Below, one piece after another: positions 1 to 45,561 of a DNA stretch of 45,561 nt. A model generated the notes under the pieces. The model saw only the letters and a list, made by a program, of their open reading frames with translations. It ran no database searches and was not told where the DNA came from. The number at the start of each line of letters is the position of its first letter. Within the stretch, counting starts at the first letter, position 1. The stretch is from Patescibacteria group bacterium. Its GTDB lineage: Bacteria > Patescibacteriota > Minisyncoccia > Minisyncoccales > PEYH01. Location of the stretch: the NCBI GenBank assembly GCA_018900835.1, contig JAHIFQ010000008.1, positions 1 to 45,561 on the forward strand. Reading direction: 5' to 3'. The position numbers and the translations under genes are program-made.

Positions 1-2
1 TC

Positions 3-218
3 AACGCCAACTTACTGGATTTCTATCTTGCTCACATCAACCTCATTCCCGAGGATTGGAAAGGGAAGGCAGTGTTCTTTTGGGCAACCATCTACCGCCG
101 CTCGGATGGCAGTCTGTACGTTCGCTACCTTTTCTGGAGTGGCGGCGGGTGGTACTGGCTCTACAATTGGCTCGACGATGACTGGGGTGATCATAATCCC
201 GCGGCTTCTCGCAAGTAA
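3..218 (+). CDS. Trp/Tyr-rich conserved hypothetical protein, 3' part only
   Basis: The frame is open at the left edge and gives 71 residues before the TAA stop. The protein is rich in Trp, Tyr and Asp (segments such as DFYLAHINLIPEDWKGK, RRSDGSLYVRYLFW and YNWLDDDWGDHNPAA). I recall similar short proteins with a YNWLDxDW-type C-terminus in Parcubacteria, often in several copies per genome; no function is known to me. It is clearly GC-richer than the ribosomal genes downstream and avoids their A/T-ending codons, which suggests a different codon-use class or transfer. The overlapping frame at 28-222 is AT-poor shadow. The start codon lies outside the window, so full length and operon context are unknown. 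Confidence 0.6.
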   Translation, partial: NANLLDFYLAHINLIPEDWKGKAVFFWATIYRRSDGSLYVRYLFWSGGGWYWLYNWLDDDWGDHNPAASRK

Positions 219-289
219 TTAAGTCCTTTGAGCTTAGGAACTTAGGTCTGTTTGGCCTTTGAACTTAATCCTTTGGACTTGAGTCCATT

Positions 290-338
290 CGACCCACAAT
301 GGTTTGTCTTACAAACTGGCGTGGGTCGTTTTATTTTT
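290..338 (+). terminator. Rho-independent terminator after the left-edge gene
   Basis: An 8-bp stem, CGACCCAC at 290-297 with GTGGGTCG at 321-328, is followed directly by TTTTATTTTT. The loop is 23 nt, longer than ideal. It sits 70 bp after the stop of the left-edge gene. The stretch before it (219-289) holds degenerate repeats of the type CCTTTGAACTTAA; between it and the promoter at 457 I see no gene. Confidence 0.6.
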
Positions 339-456
339 GTATAATGAACTAGGCGCAGCTTGTGGCATAGATAAAAAGGGACGGGTTTTTGGGTTGATGG
401 GGCACTATCATTTGTTAATAGAACATAAGACAAAGACCATATTTTTTAAAAGACAG

Positions 457-485
457 TTGACAATATTATTGTAAGAAATTACAAT
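457..485 (+). promoter_or_regulatory. Sigma-70-type promoter of the MNT-HEPN operon
   Basis: A consensus -35 TTGACA (457-462) and a -10 TACAAT (480-485) are separated by exactly 17 bp. The predicted start near 492 leaves a leader of about 22 nt before the ATG at 514, and no Shine-Dalgarno sequence is visible in it. The -10 hexamer is embedded in the upstream operator palindrome. Confidence 0.75.
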
Positions 486-507
486 ATATATTGTAATAAT
501 TTACAAT
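468..507. promoter_or_regulatory. Two identical operator palindromes
   Basis: Two inverted repeats share the same 7-bp arms: ATTGTAA-gaaa-TTACAAT at 468-485 and ATTGTAA-taat-TTACAAT at 490-507. Their centres are 22 bp apart, about two helical turns, so two dimers would sit on the same DNA face. The first covers the -10 box and the second the transcription start. Because the first gene product carries an N-terminal winged helix-turn-helix, autorepression is the natural inference. Confidence 0.7.
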
Positions 508-513
508 GATATT

Positions 514-1059
514 ATGTTAAAGCTCGGTTCGGAAATCACGATTAAACTATTAGATTATTATTTTTTGAATCCCAAAAAAGAACATCACATTAATCAGTTG
601 GCCGATGTTTTAAAAATTGACCCGGGAAATTTATTCCGTAAGTTAAAAGAATTAGAGAATGAAGGCGTTTTGGTTTCCGAAAAAGAAGGCAACCAGCGAC
701 GATTCAAGTTAAACAAGGATTATCCATTTTTGGCAGAATTTAAGAAGATATATGAATCTAAATACGGCTTTTTGTCTTTATTAAAAGAAAAAATTTCTAA
801 ATTAAAAAATTTACAGGAAGCATATGTGTTTGGCTCGTATGCCAATAGTCAATTTGGGCCTGAAAGCGATATAGATATTTTGCTTATCGGAAATCATTCT
901 CCGATAAGCGCGAAGAGGATAATTCTTCCTTTACAGAGCAGAACGAAGAGAGAAATTAATATAATAGACCTAACTCCTGATGATTTTGTAAAGCGAAAAA
1001 ATAAAAAAGATGAGCTTATAGAAAATATTTTTTCTGGGCAGGTGATTAAAATATTTTAA
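514..1059 (+). CDS. wHTH-MNT nucleotidyltransferase (antitoxin-like)
   Basis: The 181-residue protein has two parts. Residues about 8-70 form a winged helix-turn-helix (HHINQLADVLKI, then DPGNLFRKLKELENEG and a basic wing with NQRRFKLN). Residues about 100-175 form a minimal nucleotidyltransferase of the pol-beta fold: GSYA at 107-110, then ESDIDILLIG with Asp119 and Asp121 as the metal-binding pair. In MNT-HEPN modules the MNT protein is an antitoxin that can add AMP to a tyrosine of the HEPN partner. Here the HEPN gene follows after one base. The DNA-binding domain fits the two palindromes over its own promoter. Toxin-antitoxin function is inferred from family and arrangement. The start is the first ATG after the promoter; there is no SD. 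Confidence 0.8.
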   Translation: MLKLGSEITIKLLDYYFLNPKKEHHINQLADVLKIDPGNLFRKLKELENEGVLVSEKEGNQRRFKLNKDYPFLAEFKKIYESKYGFLSLLKEKISKLKNLQEAYVFGSYANSQFGPESDIDILLIGNHSPISAKRIILPLQSRTKREINIIDLTPDDFVKRKNKKDELIENIFSGQVIKIF

Positions 1060-1060
1060 T

Positions 1061-1468
1061 ATGTTTGAGAAATTTTGCTTCACTGAAAAACAAATAGATA
1101 GGCACTATAAATCTTGCTTAAGAGATTTTTCAATAGCAAGTAAATCTGAAATTCCCGAGGTGGCATTCCGTTTTTGTTATGATGCTATAATCAAGCTGTC
1201 CATAACCATCTGCGCGAAGAATGGCTTAAGGGTTAAAGCCAGAGCAGGGCATCATATAGAATTAATCGAAAAATTATCGGAGTTTTTGAAAGATAAAGAA
1301 ATAGTGATTATTGCAAATGAAATGAGGATTAAGAGAAATAAGGACTTGTACGGAGAGGGAATTTTGATATCAAATATAGATGCCAAAGATTATGTTAAGT
1401 GGGCTAAGAGTGTTTTTGGCGCAGCAGATGAATATCTTTTTAAAAAGGGAAGTAGATTAAGATTATAG
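1061..1468 (+). CDS. HEPN-domain protein (putative RNase toxin)
   Basis: The 135-residue, mainly helical protein starts one base after the MNT gene stop, a spacing typical of co-translated pairs. Near residues 89-97 it carries RIKRNKDLY, matching the R-x(4)-RN...Y region of HEPN proteins, where an Arg and a polar residue form the RNase site and the nearby Tyr is the target of AMP transfer by MNT partners. The usual RX4-6H histidine is not present in the canonical place, so this copy may be catalytically weak or a diverged subtype. A perfect hairpin terminator follows ten bases after the stop. Function as a toxin or defence RNase is inference from the module. Confidence 0.65.
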   Translation: MFEKFCFTEKQIDRHYKSCLRDFSIASKSEIPEVAFRFCYDAIIKLSITICAKNGLRVKARAGHHIELIEKLSEFLKDKEIVIIANEMRIKRNKDLYGEGILISNIDAKDYVKWAKSVFGAADEYLFKKGSRLRL

Positions 1469-1477
1469 TCGTAGAAA

Positions 1478-1512
1478 AACCCAAAAACCCGCTTCAAGCG
1501 GGTTTTTGGGTT
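1478..1512. terminator. Long perfect bidirectional terminator
   Basis: A 16-bp perfect stem with a 3-nt loop (AACCCAAAAACCCGCT / AGCGGGTTTTTGGGTT) has A-runs on one side and T-runs on the other. It can end transcription both of the MNT-HEPN operon from the left and of the tRNA-Pro/rpmB transcript from the right. Confidence 0.85.
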
Positions 1513-1531
1513 AGGAATTAGAGGTCTTGGA

Positions 1532-1605
1532 TGGTCGGGGAAGGGAGAGTCGAACTCCCGCCACACGCACCCCATGCGCGCATCCTACCACTGGACCATT
1601 CCCCA
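1532..1605 (-). tRNA. tRNA-Pro(GGG), CCA encoded
   Basis: On the minus strand the cloverleaf folds with acceptor TGGGGAA/TTCCCCG (1-72 is U·G), D stem GTCC/GGAT, anticodon stem CGCGC/GCGTG, loop ATGGGGT with anticodon GGG (complement of 1571-1573), and T stem GGGAG/CTCCC around TTCGACT. Discriminator A73 is at 1535 and the genome encodes the CCA end (1532-1534). It lies downstream of rpmB on the same strand and probably shares its transcript. Confidence 0.9.
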
Positions 1606-1620
1606 CAGTCGGTTTCTGGC

Positions 1621-1647
1621 ACATCCTATGACTGGACCATTCCCTGT
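1621..1647 (-). pseudogene. tRNA-Pro 5' fragment
   Basis: On the minus strand this stretch reads ACAGGGAATGGTCCAGTCAT then AGGATGT, closely matching the acceptor 5' strand, D arm and D loop of the complete tRNA-Pro that begins 16 bp further along the transcript. The anticodon and T arms are absent. It looks like a partial duplication in the rpmB to tRNA-Pro spacer. Confidence 0.55.
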
Positions 1648-1658
1648 ACTAGAGTAAA

Positions 1659-1856
1659 TTATTTACCCCTACTTTTCTTTAAAAGGGTTTTTTTACAGCG
1701 GGTGCAGGCCTTAACTCTTTCGCCTGATGCCAATGTAGCCCATTGGAGATTGGGTTTTTTTGATACTTTTGGAGTCGGATTGTATTTTGACATCAGCTTG
1801 TTGTATTTTCTTCCCATTACCGGCCCCTTGCCACAGATTTCGCAAACTTTGCTCAT
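1659..1856 (-). CDS. rpmB: Large ribosomal subunit protein L28
   Basis: The 65-residue protein shows the L28 N-terminus with CEICGKGPVMGRKYNKLMSKYN and the core KKPNLQW...VKACTRCKKTLLK. It is the zinc-ribbon (C+) form, with CxxC near residue 5 and a second CxxC near residue 51. It is basic and of normal length. It is transcribed leftwards, away from the ribosomal operons, and appears to be co-transcribed with tRNA-Pro. A good promoter lies about 50 bp upstream. The ATG start gives the canonical MSKVCEICG start; no SD is visible. Confidence 0.93.
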   Translation of the reverse strand: MSKVCEICGKGPVMGRKYNKLMSKYNPTPKVSKKPNLQWATLASGERVKACTRCKKTLLKKSRGK

Positions 1857-1904
1857 TTTAGAATTTTGTTAATTATGTTTTGTTTTTTGTATGAGGTGAG
1901 TTTT

Positions 1905-1933
1905 AGTGTAATTTATTTTCCTGATTTTGACAA
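1905..1933 (-). promoter_or_regulatory. Promoter of rpmB-tRNA-Pro
   Basis: On the minus strand TTGTCA (1933-1928) and TACACT (1910-1905) are 17 bp apart. Transcription would start near 1898, giving a leader of about 42 nt before the rpmB ATG. Confidence 0.6.
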
Positions 1934-1965
1934 GAGCAATTAATCATTTGCCTGCCTTGAGCGGG

Positions 1966-1994
1966 TTGATAATTTACCATTAATCGTTTATTAT
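1966..1994 (+). promoter_or_regulatory. Promoter of the M50 protease gene, predicted leaderless
   Basis: TTGATA (1966-1971), a 17-bp spacer and TATTAT (1989-1994) form a good sigma-70 promoter. The expected start, 6-7 bp after the -10, falls at or next to the A of the ATG at 2001, so the mRNA should have essentially no 5' leader. Confidence 0.6.
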
Positions 1995-2000
1995 TAGGGC

Positions 2001-2633
2001 ATGACTGGAATAGAATTAATAATCGTTATTATCATATTTCTTTTTTCAGTAGTTTTTCACGAAGTTGCCCATGGATGGGTTGCTTTTGCCTTGGGAGATT
2101 CTACTGCAAAGAGAGCAGGGCGACTGACCCTGAATCCTTTAAAGCATCTTGACCCGATTGGGTCGGTCCTTTTGCCTGGATTTTTGATTTTGATGAAATT
2201 TGCTGGAATGGGCGGATTTATTTTCGGCTGGGCGAAACCAGTTCCGATTAATCCATATAATTTTAAAGACCAAAAATACGGAACCGCGAAAGTTGCGATT
2301 GCCGGCTCTGCGGCAAATTTTTCCTTGGCTTTAATTTTTGGATTGGCCCTAAGGTTTCTGCCAATTATCTATTCAATCCAGGGCGTGGGTTTGATTTTCC
2401 TATATATTGTCCAAATAAATTTGATTTTAGCGATATTTAATCTGCTTCCGATTCCGCCGCTTGACGGGTCACATATTCTTTTTACTTTTTTGCGCAAGAG
2501 AGCGGATAAGCTTAAAATGTTTTTAGTTCAGTATGGATTTTTTCTATTGGTTTTCATAATTTTTTTCTTTTTTCAATATATTGCCCAAGCAGTCCTGTGG
2601 TTGATGCAGCTGATAATCGGAATTTCAATATAA
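2001..2633 (+). CDS. Site-2 protease family (M50) membrane metalloprotease
   Basis: The 210-residue polytopic membrane protein is a minimal site-2 protease. Its first membrane segment (about residues 3-27) carries the zinc site HEVAH at 20-24, and the second catalytic motif PPLDG is at 152-156 with Asp155 as third zinc ligand. There is no PDZ domain, unlike the rseP gene at 38151, so it belongs to the compact YwhC/FtsH-independent type of unknown substrate. About five hydrophobic segments are visible, the last ending near the C-terminus. The predicted promoter places the transcription start on the ATG. It is followed by the rpsL promoter, so it is probably monocistronic. Confidence 0.85.
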   Translation: MTGIELIIVIIIFLFSVVFHEVAHGWVAFALGDSTAKRAGRLTLNPLKHLDPIGSVLLPGFLILMKFAGMGGFIFGWAKPVPINPYNFKDQKYGTAKVAIAGSAANFSLALIFGLALRFLPIIYSIQGVGLIFLYIVQINLILAIFNLLPIPPLDGSHILFTFLRKRADKLKMFLVQYGFFLLVFIIFFFFQYIAQAVLWLMQLIIGISI

Positions 2634-2640
2634 TTTTTGT

Positions 2641-2669
2641 TTGACAAAAATTTTTTGTTCTGCTAATTT
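2641..2669 (+). promoter_or_regulatory. Possible str operon promoter
   Basis: A perfect TTGACA (2641-2646) is followed 17 bp later by a weak TAATTT. It is the only good -35 upstream of rpsL and would give a leader of roughly 120 nt containing the structures described next. Confidence 0.45.
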
Positions 2670-2710
2670 AAATCGTACACAGAATTGTATTTGTTTTTAA
2701 TTTGAGCGAA

Positions 2711-2790
2711 CCCCGCCTTGGGCGCGGGATACACAATTTTGCAGCCATTCAGGCCGCATCACAAGTGATTTGCCTTCATAGGCAAAATTG
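2711..2790 (+). promoter_or_regulatory. Structured rpsL leader with alternative pairings
   Basis: The leader holds a GC-rich stem (CCCGC/GCGGG, 2712-2728) and a 7-bp hairpin TTTGCCT-tcat-AGGCAAA (2769-2786) ending 8 nt before the ATG. The 3' arm of that hairpin can also pair over 9 bp with an upstream segment, CAATTTTGC (2734-2742) with GCAAAATTG (2782-2790). The two pairings exclude each other and both lie next to the start codon, as expected of a translational control site for a ribosomal operon. No ligand can be assigned from sequence. Confidence 0.45.
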
Positions 2791-2794
2791 GTAC

Positions 2795-3205
2795 ATGCCA
2801 ACTATTCATCAATTAATTAAAAAAGGCAGAAAGAAGCAGGTTTCAAAAGATAAAACGCCTGCTTTGGCTTTTGTTTTTAATACTATTAAAAACAGGCCCA
2901 AGAAACATGATTCTCCTTTTAAAAGAGGGGTGTGTATTAAGGTTTTTACAGTCACACCAAAGAAACCTAACTCTGCGTTGAGAAAAGTGGCGAGAGTGCG
3001 ATTAAGTAATGGAATGGAGGTTTCAGCGTATATTCCGGGCGAGGGCCATAATCTGCAAGAACACTCTGTCGTGATAGTAAGGGGAGGAAGGGTTAAGGAT
3101 TTGCCTGGCGTGAGATATCATATTGTCCGCGGAATTTTAGATACGAGCGGGGTGGAAAAAAGAAAACAAGGCAGAAGTAAATATGGAGCCAAAAAACAAG
3201 CATAA
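2795..3205 (+). CDS. rpsL: Small ribosomal subunit protein S12
   Basis: The 136-residue product begins [14 protein letters not shown]; the frame is open further upstream but this ATG gives the family N-terminus. Core motifs [20 protein letters not shown] and [13 protein letters not shown] are intact, including the lysines next to the decoding site and the Asp of KDLPG that is methylthiolated in some bacteria. Compared with Escherichia coli S12 there are about 13 extra residues between PAL and KRGVC ([18 protein letters not shown]). First gene of the str operon, 18 bp before rpsG. Confidence 0.95.
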
Positions 3206-3223
3206 TAAAAAATAATATTAATT

Positions 3224-3682
3224 ATGAGTAAGAAGAAATACATTCAAGTAAAACCAGACCCGATTTATAACGACATGACTGTCGCTAAACTTATTAATTA
3301 CATAATGCGAAAGGGGAACAAATCTATTGCGCGTAAAATAGTTTATAGCGCATTGAGCATTATCAAAGAAAAAACAAAACAAGAGCCAGTTCAATTTTTA
3401 GAGAAAGCGATTCAGAATGCTTCTCCGGTTTTGGAAGTAAAGTCAAAGAGAATTGGAGGGGCAAATTATCAAGTCCCTATTGAAGTTTCAAAAGAAAGGA
3501 GAGTGGCATTAGCTGTGAGATGGATAATTCAAGCTTCAAAGAAAGGCAAGGGGTCAATGGCTGAAAAATTAGCAAAAGAATTGATGGAAGCAGCGGAAAA
3601 CACAGGCAATGCTGTCAAGAAGAAAGAAACTGTCCACAAAATGGCAGAAGCCAACAAGGCCTTTGCGCACTTTGCGTGGTAA
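3224..3682 (+). CDS. rpsG: Small ribosomal subunit protein S7
   Basis: The 152-residue S7 nucleates assembly of the 30S head on the 3' domain of 16S rRNA. Family features are the basic N-terminus, DPIYND, the helix with NYIMRKGNKSIARKIVY, KRIGGANYQVPIEV and the C-terminal KKKETVHKMAEANKAFAHFAW. Length is normal. It follows rpsL by 18 bp and precedes fusA by 130 bp, the standard str order. In E. coli S7 is the autoregulator of this operon; whether that holds here is unknown. Confidence 0.95.
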   Translation: MSKKKYIQVKPDPIYNDMTVAKLINYIMRKGNKSIARKIVYSALSIIKEKTKQEPVQFLEKAIQNASPVLEVKSKRIGGANYQVPIEVSKERRVALAVRWIIQASKKGKGSMAEKLAKELMEAAENTGNAVKKKETVHKMAEANKAFAHFAW

Positions 3683-3739
3683 AGTTATTTCTTAGCGAGG
3701 GCGAGCCAGCAGACGAAGCCCGAGCTTAGAAAGAACTTT

Positions 3740-3756
3740 ACCCGCCCTGGGCGGGT
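3740..3756. repeat. CCCGCC palindrome and hairpins in the rpsG-fusA spacer
   Basis: ACCCGCCC-t-GGGCGGGT is a near-perfect palindrome and one member of a family found in at least six spacers of this window. The same 130-bp spacer also holds a second stem, CTCAGCG (3774-3780) with CGCTGAG (3797-3803), which ends ten bases before the fusA start. Either could attenuate or protect the str transcript. Confidence 0.6.
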
Positions 3757-3812
3757 GTGTAATTTTCTAACAGCTCAGCGGCGCAAAACCTTGCTTCGCT
3801 GAGAAAATTAAC

Positions 3813-5912
3813 ATGCGTGAATTTTCAGTAGAAAAATATAGAAATATAGGAATCATCGCCCATATTGACGCCGGAAAAACCACGGTTTCCGAGCGAGTTT
3901 TATTTTACACAGGCATTTCTCATAAAATAGGAGAAGTTCACGAGGGAGAGGCGATTATGGACTGGATGGAGCAGGAAAGAGAGAGGGGAATTACAATCAC
4001 TTCTGCTGCCACCACTTGCTTTTGGCATCCGACAGAAGATGGCGAGAGCAAAGAACGGGAGTGTAAAATAAATTTAATTGATACGCCAGGACACATTGAT
4101 TTTACTGCTGAAGTCCAGAGGTCTTTAAGAGTTCTTGACGGCGCAGTAGTTGTTTTTGACGGCGTGGCAGGAGTTGAGGCGCAGTCGGAAACTGTCTGGC
4201 ACCAAGCTGATAAATTCAAAGTCCCCAGAGTTTGTTTTATTAATAAATTAGATAGAATGGGGGCTTCTTTTGAATATAGTTTAAAAACAATTTGGGAGCG
4301 GTTAACCCCCAACGCTGTTGCAGTGCAAATACCTATTGGACAGGAAGGAAATTTTTCAGGGGTCATAGATTTAATCACTATGAAGGCCGTAAAATTTGAA
4401 GGTGAGAATGGAGAAAAAGTCATAGTTGAAGAAATCCCTGATGATATGAAAGACAAAGCAGAAGAATGGAGAAAAAAAATGCTTGAAAAAGTGGCGGCCG
4501 AAGACCATGGACTTCTGGAGAATTATTTGGAGGGCAAAGAGGTGGGAGTTGAACAGATAAGAAAAGCTATTAGAAAAGGCGTGATTGATTATCAAGTAAT
4601 TCCTGTTTTCTGCGGTTCAGCTTTAAAAAATAAAGGCACCCAATTAGTATTGGATGCTGTTGTTTATTATTTTCCAAGTCCAATTGATGCGCCTCCAATC
4701 AGAGGAAAGGACCCTAAGACCGAGGAAACTATTGAAAGGAAACCGAGCGATGATGAGTCATTTTCAGCTCTCGCATTTAAGGTTGCCACAGACCCTTTTG
4801 TTGGCGCCCTCACTTATTTCCGTATATATTCCGGAAAATTGTCTTCTGGCACAAGCTTGTTAAATTCCAGCAATGGGAAAAAGATAAGAATAGGAAGAAT
4901 AGTGAGGATGCACTCCAATCATAGAGAAGAGGTTGAGGAATTGTACGCAGGCGATATCGCGGCAGCCATTGGGTTGAAAGATGTGGAAACAGGCCACACT
5001 ATTTGCGACCCAGATAATCCAATAATTTTAGAAAAGATAATTTTCCCAGAGCCGGTAATTTCTATTAGGATTGAGCCAAAAACAAAAGCTGACCAAGAAA
5101 AATTGGGATTAGCTCTGAAGAAATTGGCTGAAGAAGACCCGACATTTAAAGTCAAAACAGATGAAGAAACAGCAGAAACAATTATCTCTGGTATGGGAGA
5201 ACTGCATTTGGAAATTTTAGTGGACAGGATGAAAAAAGAATTCAAAATGGAAGCCAATGTGGGCAGGCCACAGGTTGCTTACAAAGAAACAATTTTAGCA
5301 GAGGCGGAAGCAGAAGGAAAATATATAAGGCAAAGTGGAGGCAGGGGACAGTATGGGCATACTTGGGTGAGGGTTAGTCCGAAAAAGCCGGGTGAAGGAT
5401 TTTTGTTTGTTGATGAAATTAAAGGAGGTATTATTCCTAAAGAATATATTCCAGCAGTCCGCAAAGGGATTGAAGAGGCAATGGAGAGGGGTATATTGGC
5501 AGGATTCCCAATGGTTGATGTGGAAGCTGCATTATATGATGGTTCATTTCATGAAGTTGATTCTTCAGAGTCAGCCTTTAAAATAGCAGGGTCAATGGCT
5601 TTTCAAGCAGCAGCAAAATTAGCCAAGCCAGTATTGCTTGAGCCGATTATGCGTCTTGAAGTTAGTATTCCTAATGAATTTTTCGGAGACATTATCGGAG
5701 ATTTAAATGCCAGGCGGGGGAGAATAAAGGAAAGCTTTGATAGGGCTTCTATGAAAGTAGTTGAAGCATTTGTGCCTTTGGCAGAGATGTTTGGATACGC
5801 AACTTCATTGAGGTCTATGACTCATGGCAGGGCTGCTTTTACTATGGAATTTAGCCATTATGACCAGGTTCCGCATAATACTACCCAGAAGATAATAGAA
5901 GCAAGAACATAA
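3813..5912 (+). CDS. fusA: Translation elongation factor G
   Basis: The 699-residue GTPase drives tRNA-mRNA translocation. The G domain has AHIDAGKTT (P-loop), RERGITI (switch I), DTPGH (G3), NKLD (G4) and GSALK (G5). Domains II-V follow, with domain IV recognisable by [15 protein letters not shown] and domain V by [23 protein letters not shown] and [16 protein letters not shown]. Full length, no truncation. It lies in the str operon between rpsG and a small gene that precedes tuf. No SD is seen; the ATG follows AAAATTAAC. Confidence 0.97.
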
Positions 5913-5953
5913 TCAATAATCATTAATCAATAATCATTAATCATTAAATATTA
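5913..5953. repeat. 7-nt tandem repeat, AATCATT type
   Basis: The fusA-to-next-gene spacer is made almost wholly of 7-nt units related to AATCATT (AATCAAT, AATCATT, AATCAAT, AATCATT, AATCATT, AAATATT). It is one of several 7-nt tandem repeats placed just upstream of start codons in this window. Confidence 0.75.
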
Positions 5954-5955
5954 GT

Positions 5956-6213
5956 ATGGATTTTAATCAGATAAAAAAGTTAATAGATAAAGAAGGTGGC
6001 AAGGTAATTGTTGTGGAAAATGGCGAACCGATTTTGGTTATCTCAAGAATAGAAACAGAAAAAGAGAATCAGCAAAAAATGTCGTTTGAAAAAAAGAGAC
6101 AAGCAATGCGCAATATATTTGATGAAAGCAAAGGAATTAGCCAAAGCACAGAATTGCTTGCCAAGGAAGAATTGCCAGCTGAAGAATTAACAGTTGAAGA
6201 TTTGCCATTTTAA
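5956..6213 (+). CDS. Small acidic protein with Phd/YefM-like N-terminus
   Basis: The 85-residue product starts DFNQIKKLIDKEGGKVIVVENGE and PILVIS, a pattern like the N-terminal half of Phd/YefM antitoxins (helix, then a beta hairpin around an ENGEP turn). The C-terminal half is acidic and probably disordered, ending in LTVEDLPF; I recall a similar DLPF ending in other CPR proteins, but have no function for it. No toxin gene adjoins it. It sits between fusA and tuf in the str operon, an unusual place. The start follows a 7-nt repeat tract without SD. Confidence 0.55.
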   Translation: MDFNQIKKLIDKEGGKVIVVENGEPILVISRIETEKENQQKMSFEKKRQAMRNIFDESKGISQSTELLAKEELPAEELTVEDLPF

Positions 6214-6254
6214 TGCTATCATAGATTCGCTTGCGTATATTTAGGCGCAAGGGG

Positions 6255-6285
6255 TTGACTTTTTTTCACATTTAAGTAATATACT
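6255..6285 (+). promoter_or_regulatory. tuf promoter
   Basis: TTGACT (6255-6260) is followed by TATACT (6280-6285, spacer 19) with an alternative TAATAT (6277-6282, spacer 16). Start near 6292 would give a leader of about 40 nt. It would allow EF-Tu to be made independently of the str operon. Confidence 0.55.
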
Positions 6286-6332
6286 TAATACAATTGTTTT
6301 AAAATTATAATTAATATTTAGTAAGTAAAAAT

Positions 6333-7532
6333 ATGGCTGAAAAAGAAAAATTTGAGCGAACAAAACCTCACATTAATGTGGGGACAATTGGTCATGTGGA
6401 CCACGGCAAGACAACTTTGACTGCCGCGATTTTGAAAGTTCTTCACCTAAAGGGGTATAGGGCTTCTCAAAAAGGCATTGACCAGATTGATTCTGCCCCA
6501 GAAGAGAAAGCCAGGGGCGTGACCATTAATATTGCGCATGTGGAGTATGAAACAGAAAAGAGGCATTATGCTCATATTGATTGCCCGGGTCACAGCGATT
6601 ACATTAAAAACATGATTACTGGCGCTGCCCAGATGGATGGAGCGATTTTGGTTGTGTCTGCAGTTGACGGGCCAATGCCCCAGACCAGAGAACACATTTT
6701 GCTTGCTCGCCAGGTAGGCGTTCCAGCGATTATCGTTTTCCTTAATAAATGCGACGCAGTTGATGACCCAGAGATGATTGGATTGGTAGAATCAGAGATA
6801 AGAGAATTATTAAAGAAATATGAATATCCCGGAGACGAGATACCAATTATTAGGGGTTCTGCTTTAAAAGCGGTGGAGGTTACATCTGCGGACGACGAGG
6901 CAGCCAAGCCGATATTAGAGCTTGCCAAAACGCTGGATGAATATTTTCCAGAACCGCAGAGACCAATAGACCAGCCATCTCTTATGGCTATAGAAGATGT
7001 TTTTTCTATAGAAGGCAGGGGAACAGTTGCTACTGGCAGGATTGAGAGAGGCATTATTAAATCAGGAGAAGAAATGGAACTTGTGGGGATTCACCCAACA
7101 ACCAAAACCACTGCTGTTAGTATAGAAATGTTTAATAAGATATTAGACGAAGGAAGAGCAGGAGATAATGTTGGTATCCTGTTAAGAGGGCTTAAAAAAG
7201 AAGATGTGGAAAGAGGACAGGTGCTGGCAAAACCAGGAACAATCACTCCTCATACTGAATTTGAAACAGAGATTTATGCTTTGACAAAAGAGGAAGGAGG
7301 CCGCCATACCCCGTTTTTCAAAGGGTATAAGCCACAGTTCTACATCCGCACAACTGATGTTACCGGAGATGTTATTTTGCCTGAAGGAACAGAAATGGTT
7401 ATGCCAGGCGACACTGCCAATTTAATAGTTAAACTGATAGCGCCGATTGCTTTGGAGGAAAAAAATAGATTCGCCATTAGAGAAGGCGGAAGAACTGTTG
7501 CATCCGGAGTTGTGATTAAAATAATTAAATAA
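6333..7532 (+). CDS. tuf: Translation elongation factor Tu
   Basis: The 399-residue GTPase delivers aminoacyl-tRNA to the ribosome. G1 is GHVDHGKTT, switch I contains ARGVTIN, G3 is DCPGH, G4 is NKCD and G5 is GSALK. Domain 2 begins near [17 protein letters not shown], and domain 3 ends in [17 protein letters not shown] as usual. Length fits the family (about 395). It has its own promoter and is followed 23 bp later by rpsJ, so str and S10 operons are contiguous here. Confidence 0.97.
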
Positions 7533-7555
7533 AATAAGTAATAGTTCTTTTAAAG

Positions 7556-7894
7556 ATGCCTACCACAAAGAAAGCCAAGATAGAGGAAGCGCCACAAAAA
7601 ATTAGGATTAAGCTGAAGGCGTATGATAACAAGGTGCTGGATAAAAGCGCTCGACAGATTGTTGAGACGGTTTTGAGATATGGCGCCAAGATTTGCGGGC
7701 CGGTTCCTTTACCAACAGAAATTCACAAATACACTGTTAACCGCTCAAGTTTCGTTCATAAAGACGCACGAGAGCAGTTTGAGATAAGAGTCCATAAGAG
7801 ATTGATAGATATTTTGGATTCAGACCAAAGAGTGGTAGAGTCATTGACGAATTTAAATTTGCCGACAGGAGTTGATATTCAAATTAAGATTTAA
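7556..7894 (+). CDS. rpsJ: Small ribosomal subunit protein S10
   Basis: The 112-residue protein carries S10 motifs [35 protein letters not shown] and [12 protein letters not shown]. About ten extra residues at the N-terminus ([14 protein letters not shown]) precede the family start. S10 sits in the 30S head and, as NusE, also joins antitermination complexes. First gene of the S10 operon; 94 bp separate it from rplC, a gap that holds a hairpin. Confidence 0.95.
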
Positions 7895-7941
7895 GGAGTC
7901 AAGTCCATTAGATGGATACTAGCCCCCATGAAAGACGCATA

Positions 7942-7977
7942 AACAATGTGCCGGGTTGGTTAACCCGGTATTTTGTT
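7942..7977 (+). promoter_or_regulatory. Hairpin between rpsJ and rplC
   Basis: A 7-bp stem CCGGGTT-ggtt-AACCCGG (7951-7968) is extended below by AACAA/TTGTT and followed by TATTTTGTT. It is the only strong structure in this operon gap and lies about 12 nt before the rplC start. It could be a weak terminator that reduces downstream expression, or a translational control site. Confidence 0.5.
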
Positions 7978-7988
7978 GAAAAAATAGT

Positions 7989-8588
7989 ATGAAAAAAATT
8001 ATTCTTGCCAAAAAAATAGGGATGACCCAGATATGGAAGGATGACAAGATTATTCCAGTGACCCTTGTTCAAGCAGGGCCTTGTTCTATTACTCAATTAA
8101 TGGCCAAAGAAAAGGATGGTTATGACGCTGTTCAGATTGGTTTCCAAGGATTGAGAAAAAGAAAAATAACAAAGAGCAAGAAAAAGAAACCATTTTCATA
8201 TTTGAAAGAATTTAAGACAAAAGGCGAACAAGGGGAAATAAAAAAGGGAGACATCATAGATGTGAATATCTTTGAGCAAGGGGATAAAGTTAAGGTTTCT
8301 GCTATTTCCAAGGGAAAAGGGTTTCAAGGAGGCGTGAAAAGATGGGGATTTGCTGGAAGAAAAAAAACGCATGGGACTAAGCATGAGTCAAGGACAATCG
8401 GTTCAATCGGTTCTTCATTTCCCCAGAGAGTATTAAAAGGAAAGAGAATGCCTGGAAGGATGGGAACGGGAAGGATAACAGTGAAAAATTTGGAAATAGT
8501 GAAAATTGATAAAGAAAAAAATCAGATTGCTTTAAAAGGAGCAATCCCTGGCAGAAAAGGAACTTTAGTGGAAATAAAGGAATTTTAG
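7989..8588 (+). CDS. rplC: Large ribosomal subunit protein L3
   Basis: The 199-residue protein begins MKKIILAKKIGMTQIW, the L3 signature start, and contains SKGKGFQGGVKRWGF and MPGRMGTGRITVKNLE, the loop that reaches toward the peptidyl transferase centre. Length is slightly short of E. coli L3 (209). L3 is an early 50S assembly protein. It is followed 9 bp later by rplD. Confidence 0.95.
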   Translation: MKKIILAKKIGMTQIWKDDKIIPVTLVQAGPCSITQLMAKEKDGYDAVQIGFQGLRKRKITKSKKKKPFSYLKEFKTKGEQGEIKKGDIIDVNIFEQGDKVKVSAISKGKGFQGGVKRWGFAGRKKTHGTKHESRTIGSIGSSFPQRVLKGKRMPGRMGTGRITVKNLEIVKIDKEKNQIALKGAIPGRKGTLVEIKEF

Positions 8589-8597
8589 TTAAAATAT

Positions 8598-9260
8598 ATG
8601 AAGATTGATGTCTATAATTCAATAGGGGAAAAGAGCGGGCAGATGGAATTGCCCAAGAAAGTATTTGATAGAGACCCTAATCCTGATTTAGTTCATCAGG
8701 CGGTTATTAGCATGCAATCAAATAAGAGAAATGTTATAGCCCACACTAAAGACAGGTCAGAAGTTAGTGGCGGTGGAAAAAAACCATGGAGACAGAAAGG
8801 AACAGGCAGGGCAAGGCATGGCTCTTCAAGGTCTCCAATTTGGATTGGCGGAGGAGTTACATTCGGGCCCACAAATAAGAGGAATTTTAAAATGGTAGTT
8901 CCCAAGAAAATGAAAAAAATGGCTTTATTTTCAATACTTTCCGACAAGGTCAGAAATCAAGAAATTTCAGTTATTGATAATTTGACTATTGAAGAGGCAA
9001 AGACAAAAACAATCAACAAGATATTAACAAATTTATTAAATAAGATTTATCCTGAACAGAAAAAAGGAAAAAAACGAGCGTTTAAAAGCGTTCTTATTAT
9101 TTTAGACAAGAAAGACGATAAGCTAATAAGGGCAGTAAGAAATATCCCGAAAATAAATATAATTGATGTTAGGAACTTGAGCATATTAGACGCAATATCT
9201 ACCCAACGCTTGATTTTTTTGAAAGATTCAATTAAGACAATTAAAGAATTGTCTGCTTAA
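8598..9260 (+). CDS. rplD: Large ribosomal subunit protein L4
   Basis: The 220-residue protein has the L4 order: N-terminal DVYNSIGEKSGQMELP, the tunnel-lining loop KKPWRQKGTGRARHGSSRSP with IWIGGGVTFGP, and the globular C-terminal part. In E. coli L4 represses the S10 operon; no such leader is evident here. It is 9 bp after rplC and 4 bp before rplW. Confidence 0.95.
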   Translation: MKIDVYNSIGEKSGQMELPKKVFDRDPNPDLVHQAVISMQSNKRNVIAHTKDRSEVSGGGKKPWRQKGTGRARHGSSRSPIWIGGGVTFGPTNKRNFKMVVPKKMKKMALFSILSDKVRNQEISVIDNLTIEEAKTKTINKILTNLLNKIYPEQKKGKKRAFKSVLIILDKKDDKLIRAVRNIPKINIIDVRNLSILDAISTQRLIFLKDSIKTIKELSA

Positions 9261-9264
9261 TAAT

Positions 9265-9813
9265 ATGTCTATTTTTGATGTTTTTAAAAAGAAGGTAAGA
9301 CCGGAAATAAAGAAAGAGCAAAAGAAAGAAATGCCAGTTGTAGAGAAAGCGGTCAAAAAACCGGAAGTTAAGGTTGTGGTGAAAAAAGAGAAGAAAGAGA
9401 AAAAAGAAATAGTAAAAGAGATAAAAGAAGCAAAGAAGAAAGGGGCAACAAAAAAACAAGGAATTCTTGCGCCAGACGAAAAGACAGAAGAGAAAAAGAT
9501 TGTTAAGCCCAAAAAAGCGGTCAAGCCAACCAGTTTAGCGTGGAAGGTCTTGGTTAAGCCGCATGTCACAGAGAAAGCGACTTATTTGGGGGAAAAAAAT
9601 GAATATGCGTTTGTTGTTTCTAAGAGCGCCAACAAAATAGAAGTGAAGAAAGCGATAGAAGATGTTTATGATGTTAATGTTGAGAAAGTGAGGATGATAA
9701 ATATTCCGGGTAAAAAAAGAAGATTAGGAAGAGTGAAGGGGTTTAAGAGTGGATACAAAAAAGCGATTATTAAAATCAAAAAAGGACAAGAGATTGAGGT
9801 CTTGCCGAGATAA
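9265..9813 (+). CDS. rplW: L23 with a long lysine-rich N-terminal extension
   Basis: Residues 91-182 are a normal L23 (VLVKPHVTEKA, NEYAFVVSKSANKIEVKKAIE, GKKRRLGRVKGFKSGYKKAI), which lies at the exit of the peptide tunnel and docks SRP and trigger factor. Residues 1-90 are an extension of alternating Lys, Glu, Val and Pro with no fold that I recognise, doubling the usual length of about 95. The extension is in frame without an internal ATG that gives a clean L23 start, so it appears to be translated. Confidence 0.93.
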   Translation: MSIFDVFKKKVRPEIKKEQKKEMPVVEKAVKKPEVKVVVKKEKKEKKEIVKEIKEAKKKGATKKQGILAPDEKTEEKKIVKPKKAVKPTSLAWKVLVKPHVTEKATYLGEKNEYAFVVSKSANKIEVKKAIEDVYDVNVEKVRMINIPGKKRRLGRVKGFKSGYKKAIIKIKKGQEIEVLPR

Positions 9814-9825
9814 TTTTTAATAATT

Positions 9826-10644
9826 ATGAAGAAATATAAACCAACAACTCCAGGGAGACGACATGCCACGATAGAGGATTTTTCAAATCTGGACAAGAAG
9901 AGGCCAGAGAAGAGTTTGGTTATTAAATTGAAAAAGAAAGCTGGACGGAATAGTCAAGGAAAGATTACTGTGAGGCATAAGGGCGGTGGAGCAAAACGGC
10001 TTTATCGTATAATTGATTTTGCCAGAAAGCGACTTGATATTCCTGCAAAAGTCCTTGCCTTGGAATATGACCCTAATAGAACTGCTTTTATAGCTCTTAT
10101 TGAATACAGCGACGGGGTTAAAAAGTATATTTTAGCGCCACAGGGTTTGAATAAAGGAGATACTGTTATAACAAGCGAAAATGCGGAATTGAAGCCAGGG
10201 AATAGGACGAAATTAAAAAATATACCCATTGGCACAGATATTTATAATGCAGAGCTTTTGCCCGAAGGCGGTGGAAAATTAATCAGGTCAGCTGGTTCCT
10301 CTGCTAAGGTCTTCGGTAGTGAAGAAAAATATATTCATATAAAGATGCCGTCTGGTGAAATGAGGAAATTACATCAGGAATGCTTTGCTTCTATCGGCGC
10401 ATTATCCCGGCCAGAGCATAGATATGTGAAAATAGGAAATGCTGGACGAGCGAGACATATGGGGAGGAGGCCTACAGTGAGGGGTTCTGCGATGAACCCT
10501 CATGACCATCCGCATGGCGGAGGAGAAGGCAGAACAGGTATTGGATTAAAATATCCTAAAACGCCTTGGGGCAAACCAGCATTAGGTAAAAAAACCAGAA
10601 AAAGAAAGAACACGAACATATTTATCATTAAAAGACGGAAGTAA
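9826..10644 (+). CDS. rplB: Large ribosomal subunit protein L2
   Basis: The 272-residue L2 binds domain IV of 23S rRNA and is needed for subunit association and peptidyl transfer. Seen: YKPTTPGRRHAT at the start, RHKGGGAKRLYR, and the near-catalytic-centre loop AMNPHDHPHGGGEGR with the conserved His. Length matches the family (about 275). It lies 12 bp after rplW and 9 bp before rpsS. Confidence 0.96.
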   Translation: MKKYKPTTPGRRHATIEDFSNLDKKRPEKSLVIKLKKKAGRNSQGKITVRHKGGGAKRLYRIIDFARKRLDIPAKVLALEYDPNRTAFIALIEYSDGVKKYILAPQGLNKGDTVITSENAELKPGNRTKLKNIPIGTDIYNAELLPEGGGKLIRSAGSSAKVFGSEEKYIHIKMPSGEMRKLHQECFASIGALSRPEHRYVKIGNAGRARHMGRRPTVRGSAMNPHDHPHGGGEGRTGIGLKYPKTPWGKPALGKKTRKRKNTNIFIIKRRK

Positions 10645-10653
10645 TATAAAATT

Positions 10654-10974
10654 ATGTCACGGTCACTTAAAAAAGGTCCTTATATAGAGGAGAGATTGAT
10701 AGAAAAAGTTAAGAAATTAAGAGCAGGAGACCAGACAGCCATAAGAACTTGGTACAGGTCCTGCACAATCATTCCTGAAATGGTGGGTTTTGTTTTTGAG
10801 GTTCATAATGGCAAAGATTTCATAACAGTGCAGGTTAGAGAAGATATGGTTGGACATAAATTGGGAGAGTTTTCTCCGACAACCAAATTTATAAGGCACG
10901 GAGGAAAAATGCAGAGAGAGTTGAGCGGGTCAGAGAGTAAGCCGCAAGAAGCGCCTGCAGTAGGAAAGAAATAA
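10654..10974 (+). CDS. rpsS: Small ribosomal subunit protein S19
   Basis: The 106-residue S19 contacts the A-site finger and forms the 30S head with S13. Typical motifs are SRSLKKGPYIEERL, TWYRSCTIIPEMVG, VREDMVGHKLGEFSPTTKF and HGGK. The last 15 residues (ELSGSESKPQEAPAVGKK) are a low-complexity tail beyond the usual end. It is placed between rplB and rplV with spacings of 9 and 7 bp. Confidence 0.95.
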   Translation: MSRSLKKGPYIEERLIEKVKKLRAGDQTAIRTWYRSCTIIPEMVGFVFEVHNGKDFITVQVREDMVGHKLGEFSPTTKFIRHGGKMQRELSGSESKPQEAPAVGKK

Positions 10975-10981
10975 AACGATT

Positions 10982-11464
10982 ATGGAAAAAGAAATTAGCG
11001 CAAAATTAAATCATTTGAGAATCGCTCCACGCAAAGTGCGGTTAGTAGCGGATTTGGTTAGAGGGAAAAATGCTCTTGAGTGTTTGGTATTTTTGAATCA
11101 TACTAGTCAAAAATCTGCAGGCCCAATTGCCAAACTCTTGAAATCAGCTGTTGCTAATGCTAAAAATAATTTTCAGATAGATGACAAAAATTTAAGAATT
11201 GTTAAGATAACAGTGGATGAAGGGCCGAAATTAAAGAGATGGAGGTCAAGGTCTATGGGAAGGGCTTATGCAATCCAGAAGAAAACAAGCCACATTACTC
11301 TTGTTCTGAAAGAACAAGAGAAGCCAAAACACAAAATAAAAAACAAAAAGCAAGAAGCAAAACGAGCGAAAGAGATTGCAACCCCAGAAATAAAAAACAA
11401 AGAACAAAAAGACAAAAAAGAGAAGATAGCGCAAAAGAAACAAATCAAAAAAATAAAGAAATAA
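10982..11464 (+). CDS. rplV: L22 with a charged C-terminal extension
   Basis: Residues 1-112 form L22, with SAKLNHLRIAPRKVRLVADL, LLKSAVANAKNN and the tunnel hairpin ending in the RSMGRAYAIQKKTSHI strand. L22 contacts all 23S domains and lines the exit tunnel. Residues 113-160 add a lysine/glutamate-rich tail (KHKIKNKKQEAKRAKE and similar). The tail DNA is A-rich with quasi-repeats of AAAAACAAA, which may be how it grew. It is 7 bp after rpsS. Confidence 0.94.
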   Translation: MEKEISAKLNHLRIAPRKVRLVADLVRGKNALECLVFLNHTSQKSAGPIAKLLKSAVANAKNNFQIDDKNLRIVKITVDEGPKLKRWRSRSMGRAYAIQKKTSHITLVLKEQEKPKHKIKNKKQEAKRAKEIATPEIKNKEQKDKKEKIAQKKQIKKIKK

Positions 11465-11485
11465 CTTTTAACTTAGCGAAGGAAT

Positions 11486-12136
11486 ATGTCACATAAGGTT
11501 CATCCAAAAGCATTCCGATTGAGAGAGAGCTCTGACTGGGTCTCTCGATGGTTTGATGAAAAGCAATCCCCAATATATTTAGAGGAGGATTTTAAGATTA
11601 GAAGATTCTTAGTGGAAAAATTCAAAGAAGCAGGCATTGAAAAGATTGAAATTGAACGGTCTCCAAACAGGGTGAATATATTAATACATTCTTCCAGGCC
11701 TGGCCTTATTATCGGCAGAGGCGGTCAGCAGATAGATGAATTAAAGGATTTGTTCCAAAAGAAAATTCTTAAGAGACAATTGGACGAGAAACAAGCATTA
11801 AAGATTGAGATAAAGTCAATCAAAAATCCTTGGATAAGCGCTCCATTGGTAGCCCAATGGATGGCTCAAAGAATAGAGAAGCGAATGCCTTTTAGGAAGA
11901 TAATGAAACAATCCATTTCTATGGTTATGGGGTATAAGGAGGCAAGGGGAATAAGAGTGCAGGTTTCTGGACGACTAAATGGCGCATCTATTTCCAGAAC
12001 AGAATGGCTCCAGAAAGGGCAGTTGCCAAGACAGACCATTAGGGCGAATATTGATTATGGCTTTAAGGAGGCAAATTGCACTTATGGCACAATAGGAGTA
12101 AAAGTTTGGATTTATAAAGGAGAAACATTTGAATAA
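11486..12136 (+). CDS. rpsC: Small ribosomal subunit protein S3
   Basis: The 216-residue protein begins [17 protein letters not shown] and has the KH domain signature [17 protein letters not shown] (about residues 71-87) and the C-terminal [13 protein letters not shown] domain. S3 lines the mRNA entry channel and contributes helicase activity there. Full length for the family. The start ATG follows GAAGGAAT, too close to act as a normal SD. Confidence 0.96.
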
Positions 12137-12141
12137 AAAAT

Positions 12142-12558
12142 ATGTTATATCCTAAAAAAGTAAAACACAGAAAATGGCACAAGGGCAGAAATAGGGACAG
12201 GCAGATTGATACTCGTGGCACAGAATTGGCCTTCGGAGATTTCGGATTAAAAGCAATGGAATCGAAATGGATTACTGCCAGACAGATTGAGGCGGCAAGA
12301 AGGGCAATTATCAGGTATCTTAAAAAAGGCGGACGGCTTTGGATAAGGATTTTTCCTGATAAGCCGATTACAACCAAGGGAGCAGAGGTGCCTATGGGTG
12401 GAGGGAAAGGTTCAGTTGACCATTATGTATTTTCAATTAAACCAGGACGAATTATTTTTGAAATAGCAGGAATCAGCGAAGAAATGGCGAGAGAGGCGTT
12501 TGACAGGGCAGGTCATAAGTTTGGAATTAAAACAAAGTTTATTAAACATGAAAGCTAA
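12142..12558 (+). CDS. rplP: Large ribosomal subunit protein L16
   Basis: The 138-residue L16 binds near the A-site tRNA elbow and completes the peptidyl transferase centre. It starts [16 protein letters not shown] and has [33 protein letters not shown] and GKGSVDHYV, all standard. It is 5 bp after rpsC, and its last 11 bases overlap the start of rpmC. Confidence 0.96.
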
Positions 12559-12739
12559 GGAATTAAAAATTAAAAGCGAGGTGGAGTTGAAAAAGATGAT
12601 TTTTAGCGACAGAGAGAAATTGCGCAGTTTAAGATTTAATTTGGCGGCAGGGAAAGTCAAAAATGTAAAAGAAATTAGGAATAGAAAGAAAGATATCGCT
12701 AAAATTTTAACTATTTTAAACCAGGAAAAACATAAATAA
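12548..12739 (+). CDS. rpmC: Large ribosomal subunit protein L29
   Basis: The 63-residue two-helix protein starts [14 protein letters not shown] and contains [20 protein letters not shown] with [14 protein letters not shown], the L29 pattern. An in-frame ATG upstream (12500) would add residues encoded inside rplP, so I choose 12548, which gives the family N-terminus and an 11-bp overlap with rplP, suggesting translational coupling. L29 sits by the tunnel exit next to L23. Confidence 0.92.
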
Positions 12740-12744
12740 AAATT

Positions 12745-13008
12745 ATGAGTAAAAAACGATTAAAAGGCATAGTTGTTTCTGATAAGATGGATAAAACCAT
12801 TGTAGTTAAGGTTGAGATATTGAAAACCCATCGGTTGTACAGGAGAAAGTATAAGTCCCACACGAAATACAAGGCGCATGACGAAATGAATGCTTTCAAG
12901 ACAGGGGATGTGGTAGTGATAGAGGAGACAAGGCCATTGAGCAAGGATAAGACATGGCGAGTAATATCCGAAAATCAAAAAGCCGAAACCCAAAATTTAA
13001 AAACATGA
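12745..13008 (+). CDS. rpsQ: Small ribosomal subunit protein S17
   Basis: The 87-residue OB-fold protein has [40 protein letters not shown] and [20 protein letters not shown], typical S17. The final 12 residues ([13 protein letters not shown] region) are encoded by a 7-nt quasi-repeat (12968-13002), so the C-terminus seems to have been extended by repeat DNA. Its TGA overlaps the rplN ATG (ATGA). Confidence 0.95.
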
Positions 13009-13376
13009 TACAGGTTCAAACAATGTTAAATGTAGCTGATAACAGCGGAGCAAAAGTGGTCCAATGTTTTAAGGTTTTGGGAGGCAGCAAGAGAAGATAT
13101 GCGCAGATAGGGGATATTATAGTAGTAGCTGTGAAGAAAGCAGAGCCAAGAAAGATAGTCAAGAAACACGACAAAACAAGAGCTGTTATTGTAAGACAGA
13201 AAAGACCGTTAAGGCGTTTAGATGGTTCGTATATCAGCTTTGACGAGAACGCAGTTGTGATTTTAGAGGGCAAAACAAAGGAGCCCAAAGCAGGAAGGTT
13301 GTTTGGTCCAATACCAAGAGAAATCAAAGAAAAAGGATTTGATAAGATAGCTGCTTTAGCAAATGAAATAATATAA
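13005..13376 (+). CDS. rplN: Large ribosomal subunit protein L14
   Basis: The 123-residue L14 begins [17 protein letters not shown], the family start; an upstream in-frame ATG at 12954 lies inside rpsQ and is rejected. [22 protein letters not shown]-like [14 protein letters not shown] and [10 protein letters not shown]-like [10 protein letters not shown] are present. L14 forms an intersubunit bridge and is the site of RsfS binding. It overlaps rpsQ by 4 bp and is 4 bp from rplX. Confidence 0.96.
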
Positions 13377-13380
13377 TTAT

Positions 13381-13689
13381 ATGTCAGATGTAAAACAAGG
13401 AGACACAATTTTAATAATAGCAGGCGATGACCGTGGAAGAACTGGAAAAGTGATTAAAGTTTCACCTTCAGCAAGAATTCAGGTTGAAGGAATCAATATC
13501 CAGAAAAAGCATCATCGACCAAAGAAAGAAGGCGAAAAAGGCCAAGTGATTGAAAAGCCCGGCTTTATTTCTATTTCAAATGTTAAGATAATCTGTCCTA
13601 AATGCGGGAAGCCGGCTAAAATAGGGCATACACAGGCAGGAGATAAAAGAAAAAAACGAGTTTGTAAAAAGTGTCAGGCAGTGATTTAA
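13381..13689 (+). CDS. rplX: Large ribosomal subunit protein L24, zinc-ribbon form
   Basis: The 102-residue protein has the KOW motif (GDTILIIAGDDRGRTGKVIKV) and NIQKKHHRPKKEGEKG, then a C-terminal zinc ribbon with CPKCGKPAKIGH and CKKC. L24 is a primary assembly initiator of the 50S subunit. Normal length. It lies 15 bp before rplE. Confidence 0.95.
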   Translation: MSDVKQGDTILIIAGDDRGRTGKVIKVSPSARIQVEGINIQKKHHRPKKEGEKGQVIEKPGFISISNVKIICPKCGKPAKIGHTQAGDKRKKRVCKKCQAVI

Positions 13690-13704
13690 ATATAAAAAAA
13701 AGAA

Positions 13705-14268
13705 ATGATGAGATTAAAGGAAAAATATCATAAAGAAGTGGTGCCGAAATTAAAAGAGAAATTCGGTTATAAAAGCATTGCTGCAGTGCCTTGCATTGAA
13801 AAAGTGGTTGTTAATACTGGCTTTGGACGATTAGTTAGCGGGAAAAGCAAGCAAGACGCGGCAAACGAGTATAAGGATATCTTGGAGGATTTGGCATTGA
13901 TTACTGGGCAAAAACCGATTTTGCGAGAGGCGAAGAAATCAATTTCAACATTTAAGATTAGGGAGGGCGCGCCAGTAGGCGCTATGACAACATTGAGGAA
14001 GCAGAAGATGTATGACACATTGGAGCGGTTAATCAATATTATTCTGCCCCGCACAAGAGATTTCGCTGGATTAAATCCAGATTCAGTTGACAGAGATGGC
14101 AATTTAACGATAGGAATAAAAGAACAAATCGTTTTTCCGGAAATAAGCGCTGAAAAAACTAAAAGAATATTTGGTTTTGAGATTACTGTTGTGACAAGCG
14201 CTAAAAATAAAGAAGAGGGTATGGAATTATTTAAATCATTAGGTTTCCCGATAAAAAATAATGCCTAA
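13705..14268 (+). CDS. rplE: Large ribosomal subunit protein L5
   Basis: The 187-residue L5 binds 5S rRNA in the central protuberance. Motifs: [59 protein letters not shown] and [19 protein letters not shown]. Two ATG codons stand in tandem at the start; either fits. The last 8 bases overlap rpsZ. Confidence 0.96.
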
Positions 14269-14446
14269 AGAATCACAGATTGTAAAATCAAAGAGAAAGC
14301 CGAAGTTCAGCACAAGAACTGTTAGGCGTTGTTTTAGATGCGGAAGGAGAAGGGCTTTTATGAGAAAATTCGGACTTTGCAGAATATGCTTCCGCGAAAT
14401 GGCAAATGAGGGGTTGATCCCAGGAGTAAGAAAATCATCATGGTAA
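14261..14446 (+). CDS. rpsZ: Small ribosomal subunit protein S14, zinc type
   Basis: The 61-residue short S14 (type Z) has two CxxC knuckles, CFRCG and CRIC, with RAFMRKFGL between and the C-terminal [11 protein letters not shown]. The short zinc form replaces the long zinc-free S14. Overlap with rplE by 8 bp suggests coupling. Confidence 0.94.
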
Positions 14447-14477
14447 ATTTTTCATTTTTCATTTTTAATTTAGTTAT

Positions 14478-14870
14478 ATGACAGACCCAATAGCAGATAT
14501 GTTAAATAGAATAAGGAATGCCCAAGCAGTGCTTCATCCATCTGTAGATGTGCCGTATTCAAATTTTAAATACAGTTTAGCAGAAATCTTTTTAAAACAA
14601 GGAGTGATTAAAAAAATAGAAAAAAAACATAATAAAACCAGAAAGATTATCAGAATTACTTTGAAATATAAAGATAATCAGCCGATTATCAGCCATTTAG
14701 AGAGAATTTCAAAGCCAGGGAGAAGGGTCTACGCTTCAAGTAAGAGAATCCGATTATCCAGAGGTGGCGGTGGATTTATTATTGTATCAACCCCCAAAGG
14801 ACTGATGATTGGTTGGGAGGCGAGGAAACAAAATTTGGGAGGTGAGATAATAGCAGAAATTTGGCAGTGA
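14478..14870 (+). CDS. rpsH: Small ribosomal subunit protein S8
   Basis: The 130-residue S8 starts MTDPIADMLNRIRNAQ and ends with the diagnostic SPKGLM-like VSTPKGLMIGWEARKQNLGGEIIAEIW. S8 organises the central domain of 16S rRNA and in E. coli represses the spc operon. It is preceded by an AT-rich 31-bp spacer with ATTTTTCATTTTTCATTTTT-like direct repeats, and followed by a 7-nt-type repeat spacer. Confidence 0.95.
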   Translation: MTDPIADMLNRIRNAQAVLHPSVDVPYSNFKYSLAEIFLKQGVIKKIEKKHNKTRKIIRITLKYKDNQPIISHLERISKPGRRVYASSKRIRLSRGGGGFIIVSTPKGLMIGWEARKQNLGGEIIAEIWQ

Positions 14871-14905
14871 TTAAGCAAATAAATAATTAAGCAAATAAGA
14901 AATTT
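14871..14905. repeat. AAGCAAATA-type short repeat in the rpsH-rplF gap
   Basis: TTAAGCAAATAAATAA is repeated imperfectly as TTAAGCAAATAAGAAA within 35 bp, directly upstream of the rplF start. It belongs to the short tandem repeats seen before many genes here. Confidence 0.5.
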
Positions 14906-14910
14906 AATAT

Positions 14911-15456
14911 ATGAGTCGCATAGGTAAACAACCAATTAAAATCCCGGACAAAGTAGAGGTGAATATAGACGGGAATAATATAACAATCAAGGGCCCTAAA
15001 GGAGAGCTTAAAGTTCAGATTCGTCCTGAAATAGAAGCAAGTGTTCAGGATGGTCAAATATCATTTAACATCAGGGAACAGGGCAAAAATGCCAGCGCTT
15101 TTTGGGGATTGACAAGAGCGTTAGTAGCTAATGCTGTTAAGGGAGTAATCGAGGGATATAATAAAAAATTAGAGATTCAGGGAGTTGGATATCGGGCAAG
15201 AGTTGAAGGAGATGGTTTGATTCTGGAGATGGGCTTTTCTCACCCGATAAATCTCAAAACGCCGGAAGGAATAGATTTTGCGGTTGAGAAGAATATTATT
15301 ATAGTTTCTGGAATTGATAAGCAGTTGGTGGGAGAAACAGCAGCGAAAATAAGGAGGGTAAGACCGCCAGAGCCGTATAAAGGAAAGGGGATTCGTTATG
15401 TCGGAGAAGTCGTCTTGAGAAAAGCGGGTAAAAGAGCAGAGAGTGCGAAGGTGTAA
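14911..15456 (+). CDS. rplF: Large ribosomal subunit protein L6
   Basis: The 181-residue two-domain protein starts MSRIGKQPIKIPDKVEV and ends with PEPYKGKGIRYVGEVVLRKAGK, the L6 signature. L6 sits near the sarcin-ricin loop and helps factor binding. Length normal (about 177). Spacing to rplR is 20 bp. Confidence 0.96.
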   Translation: MSRIGKQPIKIPDKVEVNIDGNNITIKGPKGELKVQIRPEIEASVQDGQISFNIREQGKNASAFWGLTRALVANAVKGVIEGYNKKLEIQGVGYRARVEGDGLILEMGFSHPINLKTPEGIDFAVEKNIIIVSGIDKQLVGETAAKIRRVRPPEPYKGKGIRYVGEVVLRKAGKRAESAKV

Positions 15457-15476
15457 TTTTTAAATAATATATCAAC

Positions 15477-15830
15477 ATGATTGGAAGAAGAATAAAAAGA
15501 ATACAAAGGCATAATAGGGTAAGGGGAAGAATTAGTGGCAAAAAGGATTGTCCCCGACTTTGTGTTTTTAGGTCAGCAAGCCATATATACGCCCAATTGA
15601 TAGATGACGATATTCAAAAGACATTGGTCTCTGCAAGTGATGTTGAAATTAAAAAAGACAAAGAAGAGAAAGGGAAGATTGGAATTGCTTTTAAAACAGG
15701 TGAGTTAATAGCGGAGAAGGCAAAAGAGAAAAAAATTACAAAGGTTGTTTTTGACAGGGGTGGCTATAAATACCACGGAAGAGTAAAGGCATTAGCCGAA
15801 GGCGCGAGAAAAGGCGGATTAAAGTTTTGA
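15477..15830 (+). CDS. rplR: Large ribosomal subunit protein L18
   Basis: The 117-residue 5S-rRNA-binding protein has [36 protein letters not shown] and [26 protein letters not shown], matching L18. Full length. Stop codon is TGA, showing UGA is not reassigned in this organism. Confidence 0.95.
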
Positions 15831-15848
15831 TGATTCAATCTTAATTAT

Positions 15849-16316
15849 ATGTTTAAAAGAATTAATCAACAAAAAGAAACAGAAAAAGACGAGTTTGACT
15901 CTAAGCTTTTAAGTTTGGACAGGGTTGTGAGGGTGACTGCAGGAGGTAAGCAAATGAGGTTTAGGGCGGTTATGGTGGTAGGTGATAGGAACGGCAGAGT
16001 TGGAGTTGGAGTGGCTAAGGGCTTGGATGTTGCGCAATCAGTAGAAAAAGCAACTAAGTCAGCCAAGAAAGAATTACTTACAGTGCCAATGAAAGGAGGC
16101 ACTATTCCTCATGAGGTTAGGGCGAAATTTGGAGCAGCAAGAGTTCTATTAAGACCGCAGAGAGCAGGTAGAGGGTTGGTCGCAGGCGGCACAGTGCGGG
16201 TTATTTGTGATTTAGCTGGCATTAAAAATGTTTCATCCAAGATTTTGGGAGGTACTAGAAATAAATTGAATAATGCTCGGGCAACAATGTTGGCATTGAG
16301 TAAATTAAAATTGTAA
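15849..16316 (+). CDS. rpsE: Small ribosomal subunit protein S5
   Basis: The 155-residue S5 has the double-stranded-RNA-binding-like N-domain with RVVRVTAGGKQMRFRAVMVV and GDRNGRVGVGVAKG, then GGTIPHEV and VLLRPQRAGRGLVAGGTVR. S5 guards the mRNA entry and decoding fidelity. The next gene is rplO 15 bp downstream; rpmD (L30), which normally lies between them, is absent. Confidence 0.96.
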   Translation: MFKRINQQKETEKDEFDSKLLSLDRVVRVTAGGKQMRFRAVMVVGDRNGRVGVGVAKGLDVAQSVEKATKSAKKELLTVPMKGGTIPHEVRAKFGAARVLLRPQRAGRGLVAGGTVRVICDLAGIKNVSSKILGGTRNKLNNARATMLALSKLKL

Positions 16317-16331
16317 AAGAGAAATAAAAAG

Positions 16332-16796
16332 ATGCAGTTACACGAAATAAAGCCAAAGCATAAGAAAAAAACCAAGAAGCGAATCGGTAGAGGCGGAAAG
16401 CGAGGCACTTACTCTGGCAGGGGAATGAAGGGGCAGAAATCCAGAGCAGGCAAGAGCTTTGAGCCGATTATCAGGGGTTTCATTAAAAGATATCCAAAAT
16501 TAAGAGGATATAAATTCGGTTCCAAGGGCGAGCTGGTATTTATAATTAATCTTAAAACGCTTCAGGAAAAATTTGATGATAATGCTGTTATAAGTCCGAT
16601 GGTCTTGCTTGATAAGAAATTAATTCATAAAATAAAGGGGAAGATGCCTTTGGTTAAAATTTTGGGTGAGGGTGATGTTAGCAAAAAATTTGTTGTCAAG
16701 TGCTGCAAGATTTCTAAACAAGCTGAAGAGAAAATAATAAAAGCAGGGGGAGAAGTGAAAAAGTCAAAAGTAAAAAAGACGGAATCTAAAAAATGA
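16332..16796 (+). CDS. rplO: Large ribosomal subunit protein L15
   Basis: The 154-residue protein starts MQLHEIKPKHKKKTKKRIGRGG, with GRGMKGQKSRAG and the globular SKKFVVKCCKISKQAEEKI part. A short Lys-rich tail (KKSKVKKTESKK) ends it. L15 is a late 50S assembly protein. Stop overlaps the secY start (ATGA), so translation is probably coupled. Confidence 0.94.
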   Translation: MQLHEIKPKHKKKTKKRIGRGGKRGTYSGRGMKGQKSRAGKSFEPIIRGFIKRYPKLRGYKFGSKGELVFIINLKTLQEKFDDNAVISPMVLLDKKLIHKIKGKMPLVKILGEGDVSKKFVVKCCKISKQAEEKIIKAGGEVKKSKVKKTESKK

Positions 16797-18088
16797 ATTT
16801 TAGTAAAATAATTCAGATATTTAAAATAAAGGACTTGCGCAAGAAGATTTTGTTTGTCTTGGCAATATTTTTGTTATTCCGATTGATGGCAAATATACCA
16901 GTGCCGGGCATTGATGCTCAAAACCTTCAAGGGTTTTTCGATAGATTTCAGATGTTCGGTTTGCTAAATATTTTCACTGGAGGAACATTAGCCAAGCTTT
17001 CTATCGTGATGCTTGGAATCGGTCCATACATCACAGCAACAATCATTCTTCAGCTTTTAACAATGATTTTCCCTGCTCTGGAGAAAATATACAAAGAAGA
17101 GGGGGCGGCTGGCAGACAGAGATTCAATCAATACGGTAGAATCTTGACTATACCTTTGGCAATAATGCAAGGATATGCCATGCTTAATCTTCTTCAAAGG
17201 ACTCCGACTGCCGGTGGAGAGCCGGCCATTGGAGCATTGTCTCCGATTATGATGATAAGCGCATTGATTACAGTCACCGCTGGAGCTATGTTTTTGGTTT
17301 GGCTGGGGGAAATGATTACTGAAAAAGGGATTGGTAATGGCGTTTCTTTGTTGATTTTTGCCGGCATAGTGTCAAGTATTCCGGGGAACATCTATCAATT
17401 CGCTTTTAGCTGGGACCCAGCGCAATTGCCGGGCTATCTTTTATTTTTTGGCGCAGCGTTTTTGATTATTATAGGAGTAGTTTTAGTTACAGAGGCAAGG
17501 CGTAATATTCCGGTTTCATACGCCAAAAGAGTGAGGGGTAATAAGATTTATGGAGGGTCTTCCACTTATCTTCCGCTGAATGTTAATCCAGCAGGGGTAA
17601 TTCCGATTATTTTCGCTCTTTCAATCTTGCTTTTCCCGCAAATGATAGGCAGTTTCTTCGCTAATGCGGGGGGCGTGGTTGGCTCAATAGCCAGGTCAGT
17701 GGCAAACTTTCAGAACCATGAGATTGCCTGGGGCACCACTTATTTCATATTGGTTTTTGCCTTTACTTATTTTTATACAATGGTTACTTTTGACCCGAAA
17801 GCGATTTCTAATAATTTAAAAAAGATGGGAGGATTTGTTCCTGGCATAAGACCAGGGGAATCCACCGCATCATTTCTCACATATATTCTCCACCGAGTTT
17901 TGTTTATCGGGGCAATGTTTTTGAGCGTTATCGCAATTATGCCTTATCTGATAAAAGGAATTACAGGTGTTACTTCTTTTAGTTTCTTAGTAGGAGGAAC
18001 ATCTCTTTTAATCGTTGTGGCAGTTGTATTAGATACTGTGAAGCAGATAAACGCTCAATTGCAGATGAGGGAGTATGAGACCTTATAA
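16793..18088 (+). CDS. secY: Preprotein translocase subunit SecY
   Basis: The 431-residue membrane protein forms the protein-conducting channel. About ten membrane segments are visible. Diagnostic features are the plug/TM2 stretch ending NIFTGGTLAKLSIVMLGIGP, the cytoplasmic loop RRNIPVSYAKR, PLKVNxAGVIPIIFA-like PLNVNPAGVIPIIFA, and FVPGIRPGESTASFL before TM9. Length is typical (about 430). secE and secG are not in this window. It is coupled to rplO by a 4-bp overlap. Confidence 0.96.
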   Translation: MNFSKIIQIFKIKDLRKKILFVLAIFLLFRLMANIPVPGIDAQNLQGFFDRFQMFGLLNIFTGGTLAKLSIVMLGIGPYITATIILQLLTMIFPALEKIYKEEGAAGRQRFNQYGRILTIPLAIMQGYAMLNLLQRTPTAGGEPAIGALSPIMMISALITVTAGAMFLVWLGEMITEKGIGNGVSLLIFAGIVSSIPGNIYQFAFSWDPAQLPGYLLFFGAAFLIIIGVVLVTEARRNIPVSYAKRVRGNKIYGGSSTYLPLNVNPAGVIPIIFALSILLFPQMIGSFFANAGGVVGSIARSVANFQNHEIAWGTTYFILVFAFTYFYTMVTFDPKAISNNLKKMGGFVPGIRPGESTASFLTYILHRVLFIGAMFLSVIAIMPYLIKGITGVTSFSFLVGGTSLLIVVAVVLDTVKQINAQLQMREYETL

Positions 18089-18130
18089 GTCCAAAGTCCA
18101 AAGTCCAAATCAAGCTCAAAATCCAAATTA
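18089..18130. repeat. 7-nt tandem repeat, AGTCCAA type
   Basis: GTCCAAA GTCCAAA GTCCAAA followed by diverged units (TCAAGCTCAAAATCCAAATT) fills the secY-adk spacer. Same class of 7-nt repeat as at 5913, 21065, 23369 and 30775. Confidence 0.75.
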
Positions 18131-18147
18131 AATAATATTATTTTGAT

Positions 18148-18852
18148 ATGGCGAAAACTAATAATCAACAGATAATCATCATTTTGGGACCGCCGGGTGC
18201 AGGGAAGGGCATACAGGCAACGCTTTTAGCCGACAAAATGGGTTTTTATTATTTCGACACAAGCAAGATTATTGAACAGAAAGTGATGAATGCTCGAGAC
18301 GGTGAGGTTCAGAAAATTGGTGGCAAGGAATATAATTTATTGGCGGAAAAGAAATTATGGGAAGATGGGATACTTTGCACTCCGTTATTGGTCGCCTTTT
18401 GGGTCAATAACAGAATTAAGGAATTGGCAGAACAAGGCGAATCAATTATTTTTGCAGGCAGTCCCAGGACATTGCCAGAGACGAAAGAAATCATGCCAGT
18501 CATGGTAGAATTTTATGGCAAGGAGAACATAAGGGTTATTGTGTTTGAACTTAAGGCTGAGGATAGTATTTGGCGAAATTCTAATAGACGGATTTGCGAA
18601 CTTATGAGGCATCCTATTTTATTTAATAAAGAGACCGAGAATTTAAAGATTTGTCCATTAGATGGTTCAAAATTAATTAAAAGAGAAAAATTAGACGATA
18701 CAGAAGTAATAAAAATTAGATTAGAGGAATATAAAAATAGAACTCTTCCAATAGTTGATTATTTAAAAAATGAGGGGTATAAAGTGACAGATATTGACGC
18801 TTCGCCAGCGCCAGCAAATGTTTTTGATAATGTTCTTAAGGCGATAAAATGA
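18148..18852 (+). CDS. adk: Adenylate kinase-like nucleoside monophosphate kinase
   Basis: The 234-residue protein has the P-loop GPPGAGKG (14-21), the NMP-binding FDTSKII stretch, a lid-like region with ICPLDGSKLIKREKLDD and the C-terminal alpha/beta end. Its position secY-adk-map is standard. It is a divergent Adk: the canonical DGFPRT motif reads AGSPRT (103-108), so the Asp that helps hold Mg-nucleotide is Ala, and the GRR motif reads NRR. It may have shifted substrate use; function as adenylate kinase is inferred mainly from synteny and fold. The stop overlaps the map start by 4 bp. Confidence 0.8.
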   Translation: MAKTNNQQIIIILGPPGAGKGIQATLLADKMGFYYFDTSKIIEQKVMNARDGEVQKIGGKEYNLLAEKKLWEDGILCTPLLVAFWVNNRIKELAEQGESIIFAGSPRTLPETKEIMPVMVEFYGKENIRVIVFELKAEDSIWRNSNRRICELMRHPILFNKETENLKICPLDGSKLIKREKLDDTEVIKIRLEEYKNRTLPIVDYLKNEGYKVTDIDASPAPANVFDNVLKAIK

Positions 18853-19592
18853 TTCCTATCAAAACTCCACAAGAAATAAAAATAATGGCAGAAGCAGGGA
18901 AAATCCTGGCAGAGATTATGAAAGAGATAAAATCAGCAGTCAAGCCAGGAATTACCACTAATGAATTAAATAAGCTCGCTCAAGAGCTTGTTTTTAAATC
19001 CAATACAATTCCTGCGTTTTTGGGATATGATGATTTCCCAGCAGTTCTCTGCACTTCAATTAACGAAGTAATAGTGCATGGCATTCCATCAGAATATGTT
19101 TTAAAACAAGGAGATATTTTATCCCTTGATTTAGGGATAATGTATAAAGGGTATTTTTCTGATATGGCAATTACAATGCCTGTGGGAGAGATAAGTATTG
19201 AGGCCTGGCAATTAATTAGGGCAGTTAAAAAATCTTTAAGTATTGCTATTAAAAAAGCAAGGCCAGGCAATACTCTTGGGGATGTGGGGAATACGATTGA
19301 GAGGTATTTAGAGAAAAGAGGACTTTGCGTTGTGAAAGAACTCTGCGGACATGGAATTGGCAGAAAACTCCACGAAGAACCGGAGATTTTAAATTATGGG
19401 AAGAGAAAAAAAGGAGAAGAGCTCAAGCAAGGAATGGTTTTATGTCTTGAGCCAATGGCAGGCATTGGAATAGGCAAAATCAAAAAAGCGCCAGACAGAT
19501 ACGGACTTCAAACCATAGATAATTCTCTTTCCGCGCATTTTGAACACACAATCGCGATAACCAGCAACGGCAATCGCATCTTGACAGAATAA
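18849..19592 (+). CDS. map: Methionine aminopeptidase, type I
   Basis: The 247-residue pita-bread metalloprotease removes N-terminal Met. All metal ligands are seen in order: Asp in SLDLGIMYKGYFSD (two Asp), His in CGHGIGRKLHEEP, Glu in LEPMAG and the final Glu in the TIDNSLSAHFEHTI strand region; the substrate His is in VHGIPS. Length typical. It is the last gene of the classic secY-adk-map group; infA, usual next neighbour, is 7.7 kb away. Confidence 0.95.
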   Translation: MIPIKTPQEIKIMAEAGKILAEIMKEIKSAVKPGITTNELNKLAQELVFKSNTIPAFLGYDDFPAVLCTSINEVIVHGIPSEYVLKQGDILSLDLGIMYKGYFSDMAITMPVGEISIEAWQLIRAVKKSLSIAIKKARPGNTLGDVGNTIERYLEKRGLCVVKELCGHGIGRKLHEEPEILNYGKRKKGEELKQGMVLCLEPMAGIGIGKIKKAPDRYGLQTIDNSLSAHFEHTIAITSNGNRILTE

Positions 19593-19630
19593 GCATTAAC
19601 TGTTAGGGTAAAAATAGAACAAAGGGAAGA

Positions 19631-19643
19631 AAAGGAGGTGATT
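19631..19643 (+). promoter_or_regulatory. Full-length Shine-Dalgarno sequence
   Basis: AAAGGAGGTGATT matches over 13 nt the complement of the canonical 16S 3' end. GGAGG ends 9 nt before ATG 19648, which fixes that start instead of the upstream in-frame TTG at 19642. It is striking because the ribosomal genes around it have no SD. Confidence 0.85.
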
Positions 19644-19647
19644 GGAA

Positions 19648-20160
19648 ATGGGACCATTCGAAAGTTTTGTCAGGCCTCCAAAAGTGCCTATTGGAGTTGT
19701 TGCTTTCTCGTTCGGGCTTACTAAATGTGAGCCCAATCCTTGCAATATTGCTCTTGCAAAAGCAGTGCAAAGGATTGTGCGAGAAGAAAAGCAGCGAGGA
19801 ATCAGCGTTGTGGTGGTTGCTCAATGGGAGATAACGACCGCTCTTCCGTCAAAAATGATTGACTATATAGTGGTGAATCATCGTCAGCGATGTATTTATC
19901 TTGACAGCGAAGAGGTTATGGCTCAGGCAGCCGAGGTATTTAGCAGGGAAGGGGTTTCGCACGTTATCCCAGTGGCAAATCCTTTTCTGCACCTTCACAA
20001 ATGTCGGCAGCTTGTAAAGCAATCAGGGTTCACGCCTATTGCAAGGAATATCGGTCGGATAGGTTTTTGCCAGAAATCCACCCAATGGTGGACGCGTGGT
20101 CCAATCCGTCTGATTCTCTACGCAGTTCTCCAGAAGTTTTTTGGATGGCGCGGGAGATGA
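19648..20160 (+). CDS. YdcF/DUF218-like protein
   Basis: The 170-residue protein shows an alternating strand-helix pattern: GVVAFSFGLTKCEPN, SVVVVAQWEITTALP, CIYLDSEEVMAQAAEVF, HVIPVANPFLHLHKCRQLVK and a C-terminus QKSTQWWTRGPIRLILYAVL. This resembles CPR versions of the YdcF/ElyC (DUF218) family, membrane-associated Rossmann-like proteins of unclear enzymatic role, some linked to cell-envelope synthesis. The assignment is by pattern recall, not alignment. Codons are GC-richer than in the operon upstream, and it has a perfect SD, both suggesting a gene of the accessory class. Two hairpins follow it. Confidence 0.55.
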   Translation: MGPFESFVRPPKVPIGVVAFSFGLTKCEPNPCNIALAKAVQRIVREEKQRGISVVVVAQWEITTALPSKMIDYIVVNHRQRCIYLDSEEVMAQAAEVFSREGVSHVIPVANPFLHLHKCRQLVKQSGFTPIARNIGRIGFCQKSTQWWTRGPIRLILYAVLQKFFGWRGR

Positions 20161-20182
20161 GGCATTCTTATCTCTGTCTCAA

Positions 20183-20254
20183 TAGCCCCAGCGTTTCATC
20201 GTGGGGCTACACTAGGCACTTGTTTCTGCGGAAATAAGTGCCTTTGTCTTTTTC
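20183..20254 (+). terminator. Hairpin pair with Rho-independent terminator
   Basis: First comes TAGCCCCA (20183-20190) with TGGGGCTA (20202-20209). Then AGGCACTT (20214-20221) pairs with AAGTGCCT (20236-20243) and is followed by TTTGTCTTTTT. The second is a good terminator for the YdcF-like gene. Confidence 0.75.
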
Positions 20255-20303
20255 TGCGCGCTATTAATAGATATTACTAGGCAAGACGAAAATTACCCGC
20301 CCC

Positions 20304-20340
20304 TACGAAAATTACGAGGCCCGGCCTCGTAATTTTCGTA
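20304..20340. repeat. 37-bp perfect palindrome
   Basis: Arms of 18 bp, TACGAAAATTACGAGGCC and its exact reverse complement, are separated by a single C. Part of the arm (ACGAAAATTAC) is also repeated just upstream at about 20286. No T-run follows, so it does not look like a simple terminator. It lies in a gene-free stretch of about 310 bp (20255-20562). Confidence 0.85.
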
Positions 20341-20378
20341 AAACGTCGGAAGCCATACCAGTATTGAGGATTCTCACA

Positions 20379-20395
20379 ACCCGCCCGGGGCGGGT
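20379..20395. repeat. CCCGCC palindrome
   Basis: ACCCGCCC-G-GGGCGGGT, the same palindrome as at 3740-3756 with another central base. A partial copy (ACCCGCCCC) stands at about 20294. Confidence 0.75.
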
Positions 20396-20408
20396 AATTT
20401 TTCTGGCC

Positions 20409-20439
20409 TAATGTTTGGAGGTCGGACCTCTAAACATTC
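20409..20439. repeat. Imperfect palindrome AATGTTTGGAGGTC
   Basis: AATGTTTGGAGGTC, one central G, and GACCTCTAAACATT form a 14-bp stem with one G·U. Another member of the palindrome cluster between the YdcF-like gene and the small membrane protein. Confidence 0.7.
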
Positions 20440-20446
20440 TAACTAA

Positions 20447-20501
20447 AATCTGCCGAGAAAACTTGCCGAGAAACGATCTCGGCAGATTCTCGGCAAGTTT
20501 T
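20447..20501 (+). promoter_or_regulatory. Interleaved A-B-A'-B' stem element
   Basis: Two perfect inverted repeats are interlocked. AATCTGCCGAGA (20447-20458) pairs over 12 bp with TCTCGGCAGATT (20477-20488). AAAACTTGCCGAGAA (20458-20472) pairs over 15 bp with TTCTCGGCAAGTTTT (20487-20501), followed by one more T. Both cannot form as ordinary hairpins at once; the RNA could be a bistable switch, with the second stem acting as a terminator, or a pseudoknot. It lies about 60 nt before the ATG of the small membrane protein. It could alternatively be a terminator from the left flanked by repeats. Confidence 0.6.
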
Positions 20502-20550
20502 TGACATTTGGGGGAGGTATGATAGGCTTAGCTTACCTAATCAGCCAGAA

Positions 20551-20558
20551 AAAGGAGG
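20551..20558 (+). promoter_or_regulatory. Strong Shine-Dalgarno AAAGGAGG
   Basis: AAAGGAGG followed by GG and AAATG places the ATG at 20563 with a 4-5 nt spacer. It marks this gene as one of the few with a strong SD. Confidence 0.7.
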
Positions 20559-20562
20559 GGAA

Positions 20563-20952
20563 ATGTTCAGAATCTTATTATTGGCGGCGTTGGCGGCGTT
20601 GGCGGAATCTCTGGTAAGCTCTTTCCTTATTCATCATAATCTCTTCGGCCCAGTTGCGCTGTTCTTGTGCAATTGCTCACCATGGATTGACCTGCCTTTC
20701 CTATTTCTAAAGAGTTATAGGTTGAGGTTTTTGCGGGTAAGACTTATTGTGAGCTTTTGTTTCACATCGGCATCGTTTGCTTGGGCACTTCATATCCATC
20801 ACTTGATTCTTGAAATGTGGCTTTGGATTGCCTTGGTCGCAATAGTCCTCGCAATAGTCCTTCTGTCATATATGATGGATTCGATAAGAGAAGAGATAAT
20901 GGACTGCATCTCTTATTTGTTCTGGGGGATTGACTCGGACGCCGAGTTTTAA
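20563..20952 (+). CDS. Small polytopic membrane protein, unknown
   Basis: The 129-residue product is mostly hydrophobic with about four membrane segments (LLLAALAALAESLVSSF, LFGPVALFLCN, LIVSFCFTSASFAWAL, WLWIALVAIVLAIVLL) and a short acidic C-terminus ending WGIDSDAEF. The start is encoded by 9-nt tandem repeats (TTGGCGGCG) that give LAALAALAE. I recognise no family. GC-rich codons, strong SD and an elaborate upstream element set it apart from its neighbours. The end of the gene itself forms a hairpin ACTCGG/CCGAGT followed by TTTT, and a terminator follows. Confidence 0.6.
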   Translation: MFRILLLAALAALAESLVSSFLIHHNLFGPVALFLCNCSPWIDLPFLFLKSYRLRFLRVRLIVSFCFTSASFAWALHIHHLILEMWLWIALVAIVLAIVLLSYMMDSIREEIMDCISYLFWGIDSDAEF

Positions 20953-20972
20953 GGGCGCTTATTGGTTCAGTT

Positions 20973-21007
20973 GAGGGGACCTTAAAGGCGCCCCTCTTTG
21001 TTTTTTA
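20973..21007 (+). terminator. Terminator after the small membrane protein
   Basis: GAGGGG (20973-20978) pairs with CCCCTC (20991-20996), followed by TTTGTTTTTT. GGGCGC just after the stop can compete for the same GCGCCC, so alternative folds exist. Confidence 0.7.
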
Positions 21008-21064
21008 TTAATGAAATGGTAAAATAATAAAATAATTAACAATCAATCCGCACGAGGCGGGCGA

Positions 21065-21113
21065 GTGATAAGTGATAAGTAATAAGTGATAAGTAATAAG
21101 TGATAAGTGATCA
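21065..21113. repeat. Seven consecutive 7-nt units, GTGATAA type
   Basis: GTGATAA, GTGATAA, GTAATAA, GTGATAA, GTAATAA, GTGATAA, GTGATCA stand in tandem without a gap, just before the glycosyltransferase gene. A diverged CCGC...GGCGGGCGAG element precedes them, the same arrangement as at 36832-36880. Confidence 0.85.
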
Positions 21114-21130
21114 ATAATTAATAATTTATT

Positions 21131-21862
21131 ATGAAACTATCAGTTATTTTTCCTGCTTATAACGAAGAAAAGAGAATACCCAAAACCGTTCGCTTAACAA
21201 GCGAGTATTTAAAGAAACAATCTTATGATTACGAGATTTTAGTGGTTAACGACGGCTCAAAAGATAGAACTGCGGAAGTTGTAAAAAAATTAGAAGCAGA
21301 AATCCCAAACTTGCGGTTGATTGATAATGAAAAAAATAAAGGCAAGGGCGGAGTTGTAAGACAAGGCATGCTTGAAGCAAAAGGCGAATATCGGTTATTC
21401 TCTGATTCTGATAATTCCACTTCAATAGACCAAGTGGAAAAAATGTGGCCATTTTTTGAGCAAGGATTTGCCGCGGTAATCGGGTCAAGAGATGTTAAGG
21501 GCGCTGTCCTGAATCCGCCCCAGCCATGGATAAGGAAAGTTATTCTCGGAGACAGCTTCAAGCTTATCAGGAAGTTTATTATCGGACTTTGGAATATTCA
21601 AGACACCCAATGCGGTTTTAAAGGATTCACTGCCAAGGCAACAGAAGATATTTTTTCAAAAGCAAAAATTGATGGATTTGTTTTTGATGTTGAATGTCTG
21701 GTGCTGGCGAAAAGATTGGGATACAAGATTAAGGAAATGCCTGTGATATGGGTAAATGATTTAGAAAGCAAAGTTAAGCTTAAGCATATAATTAGGATGT
21801 TTACAGGGATGATAAAATTAAGAAAAGATTTAATTTTAGGGAAATACAATGGCAAAAAATAA
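21131..21862 (+). CDS. Family 2 glycosyltransferase (dolichyl-phosphate sugar synthase-like)
   Basis: The 243-residue GT-A protein begins KLSVIFPAYNEEKRI, has VVNDGSKDRT (39-47), the nucleotide-sugar and metal site FSDSDNST (90-97) and the acceptor motif DTQCGFKGF. This order is that of DPM1/Alg5-like enzymes that transfer a sugar from NDP-sugar to a polyprenyl phosphate at the membrane. No C-terminal membrane domain is present. The last 14 bp overlap the galT-like gene, so both are probably translated together in a sugar-nucleotide context. Confidence 0.85.
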   Translation: MKLSVIFPAYNEEKRIPKTVRLTSEYLKKQSYDYEILVVNDGSKDRTAEVVKKLEAEIPNLRLIDNEKNKGKGGVVRQGMLEAKGEYRLFSDSDNSTSIDQVEKMWPFFEQGFAAVIGSRDVKGAVLNPPQPWIRKVILGDSFKLIRKFIIGLWNIQDTQCGFKGFTAKATEDIFSKAKIDGFVFDVECLVLAKRLGYKIKEMPVIWVNDLESKVKLKHIIRMFTGMIKLRKDLILGKYNGKK

Positions 21863-22907
21863 AGAGGAAAAACTTCCTTCAGAATTGCGTTTTGCCTTAA
21901 TTTCAGGGGATTGGGTAGTTATTGCTACTGGCAGGTCAAGAAAGCCAGATTCTTTTAAGAAAGAACAAAGAGTAATAGAAACAATACCTGAAAAAGATTG
22001 TTTTTTTTGCAACATAGAAACCCAATTGCCTCCGGTTTTGATTTCGCGCAAAGGGAAGATAGAAGAATTTCCACATGATTATGATAAAAAAATTAAAATC
22101 CCAAAAAATTGGACGATTATTGTTGTTCCAAACAAGTATCCGGCGTTTAGCAGATACGGCAAAGGATTAGATATCAGAAAAAGAGGTCTTCATTCTTATA
22201 TGAACGCTTATGGCGTGGCAGAAGTAATAGTTACGCGCCATCATACAAGGCAAATAGCAGAATTTAATTTGGAGGATATTAAAGAATTATTAGATGTTTA
22301 TGAGGAGAGATATGTGGAAATAATGAAAGAGCCACACATAAACTATATTTCTATTTTTCATAATCACGGCAAAGAAGCTGGGGCATCGGTGTCTCATCCT
22401 CATTCTCAAATTATAGCTGCGCCCGTTATAGACCCAAAAATTAAAAGAAGCTTATCAGGGGCAAAAGATTATTTTGACCATAATAAAAAATGCGGGCACT
22501 GTGAAATGAATGAGTGGGACAGAAAAAGCAAAGAACGATTGATTTTTGAGAATAAGGAATTTTTAGTTGTCTGCCCATTTGCTTCTAAAACCGCATTTGA
22601 AATGTCGATTACGCCGAAGCAGCATTTGCCTTATTTTGAAAGGATAACAGATGAGCAGAAGAAATATTTAGCAGAAGCATTTTTTGTGGCAATGAGAAAA
22701 TTAAATAAAGGGTTGGCAGACCCTCCATATAATTTTTTTCTACAGACAGCGCCCTGTGATGGCAGGAATCACGATTATTACCATTGGCATTGGATAATCG
22801 CGCCAAAGACAGGAACTTGGGCTGGCTTTGAAATGTCAACAGGCATAGAGATTTCCACCATAGAGCCGGAAAAAGCAGCAGAATATATTAAGAAGCAGAC
22901 AATTTAA
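21849..22907 (+). CDS. galT: Galactose-1-phosphate uridylyltransferase-like (HIT superfamily)
   Basis: The 352-residue protein has the GalT layout: FALISGDWVVIATGRSRKPDSF at the start, a zinc-like CFFC (51-54), VVPNKYPAF, and the catalytic SHPHSQ (182-187) whose second His carries the nucleotide in family members. A second zinc pair CGHC stands in the C-terminal half. Canonical GalT reads HPHGQ; Ser in place of Gly occurs in some lineages. Exact sugar specificity cannot be read; the neighbouring glycosyltransferase and tpiA suggest carbohydrate metabolism. It overlaps the upstream gene by 14 bp. Confidence 0.8.
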   Translation: MAKNKEEKLPSELRFALISGDWVVIATGRSRKPDSFKKEQRVIETIPEKDCFFCNIETQLPPVLISRKGKIEEFPHDYDKKIKIPKNWTIIVVPNKYPAFSRYGKGLDIRKRGLHSYMNAYGVAEVIVTRHHTRQIAEFNLEDIKELLDVYEERYVEIMKEPHINYISIFHNHGKEAGASVSHPHSQIIAAPVIDPKIKRSLSGAKDYFDHNKKCGHCEMNEWDRKSKERLIFENKEFLVVCPFASKTAFEMSITPKQHLPYFERITDEQKKYLAEAFFVAMRKLNKGLADPPYNFFLQTAPCDGRNHDYYHWHWIIAPKTGTWAGFEMSTGIEISTIEPEKAAEYIKKQTI

Positions 22908-22917
22908 TATTTAAGAT

Positions 22918-23664
22918 ATGATTCCATTAGTTGTAGCAAATTGGAAATGTAATCCGCAGACGCTTGCTCAAGCAAAGAAGCTTTTTTTAGCAGTGAGCAT
23001 GGGAATAAAAAAAACAAAAGCAGAGGTAGTAATCTGTCCTCCTTTTATTTTTATCCCAGGGATTAGCGCTGTGATAAAAAGCCCCATTAAATTAGGCGCA
23101 CAAGACGCTTTTCCCCAAGAAGGTTCTTTTACTAGTCAGATTTCAGTCCGAATGTTAAAGCTATTTGGCTGTGAGTATGCGATTATCGGGCATAGCGAAA
23201 AAAGGGCGTTGGGAGAAACAGATGAGATGATAAATAAAAAAATCATGGCATGTTTAGACAATGATATAATTCCGATTTTCTGTATCGGGGAGAGTTGGCA
23301 AGAGAGAAAAAAAGGCAAGACGGAACAAGTTTTGGAAAGGCAGTTAGAGCTTGGCTTAAAAGATATTTCAAAATTCAAAATTCAAAATTCAAAATTAACT
23401 ATCGCCTACGAGCCGATTTGGGCGATTGGTACTGGAAATGCTTGCGATTTAGACAAGGCGAGAGAGGCGAAGGCATTGATTAGAAAAAACCTGGCCATGC
23501 TTTACGGGAAAACCAATGCTCAAAAAATAAGAATCATCTATGGCGGGAGCACTAATCCTGACAATGCTTTGGGATTTGTCAAAGAGGCGGGGATGGATGG
23601 ATTGCTATCCGGAGGAGCTTCGTTAGACCCAAGAAAGTTTATTGCTATTTTAAGTAAATTTTGA
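22918..23664 (+). CDS. tpiA: Triosephosphate isomerase
   Basis: The 248-residue TIM barrel interconverts DHAP and GAP in glycolysis. Active-site residues are present: ANWKCN (Asn8, Lys10), GHSEKR (His92), YEPIWAIGTG (Glu165) and the phosphate loops IYGGS and GLLSGGAS. An oddity is residues 151-160 (SKFKIQNSKL), encoded by four exact copies of CAAAATT (23369-23396) just before the strand that bears Glu165; a 7-nt repeat seems to have been inserted and kept in frame. Confidence 0.95.
   Translation: MIPLVVANWKCNPQTLAQAKKLFLAVSMGIKKTKAEVVICPPFIFIPGISAVIKSPIKLGAQDAFPQEGSFTSQISVRMLKLFGCEYAIIGHSEKRALGETDEMINKKIMACLDNDIIPIFCIGESWQERKKGKTEQVLERQLELGLKDISKFKIQNSKLTIAYEPIWAIGTGNACDLDKAREAKALIRKNLAMLYGKTNAQKIRIIYGGSTNPDNALGFVKEAGMDGLLSGGASLDPRKFIAILSKF
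23369..23396. repeat. Four CAAAATT units inside tpiA
   Basis: CAAAATT occurs four times in perfect tandem within the coding sequence. Read in the tpiA frame it encodes FKIQNSK-type sequence. It is the intergenic repeat class of this genome found inside an essential-type gene. Confidence 0.85.
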
Positions 23665-23677
23665 TATATAGAACAGA

Positions 23678-24187
23678 ATGCAAGACATTACCGCAGGAAA
23701 ATTTTATAACCCCACTAAAGGAAAAATTGATTTTGACGAAGTAATAAAAGAGATATTCTCATACATTAAAGAGTGCCCAAAATATGATTATGAGATAATT
23801 GTGGGATGCGATTCCTCTTCTGGTCAAGAGCCATTTTTTCCTATTGCCATAGTAGTTTTGAGAAAGGGCGCAGGCGGAAGATTTTTTTTGAAAAGGATTA
23901 AATATCATAACAGAAAATTTTACAATCTCCACGAAAGAATTTTAGAAGAAGTGCTGTTGTCCTGTAGATTGGCTTTGGTGTTGAGAGACAGGACACAGGA
24001 AGAGACCCTGAAATTAGCCGAGCCCTTGGACTATGAATTCCGTTATATCCATGCGGATGTCGGGGCTAACGGCGCTACCAGGGATATGATTAAAGAAGTT
24101 GTCGGGCTCATCAAGGGTAATGGTTTTGAGGCGAAAATAAAGCCAGAGTCATTTGTTGCCTCATCTATCGCAGACAGATTCAGCTAA
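23678..24187 (+). CDS. YkuK-like RNase H-fold protein (DUF458)
   Basis: The 169-residue protein fits the YkuK family, predicted ribonuclease-H-like proteins of unknown role: FYNPTKGKIDFDEV, a strand with IIVGCDSSSG (acidic first position of the fold), KRIKYHNRKFYNLHERILEE, and the C-terminal IHADVGANGATRDMIKEVVG. In B. subtilis ykuK is uncharacterised. It stands 13 bp after tpiA and 10 bp before alaS. Function is not assignable beyond the fold. Confidence 0.7.
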   Translation: MQDITAGKFYNPTKGKIDFDEVIKEIFSYIKECPKYDYEIIVGCDSSSGQEPFFPIAIVVLRKGAGGRFFLKRIKYHNRKFYNLHERILEEVLLSCRLALVLRDRTQEETLKLAEPLDYEFRYIHADVGANGATRDMIKEVVGLIKGNGFEAKIKPESFVASSIADRFS

Positions 24188-24197
24188 AATTTTATTA

Positions 24198-25949
24198 ATG
24201 AATCATCTTAAACTGCGGAAATTATTTTTAGAGTTTTTTGAGAAAAGAGGGCACAAGATTGTCTTGTCTTCTTCATTGATTCCGAGCGACCCATCAGTGC
24301 TTTTTACCACTGCTGGAATGCAGCAATTTAAGCCGTATTTTATGGGTGAAAAGTCGCCTTATGGAAAGAGGGCAGTAAGTATCCAAAAGTGCGTAAGAAC
24401 TTCTGATATTGATGAGGTAGGGGACAAGAGTCACCTAACTTTTTTTGAAATGCTCGGCAATTTCAGCTTCGCTGATTATTTCAAAAAAGAAGCAATAGAA
24501 ATGGCAATTGATTTTTTAGTGAAGAAATGTAAATTGTCAAAAAAGAAACTTTGGTTCACCTTTTTCAGTGGACAAAATAGCTTGCGAGAGGATGCGGAAA
24601 GCAAAAAGTTTTTATTAGAATCAAAGGTTTTAGCTGAAAGAATTTTTCCATTTAATAAAGAGACCAATTGGTGGGGACCGACCGGAAACGAAGGGCCTTG
24701 CGGACCAACAGTTGAAATCTATTTTGATTTAACAGGCAAGCCATGTGATTTAGCAGACAAGTGTCTGCCCAACTGTGAATGTGGAAGATTTGTTGAAATC
24801 TGGAACCTTGTTTTTAACGAGTATTATCAGAATCAGGCAGGCGAATTATCAGCGCTTGAGCAAAATGGCGTTGATACAGGGATGGGCCTTGAACGGTTAG
24901 CAGCAGTTTGTGAGAAAAAAAATTCTGTTTTTGAAACCGACTTGTTTACGCCGATTATGAAGATTCTTAACAATGGCGATAGTCCTGAAAAACAGCGGAT
25001 TATAGCAGACCATATTAGAAGCGCAGTGTTTTTGATTTGCGAAGGCATATTGCCTTTAAATGTGGAAAGGGGATATGTTTTAAGAAGATTATTGAGAAAA
25101 ATTTTTACCAATATTGAGATTTTAGAATTAGAACAGGAAAAGATTTATGAGTTAGCAAAAGCGGTCGTGGAAAATTACAAAAATATTTATCCTGAAATAG
25201 GACGCAACGAAGATAGAATAATCACTGTTATCCAACAAGAGTCAGAGAAATTTGAAAAAGCGAAAGAGTCAGGCAGGAAAATATATGATAGAATAAAGAA
25301 ATCATTGTTGGAAGGAATAATTACCGGAGCAAACGCTTTTGAGCTTTATTCAACCCACAGCATACCCTTGGAGATTACGGAAGAATGGGCAAGACGAGAT
25401 AATATGAAAATCAAGAATAGAGATGATTTTTTTAAGCTTCAAAAAGAACATCAGGAAATTTCCCGGGCTGGAGCAGAGAAAAAATTCGGAGGAGTCGGCA
25501 AAGAAGCGTCTTCGCCAGAAGCAATCAAGCTGCATACGGCAACTCATCTTTTGCACGCATCTTTAAGAAAATTACTTGGGGACGGAGTAAAACAAATGGG
25601 CTCTGATATAACTTCAGAACGATTGAGATTTGATTTTTCTTTTGATAGAAAACTGACAGATGGAGAAATAGGGGAGATAGAAAAAATGGTCAATGAAAAA
25701 ATCAAGGAGAATCTGCCAGTGAATAAGAACGAAATGACCCTTAAAGAAGCTATAGATGGCGGAGCAATAGCGTTTTTTAGAGAAAAGTATCCTGATACAG
25801 TAAGCGTCTACTCTATCGGAGGCTTTTCAAAAGAAATTTGCGCTGGGCCTCATATAGAAAAAACAGGCCACTTGGGTAATTTCAAAATAACAAAACAAGA
25901 GTCAGTCGGCTCTGGCATAAGAAGAATTAAGGCCATCTTAGGACAATGA
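24198..25949 (+). CDS. alaS: Alanyl-tRNA synthetase without C-Ala domain
   Basis: The 583-residue class II enzyme starts NHLKLRKLFLEFFEKRGH; an upstream in-frame ATG at 24153 lies in the preceding gene and is rejected. The catalytic core has SSLIPSDPSVLFTTAGM and the GMGLERL motif 3. The editing domain carries HTATH (446-450) and CAGPH (548-552), the four metal ligands. It ends ESVGSGIRRIKAILGQ, directly after the editing domain, so the oligomerisation/C-Ala part (about 290 residues in E. coli) is missing. No stop or frameshift scar is seen and the next gene starts inside the stop, so this is a compact form rather than a broken gene. Confidence 0.93.
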   Translation: MNHLKLRKLFLEFFEKRGHKIVLSSSLIPSDPSVLFTTAGMQQFKPYFMGEKSPYGKRAVSIQKCVRTSDIDEVGDKSHLTFFEMLGNFSFADYFKKEAIEMAIDFLVKKCKLSKKKLWFTFFSGQNSLREDAESKKFLLESKVLAERIFPFNKETNWWGPTGNEGPCGPTVEIYFDLTGKPCDLADKCLPNCECGRFVEIWNLVFNEYYQNQAGELSALEQNGVDTGMGLERLAAVCEKKNSVFETDLFTPIMKILNNGDSPEKQRIIADHIRSAVFLICEGILPLNVERGYVLRRLLRKIFTNIEILELEQEKIYELAKAVVENYKNIYPEIGRNEDRIITVIQQESEKFEKAKESGRKIYDRIKKSLLEGIITGANAFELYSTHSIPLEITEEWARRDNMKIKNRDDFFKLQKEHQEISRAGAEKKFGGVGKEASSPEAIKLHTATHLLHASLRKLLGDGVKQMGSDITSERLRFDFSFDRKLTDGEIGEIEKMVNEKIKENLPVNKNEMTLKEAIDGGAIAFFREKYPDTVSVYSIGGFSKEICAGPHIEKTGHLGNFKITKQESVGSGIRRIKAILGQ

Positions 25950-27289
25950 AAAAGAAAATTTACGATATTACACCACCTCAAAAACAACCCCAAAGATTCA
26001 TTCCTGGAAAAGTTATTCCTATTAAAGAGGAGAAAATAGGGGTGGAGCCAAATGGAAATATCGCTATCCCAGAAATAAAAGTTTCAGAAATAAAAAGAAA
26101 AGGAATCAGCCCGGGGGAGAATTTTCAAAAAGCGAAAAAGTTCTCGGCATGGAAAATTGCCATACTGGTTATTTGTATTGTAATAGCTGTGGGCGGTTAT
26201 TGGACTATTTCCAGCACTAATAAGATAACGATTGAGCTCGTTCCTGCCACAGAATTATTTTCTTTAGAAACCTCTATTGCCCTAACTGCCTCTACAAGCG
26301 AATTTATGCTTGCTTCAGAGTTATCCCAAACCATTATTCCTGTTGAACTAATAGAAATAGAAAAAGAGTTTAACAAGGAATTCTCAGCAGGTCAGGCAAT
26401 AGTTGAAGAAAAAGCGAGAGGCACGATAAGGGTGTATAATAAACACATGCGCGACATCAGCTTGGTTGAAAACACAAGGTTTTTGTCTTCAAGTGAACCG
26501 ACTCGCCAATTCCACGCTGAAACAAAGATAGTCGTTCCAATGGGCGGTTATGCAGATATTCCAGTAATCGCCAGCGAAGCAGGAGGGGAATATAATATTG
26601 AGCCCTGCACTTTTTCTGTGCCTGGGCTAAGGAATTTTTCTCCGCCTCAATTGTATTACGACATTTATGGAAAATCATTTTCCGATATGCAAGGAGGGAG
26701 AAAAGAAACAATTTTAAAGGTCACAAAAGAATCTTTAGAAAATGCTCAAAAAGAGCTTTTGGCTGTGGCTAAACAGGAGATGGAATCGGTTTTACAAAAA
26801 GAGGCAGGCGATGATTATAAAATTCTTGGCGATAGCATAGAGATTGAACTAATTAATGGAAGTCCGCTTAATGTCCAAGAAGGACAAGAGATTGATAAGT
26901 TTGTATACCATATTAATGTAAAAGCCAAGGCCTTTATGGCAAAGAAAGCAGATTTATTAGAATTTGGAAGAGCGTATCTTGGCGTCAACATGTCTAGTAA
27001 CAAAGAGTTTATTGACGAATCAATTGACATTGCTTTTCTTTCAGAATCAGGCGGTATTTTGACAGGACTTAAGGCGAAGTTAAAAGTTTCAGCCCAGATT
27101 TATTCCATAATAGACGAAGAATCATTAAGGGAAATAGTCAAGGGTCGGAGTAGGAGCGATATCGCCCGCTACACAATTGGAATCTGTCCCGAATTGGCGA
27201 AACAGCCGAAGGTGACATTTAGTCCTTTTTGGGCGCGTAAGGCCTCTTTAAGCGCAGACCAAATAAAGATATCCGTAATTTTCAAGTAA
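25946..27289 (+). CDS. Membrane-anchored baseplate-J-like protein
   Basis: The 447-residue protein has a cytoplasmic Pro/Lys-rich stretch (1-68), one membrane helix (about 70-88) and a large outer part. The outer part holds EEKARGTIRVYN...TRFLSSSEPTRQFHAETKIVVP, and GEYNIEPCTFSVPGL, a pattern like the baseplate J/gp47 domain of contractile injection systems, which I recall fused to a membrane anchor in CPR genomes. No other tail or baseplate gene is nearby, so the role is probably in the envelope. It overlaps alaS by 4 bp. The last part (KVTFSPFWARKASLSADQIKISVIF) is a further beta domain. Confidence 0.6.
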   Translation: MKKKIYDITPPQKQPQRFIPGKVIPIKEEKIGVEPNGNIAIPEIKVSEIKRKGISPGENFQKAKKFSAWKIAILVICIVIAVGGYWTISSTNKITIELVPATELFSLETSIALTASTSEFMLASELSQTIIPVELIEIEKEFNKEFSAGQAIVEEKARGTIRVYNKHMRDISLVENTRFLSSSEPTRQFHAETKIVVPMGGYADIPVIASEAGGEYNIEPCTFSVPGLRNFSPPQLYYDIYGKSFSDMQGGRKETILKVTKESLENAQKELLAVAKQEMESVLQKEAGDDYKILGDSIEIELINGSPLNVQEGQEIDKFVYHINVKAKAFMAKKADLLEFGRAYLGVNMSSNKEFIDESIDIAFLSESGGILTGLKAKLKVSAQIYSIIDEESLREIVKGRSRSDIARYTIGICPELAKQPKVTFSPFWARKASLSADQIKISVIFK

Positions 27290-27293
27290 TCTA

Positions 27294-27322
27294 TTGACCT
27301 ATTTTTTAAATAATGTTATGCT
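27294..27322 (+). promoter_or_regulatory. infA promoter with extended -10
   Basis: TTGACC (27294-27299), 17-bp spacer, and TATGCT (27317-27322) preceded by TGT (extended -10). The start near 27329 leaves only about 12 nt before the infA ATG, too short for an SD. Confidence 0.7.
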
Positions 27323-27340
27323 GTTTATCACTATTTTGAA

Positions 27341-27562
27341 ATGAGCGAAAAAAAACAAACACATAGATTAGAGGGAGTGATTGAAGAAGCTCTGCCAAGC
27401 ACTACTTTTAGGGTAAAGCTTGATAATGGCAAAGAAATACTAGCCCATTTAGCAGGCAAATTAAGAATCAATAGGATAAAGGTTTTGCCTGGAGACAATG
27501 TGGTGGTTGAGTTGGCATCATTAGACGATGACAGGGGCAGGATAGTTTACAGGAGGAAATAA
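27341..27562 (+). CDS. infA: Translation initiation factor IF-1
   Basis: The 73-residue OB-fold protein reads HRLEGVIEEALPSTTFRVKLDNG and ILAHLAGKLRINRIKVLPGD, close to the IF-1 consensus (EGxVxEaLPnxxFrVxLxNG, HisIsGKmRxxxIrIlpGD). It binds the ribosomal A site during initiation. It has its own promoter and opens the rpmJ-rpsM-rpsK-rpsD-rpoA group as in most bacteria. Confidence 0.96.
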   Translation: MSEKKQTHRLEGVIEEALPSTTFRVKLDNGKEILAHLAGKLRINRIKVLPGDNVVVELASLDDDRGRIVYRRK

Positions 27563-27587
27563 AATAAATATTAATTTTGATTTGCGT

Positions 27588-27593
27588 TATAAT
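27588..27593 (+). promoter_or_regulatory. Possible -10 box before rpmJ
   Basis: A consensus TATAAT stands in GCGTTATAATGTGACGC, a short palindromic context, 47 bp before rpmJ. No good -35 is found at 17 bp, so this is tentative. Confidence 0.35.
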
Positions 27594-27639
27594 GTGACGC
27601 GAGATTTATTTTATCAGTAAGTTTTTAGATAAATATTCC

Positions 27640-27756
27640 ATGAAAATTCGCGCATCAGTAAAAAAAGTTTGTAATAAATGCAAGACAGTTCGCAGAAAGG
27701 GGCATGTTTATGTTATTTGTCAAAACCCGAAACATAAACAGAGACAAGGGAAGTAA
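27640..27756 (+). CDS. rpmJ: Large ribosomal subunit protein L36
   Basis: The 38-residue protein ([20 protein letters not shown], then [18 protein letters not shown]) has the zinc site C11, C14, C27, H32 typical of L36. It is placed between infA and rpsM as usual. It is below common length cut-offs but unmistakable. Confidence 0.97.
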
Positions 27757-27759
27757 TTT

Positions 27760-27776
27760 ACCCGCCCGAGGCGGGT
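27760..27776. repeat. CCCGCC palindrome downstream of rpmJ
   Basis: ACCCGCC-CGA-GGCGGGT, four bases after the rpmJ stop, in the 80-bp gap before rpsM. Same family as at 3740 and 20379. Confidence 0.7.
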
Positions 27777-27836
27777 GTAAGAATCTGTAATAATTCGTAA
27801 ATTTATAAATAAACCCACTCATTAACAGCTTCTAAC

Positions 27837-28226
27837 ATGGCGAGAATATCTGGGGTAAATTTACCCCCTAAAAAAAGAATAGAGATAGCGTTGACTTATG
27901 TATATGGCATAGGCAATTCTTCAAGTAAAAAAATTTTACAGGAACTTAAGATTGATTTAGATAAAAAGGCGGAAGAGTTAAATAATGATGAGATCCGGCT
28001 TATTCAAGATGCGATTAGCGCTAAATATAAGGTAGAAGGAGATGCCAAAAAGATTCAGATGATGGCGATAAAGCGTCTGAAAGACATCAATTCTTGGAGA
28101 GGCAGTAGGCATAAGAAGAATCTGCCAGTGAGGGGACAAACCACGAGAGTAAATTCAAGGACAGTAAGGGGCAACACAAGGAAGACAGTTGGTTCTGGCA
28201 GAAAGGCAGCACCAGGACCAAAATAA
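27837..28226 (+). CDS. rpsM: Small ribosomal subunit protein S13
   Basis: The 129-residue protein starts MARISGVNLPPKKRIEIALTYVYGIG, with the C-terminal tail RGQTTRVNSRTVRGNTRKTVGS that reaches toward the P-site tRNA. S13 forms intersubunit bridges and binds S19. Full length. It begins the alpha operon; rpsK follows 12 bp later. Confidence 0.96.
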   Translation: MARISGVNLPPKKRIEIALTYVYGIGNSSSKKILQELKIDLDKKAEELNNDEIRLIQDAISAKYKVEGDAKKIQMMAIKRLKDINSWRGSRHKKNLPVRGQTTRVNSRTVRGNTRKTVGSGRKAAPGPK

Positions 28227-28238
28227 GTATAAAAATCA

Positions 28239-28697
28239 ATGGGAAAGAAAAAAGTTATTAAAAAGAGTACAGAAGAGCTACTTAAAGAGCGAGAAGACAT
28301 AGAAAGCAAGATGCAAAAGGGAGCAGGAGAATTAGGGGCTGACAGGGCTCGTGTCCAGAATGGATTTCTTTACATCTATTCTTCTTACAACAACACGATT
28401 TTAACGCTCACCGACGAGATAGGCAGTGTTTTGTGTTGGATTAGCGCCGGCAAAATCGGTTTCAAGGGCACAAAAAAGGGGACTCCTTATGCTGCTAACA
28501 GGGTGGCAGAATCAATGGCTCAAAATATTCAGAAATTTAGATTAGACAAAATTAGTGTAAAGGTTAAGGGCATTGGAAGCGGGCGCGAATCAGCCATCAG
28601 AGCATTAGCTGCGCACGGAGTTAATATTGTTTCAATTGAAGACAAGACCTCTGTTCCGCACAATGGTTGTCGTCCCGCTAAACCAAGGAAATGTTAG
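28239..28697 (+). CDS. rpsK: Small ribosomal subunit protein S11
   Basis: The 152-residue S11 is recognised by YIYSSYNNTILTLTDEIG, SAGKIGFKGTKKGTPYAA and the C-terminal TSVPHNGCRPAKPRK. About 35 extra charged residues (KKSTEELLKEREDIESKMQK region) precede the family start, longer than the usual N-terminal tail. S11 lies on the 30S platform near the mRNA exit. The upstream gap is 12 bp. Confidence 0.95.
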   Translation: MGKKKVIKKSTEELLKEREDIESKMQKGAGELGADRARVQNGFLYIYSSYNNTILTLTDEIGSVLCWISAGKIGFKGTKKGTPYAANRVAESMAQNIQKFRLDKISVKVKGIGSGRESAIRALAAHGVNIVSIEDKTSVPHNGCRPAKPRKC

Positions 28698-28729
28698 TAA
28701 TAATAAAAAGGCATTAAGCGCAAGGTCTT

Positions 28730-29368
28730 ATGGAAAATGCAAAATGTAAAATTTGTCGCAGAACAGGTAGAAAATTATTTCTCAAAGGAGAGAAGTGTCT
28801 TTCTGCTAAATGTCCGATGATCAAGAAAGCGTATCCTCCTGGCAGTGCGGGAAAGAGAAGGGGTAGGGCGTTATCAGAATATGGTAAGGAGTTGAAGGAA
28901 AAACAGAAATTAAAGGAATGGTATGGTCTTAGAGAGAGGCAATTTAGTAATTATGTCAATAAAGTGTTGGAAAAGGCGCACAGAGCCAAAACAGAAGAAA
29001 ATCCAGCAGAGCTTTTGGTAAAAGAGTTGGAGAGTCGATTAGATAACACTGTTTTCCGCTTAGGCATCGCCTCAAATCGCGCCCAAGCAAGACAATTAGT
29101 TTCACACGGTCATTTTTCAGTGAATGGGAAGCCAGTTGATATTCCAAGTTTCTCTTTAAAGAAAGGAGACAAAGTAAGCATCAGGCCAAATTCTTTGAAA
29201 AAGCCGGTGTTTGAAAAATTATCAGTAAATATTAAGAAATACCAAGCTCCGACCTGGCTTAAGCTTGATAAAGAAAAGATAGAAGGCGAGTTCATCGGAA
29301 AGCCCAATCTTGAAGAAGTTGCTCCGCCAGCGGAAATATCCTCAATATTTGAATTTTATTCAAGATAA
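28730..29368 (+). CDS. rpsD: Small ribosomal subunit protein S4, zinc form
   Basis: The 212-residue S4 has a zinc knuckle at C6, C9, C23, C28, then LKEKQKLKEWYGLRERQF, and the S4 RNA-binding domain with LGIASNRAQARQLVSHGHFSVNGKPVDIPSF. S4 starts 30S assembly and in E. coli represses the alpha operon through a pseudoknot in its mRNA. Full length and intact. A CCCGCC palindrome lies in the gap to rpoA. Confidence 0.95.
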   Translation: MENAKCKICRRTGRKLFLKGEKCLSAKCPMIKKAYPPGSAGKRRGRALSEYGKELKEKQKLKEWYGLRERQFSNYVNKVLEKAHRAKTEENPAELLVKELESRLDNTVFRLGIASNRAQARQLVSHGHFSVNGKPVDIPSFSLKKGDKVSIRPNSLKKPVFEKLSVNIKKYQAPTWLKLDKEKIEGEFIGKPNLEEVAPPAEISSIFEFYSR

Positions 29369-29394
29369 TTTATTTTCTCATTAAACCCGAACGA

Positions 29395-29410
29395 ACCCGC
29401 CCAGGGCGGG
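29395..29410. repeat. CCCGCC palindrome between rpsD and rpoA
   Basis: CCCGCCC-A-GGGCGGG, 26 bp after the rpsD stop and 19 bp before the rpoA start. Same family as at 3740. It could set the ratio of RpoA to ribosomal proteins by partial termination or mRNA processing. Confidence 0.65.
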
Positions 29411-29428
29411 GAGTGAGGGTAAATAAAT

Positions 29429-30409
29429 ATGATTTCTTTGCCCAAGGTTCCAATGATTTCTGAAAAAGACAATAATCGCGCTGTATTTATAATTGAAGGA
29501 TTATATCCAGGATACGGCATCACAGTAGGCAATGCTTTGAGAAGGGTTTTGTTGTCTTCTTTGGAAGGAGCTGCTGTTGCGCAGGCGAGAATCAAGGGAG
29601 CACAGCATGAGTTTGCAACATTGCCAGGAGTATTGGAGGATGTTATCACAATTTGTCTTAATTTAAAAAAATTGCGCTTTAAGCTTTTTTCTGACGAACC
29701 ACAGCAGGCAACCCTTAAACTACAAGGAGAGAAAGAGGTTTTTGGAAAAGATTTAAAATTACCGTCTCAATTAGAATTAGTTAATAAGGATTTGCACATT
29801 GCCACTCTTACGAATAAAAAAGCGGTTTTTGAAATGGACATCCTCGTTCAAAAAGGGATTGGTTATGAGCCGAGGGAGACCCGTGATAAGGAAAAATTAG
29901 AAATAGGGCAGATAAGTTTGGATGCTATTTATACACCGATACAAAGAGTGAGTTATAAAGTTGATAATATTAGGGTCGGAGACAGAACTGATTTTGAGCG
30001 CTTGAGCTTAGAGATAGAAACAGATGGAACAATGAGTCCGGAAGAGGCCCTAATGAAAGCAACAGAGATTTTAATAAATCACTTTACTTTAATTTTTGAC
30101 GAGAAGAGTAATCTTATAAAAGAGAAGCCATCTGCGAAAAAGCCGAGCGATAAGGACGGTAGCAAGAAAGGCAAGGAAGTCAAAAAAGCCAAAAAGGACA
30201 AGAAAGCGAAAGAAGCTAAAGAAGTTAAGAGTTTTGAGGAATTGAAGTTTTCTGTTCGCACAATAAACGCTTTGGATAATGCGCATATTAAAAATATTTC
30301 AGGATTAGCGCGTAAAAAAGAAATAGATATTTTAAAAATAGAAGGTCTTGGTCCAAAGGGTTTACAAGAAATCAAGAAGGCCTTTAAGAAATTAGGGATA
30401 GAAATGTAA
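29429..30409 (+). CDS. rpoA: RNA polymerase alpha subunit with Lys-rich linker
   Basis: The 326-residue protein has the assembly domain (1-228) with ITVGNALRRVLLSSLEGAAV and the dimer/beta contacts, and a CTD (about 270-326) with SVRTINALDN (Arg277 at the place of the UP-element-binding Arg) and GLGPKGLQEIKKAFKKLG. Between them residues 231-268 form a linker in which about 17 of 38 residues are Lys, interspersed with Glu, Ser and Asp; in most bacteria this linker is short and mixed. The subunit is otherwise complete. It lies in the usual place between rpsD and rplQ. Confidence 0.96.
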   Translation: MISLPKVPMISEKDNNRAVFIIEGLYPGYGITVGNALRRVLLSSLEGAAVAQARIKGAQHEFATLPGVLEDVITICLNLKKLRFKLFSDEPQQATLKLQGEKEVFGKDLKLPSQLELVNKDLHIATLTNKKAVFEMDILVQKGIGYEPRETRDKEKLEIGQISLDAIYTPIQRVSYKVDNIRVGDRTDFERLSLEIETDGTMSPEEALMKATEILINHFTLIFDEKSNLIKEKPSAKKPSDKDGSKKGKEVKKAKKDKKAKEAKEVKSFEELKFSVRTINALDNAHIKNISGLARKKEIDILKIEGLGPKGLQEIKKAFKKLGIEM

Positions 30410-30423
30410 TAGTAAAATAATAT

Positions 30424-30819
30424 ATGCAGAAAAGAATTAAAGGCAGAAAATTCCATAGGAAAGCAGGTCCGAGAAAAGCGCTTTTGAAGACATTAGCTTC
30501 GTCTTTGATTTTGAAAGGAAAAATTGAAACAACAGAAGCGAAAGCAAAAGAGCTATCTTCTTTTATTGAGAAAAAAATAACTAAAGCTGGAAAAGGAGAT
30601 TTGGCAGCGAGAAGGGAATTGGCGAAATTATTTGCCCCGCTGATAGTGAAAAAGTTAGTAAACGAAATAGCGCCTCTTTACAAAAATCAGCAAGGGGGCT
30701 ATACAAGGGTTATCAAGACAGGACCAAGGAAAAGCGATAGCGCGAGAATGGCAATAATAGAGCTGATAGAAAAGCCAAAACCCAAAACCCAAAATCCAAA
30801 AACTGAAACCCGAAAATAG
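30424..30819 (+). CDS. rplQ: Large ribosomal subunit protein L17
   Basis: The 131-residue protein has RIKGRKFHRKAGPRKALLKTLASSL and GGYTRVIKTGPRKSDSARMAIIEL, standard L17, a tunnel-exit protein. The last 14 residues (KPKPKTQNPKTETRK) are encoded by six successive 7-nt units (30775-30816) ending at the stop. The C-terminus is thus repeat-derived and dispensable by inference. Confidence 0.95.
   Translation: MQKRIKGRKFHRKAGPRKALLKTLASSLILKGKIETTEAKAKELSSFIEKKITKAGKGDLAARRELAKLFAPLIVKKLVNEIAPLYKNQQGGYTRVIKTGPRKSDSARMAIIELIEKPKPKTQNPKTETRK
30775..30816. repeat. Six 7-nt units forming the rplQ 3' end
   Basis: CCAAAAC, CCAAAAC, CCAAAAT, CCAAAAA, CTGAAAC, CCGAAAA followed by the TAG stop. A second AT-rich repeat (ATTATTAATCAATA and variants, 30825-30858) fills the spacer before rplM. 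Confidence 0.8.
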
Positions 30820-30868
30820 CAGAAATTATTAATCAATAATTATTAATCACTAATATTTATCGTTGATT

Positions 30869-31219
30869 ATGGAAAGGCAGACACATACAATTGACGCAGC
30901 AGGAAGGCCATTGGGGAGAGTGGCAACACAGGTGGTCGCGCTGTTGCGCGGTAAACATAAGGAAGATTTTGTTCCAAATAAAGATATTGGCGATTTTGTT
31001 GTAATCACTAATTTTGGAAAAGTGAAATTCACAGGAAAGAAATTGGAGAAGAAAAATTATTACCGATACTCTGGGTACCCGGGTGGGTTGAAAGAAATTC
31101 CTTTATCAAGGATTTTTTCTCAAGACCCAGCTCAAGTAATGAGGAGGGCAGTGCTTGGAATGCTTCCGAAGAATAAACTAAGAGACCAGCAGATAAAACG
31201 GCTGAAAGTAGAGTTGTAA
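30869..31219 (+). CDS. rplM: Large ribosomal subunit protein L13, short N-terminus
   Basis: The 116-residue protein reads RQTHTIDAAGRPLGRVATQVV, YRYSGYPGGLKEIPL and AVLGMLPKNKLRDQQIKRLKV, clearly L13. The usual 15-20 residues before the first strand are missing, so the protein is shorter than the common 140. An in-frame TTG two codons upstream (30863) exists; I prefer the ATG. It pairs with rpsI as in nearly all bacteria. Confidence 0.95.
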   Translation: MERQTHTIDAAGRPLGRVATQVVALLRGKHKEDFVPNKDIGDFVVITNFGKVKFTGKKLEKKNYYRYSGYPGGLKEIPLSRIFSQDPAQVMRRAVLGMLPKNKLRDQQIKRLKVEL

Positions 31220-31237
31220 TAAATAGTTATTAACATT

Positions 31238-31786
31238 ATGCCAGAGAAAATAAAAGCAACAGTCAAGAAAACAGCGAAAAAAACAATGCCAGCAACCAAG
31301 GTGTTGGTTAAGCAAAAGGCGCCCAAAAAAGCGTTGAAAAAAGAAATCAAGACAGCTGTTTTAGAATTGCCGGTCAAGAAGAATATAGCAGCAGAAAGAT
31401 ACATTGAGGCAGTTGGCAGAAGAAAAACCGCTGTTGCCAGAGCGCGTCTTTTTACAGCAAAAGACAAGATAGAGTTTTTGGTTAATGGAAAGGACTTTAA
31501 AGAATATTTTCGAAGTTCGGAATCGCAAAGGAATGTTTTATCAGCTCTTGAGATGATGAACTGCTTAGATAAGTTTAATATTTCTATTAAGGTTTCTGGA
31601 GGGGGGATTAGCGCGCAATCAGAAGCAGTGAGACACGGCATTTCCCGGGCGCTCATAAAGTTTAATCCTGATTTCAGGAAACGACTCAAAAAAGCGGGAT
31701 TTTTGACCCGCGACCCAAGAATGCGTGAAAGAAAGAAATTTGGTTTAAAGAGAGCAAGGCGCGGACCACAATGGTCAAAGAGATAA
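31238..31786 (+). CDS. rpsI: S9 with a Lys/Ala-rich N-terminal extension
   Basis: Residues about 50-182 are S9: YIEAVGRRKTAVARARLF, SGGGISAQSEAVRHGISRALIKF, RMRERKKFGLKRARRGPQWSKR, with the C-terminal Lys-Arg that touches P-site tRNA. The first 50 residues (ATVKKTAKKTMPATKVLVKQ and so on) form a histone-H1-like KKxA tail. A terminator follows. Together with L23, L22, L15 and RpoA it is one of several proteins here with Lys-rich additions. Confidence 0.94.
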   Translation: MPEKIKATVKKTAKKTMPATKVLVKQKAPKKALKKEIKTAVLELPVKKNIAAERYIEAVGRRKTAVARARLFTAKDKIEFLVNGKDFKEYFRSSESQRNVLSALEMMNCLDKFNISIKVSGGGISAQSEAVRHGISRALIKFNPDFRKRLKKAGFLTRDPRMRERKKFGLKRARRGPQWSKR

Positions 31787-31808
31787 AATATAATAAAAAC
31801 AAAACCAC

Positions 31809-31835
31809 AAAACCGTCATTTAGGCGGTTTTTGGA
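31809..31835. terminator. Bidirectional terminator between rpsI and the PEGA gene
   Basis: AAAACCG (31809-31815) pairs with CGGTTTT (31825-31831), A-run on the left and T-run on the right. It separates two convergent genes. Confidence 0.7.
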
Positions 31836-31841
31836 TATTTT

Positions 31842-33335
31842 TTACTTTATAATATTGTCGCTTGAAAAGAGGTTATTATTGCTTAAAATAAAGAGCTTGT
31901 TTGAGAGCCAGAATATTGTTGGGTTCGGAAAAGCTGTCAACTCAATTAAGTTCGGCTTCTGGCGATTGTCAATTTCCGTAATCTTCACTGATTCATTGAT
32001 GCGGAATATCAAATAATGGTTGTTCAGCCAATTTAAGTTTGTGATTTCTTGTGAAGAGCTATAAAGCAATATTTTTTCCTCTTTGGCTCTTTGTGGTTGG
32101 CTTTTTTCTTCCTCAAGATAATAGAGCCATATTTGGTTGCCAGTATTAATAGCGATTTTTTTCATATCTTCGGAAAAACTAATTTGTTTTGCTGAATCAA
32201 AAATTTTTTCCAAAATGCGTTTTTCATGGTCGAGATGATAAAGCCCCTCATCCTCTTTTAGGAAAATATCTGACAAGCTATTGGACAAAATCTGGTAATT
32301 AGCAGTTGGCTTTATAGTTATTGGTTTTACATTTAATATCTCTGTAAGCGATATTTTGTCCCTATTAATTGTTCCTTTATAAATAACGCCTGATTCGCTT
32401 AGCCAGATGATATAATTATTAATAATCGCATAAGCCAAAACATTCTGTTTTAATGATGGGTCTGAAAAATCAAGCACAGTTTCCTCCCCATTGCCCCTGA
32501 TAATAAAAATCGAGAACAGGGGACTGATAGCATTAGTGGCGCTACTGGTTTTTGTTGAGGTGGCTGTCGGGGCATATGAAATAAAAAATATCTCTTCGGA
32601 ATTATTGGGGTTAAAGCTGATATTTTTAATTTTCTTATCTACATCAATTACAAAGAGCCCTTTATCAGGAGATGGTTCTGCTGTTAAATATTGTTTTTCT
32701 CCTTTTTTATCAAGTTCAACTAAAATCTTCTTAGAATCGCTTGACCAGATAATATTTGTTGGTTTTGCGCCAGAAATTTTTTTGGTTGTTAGCGAACCAT
32801 TGCCTGATTCAAGGATTTGTAAGTCGTTTTCAGCCAGTATTTGCTTTTGTTCTTGATTTTGGAAATCAAAAGAAGAGAGTGACCACCCATTATCAGTCAT
32901 AATTTCTATAATCGCTTTTTTCTCGTCTGGCGCAGGGGAAAGGGCTTTGATATCTTTTAATGCAAGATTAAATAAAGGATTCTTTGGAAAAAGAACGATA
33001 TTTTTTGCTTCTGTAACTATTTTTTCCCCTACGCTAAGCTCTTTTTCCCAAGAATAATAATCGCTTTTTTGGATTGAAATTTTGTAGTTTTTTGGCAAAA
33101 GTCCAGCCATCAGCACTGTGTCAAAAAAGAAACTTGTTTTTTTATACGGTTTGTCATCAATATATACCATAACTCCGGGTGGTGAAATTTTAAAGAAAAG
33201 TCCGCCTGTTTGGACAATCCTTATATTATCAAAATCAAAACGATACCCAGAAGCGTATAAAATGACAATCGGCGTGATTATGATAAACAGTGCGCAGATT
33301 GATAGAAATAAGATTTTTTTAAAGCGCTTAGTCAT
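31842..33335 (-). CDS. PEGA-domain membrane-anchored protein with propeller-like part
   Basis: The 497-residue protein has a membrane helix at about residues 8-28 (LFLSICALFIIITPIVILY). A PEGA-like domain follows at 45-100 (SPPGVMVYIDDKPYKKTS...GLLPKNYKISIQKSDY). The long rest has repeating strand patterns with WSSDSKKILVE, a TolB/beta-propeller type, such as IIWSSDSKK and ISFSEDMKKIAIN. It is probably anchored in the membrane with the bulk outside, perhaps binding peptidoglycan or polysaccharide; the function is unknown. It is the only protein gene on the minus strand apart from rpmB. A TATACT box lies about 25 bp upstream on its strand, without a clear -35. Confidence 0.7.
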   Translation of the reverse strand: MTKRFKKILFLSICALFIIITPIVILYASGYRFDFDNIRIVQTGGLFFKISPPGVMVYIDDKPYKKTSFFFDTVLMAGLLPKNYKISIQKSDYYSWEKELSVGEKIVTEAKNIVLFPKNPLFNLALKDIKALSPAPDEKKAIIEIMTDNGWSLSSFDFQNQEQKQILAENDLQILESGNGSLTTKKISGAKPTNIIWSSDSKKILVELDKKGEKQYLTAEPSPDKGLFVIDVDKKIKNISFNPNNSEEIFFISYAPTATSTKTSSATNAISPLFSIFIIRGNGEETVLDFSDPSLKQNVLAYAIINNYIIWLSESGVIYKGTINRDKISLTEILNVKPITIKPTANYQILSNSLSDIFLKEDEGLYHLDHEKRILEKIFDSAKQISFSEDMKKIAINTGNQIWLYYLEEEKSQPQRAKEEKILLYSSSQEITNLNWLNNHYLIFRINESVKITEIDNRQKPNLIELTAFPNPTIFWLSNKLFILSNNNLFSSDNIIK

Positions 33336-33447
33336 TTTTATGAGTGTTTATTAGTATAAATACAAGCAGGCGTTGATTAATGTCTATTCTAACATAACCA
33401 TTCCCAACTTGCTAATTTTTTGTTTTGAGGGTAAGATAAAAATATCC

Positions 33448-34728
33448 ATGGCAGAGCAATTCATAATCAACGGCGGAAAACGGTTGAAAGGAACGATAGA
33501 AGCGAGGGGCGCCAAAAACGCCTGTTTTCCTATTTTGGCTGCCACCCTGCTCACCAATGAAGAGTGTATTATAGATAATATCCCTTTGATTGAGGATGTT
33601 TTTTGTTTAATAGAGATAATCAAGAGTTTAGGCAAAGAAGTAGAATGGATTAAAAAGAGGACACTGCGCATTACACAGAAATCCCCATTGGACGCGAAAA
33701 AAATTAATCAAAAATTGGTTTCTAAATTAAGGGGTTCTGTTTTGCTTTTAGGACCCTTGTTGGCTCGATGCAAAACAATAAGATTCGCCCAGCCCGGGGG
33801 TTGTGTTATTGGAGCAAGACCAATTTCAACCCACTTAGATGCTTTTTCCCAATTAGGCGTAGACATAGGGGAAGAAGTGACAGAACAGGCAGAATATTTC
33901 CGTTTAGAAATTAAAAATAAGTCGGCGGATGAGATAATCCTCAACGAGTTTAGCGTAACAGCCACTGAAAATGCGCTTCTTTTTGCCAGCGCTCTTCCAA
34001 AGAAAACCATAATCAAAGCAGCGGATTGTGATTATAGCACACAGGAATTGGTCAAGTTTTTAAATAAAATGGGCGCGAAGATTAAGGCGTTTGGTTCTCA
34101 TAATTTTTCAGTTGTTGGTAGAAAGAAGCTTTCAGGGGCAAAGCATAAAATTTTAAACGACCCGATAGAGGCGGGAACCTTTATTTTAATGGCAGCAGCC
34201 ACAAGGAGTGATATTATTGTTAAAAATGTAGAGATTTCATACTTGGAATTCCCATTAAAGCGATTAAGGGACTTTGGCTTGCCAATAGAGATTATTGGTA
34301 AAGATAAGGTTAGGGTAAAACAATGGGCAAGTTTTAGAATGGAAAAAGTTCAGGCAATGCCTTTCCCCGGCATACCAACAGACCTTTTGCCATTGTTCGG
34401 TGTTTTGGCAACACAGGCCGAGGGAACAACCTTACTGCACGACCCTTTATATGATGGTAGATTAAGGTATTTAAATGAACTGAATAAAATGGGGGCGCAG
34501 ATAATTTTTGCTGACCCGCATCGGGCTATTATTAATGGACCCACGACCCTTCGGGGCGTGACTGTTGATTCGCCTGATTTGAGAGGAGGAGCGTCATTGA
34601 TAGTCGGAGCATTGCTTGCAAAAGGAGAAACAGTTATAAATAATATCTATCAGATAGATAGAGGGTATGAAAGAATTGAGGAAAGATTGCAGAAGTTAGG
34701 CGCAGACATTAGAAGAGTGCAAAGTTAG
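33448..34728 (+). CDS. murA: UDP-N-acetylglucosamine 1-carboxyvinyltransferase
   Basis: The 426-residue enzyme makes the first committed step of peptidoglycan synthesis. It starts MAEQFIINGGKRLKGTIEARGAKNA (here Lys23-Asn24 as substrate contacts); upstream in-frame ATG 33373 is rejected because this ATG gives the family start. The catalytic loop PGGCVIGARP has Cys119, the residue attacked by fosfomycin. The C-terminal DLRGGASLIVGALLA and GYERIEERLQKLGADIRR motifs are intact. It lies divergent from the PEGA gene across about 110 bp. Confidence 0.96.
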   Translation: MAEQFIINGGKRLKGTIEARGAKNACFPILAATLLTNEECIIDNIPLIEDVFCLIEIIKSLGKEVEWIKKRTLRITQKSPLDAKKINQKLVSKLRGSVLLLGPLLARCKTIRFAQPGGCVIGARPISTHLDAFSQLGVDIGEEVTEQAEYFRLEIKNKSADEIILNEFSVTATENALLFASALPKKTIIKAADCDYSTQELVKFLNKMGAKIKAFGSHNFSVVGRKKLSGAKHKILNDPIEAGTFILMAAATRSDIIVKNVEISYLEFPLKRLRDFGLPIEIIGKDKVRVKQWASFRMEKVQAMPFPGIPTDLLPLFGVLATQAEGTTLLHDPLYDGRLRYLNELNKMGAQIIFADPHRAIINGPTTLRGVTVDSPDLRGGASLIVGALLAKGETVINNIYQIDRGYERIEERLQKLGADIRRVQS

Positions 34729-34730
34729 TT

Positions 34731-34840
34731 TAATTTTTAATTTCCAATTTTGAATTTTGATTAAATTTTGAATGATTGAACTTTTAATTCAAAATTAAGT
34801 AATTGGAAATTGATTCAGAATTCAAAATTAAAAATTAGTT
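34731..34840. repeat. AT-rich inverted and direct repeats before mreB
   Basis: AATTTCCAATT near 34738 is matched by AATTGGAAATT near 34800, and GAATTTTGATT / AATTCAAAATT units lie between and after them. The spacer contains no gene. It may terminate murA or simply be expanded short-repeat DNA of the type seen elsewhere. Confidence 0.55.
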
Positions 34841-34843
34841 TAC

Positions 34844-35851
34844 ATGTTTATACGAAAAATTGGAATTGATTTAGGAACTTGTAATTCATTAGTATTTATC
34901 CCAAAGAAAGGGGTTGTTTTGACAGAGCCATCTGTTGTCGCAGTTGATGTGAGTGAGAATAAAATTTTAGCTGTTGGCCAAGCGGCAAAGGAAATGACAG
35001 GGAGAACTCCAGAAAATATAACAGTTTTTCGTCCGCTTAAAGATGGGGTTATTGCTGATTTCCGGATAACCGAAGCAATGTTGAAATATTTTATTACGAA
35101 AGTTAAGCCCAAATACCAGTTCATAAAACCAGACCTAATAATATCTGTGCCAGCAGGAATCACTTCAACTGAAAAGAGGGCAGTGATTGAGGCCGCTGTT
35201 TTAGCAGGAGCTAAAAACGCTTATATTGCCAAAGAGCCGATTCTGGCAGCCATAGGAGCAGGAATTCCGATTCATACCTGTTCTGGTCATATGATTGTTG
35301 ATATAGGCGGAGGAACGACCGAAGTAGCGGTGATATCTTTGGGCGGGATTGTGACATTTAATTCTATTAGGATGGCTGGGGACAAAATGAATGTTGCAGT
35401 AAGCGAATATATTAAAAAGAAGCATAATCTGGCAGTTGGAGAACAGACAGCAGAAGATGTAAAAATAAAAGTTGGGACAGCAGTGCCAGAAGAAAAAGAG
35501 AGATTTATAGAAATCAGGGGCAGAGATTTGGTTTCAGGACTGCCAAGGAGCATCAAGGTTTCTTCAAACGAAGTGAGTGAAGCAATTCAAGATGTTTTAG
35601 AAGAAATAATTTTGGCAATCAAATCAGTTTTACGCGACACTCCGCCCGAACTGGCTTCTGATATTATGGATAAAGGCATGGTGCTTTCCGGAGGAGGAGG
35701 ACTGTTAAGAAATCTTGACCAATTAATAGCCAAAGCAACAGGCGTGCCTTGTTTTTTGGCAGATGAGGCTTTCTTTTGTGTGGCAAAGGGAACAGGGGTA
35801 GTATTAGAGAATCTTGATGTTTATAAGCGGAGCATAATGAGCAAAAAATAG
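34844..35851 (+). CDS. mreB: MreB-family rod-shape protein, paralogue 1
   Basis: The 335-residue actin-like ATPase has phosphate loop 1 IGIDLGTCNS (7-15), EPSVVAVD, phosphate loop 2 VDIGGGTTEVAVISLGGIV and the adenosine motif MVLSGGGGLLRNLDQLIA. MreB filaments guide lateral wall synthesis. A Cys stands where MreB usually has Ala/Thr in DLGTxN. A second mreB lies at 40544. mreC, mreD and rodA are not next to it. holB follows after 5 bp. Confidence 0.92.
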   Translation: MFIRKIGIDLGTCNSLVFIPKKGVVLTEPSVVAVDVSENKILAVGQAAKEMTGRTPENITVFRPLKDGVIADFRITEAMLKYFITKVKPKYQFIKPDLIISVPAGITSTEKRAVIEAAVLAGAKNAYIAKEPILAAIGAGIPIHTCSGHMIVDIGGGTTEVAVISLGGIVTFNSIRMAGDKMNVAVSEYIKKKHNLAVGEQTAEDVKIKVGTAVPEEKERFIEIRGRDLVSGLPRSIKVSSNEVSEAIQDVLEEIILAIKSVLRDTPPELASDIMDKGMVLSGGGGLLRNLDQLIAKATGVPCFLADEAFFCVAKGTGVVLENLDVYKRSIMSKK

Positions 35852-35856
35852 TTTTT

Positions 35857-36825
35857 ATGATAATAGGGCACAATAAACAATGGGAATTTTTAAGTAGATG
35901 TATTCAAAACGATAGGGTGGCTCATGCCTATTTATTTTATGGGCCTTTGAATATAGGGAAAAGGACTATTGCGATGGAATTTATTAAGTTATTAAATTGC
36001 CGTAATCCTAATATTGAGCCGTGCGGAAAATGTGAGAGTTGTGAAAGATTTGAAAATGGTATTCCTTCCAGTTTATTTTTTTTGAAACCAGAACCGCCAG
36101 AAAACAGCGAGGCAGAAGATGAAGGCAAGAATTTGGCGATACGGGTTGAGAGAATTTTTCAGTTAAAATTAGGGCTATCTCTTTCATCTGCATACGCAGG
36201 TTATAAAGTGGCGATTATAGATGATTCAGACGCAATGACTTATGATGCGCAGGGAGCGCTTTTAAAAATATTAGAAGAACCGAAAGGCAAGACAGTGATA
36301 ATTTTAATCGCAGAACAGCCAGACAAGCTTTTACAAACAATTGTTTCAAGATGCCAGTTAATAAGATTTGATTTGCTCCAGCAGAAGCGCATAGAAGAAT
36401 CGCTTATAAAGAATAATGCTTCTGCGAAGTTGGCTAAAGAAATTTCTTGGTTATCGTTTGGCAGGCCAGGGTTGGCGATGGAGTATTACAAAAATCCAGA
36501 AACAGCTGAACTGCAAAAAAAGCGGATAACTGATATTGTGAAGCTTTTAAGCGCGCCGTTGAGTTCCCGCTTCAAGTATGCCGAGGCGCTTTCTAAAGAC
36601 ACTAAAGAAATGTATTTTGCGCTGGATATATGGCTAAGTTTTTTCAGAGAGCTTTTATTAGAGAGCTTGGGGAAAGAAAAAAACATTTTTATGCCTGCCA
36701 AATGCAATTATTCAAAGACAAAGATAAGAAGCATTATCGGGCTTATTGAAAAAATAGGATTTGTTATTAAAACCACTAACACGAATCCAAGATTAGCAAT
36801 GGAAGTCCTGCTTATGAAAATATAA
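35857..36825 (+). CDS. holB: DNA polymerase III delta' -type clamp-loader subunit
   Basis: The 322-residue AAA+ protein starts GHNKQWEFLSRCIQNDRVAHAYLF, has a degenerate P-loop GPLNIGKRT (29-37), a four-Cys zinc module (C48, C56, C59, C62), the DDSDAMTYDAQGALLKILEEP box and VSRCQ (SRC motif). This fits delta' of the beta-clamp loader. Compared with E. coli the P-loop and zinc module are better kept. It has no obvious SD. It shares a likely operon with mreB 1, an unusual pair. Confidence 0.85.
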   Translation: MIIGHNKQWEFLSRCIQNDRVAHAYLFYGPLNIGKRTIAMEFIKLLNCRNPNIEPCGKCESCERFENGIPSSLFFLKPEPPENSEAEDEGKNLAIRVERIFQLKLGLSLSSAYAGYKVAIIDDSDAMTYDAQGALLKILEEPKGKTVIILIAEQPDKLLQTIVSRCQLIRFDLLQQKRIEESLIKNNASAKLAKEISWLSFGRPGLAMEYYKNPETAELQKKRITDIVKLLSAPLSSRFKYAEALSKDTKEMYFALDIWLSFFRELLLESLGKEKNIFMPAKCNYSKTKIRSIIGLIEKIGFVIKTTNTNPRLAMEVLLMKI

Positions 36826-36831
36826 TAATCA

Positions 36832-36880
36832 ACCCGCCTCAGGCGGACGAGCAATCAATAATTAATAATCAATCATTAAT
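36832..36880. repeat. CCCGCC palindrome plus short tandem repeats
   Basis: ACCCGCC-TCA-GGCGGAC (36832-36847) is followed by GAGCAATCAATAATTAATAA and further AATCAAT-type units. The same two-part element, diverged, precedes the glycosyltransferase at 21048-21120. Confidence 0.65.
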
Positions 36881-36921
36881 AACTATGCATAAACAAAGCA
36901 TTGAGAAAATAAGAAAAGGAC

Positions 36922-36949
36922 TTGACAAGGTTTTTGAATTTGCTAAACT
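36922..36949 (+). promoter_or_regulatory. Promoter of the NYN gene
   Basis: TTGACA (36922-36927), 16-bp spacer, and TAAACT (36944-36949). The start near 36956 gives a leader of about 45 nt that contains the hairpin at 36965-36992. Confidence 0.6.
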
Positions 36950-36964
36950 TAATACATTAACCCC

Positions 36965-36992
36965 CCCTCCGACATCTTTTGATCTCGGAGGG
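36965..36992 (+). promoter_or_regulatory. Hairpin covering the NYN ribosome binding site
   Basis: CCCTCCGA (36965-36972) pairs over 8 bp with TCGGAGGG (36985-36992), with a further inner ATC/GAT step and a TTTT loop. Its 3' arm contains GGAGG, 9-10 nt before the ATG at 37001, and TTTGTTTT follows. The structure would hide the SD (translational control), and with the T-rich tail might also terminate early. Confidence 0.65.
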
Positions 36993-37000
36993 TTTGTTTT

Positions 37001-37537
37001 ATGAACGAAAGGATTTTCCTTATTATTGATGGCAGTAATTTTTATCATCGCTTGAAAGAGTTAGAATTGAAGAATTTGTTGAATTTTGATTATGGGCGGT
37101 TTAGTCAATTTTTGACAGGGAAAAGAGAATTAGTGCGTAAGAGCTATTATATCGGAGCGATTCGCACGGAGAGCAATAATCCAAAGAGTTATAAGCTATG
37201 GAGAAATCAGAGAATTCTGATAGGCCGACTCAAGAAACAAGGTTTTGAAATGGGCATGGGGCATATGTTGAAAACAGATGTTTATCATGAGAAAGGCGTT
37301 GATGTTTTAATGGCAGTTGATTTATTGATTGGAGCTTATGAAAATACTTATGACACAGCTATTCTCATTACTTCTGATACTGATCTTTTACCTGCCATAG
37401 AAAAAGTTAGATCTATGGGCAAGAAAATAGAGTATATAGGATCTTCTATTAAGCCGTCTCTGGCTCTGGTGGCAAATTCTGATATAAGGAGATTATTAAT
37501 AAAAGAGGAATTAGAGCAATTTATTAAATCTGTGTAG
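37001..37537 (+). CDS. NYN-domain (PIN-like) nuclease, LabA/DUF88 type
   Basis: The 178-residue protein has the NYN fold: IIDGSNFY (Asp10 as first acidic residue), KGVDVLMAVDLLIGAY (Asp101, Asp107) and ILITSDTDLLPAIEKV (Asp126, Asp128), the acid residues of PIN/FEN-like RNases. The family includes LabA/Limkain-type proteins that cut or bind RNA. Its targets are unknown. It has its own promoter and an SD hidden in a hairpin, so its expression is probably kept low. A 39-codon frame (36885-37004) overlaps its start but lies over the promoter and is not called. Confidence 0.85.
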   Translation: MNERIFLIIDGSNFYHRLKELELKNLLNFDYGRFSQFLTGKRELVRKSYYIGAIRTESNNPKSYKLWRNQRILIGRLKKQGFEMGMGHMLKTDVYHEKGVDVLMAVDLLIGAYENTYDTAILITSDTDLLPAIEKVRSMGKKIEYIGSSIKPSLALVANSDIRRLLIKEELEQFIKSV

Positions 37538-37554
37538 ATGTTTGACATCTACAC
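37532..37554. repeat. 9-bp inverted repeat at the NYN stop
   Basis: GTGTAGATG (37532-37540), loop TTTGA, CATCTACAC (37546-37554). It spans the NYN stop codon (37535-37537). There is no T-run, so it could be an operator for frr or a protective 3' hairpin. Its loop contains part of a TTGACA. Confidence 0.6.
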
Positions 37555-37592
37555 CATCCACACGAAAACACTTAATTTATTAGATTAAAAAT

Positions 37593-38147
37593 ATGTATAA
37601 ACAAATTATTGAAAATGTTAAAAAAGAGCTTGATAAACTGGTGGATTTTTTTAAGAGAGAAATGCAGCAAGTTCGTTCTGGCACTGCTAGTCCGGTTTTG
37701 GTTGAAGATATAGTGGTTGATTGCTTTGGGTCTAAATTGCCGATTAAGCAATTGGCGAGCATTTCTTGCCCAGAGCCAAGGCAGATTTTGATTCAGCCAT
37801 GGACCAATGAATATTTGGGGGCTATTGAAAAAGCGCTCCAGCAGGCGGACTTGGGCACTTCTCCTGTGGTTGACGGAAGGGCTATCAGGATTAGTTTACC
37901 ACCACTCACCGGAGAGTTTCGCGAAAAACTTATTCAGCAAATTTCCCAGAAAGCAGAGGAATCATATCAGACATTAAGAAGGTGGCGGGATGATGCTTGG
38001 AAAGAAATCCAAAATAAATTCAATCAAAAAGAGATTTCAGAAGATGACAAATTCAAGGCAAAGGATGAGCTTCAGGAAGTAATAGATGAATACCATAAAA
38101 AAATAGAAGAGATTAGGGAACATAAAAAGAAAGAGATATTAGAATAA
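37593..38147 (+). CDS. frr: Ribosome recycling factor
   Basis: The 184-residue L-shaped protein has VKKELDKLVDFFKREMQQVRSGTASPVL, LPIKQLASISCPEPRQILIQPW and DGRAIRISLPPLTGEFREKL. Its three-helix tail has DDAWKEIQNKF. With EF-G it splits ribosomes after termination. Length typical (185). rseP follows after 3 bp, as frr and envelope genes often cluster. Confidence 0.95.
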   Translation: MYKQIIENVKKELDKLVDFFKREMQQVRSGTASPVLVEDIVVDCFGSKLPIKQLASISCPEPRQILIQPWTNEYLGAIEKALQQADLGTSPVVDGRAIRISLPPLTGEFREKLIQQISQKAEESYQTLRRWRDDAWKEIQNKFNQKEISEDDKFKAKDELQEVIDEYHKKIEEIREHKKKEILE

Positions 38148-38150
38148 TAT

Positions 38151-39278
38151 ATGTTATTAGTCATAATTGTTTTTCTTCTTATTTTCAGCTTTGTAATTCT
38201 TGCTCACGAATTTGGGCATTTTATAGTTGCTAGAAAATCAGGAGTTAGGATTGATGAATTCGGAATCGGCTATCCTCCAAGAATTTGGGGCAAGAAGATA
38301 AGGGGCGTCACATACTCTATTAATTGGATCCCTTTTGGTGGATTTGTAAAGATATATGGAGAAAATTCCGAGAAGGAAACGCTGAAGGATTCTGATAGTT
38401 TTTGCTCTAAGTCGCCAAAAATCAAGGCAGGAATACTTTTAGCTGGTATCGGAGCTAATTTGTTTGTTGCAATTATTTTCTTTTATTTCCTTTTAGGATT
38501 TCATAATTTTCAAACATTTCAGAGCCAATTCTTTGATTATCAATTTCCTTTTGGTCAGCAAAATGATTATCCAATGATTTCAGAGGTCTTAGACGGTTCG
38601 CCAGCCCAAGAAGCAGGCATAAATGAATTTGATGTGGTTATTGCAGGAAATGAAGAGTATTTTTCTAATTCAGATGAACTTATTAATTTTATTGACCAAA
38701 ATAGAGGAGAAGAAATTACGCTTTATCTCGCAAACGCCCATAATCCAAACGAAGAAAAAATAGTCAAACTCGTGCCGAGAATTGACCCTCCAGAGAATAG
38801 CGGAGCTATCGGAGTGATGTTAGGAGATGTGAGTCGTCTTTCATACCAAGGTATTCCCAATAAGGCATTTTCAGGAGTGTTGCATACGCTGAATCTTGGA
38901 CATTTTACATTCAGCGCGCTTGGACATTTAATAAAAATTTCTATAGTTGAGGGTGATATAAGGCCGCTTTCTACTTCATTTTCAGGCCCAGTAGGCATTT
39001 TGGCATTTACCAAATTAAGTATGGCTGGCGGGGTCTGGCAATTATTCTATTTTATAGCAGCCATTTCTCTTGGTTTGGCAGTGATAAATATTTTGCCGAT
39101 TCCGGCTGCTGATGGCGGAAGGTTGGTATTCGTGATTTATGAAGCCATTTTCAAAAAGAGAGCGCCCGCAAGAGTCGAGCGGGCAGTAAATGCTTTTGGA
39201 ATGTTTTTTCTATTAGCGCTATTCCTTATAATTACCATTAAAGACATAATACAATTTAAAGATATATTAATAAAATGA
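38151..39278 (+). CDS. rseP: RIP metalloprotease RseP-like (M50 with PDZ)
   Basis: The 375-residue membrane protease has HEFGH at 19-23 in TM1, GYPPRIWG and PFGGFVKIYGE, a single PDZ domain (about 140-220: SEVLDGSPAQEAGINEFDVVIAGN), FSGPVGI and the second motif NILPIPAADGG with the third zinc ligand. It cuts membrane-bound regulators within the bilayer. One PDZ domain is present where E. coli RseP has two. Its stop overlaps proS by 4 bp. Confidence 0.9.
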   Translation: MLLVIIVFLLIFSFVILAHEFGHFIVARKSGVRIDEFGIGYPPRIWGKKIRGVTYSINWIPFGGFVKIYGENSEKETLKDSDSFCSKSPKIKAGILLAGIGANLFVAIIFFYFLLGFHNFQTFQSQFFDYQFPFGQQNDYPMISEVLDGSPAQEAGINEFDVVIAGNEEYFSNSDELINFIDQNRGEEITLYLANAHNPNEEKIVKLVPRIDPPENSGAIGVMLGDVSRLSYQGIPNKAFSGVLHTLNLGHFTFSALGHLIKISIVEGDIRPLSTSFSGPVGILAFTKLSMAGGVWQLFYFIAAISLGLAVINILPIPAADGGRLVFVIYEAIFKKRAPARVERAVNAFGMFFLLALFLIITIKDIIQFKDILIK

Positions 39279-40507
39279 GACAATCCAAATTATTTTACAA
39301 AAGCAAAAAAGATGTTCCTAAGGATATAGATGCTATAAGCCATCAGTATTTATATCGTGGCGACTTTATAGACCAGCTTGGTTCAGGTATTTATAGTTTT
39401 TTGCCTTTGGGTTGGACGGTCCACCAAAAAGTCGCTCAAATTATCAGGGAAGAGATGCTCGAGATTGGAGCGCAGGAAGTTTTTCTGCCAATGATGCATC
39501 CAAAAGCAATTTGGCAGAAGACAGGTAGGTGGGATAAAATGTCGCCACCGCTTTTTAAGCTTAAAGACAGCCATAACAAAGAATTTGCCCTTGGCTCAAC
39601 CCACGAAGAGATAATGGCGAAAATTGCCAAAGATAGAATATCATCATACAAGGATTTGCCTTTTTATTTGTTTCAAATTCAGACCAAATTTAGGAATGAG
39701 ATAAGGTTTAACGGAGGGCTTCTTCGCACAAGAGAATTTGCGATGAAGGATTTATACAGTTTCCACGCTGATGAAAAAGATTTTCAGAATTATTATCTCA
39801 AAGTGGCAAAAAGTTATTTAAAGATTTTTAAGAGGTGCGGGTTGTCAGTAAAAATGGTGGAGGCATCCGGAGAAGGGTTCACGAGTTCTTTTACTCATGA
39901 ATTTCAGGCGCTTTCGCCAGTTGGCGAAGATACGATTATTTATTGTCCAAAAAGTGATTTCGCCCAGAATAAGGAAATCGCAAAAAATAAAGAGGGCGAT
40001 AAATGTCCGAAGTGCGGGGCAATACTGAAGCAATCAAGAGGCGTAGAAGTCGGCAATATTTTCCCATTGGGCACAAAATATTCTGAACCATTTGACCTGT
40101 CTTTTATAGACAAGGATGGAAAAAAGAAATTAGTTATTATGGCCTCCTATGGCATTGGAGTTGGGCGGCTTATAGCAACGATTGTTGAGGCAAACCATGA
40201 CGACAATGGAATTATCTGGCCCAAAGAAGTTGCTCCTTATGCGGTTCATTTAGTGCCAATAGACCTTAAGGATAAGAAAATCAAGGAGCAGGCAGACAGG
40301 ATTTATGACCATTTACAAAAGACCAAGGTTGAAGTATTATACGATGACAGAATGGATGTTGGGCCTGGGCAAAAATTGATTGAGTCGGACTTGATAGGCA
40401 TCCCATTGAGAATTGTCATAAGCGCGAAGACGTTGGAAAAAGACAGTGTTGAAGTTAAAGAAAGAAGCAAAAAACAAGTCAAGTTTGTTAAAATTAAGGA
40501 ATTATAA
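39275..40507 (+). CDS. proS: Prolyl-tRNA synthetase without editing insertion
   Basis: The 410-residue class II enzyme has RGDFIDQLGSGIYSFLPLGW (motif 1 region), TKFRNEIRFNGGLLRTREF (motif 2), RGVEVGNIFPLGTKYS and ASYGIGVGRLIATIVE (motif 3), and a C-terminal anticodon-binding domain. Bacterial ProRS usually carries a ~180-residue INS domain between motifs 2 and 3 that deacylates Ala-tRNA-Pro; here only a short stretch with CPKSDF and CPKCG remains. The protein is intact otherwise. It overlaps rseP by 4 bp. Confidence 0.93.
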   Translation: MRQSKLFYKSKKDVPKDIDAISHQYLYRGDFIDQLGSGIYSFLPLGWTVHQKVAQIIREEMLEIGAQEVFLPMMHPKAIWQKTGRWDKMSPPLFKLKDSHNKEFALGSTHEEIMAKIAKDRISSYKDLPFYLFQIQTKFRNEIRFNGGLLRTREFAMKDLYSFHADEKDFQNYYLKVAKSYLKIFKRCGLSVKMVEASGEGFTSSFTHEFQALSPVGEDTIIYCPKSDFAQNKEIAKNKEGDKCPKCGAILKQSRGVEVGNIFPLGTKYSEPFDLSFIDKDGKKKLVIMASYGIGVGRLIATIVEANHDDNGIIWPKEVAPYAVHLVPIDLKDKKIKEQADRIYDHLQKTKVEVLYDDRMDVGPGQKLIESDLIGIPLRIVISAKTLEKDSVEVKERSKKQVKFVKIKEL

Positions 40508-40543
40508 TCTTGAATTTTTAACTGTAACTTTTGATTTTCAATT

Positions 40544-41614
40544 ATGTTTAATCCTTTTTCTAATTTAAAGAAAGATATTGCCATTGACTTGGGCACAGCC
40601 ACAACTCTTGCTTATGTGAAAGGAGAGGGGATTGTCATTACAGAGCCGTCTGTAGTAGCGATTAACCAAAAAACAGGGCAAGTTTTAGCAATTGGTCAGG
40701 AAGCCAAGAGAATGGTAGGCAGAACCCCGACCCATATTGTCGCCAGCAGACCATTGGTTAAAGGCGTAATTTCGGATTTTGAAATAGCCGAACAAATGCT
40801 TAAATATTTTATAGAAGGCGCTTATAAAAATCGGGTTGTTTTTCCAAGACCAAGAGTGATTGTTGGTATTCCTTGCGGGCTCACCGAGGTGGAGAAAAAA
40901 TCGGTTCGAGATGCTACTAAGAATGCTGGTGCTAGAAAGGTTTATTTAATAGAGCAACCAATCGCAGCTGCGATAGGAGCGCGTTTGCCGATTCAGGAGC
41001 CGGGCGGGAATTTCATTGTTGATATAGGGGGTGGAACGACCGATATTGCGGTGATATCTCTCGGCGGGATTGTCCTTGCCCAAAGCTTGAAGATTGCGGG
41101 CGACAAACTTGACCAGGATATTATTGATTTCAGCCAAGAAGAATATCACTTATTAATTGGTTCTCGTACTGCGGAAAAAGTAAAAATCAAAGTTGGCTCG
41201 GCTTATTCCAGTAAAGAAATTAAATCCAGTAAAAACGGCAAAATAGAGATGCCGATTCGTGGGAGGAATTTGATTACTGGGTTGCCGGAAGAGGTGATAG
41301 TGGGCGAAGAGAGCATCAGGATTGCTCTTCAGAAATCAATAAAGCAAATCGTGAGCGCTATTAAAGACACGATAGAGGCGACTCCACCGGAATTAGTGGC
41401 TGATGTTATGGCTCGGGGAATTTTCTTGGCAGGAGGCGGGTCTATGTTAAGGGGGTTAGCCGAATTAATTTCCAAAGAAACTAAAATTCCGACTAAAATT
41501 ATTGAAGACCCTTTAACTGCAGTGGTGAGGGGCGCTGGCATGGTATTGGAAAATCTTGACCAGTTAGAAGATGTTTTATCTGAAAAAGAAGAATTTGAGC
41601 CACCGCACCAGTAA
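40544..41614 (+). CDS. mreB: MreB-family rod-shape protein, paralogue 2
   Basis: The 356-residue protein is closer to textbook MreB: DIAIDLGTATTLAYVKGEGIV (loop 1 near 15-20), EPSVVAI, VDIGGGTTDIAVISLGGIV and GIFLAGGGSMLRGLAELI. It differs from paralogue 1 in an extra N-terminal stretch (MFNPFSNLKK) that could be a membrane-binding helix and in a C-terminal tail (EKEEFEPPHQ). Two MreB/Mbl-type proteins in a small genome suggest division of labour in wall growth. It follows proS by 36 bp. Confidence 0.93.
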   Translation: MFNPFSNLKKDIAIDLGTATTLAYVKGEGIVITEPSVVAINQKTGQVLAIGQEAKRMVGRTPTHIVASRPLVKGVISDFEIAEQMLKYFIEGAYKNRVVFPRPRVIVGIPCGLTEVEKKSVRDATKNAGARKVYLIEQPIAAAIGARLPIQEPGGNFIVDIGGGTTDIAVISLGGIVLAQSLKIAGDKLDQDIIDFSQEEYHLLIGSRTAEKVKIKVGSAYSSKEIKSSKNGKIEMPIRGRNLITGLPEEVIVGEESIRIALQKSIKQIVSAIKDTIEATPPELVADVMARGIFLAGGGSMLRGLAELISKETKIPTKIIEDPLTAVVRGAGMVLENLDQLEDVLSEKEEFEPPHQ

Positions 41615-41621
41615 AGTTGAA

Positions 41622-41665
41622 TTAATCATTTAAGCAAGTAAGCAAGCGAGCAAGTTAGCAAATAG
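41622..41665. repeat. AAGCAAGT-type repeats upstream of gatC
   Basis: TTAAGCAAGTAAGCAAGCGAGCAAGTTAGCAAATA contains five related units of 7-8 nt. It stands between mreB 2 and gatC. Confidence 0.65.
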
Positions 41666-41695
41666 ACATGTTTAATTCTTATTGTTTAGTTGATT

Positions 41696-41983
41696 ATGAT
41701 TGACCTCAAACAAGTTAAACATATTGCAGAATTAGCGAGAATAAGTTTTACAGAAAAAGAACTGAAAGGATTTCAAAAAGACATTTCAGCTATTTTGGAT
41801 TATATTGATAAGCTCAAAGAAGTTGATATTGAAGATGTGAGCGCGATGAGCCATTCTGTTAATTTGAAAAATATTACCAGGATTGATGAAGTAAAATCAT
41901 CAAGTGATGAGCTTGTTGATGAACTTGTCAATGCAGCTCCTTATAAAAAAGGAAGGGCTATAAAAGTAAAGCCGATATTTTAA
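41696..41983 (+). CDS. gatC: Glu-tRNA(Gln) amidotransferase subunit C
   Basis: The 95-residue protein reads IDLKQVKHIAELARISFTEKEL, FQKDISAILDYIDKLKEVD and the Cterminal APYKKGRAIKVKPIF, typical GatC, which wraps around GatA. The ATG at 41696 is chosen over the in-frame TTG at 41690. gatA follows after 2 bp. gatB is not in the window. Confidence 0.92.
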   Translation: MIDLKQVKHIAELARISFTEKELKGFQKDISAILDYIDKLKEVDIEDVSAMSHSVNLKNITRIDEVKSSSDELVDELVNAAPYKKGRAIKVKPIF

Positions 41984-41985
41984 TC

Positions 41986-43410
41986 ATGGATTTATCATCC
42001 CTAACCATTAAAAAAATTATACGAGGGCTGGAAAGCAAAGAGTTCTCTTGTAAAGAAATAATTGATGGCTATCTGGGCAATATTTCAAAGAAAGACAAAA
42101 CCATCAACGCCTTTATTTCTGTTTTTGAGAAAGAAGCAAAAGAGCAAGCAAAAGAAATTGATATAATGATTTCCGCCAAAAGCAAATTGTTGCCTTTAGC
42201 TGGAGTTGCTTTGGCAATTAAGGACAATATTTTGGTGAAAGGGAATCGTTCCACTGCTGGGTCCAAGATTTTAGATAATTATATCGCCCCTTATGATGCG
42301 ACTGTTGTGAAGAAACTCAAAGAGGCAGGAGCGATTATTATTGGCAAAACAAATATGGACGAATTTGCTATGGGCTCTTCTGGAGAATATTCTGCTTATG
42401 GTGTGACTAAAAATCCCAATAATTTGGAATATACGCCAGGCGGCTCTTCTTCTGGTTCAGCTGCTGCAGTAACTGCGGATATGTGCGCTGGAGCGCTTGG
42501 TTCTGACACTGCCGGCTCGGTACGACAACCAGCTTCTTTTTGTGGGATAGTTGGAATGAAACCGACCTATGGGGCGGTCTCTAGATACGGATTGATAGCT
42601 ATGGCTTCATCTCTGGACCAGATAGGCGTATTGGCTAAAAATGTAGAGGACGCCAAGATTTTATTTGATATAATAAAAGGCAGGGATAAAATGGATTCAA
42701 CGAGCTGCGAAATGGGCAGGGAATATGGGGCTATTGAAAAACCGATTAAGGATTTGGTGATTGGTTTGCCAAAAGAATGCTTTGGCAAAGGGATTCAAAA
42801 AGAAGTGAGAGATGTTTTAGAGGTTTCAATCCAAAGATTAAAGGAGAGTGGAATCAAATTTGAAACATTAAGCTTACCACATGTTGGCTATGGCGTGTCA
42901 TGCTATTATATTATTACGCCAGCAGAGGTTTCCAGTAATTTGGCGCGTTATGACGGCATAAGATACGGAGCATCAGAACAAGGAGATGAATTATTGGATA
43001 CATATATGAACACAAGAGCTAAATATTTTGGGAATGAGGTAAAAAGAAGAATAATATTAGGCGCTTTCGTTTTGTCCTCTGGCTATTATGACGCTTATTA
43101 CTTGCGCGCCCAGAAAGTAAGGACTAAAATCGTAGAAGATTTTAAGAAAGCGTTTGGTAAAGTAGATTTAATTCTTACACCCACTTTACCGACCCTTCCG
43201 TTCAAACTCGGAGAGCGATTAGACGACCCGTTGTCAATGTATTTAGCAGATTTATTGACTGTTCCCGCTAATTTGGCAGGGCTTCCGGCAATATCAGTCC
43301 CAGCGGGAGAATCAAGCGGTTTGCCAATCGGGCTTCAACTAATTGCCCCGCACTTTGAAGAGGATTTGCTTTTTAGCGCAGCTAATTATTTTGAAAATGG
43401 AATTACCTGA
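41986..43410 (+). CDS. gatA: Glu-tRNA(Gln) amidotransferase subunit A
   Basis: The 474-residue amidase frees ammonia from glutamine for tRNA-dependent amidation of Glu-tRNA(Gln). The Ser-cisSer-Lys triad is present: Lys79 in ALAIKDN, Ser154 in TPGGSSSGS and Ser178 in DTAGSVRQP. The DxxxFxMGSS motif (MDEFAMGSS) is intact. Full length. It needs GatB, absent here, for activity. Stop TGA. Its last 14 bp overlap the next gene. Confidence 0.95.
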   Translation: MDLSSLTIKKIIRGLESKEFSCKEIIDGYLGNISKKDKTINAFISVFEKEAKEQAKEIDIMISAKSKLLPLAGVALAIKDNILVKGNRSTAGSKILDNYIAPYDATVVKKLKEAGAIIIGKTNMDEFAMGSSGEYSAYGVTKNPNNLEYTPGGSSSGSAAAVTADMCAGALGSDTAGSVRQPASFCGIVGMKPTYGAVSRYGLIAMASSLDQIGVLAKNVEDAKILFDIIKGRDKMDSTSCEMGREYGAIEKPIKDLVIGLPKECFGKGIQKEVRDVLEVSIQRLKESGIKFETLSLPHVGYGVSCYYIITPAEVSSNLARYDGIRYGASEQGDELLDTYMNTRAKYFGNEVKRRIILGAFVLSSGYYDAYYLRAQKVRTKIVEDFKKAFGKVDLILTPTLPTLPFKLGERLDDPLSMYLADLLTVPANLAGLPAISVPAGESSGLPIGLQLIAPHFEEDLLFSAANYFENGIT

Positions 43411-44038
43411 AAATATCTTTAATATAATTGTTTCTCCGGAGATACAAAGAGCGTTTTTGCCCATTAAAATTTTGGCGATTGTTTTTTCAATTTTGCTCTT
43501 TGTTGCGATTGTATATTTTTTATTTACCACAAGCTATCTCCGCAGTTTATATCTTAATGATTGGGATGACTATAGATATTGGAGGAAAAATTATGGTCCA
43601 GGCGCAGTCAAGGGGAAGAGAAGAATACTAAAACAAGCGCGTCAAGAACAGAAAGAGGAATTTCCTTTTGAAGAAAAAGAGAAAGAGAAAGAAAAAGAAG
43701 AACAGGCGATAGAATCATTAGAAACAGAGAATTTAAGACATGGCAGGGTTGAGAGAACTGATTGGGAAAGGGTCTCGGACCGACTTGAAAGCAAGGGAGA
43801 GTTGAATTATAAGTTGGCATTGATTGATGCGGATAAAATATTTGTTAAAATGATGGCGAAATACGGGAAAGAATTGTCATCTGAATCAATTTCTAATTTT
43901 GATGAAATTATGGAAGCAAAAAAAGTGTTGGAAAAGATGCTTGATAATCCCAAGACCATATTAACCCAAGACAGGGCAAAAGAATTGGTTGGTATTTATG
44001 GCAAGGCGCTAAAAGAGATGGGGGAAACGGATGTTTAA
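43397..44038 (+). CDS. Single-pass membrane protein with charged coiled part
   Basis: The 213-residue product has one membrane helix at about 22-44 (IKILAIVFSILLFVAIVYFLF), then WDDYRYWRKNYGPG, then a Lys/Glu-rich helical stretch (EKEKEKEKEEQAIE) and a conserved-looking C-terminal helical domain (YKLALIDADKIFVKMMAKYGKE). I recall similar proteins in CPR genomes without function. The start is ATG 43397; an upstream in-frame ATG (43343) lies deep in gatA and would add non-conserved residues. It overlaps gatA by 14 bp. Confidence 0.65.
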   Translation: MELPENIFNIIVSPEIQRAFLPIKILAIVFSILLFVAIVYFLFTTSYLRSLYLNDWDDYRYWRKNYGPGAVKGKRRILKQARQEQKEEFPFEEKEKEKEKEEQAIESLETENLRHGRVERTDWERVSDRLESKGELNYKLALIDADKIFVKMMAKYGKELSSESISNFDEIMEAKKVLEKMLDNPKTILTQDRAKELVGIYGKALKEMGETDV

Positions 44039-44064
44039 ATTTTCAATTATTTAATTGTCATAAG

Positions 44065-44093
44065 TTGATTTTTTGTTTTATTTAAGGTACTAT
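44065..44093 (+). promoter_or_regulatory. Promoter of the tRNA cluster
   Basis: TTGATT (44065-44070), 17-bp spacer, and TACTAT (44088-44093). It is the first good promoter after the membrane-protein gene and would transcribe the 40-bp repeats and the three tRNAs. Confidence 0.55.
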
Positions 44094-44151
44094 GCCTCTA
44101 CAAGGAAGTATTTTATAATTAAGACACATTATTAATTTATATGAGAACCTT

Positions 44152-44191
44152 AATTTCAAGGTTCTGCGAGCGAAGTGAGCAGGTTCTTATA
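44152..44191 (+). repeat. 40-bp direct repeat, copy 1
   Basis: This 40-bp stretch (AATTTCAAGGTTCTGCGAGC, then GAAGTGAGCAGGTTCTTATA) recurs without a mismatch at 44217-44256. Just upstream AGAACCT (44144-44150) can pair with AGGTTCT inside this copy (44159-44165) or with the second AGGTTCT at its end. Confidence 0.9.
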
Positions 44192-44216
44192 ATTTTTAAT
44201 TTATTTGATTTCATAA

Positions 44217-44256
44217 AATTTCAAGGTTCTGCGAGCGAAGTGAGCAGGTTCTTATA
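44217..44256 (+). repeat. 40-bp direct repeat, copy 2, joined to the tRNA
   Basis: Identical to copy 1, 65 bp downstream of it. Its last base is position 1 of the intron-containing tRNA, so the repeat forms the immediate 5' leader that RNase P would remove. Confidence 0.9.
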
Positions 44257-44592
44257 GCGGGGTAGAGAAGTAGTATCTCGGGGGTCTCATACTCAAAGTG
44301 TGACCCAGGACAGTAATGTTCTGTGGAAAATTCCCTAAATTGCTGGAAAACCATTAGAGCTTCTTTTACAACAGCGTAATTCGAAAGGATAGGCGCGATT
44401 GTTTGAAAAAAAAGAAGATTTGGCAATCAGCAGCCAAGTCCAGCACATAATCTATGTGCTGAAAAGGTTCAGAGACTATAATGGGAACTCCACACATAAT
44501 GTTTTATGCGCGGAGATGGTATAGTCCATTCTTCTTGGAAACAAGAAGTATAATAGAAGCCCCAGACACCCGTGCAATTCGGGTCCCCGCGA
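44256..44592 (+). tRNA. Intron-containing tRNA(CAU), initiator-like
   Basis: Exons 44256-44290 and 44557-44592 fold as a cloverleaf: acceptor AGCGGGG/CCCCGCG with an A1·G72 mismatch, D stem GAGA/TCTC, anticodon stem GGGGT/GCCCC (last pair U·G), loop CU-CAU-AA, T stem ACCCG/CGGGT. A 1-72 mismatch is the mark of bacterial initiator tRNA; tRNA-Met elongator with CAU lies nearby. The anticodon CAU is at 44288-44290 and the intron follows its last base. Two features are unusual: the D loop (AGTAGTA) has no GG, and the T loop reads TGCAATT, with G at position 55. CCA is not encoded. Without intron knowledge the tRNA would be missed. Confidence 0.85.
44291..44556 (+). ncRNA. Group I intron in the tRNA anticodon loop
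   Basis: All core helices are visible in 266 nt. P1: exon GGGTCTCAT (44282-44290) with GTGTGACCC (44298-44306), giving the required U·G at the 5' splice site and one mismatch. P3: TTCCC (44331-44335) with GGGAA (44483-44487). P4: TGCTG (44341-44345) with CAGCA (44428-44432). P7: GACTATA (44474-44480) with TATAGTC (44520-44526). P8: CTCC with GGAG (44488-44515). P9: CTTCTT (44531-44536) with AAGAAG (44543-44548). The intron ends in G44556. The conserved AATCAGCAGCCAAG and GTTCAGAGACTATA segments suggest an IC3-like type. No endonuclease gene is present. Confidence 0.9.
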
Positions 44593-44736
44593 CATTAGAA
44601 AAAGTTAATGAGCTTTAGCGAATTTATTTTTTGTTATGTCCTGAGGAGAGAAAACGACGAAGGACTTCATTTTTAGAGTATAGTTTTTCACTCTGTTAAA
44701 GACACAAGAGGGCGTAAATTAATTACATTATTTATT

Positions 44737-44809
44737 GCCGGTGTAGCTCAGCGGCTAGAGCAGAGGAATCATAATCCTTGTGTCGGGGGTTCGAACCCCT
44801 CCACCGGCA
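44737..44809 (+). tRNA. tRNA-Met(CAU), elongator type (or Ile2)
   Basis: Cloverleaf: acceptor GCCGGTG/CACCGGC, D stem GCTC/GAGC, anticodon stem GAGGA/TCCTT, loop AT-CAT-AA, T stem GGGGG/CCCTC around TTCGAAC, discriminator A. A paired 1-72 base pair makes it non-initiator. CAU may be Met or lysidine-modified Ile2; sequence alone does not settle it. CCA is not encoded. It stands 144 bp after the intron-containing tRNA; that gap holds no gene I can see. Confidence 0.9.
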
Positions 44810-44822
44810 TAAAAACGAATTT

Positions 44823-44896
44823 GGGGGCGTAGATCAATTGGTTAGATCGCATCCCTGTCACGGATGAGGTTGCCGGTTCGAGTCCGGTCGTCCCCG
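44823..44896 (+). tRNA. tRNA-Asp(GUC)
   Basis: Cloverleaf: acceptor GGGGGCG/CGTCCCC, D stem GATC/GATC, anticodon stem CATCC/GGATG, loop CT-GTC-AC, T stem GCCGG/CCGGT around TTCGAGT, discriminator G73 as expected for tRNA-Asp. It is 13 bp after tRNA-Met and is closed by a terminator. Confidence 0.95.
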
Positions 44897-44903
44897 CAAA
44901 AAC

Positions 44904-44929
44904 AAAAAAACGCCAAAAGGCGTTTTTTT
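44904..44929. terminator. Terminator of the tRNA cluster
   Basis: An 11-bp stem, AAAAAAACGCC with GGCGTTTTTTT, and an AAAA loop; works on both strands. Confidence 0.85.
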
Positions 44930-44949
44930 GTTTAGGTGGAGGTTCTAAT

Positions 44950-44985
44950 CTGGTCCCGGAGAGCACGCTGGTCCCGGAGAGCACG
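44950..44985. repeat. 18-bp tandem duplication
   Basis: CTGGTCCCGGAGAGCACG occurs twice back to back. The second copy supplies the 5' arm of the next hairpin, and the first copy could supply it as well. Confidence 0.9.
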
Positions 44986-45006
44986 AATGATGTGTTCTCC
45001 GGTTTT
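44974..45006 (+). terminator. Strong hairpin before the lipid-kinase gene
   Basis: CCGGAGAGCAC (44974-44984) pairs over 11 bp (one G·U) with GTGTTCTCCGG (44992-45002), followed by TTTTATTG. It lies about 75 nt before the next ATG and may be a terminator or attenuator. Confidence 0.6.
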
Positions 45007-45063
45007 ATTGCATTTTTGCATTAAAAAGAGTAAGTTAAAAATATGTTCTAAAAGTCCTTTTAC

Positions 45064-45073
45064 AAGGAGGTGA
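45064..45073 (+). promoter_or_regulatory. Strong Shine-Dalgarno AAGGAGGTGA
   Basis: Ten bases complementary to the canonical 16S 3' end; GGAGG ends 8 nt before the ATG at 45079 and fixes the start. Confidence 0.85.
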
Positions 45074-45078
45074 GAAAA

Positions 45079-45561
45079 ATGGAGACAGGGAAGATGATGT
45101 TCATTATAAATCCGATGGCAGGGAATTGGCTGAATCTGAAGCAACAAGATAAGCTGATTAAGCAGATTAGAGGGTTTTTTGGGAGAGTTACAATTGTTTT
45201 TTCCGAAGCAGAAGGAGAAAACAATATCAGTAATCTTGCAAGAGAAGCCCAAAAGAACGGATGCAACACTATTGTTGTGCGCGGTGGCGATGGAAGTTTG
45301 AATTGCGCCATAAACGGGTTGGATCTTAGTGATCCTTCTATCGTAGTTGGCGTTATCCCTGCTGGCACTGGCAATGATGTTGCTTCAACATTAGGTATTC
45401 CTTGGGAGACAGAAGAAGCACTTAGTGTCATTAAAGATGGGCATACTAGGCAGATTGATTTAGGAATAGCAAATGGTGTTTGTTTTGCAAATACCATAAG
45501 TATTGGGTTGGATGCTTTGATAAATCAAAAAGCAACAGATAGAAAACCATTCTTTCAGGGA
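45079..45561 (+). CDS. Diacylglycerol/lipid kinase family protein, 5' part
   Basis: The first 161 residues are present, the frame running off the right edge. It starts METGKMMFIINPMAGN, the phosphate-binding start of the family, has the nucleotide motif RGGDGSLN (68-75, GGDGT/S type) and VIPAGTGNDVA (92-102). This is the DAGK catalytic domain shared by DgkB, YegS and BmrU, which phosphorylate diacylglycerol or related lipids on the inner membrane face. The C-terminal beta domain and thus the subtype are not in view. It has a strong SD, unlike the core genes. Confidence 0.88.
   Translation, partial: METGKMMFIINPMAGNWLNLKQQDKLIKQIRGFFGRVTIVFSEAEGENNISNLAREAQKNGCNTIVVRGGDGSLNCAINGLDLSDPSIVVGVIPAGTGNDVASTLGIPWETEEALSVIKDGHTRQIDLGIANGVCFANTISIGLDALINQKATDRKPFFQG

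Follow-up and report, generated by a model that had tools for sequence, protein, structure and literature searches.

Which tRNA starts translation in a bacterium whose only detectable initiator gene is broken in two? The question is raised by the window, by which we mean the whole stretch of 45,561 nucleotides analysed here (contig JAHIFQ010000008.1 of a Patescibacteria group bacterium, order Minisyncoccales). A preliminary description, made from the letters of the window, had placed a 266-nt group I intron directly after the anticodon of a CAU tRNA and supposed that such a gene would escape simple tRNA finding.

A group I intron splits a CAU tRNA gene

The tRNA(CAU) gene at window positions 44256-44592 consists of two exons around a 266-nt group I intron. 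A cmscan search of the window gives an RF00028 match at 44278-44548 on the + strand, complete over model positions 1-253, with a score of 87.9 bits (gathering threshold 50) and an E value of 3.2e-21, so that the covariance-model check suggested for the locus comes out well above its cut-off. In the congener G002 the 71 nt of the joined exons (44256-44290 plus 44557-44592) are present unsplit and 100% identical, which therefore sets the intron borders at 44291-44556 (266 nt) and the insertion point immediately 3' of anticodon base U36; length, coordinates and site had all been given correctly. The G002 initiator stands at the head of the same fMet-Met-Asp cluster and, in the order also seen in the window, is followed by a CAU tRNA and then by a GUC tRNA. 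Given the joined exons, ARAGORN returns a complete cloverleaf called tRNA-Met(CAU), which bears out the proposed CAU identity. In the window it detects tRNA-Met at 44736 and tRNA-Asp at 44823 and does not detect the unspliced gene at 44256-44592, as had been foreseen. The tRNA features are as follows.

44256-44290, + strand: 5' exon of the initiator tRNA (positions 1-36, ending in anticodon CAU); unsplit copy in G002, A1/G72, A11-U24, cloverleaf
44557-44592, + strand: 3' exon of the initiator tRNA (positions 37-73; CCA not encoded); G002 empty site, pairs in all loci with the 5' exon on the other side of the intron
44736-44810, + strand: elongator tRNA-Met(CAU), the sole other CAU tRNA found; ARAGORN, RF00005 64.4 bits, elongator-like G1-C72 and C11-G24
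44823-44897, + strand: tRNA-Asp(GUC), third in the conserved fMet-Met-Asp cluster; ARAGORN, Rfam, identical order in G002

Just ahead of the gene, at about 44150-44257, the window holds aatttcaaggttctgcgagcgaagtgagcaggttcttata in two copies, the second of which reaches the tRNA 5' end.

Identity of the split tRNA

Bacterial initiator tRNAs lack a strong 1:72 pair and have R11:Y24 and three G-C pairs at 29-31:39-41. The split tRNA has no standard 1:72 pair (A1/G72) and carries R11:Y24 as A11-U24; in the anticodon stem G29-C41 and G30-C40 are present, but the third pair is U31.G39. We take this U.G, which recurs at 31:39 in 10 of the 20 intron-bearing loci, as a tolerated deviation because the other initiator features, and the finding of no other initiator gene, agree. 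The anticodon CAU is common to initiator, elongator Met and Ile2(CAU) tRNAs, so that the gene might be read as tRNA-Ile2(CAU) or as an elongator tRNA-Met, but with its nonstandard 1:72, its A11-U24, its conserved place ahead of the elongator Met and Asp genes, and a tRNA-Ile(UAU) in the same genome that makes a tRNA-Ile2(CAU) unnecessary, we consider this scarcely conceivable and reject the Ile2 identity. Replacement of tRNA-Ile2(CAU) by tRNA-Ile(UAU) has been described (PMC8450103).

An fmt gene was not found in the window's genome by a search that was positive in 12 of 14 control genomes, and the initiator may therefore be used unformylated. Together with the Cys, Pro(CGG) and Thr(GGU) tRNAs of this genome, the initiator has G at T-loop position 55 and lacks the usual D-loop GG, possibly a joint change of the 18-55 contact.

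Structure and conservation of the intron

The insert has a core score above the Rfam cut-off, a U.G wobble in P1 and a terminal omega-G (G44556), as expected of a group I intron. Introns of subgroup IC3 (bacterial tRNA introns) have a small core that lacks P7.1/P7.2, and P2 and P9 each end in a GNRA loop; the P2 and P9 loops here are GNRA-like as read from alignment A2, which comprises 20 homologous intron-bearing loci and is the basis of the pairing and covariation figures given with each element.

44291-44556, + strand: group I intron, 266 nt, without notable ORF, omega-G at 44556; RF00028 87.9 bits, G002 empty site, omega-G invariant in 20 loci
44287-44303, + strand: P1, exon U33 C34 A35 U36 (44287-44290) with guide G44300 U44301 G44302 A44303, U36.G at the 5' splice site; paired in 20/20 loci
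44307-44322, + strand: P2 hairpin (44307-44311 / 44318-44322) with GNRA-type loop; 98% paired, compensatory changes in 5/5 pairs
44331-44487, + strand: P3 (44331-44335 / 44483-44487); 100% paired, both-side changes in 5/5 pairs
44341-44432, + strand: P4 (44341-44346 / 44427-44432) and P5 (44351-44353 / 44421-44423) with the P5 extension between; P4 100% and P5 96.6% paired, Rfam alignment
44441-44461, + strand: P6 hairpin; 93% paired, 6/6 pairs covary
44474-44526, + strand: P7 (44474-44479 / 44521-44526), the guanosine-binding helix, enclosing P8; invariant in 20 loci
44488-44491 / 44512-44515, + strand: P8, within P7; 96% paired, 4/4 pairs covary
44531-44548, + strand: P9 hairpin with GAAA (GNRA) loop; 99% paired, 5/7 pairs covary

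Across the 20 loci 92.6% of 1001 intron helix cells are paired, both sides have changed in 29 of 51 pairs (none of 500 shuffles is as high), and there are 152 double-sided changes against a mean of 45 in shuffles and at most 31 in slid controls, while the four stems of the spliced tRNA, including the anticodon stem whose strands lie on opposite sides of the intron, are paired in 400/400 cells with 99 double-sided changes; as the A2 sequences are related to each other, all of these numbers measure constraint and not independent events. The U36.G wobble at the 5' splice site is found in 20/20 loci, and the P1 guide, either GUGA or GUGG, pairs with U33-U36 in 100% of them. A first register for P1 (GGGUCUCAU with GUGUGACCC) was dropped, being 67% paired and failing in many relatives, in favour of the fully paired U33-U36/GUGA. 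Covariation links position 33 of the tRNA to the final base of the guide (U-A in 14 loci, C-G in 6), so that the intron tracks a U33 to C33 change of its host tRNA.

U33 is nearly universal in tRNAs; many initiator tRNAs of the order carry C33 instead (L076, L077, L078, L207 and others). A separate observation concerns host family f33 (L222, L221, L219 and L220, from G134, G190, G077 and G219), where the fMet intron has in its P1 loop a sequence resembling a T arm, for example CCCCGTGCAATCCGGGG or GCCTCGTGCGATTCGAGGC, with stems that in most cases are unlike the host's own T arm.

The split gene is the only initiator found

The window's genome (G000; 654,511 bases in 20 contigs, rated 100% complete) has 46 tRNA genes in all, the split initiator included. 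There are 45 good RF00005 matches, ARAGORN on the fetched stretches gives 45 different tRNAs that cover all 20 amino acids, and BLAST of the joined exons against the genome matches the two halves of the split gene and nothing else. The search for a second, intronless initiator that the preliminary description recommended thus returns none in the assembly, and as far as the assembly goes the split gene is the organism's only initiator tRNA. Exactly one exact match to the initiator pattern is present in 31 of 32 genomes, all 21 intron-bearers included; G003 has none.

The assembly of G000 is in 20 contigs, and the congener G003 indicates that gaps can swallow this gene; the split copy might then be a decayed pseudogene, with the work done by an intronless initiator that fell into a gap. 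We reject this very improbable reading, as the exons equal the intact G002 gene, the 400 tRNA pairs are all kept in the homologues, P7, the U.G wobble and omega-G do not vary, and a second initiator gene is seen in none of the 21 genomes with the intron.

Proposed splicing

Taken as a whole, the locus is with high confidence best explained by an intact, ORF-less group I intron in the only initiator detected, which would be spliced out in the steps given here and would in the past have been mobilised by a gene that flanks it in relatives. The steps follow known group I chemistry. The intron would fold within the precursor and its guide GUGA (44300-44303) would pair with the anticodon-loop bases U33-U36; guanosine bound in P7 would cut after U36, and the freed 5' exon would join A37 beyond omega-G44556 to yield a 71-nt initiator tRNA, to which CCA would be added afterwards. 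We infer splicing from the sequence and its conservation, and if it proceeds as proposed, all translation starts would hang on the removal of a selfish intron. Standard tRNA finders would list the initiator as missing.

Some group I introns depend on helper proteins, and the present one might likewise need a protein cofactor, or be removed by a protein enzyme, instead of self-splicing. We think this unlikely, as the core is compact and complete and, with its GNRA loops on P2 and P9, resembles that of self-splicing tRNA introns, and there is no potential maturase ORF within the intron.

Distribution and flanking genes

The intron is found at the same initiator site in 21 of 247 genomes of the order by a split-initiator pattern, confirmed on the sequences. 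Some matches to the pattern (for example G119, G028 and G010) turned out to be intronless. The distribution is patchy; in the window's own family G000, G001 and G004 have the intron and G002, G005, G006, G007, G008 and G009 do not. No further split initiator was found outside the order in 380 genomes of the phylum with this pattern, which is tuned to the order's D-loop. The empty site in G002 and the 20 divergent homologues together amount to a clean natural experiment in which gain and loss of the intron can be followed. Two genomes (L072 of G094 and L074 of G053) have extra partial initiator copies beside an intact intronless gene, in the form of a 5' half fused to a hairpin or of a copy that lacks the 5' acceptor strand.

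The genes seen downstream of split tRNAs in relatives are of three types. Type A is an ORF on the same strand, about 226-243 aa long, with a helix-turn-helix in its N-terminal part; type B encodes a LAGLIDADG_3 protein, and type C (in G145) one that is weakly LAGLIDADG-like. Counting loci with at least 800 bases downstream, with intronless initiator loci fetched as controls, 11 of 19 intron-bearing genes have type A next to them, as do 10 of 122 intronless ones (Fisher p 2e-6). For the three types together, just 3' of the tRNA, the counts are 14/19 and 15/122 (p 7e-8), although the type A figure is the cleaner one, since the definition of types B and C came from loci with the intron. The association persists when intron and flanking gene are permuted within families (p 1e-4; stratified odds ratio 27). 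The window itself has no flanking HTH/LAGLIDADG-like gene; in G219 the gene is reduced to a 69-residue piece, as decay would predict.

Type B passes Pfam LAGLIDADG_3 in G004 and G200 with 59.0 and 37.6 bits (cut-off 22.5). In type A, Pfam recognises the HTH only; in an hhalign profile comparison with the type B LAGLIDADG_3 group, the HTH and a LAGLIDADG-like stretch align at 62% probability. A fold search of the PDB with an AlphaFold model of type A (pLDDT 84) gives nothing at or below E 0.001, and tblastn finds no match to the protein in phage and plasmid records. These comparisons weakly suggest that type A is LAGLIDADG-like, and it is a putative nuclease; the flanking gene of the relatives is probably a DNA-cutting mobility gene. 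Such a gene would have mobilised the intron, and in places may still do so, by cutting intronless alleles, and would have been lost from the window's lineage.

A different history, in which the intron is an old, vertically inherited possession of the order and the HTH gene has nothing to do with its spread and just favours tRNA gene ends, is a real possibility, if a somewhat doubtful one. The intron tree, poorly resolved and with no transfer visible, tends to bring together introns of one host family and not those that share a flanking-gene type, a pattern consistent with descent that was for the most part vertical, accompanied by losses; the HTH family, moreover, also adjoins other, mostly intronless, tRNAs. 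Against a purely vertical history stand the strong association of intron and flanking gene, within families too, and one subclade of the fMet protein clade in which 8/8 proteins, from five host families, all lie beside intron-bearing tRNAs.

A family of genes anchored at tRNAs

A type A profile built from the fMet-linked copies scores these at 328-385 bits and all other copies at 205 bits or less in 24 genomes (fMet loci: L108, L197-L253). When 20 non-fMet paralogue places were fetched (L346-L365), two of which, in G000, had already been noticed before sampling, 18 had an ARAGORN tRNA gene, and the remaining two (L348 and L365) adjoin a tRNA that we read by eye as Asn(GUU), split by an insert. 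Paralogues therefore adjoin tRNA genes in 20/20 places, against a roughly estimated 1-2% (within 100 bases, 46 tRNAs, 650 kb). In the 18 with an ARAGORN tRNA, ORF and tRNA usually lie 0-20 bases apart or overlap by 10-15 bases. At both split tRNA-Asn(GUU) genes the HTH gene lies just upstream; the insert in L365 (1-640, G084) is a group I intron with 84.2 bits, and that in L348 (1-640, G195) gives no match above the Rfam threshold. In L075 (G047), too, an apparent tRNA-Asn(GUU) has its anticodon loop interrupted by a group I-type insert.

The protein tree requires 8 changes of tRNA label where the minimum is 7 and shuffles give 20, so that clade tracks tRNA identity. A tentative reading, to which we give slightly less than an even chance, is that the intron belongs to a tRNA-parasite system of the order, in which HTH/LAGLIDADG-like clades, each largely specific to a single tRNA (fMet, Gln, Lys, Gly, Glu, Ile or Asn) and with genes flush with or overlapping it, home on tRNA genes and carry group I introns at fMet and Asn. 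The flanking family suggests a so far undescribed way for selfish DNA to address individual tRNA genes in Patescibacteria.

Relation to known systems

The preliminary description had compared the insertion site with that in tRNA-Ile(CAU) of Azoarcus, whose intron is small and ORF-less and has GNRA loops in P2 and P9. The likeness holds for these features and for the CAU host, but the host tRNA here is an initiator, apparently single-copy, and the closest published parallel is instead the tRNA-fMet intron of cyanobacteria. Group I introns in tRNA-fMet are reported for Synechocystis PCC 6803 and Gloeobacter violaceus (Biniszkiewicz 1994; Bonocora and Shub 2001; both as cited in PMC8450103 and PMC3984707), and the tRNAscan-SE authors explain a missing fMet or Ile2 gene by group I introns in 36 genomes, naming fMet for Synechocystis and Gloeobacter (PMC8450103). 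As in the window, these are group I introns in the anticodon loop of an initiator, missed by standard finders; the phylum differs, and the likeness considered here is one of host tRNA and loop. The kind of intron is therefore not new, and the newer part is the flanking gene in relatives.

For that gene the nearest precedent is the collaborative homing of a cyanophage psbA intron with a free-standing endonuclease (Zeng 2009, as described in PMC3984707). Both cases combine an ORF-less intron with a free-standing, here putative, endonuclease gene nearby; unlike the psbA system, the candidate partner in the relatives, proposed from linkage, is an HTH/LAGLIDADG-like protein at a tRNA gene, and the gene is missing in the window. 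A literature search that covered few subscription journals found nothing published for Patescibacteria on split tRNAs or on endonuclease-like genes anchored at tRNAs, and the tRNA-anchored gene family may be new.

From the same bacterial radiation, group I introns with LAGLIDADG endonucleases have been reported in rRNA genes of CPR bacteria (PMC11270868, which deals only with rRNA and whose main text is without tRNA). The 23S and 16S genes of the window's own genome also carry inserts: the 23S gene spans 6.4 kb (G000:C15, L048 3696-10123), a large insert interrupts the 16S gene (G000:C1, L049 2699-5210), and group I matches scoring 55.5 and 30.2 bits fall within these 23S/16S regions.
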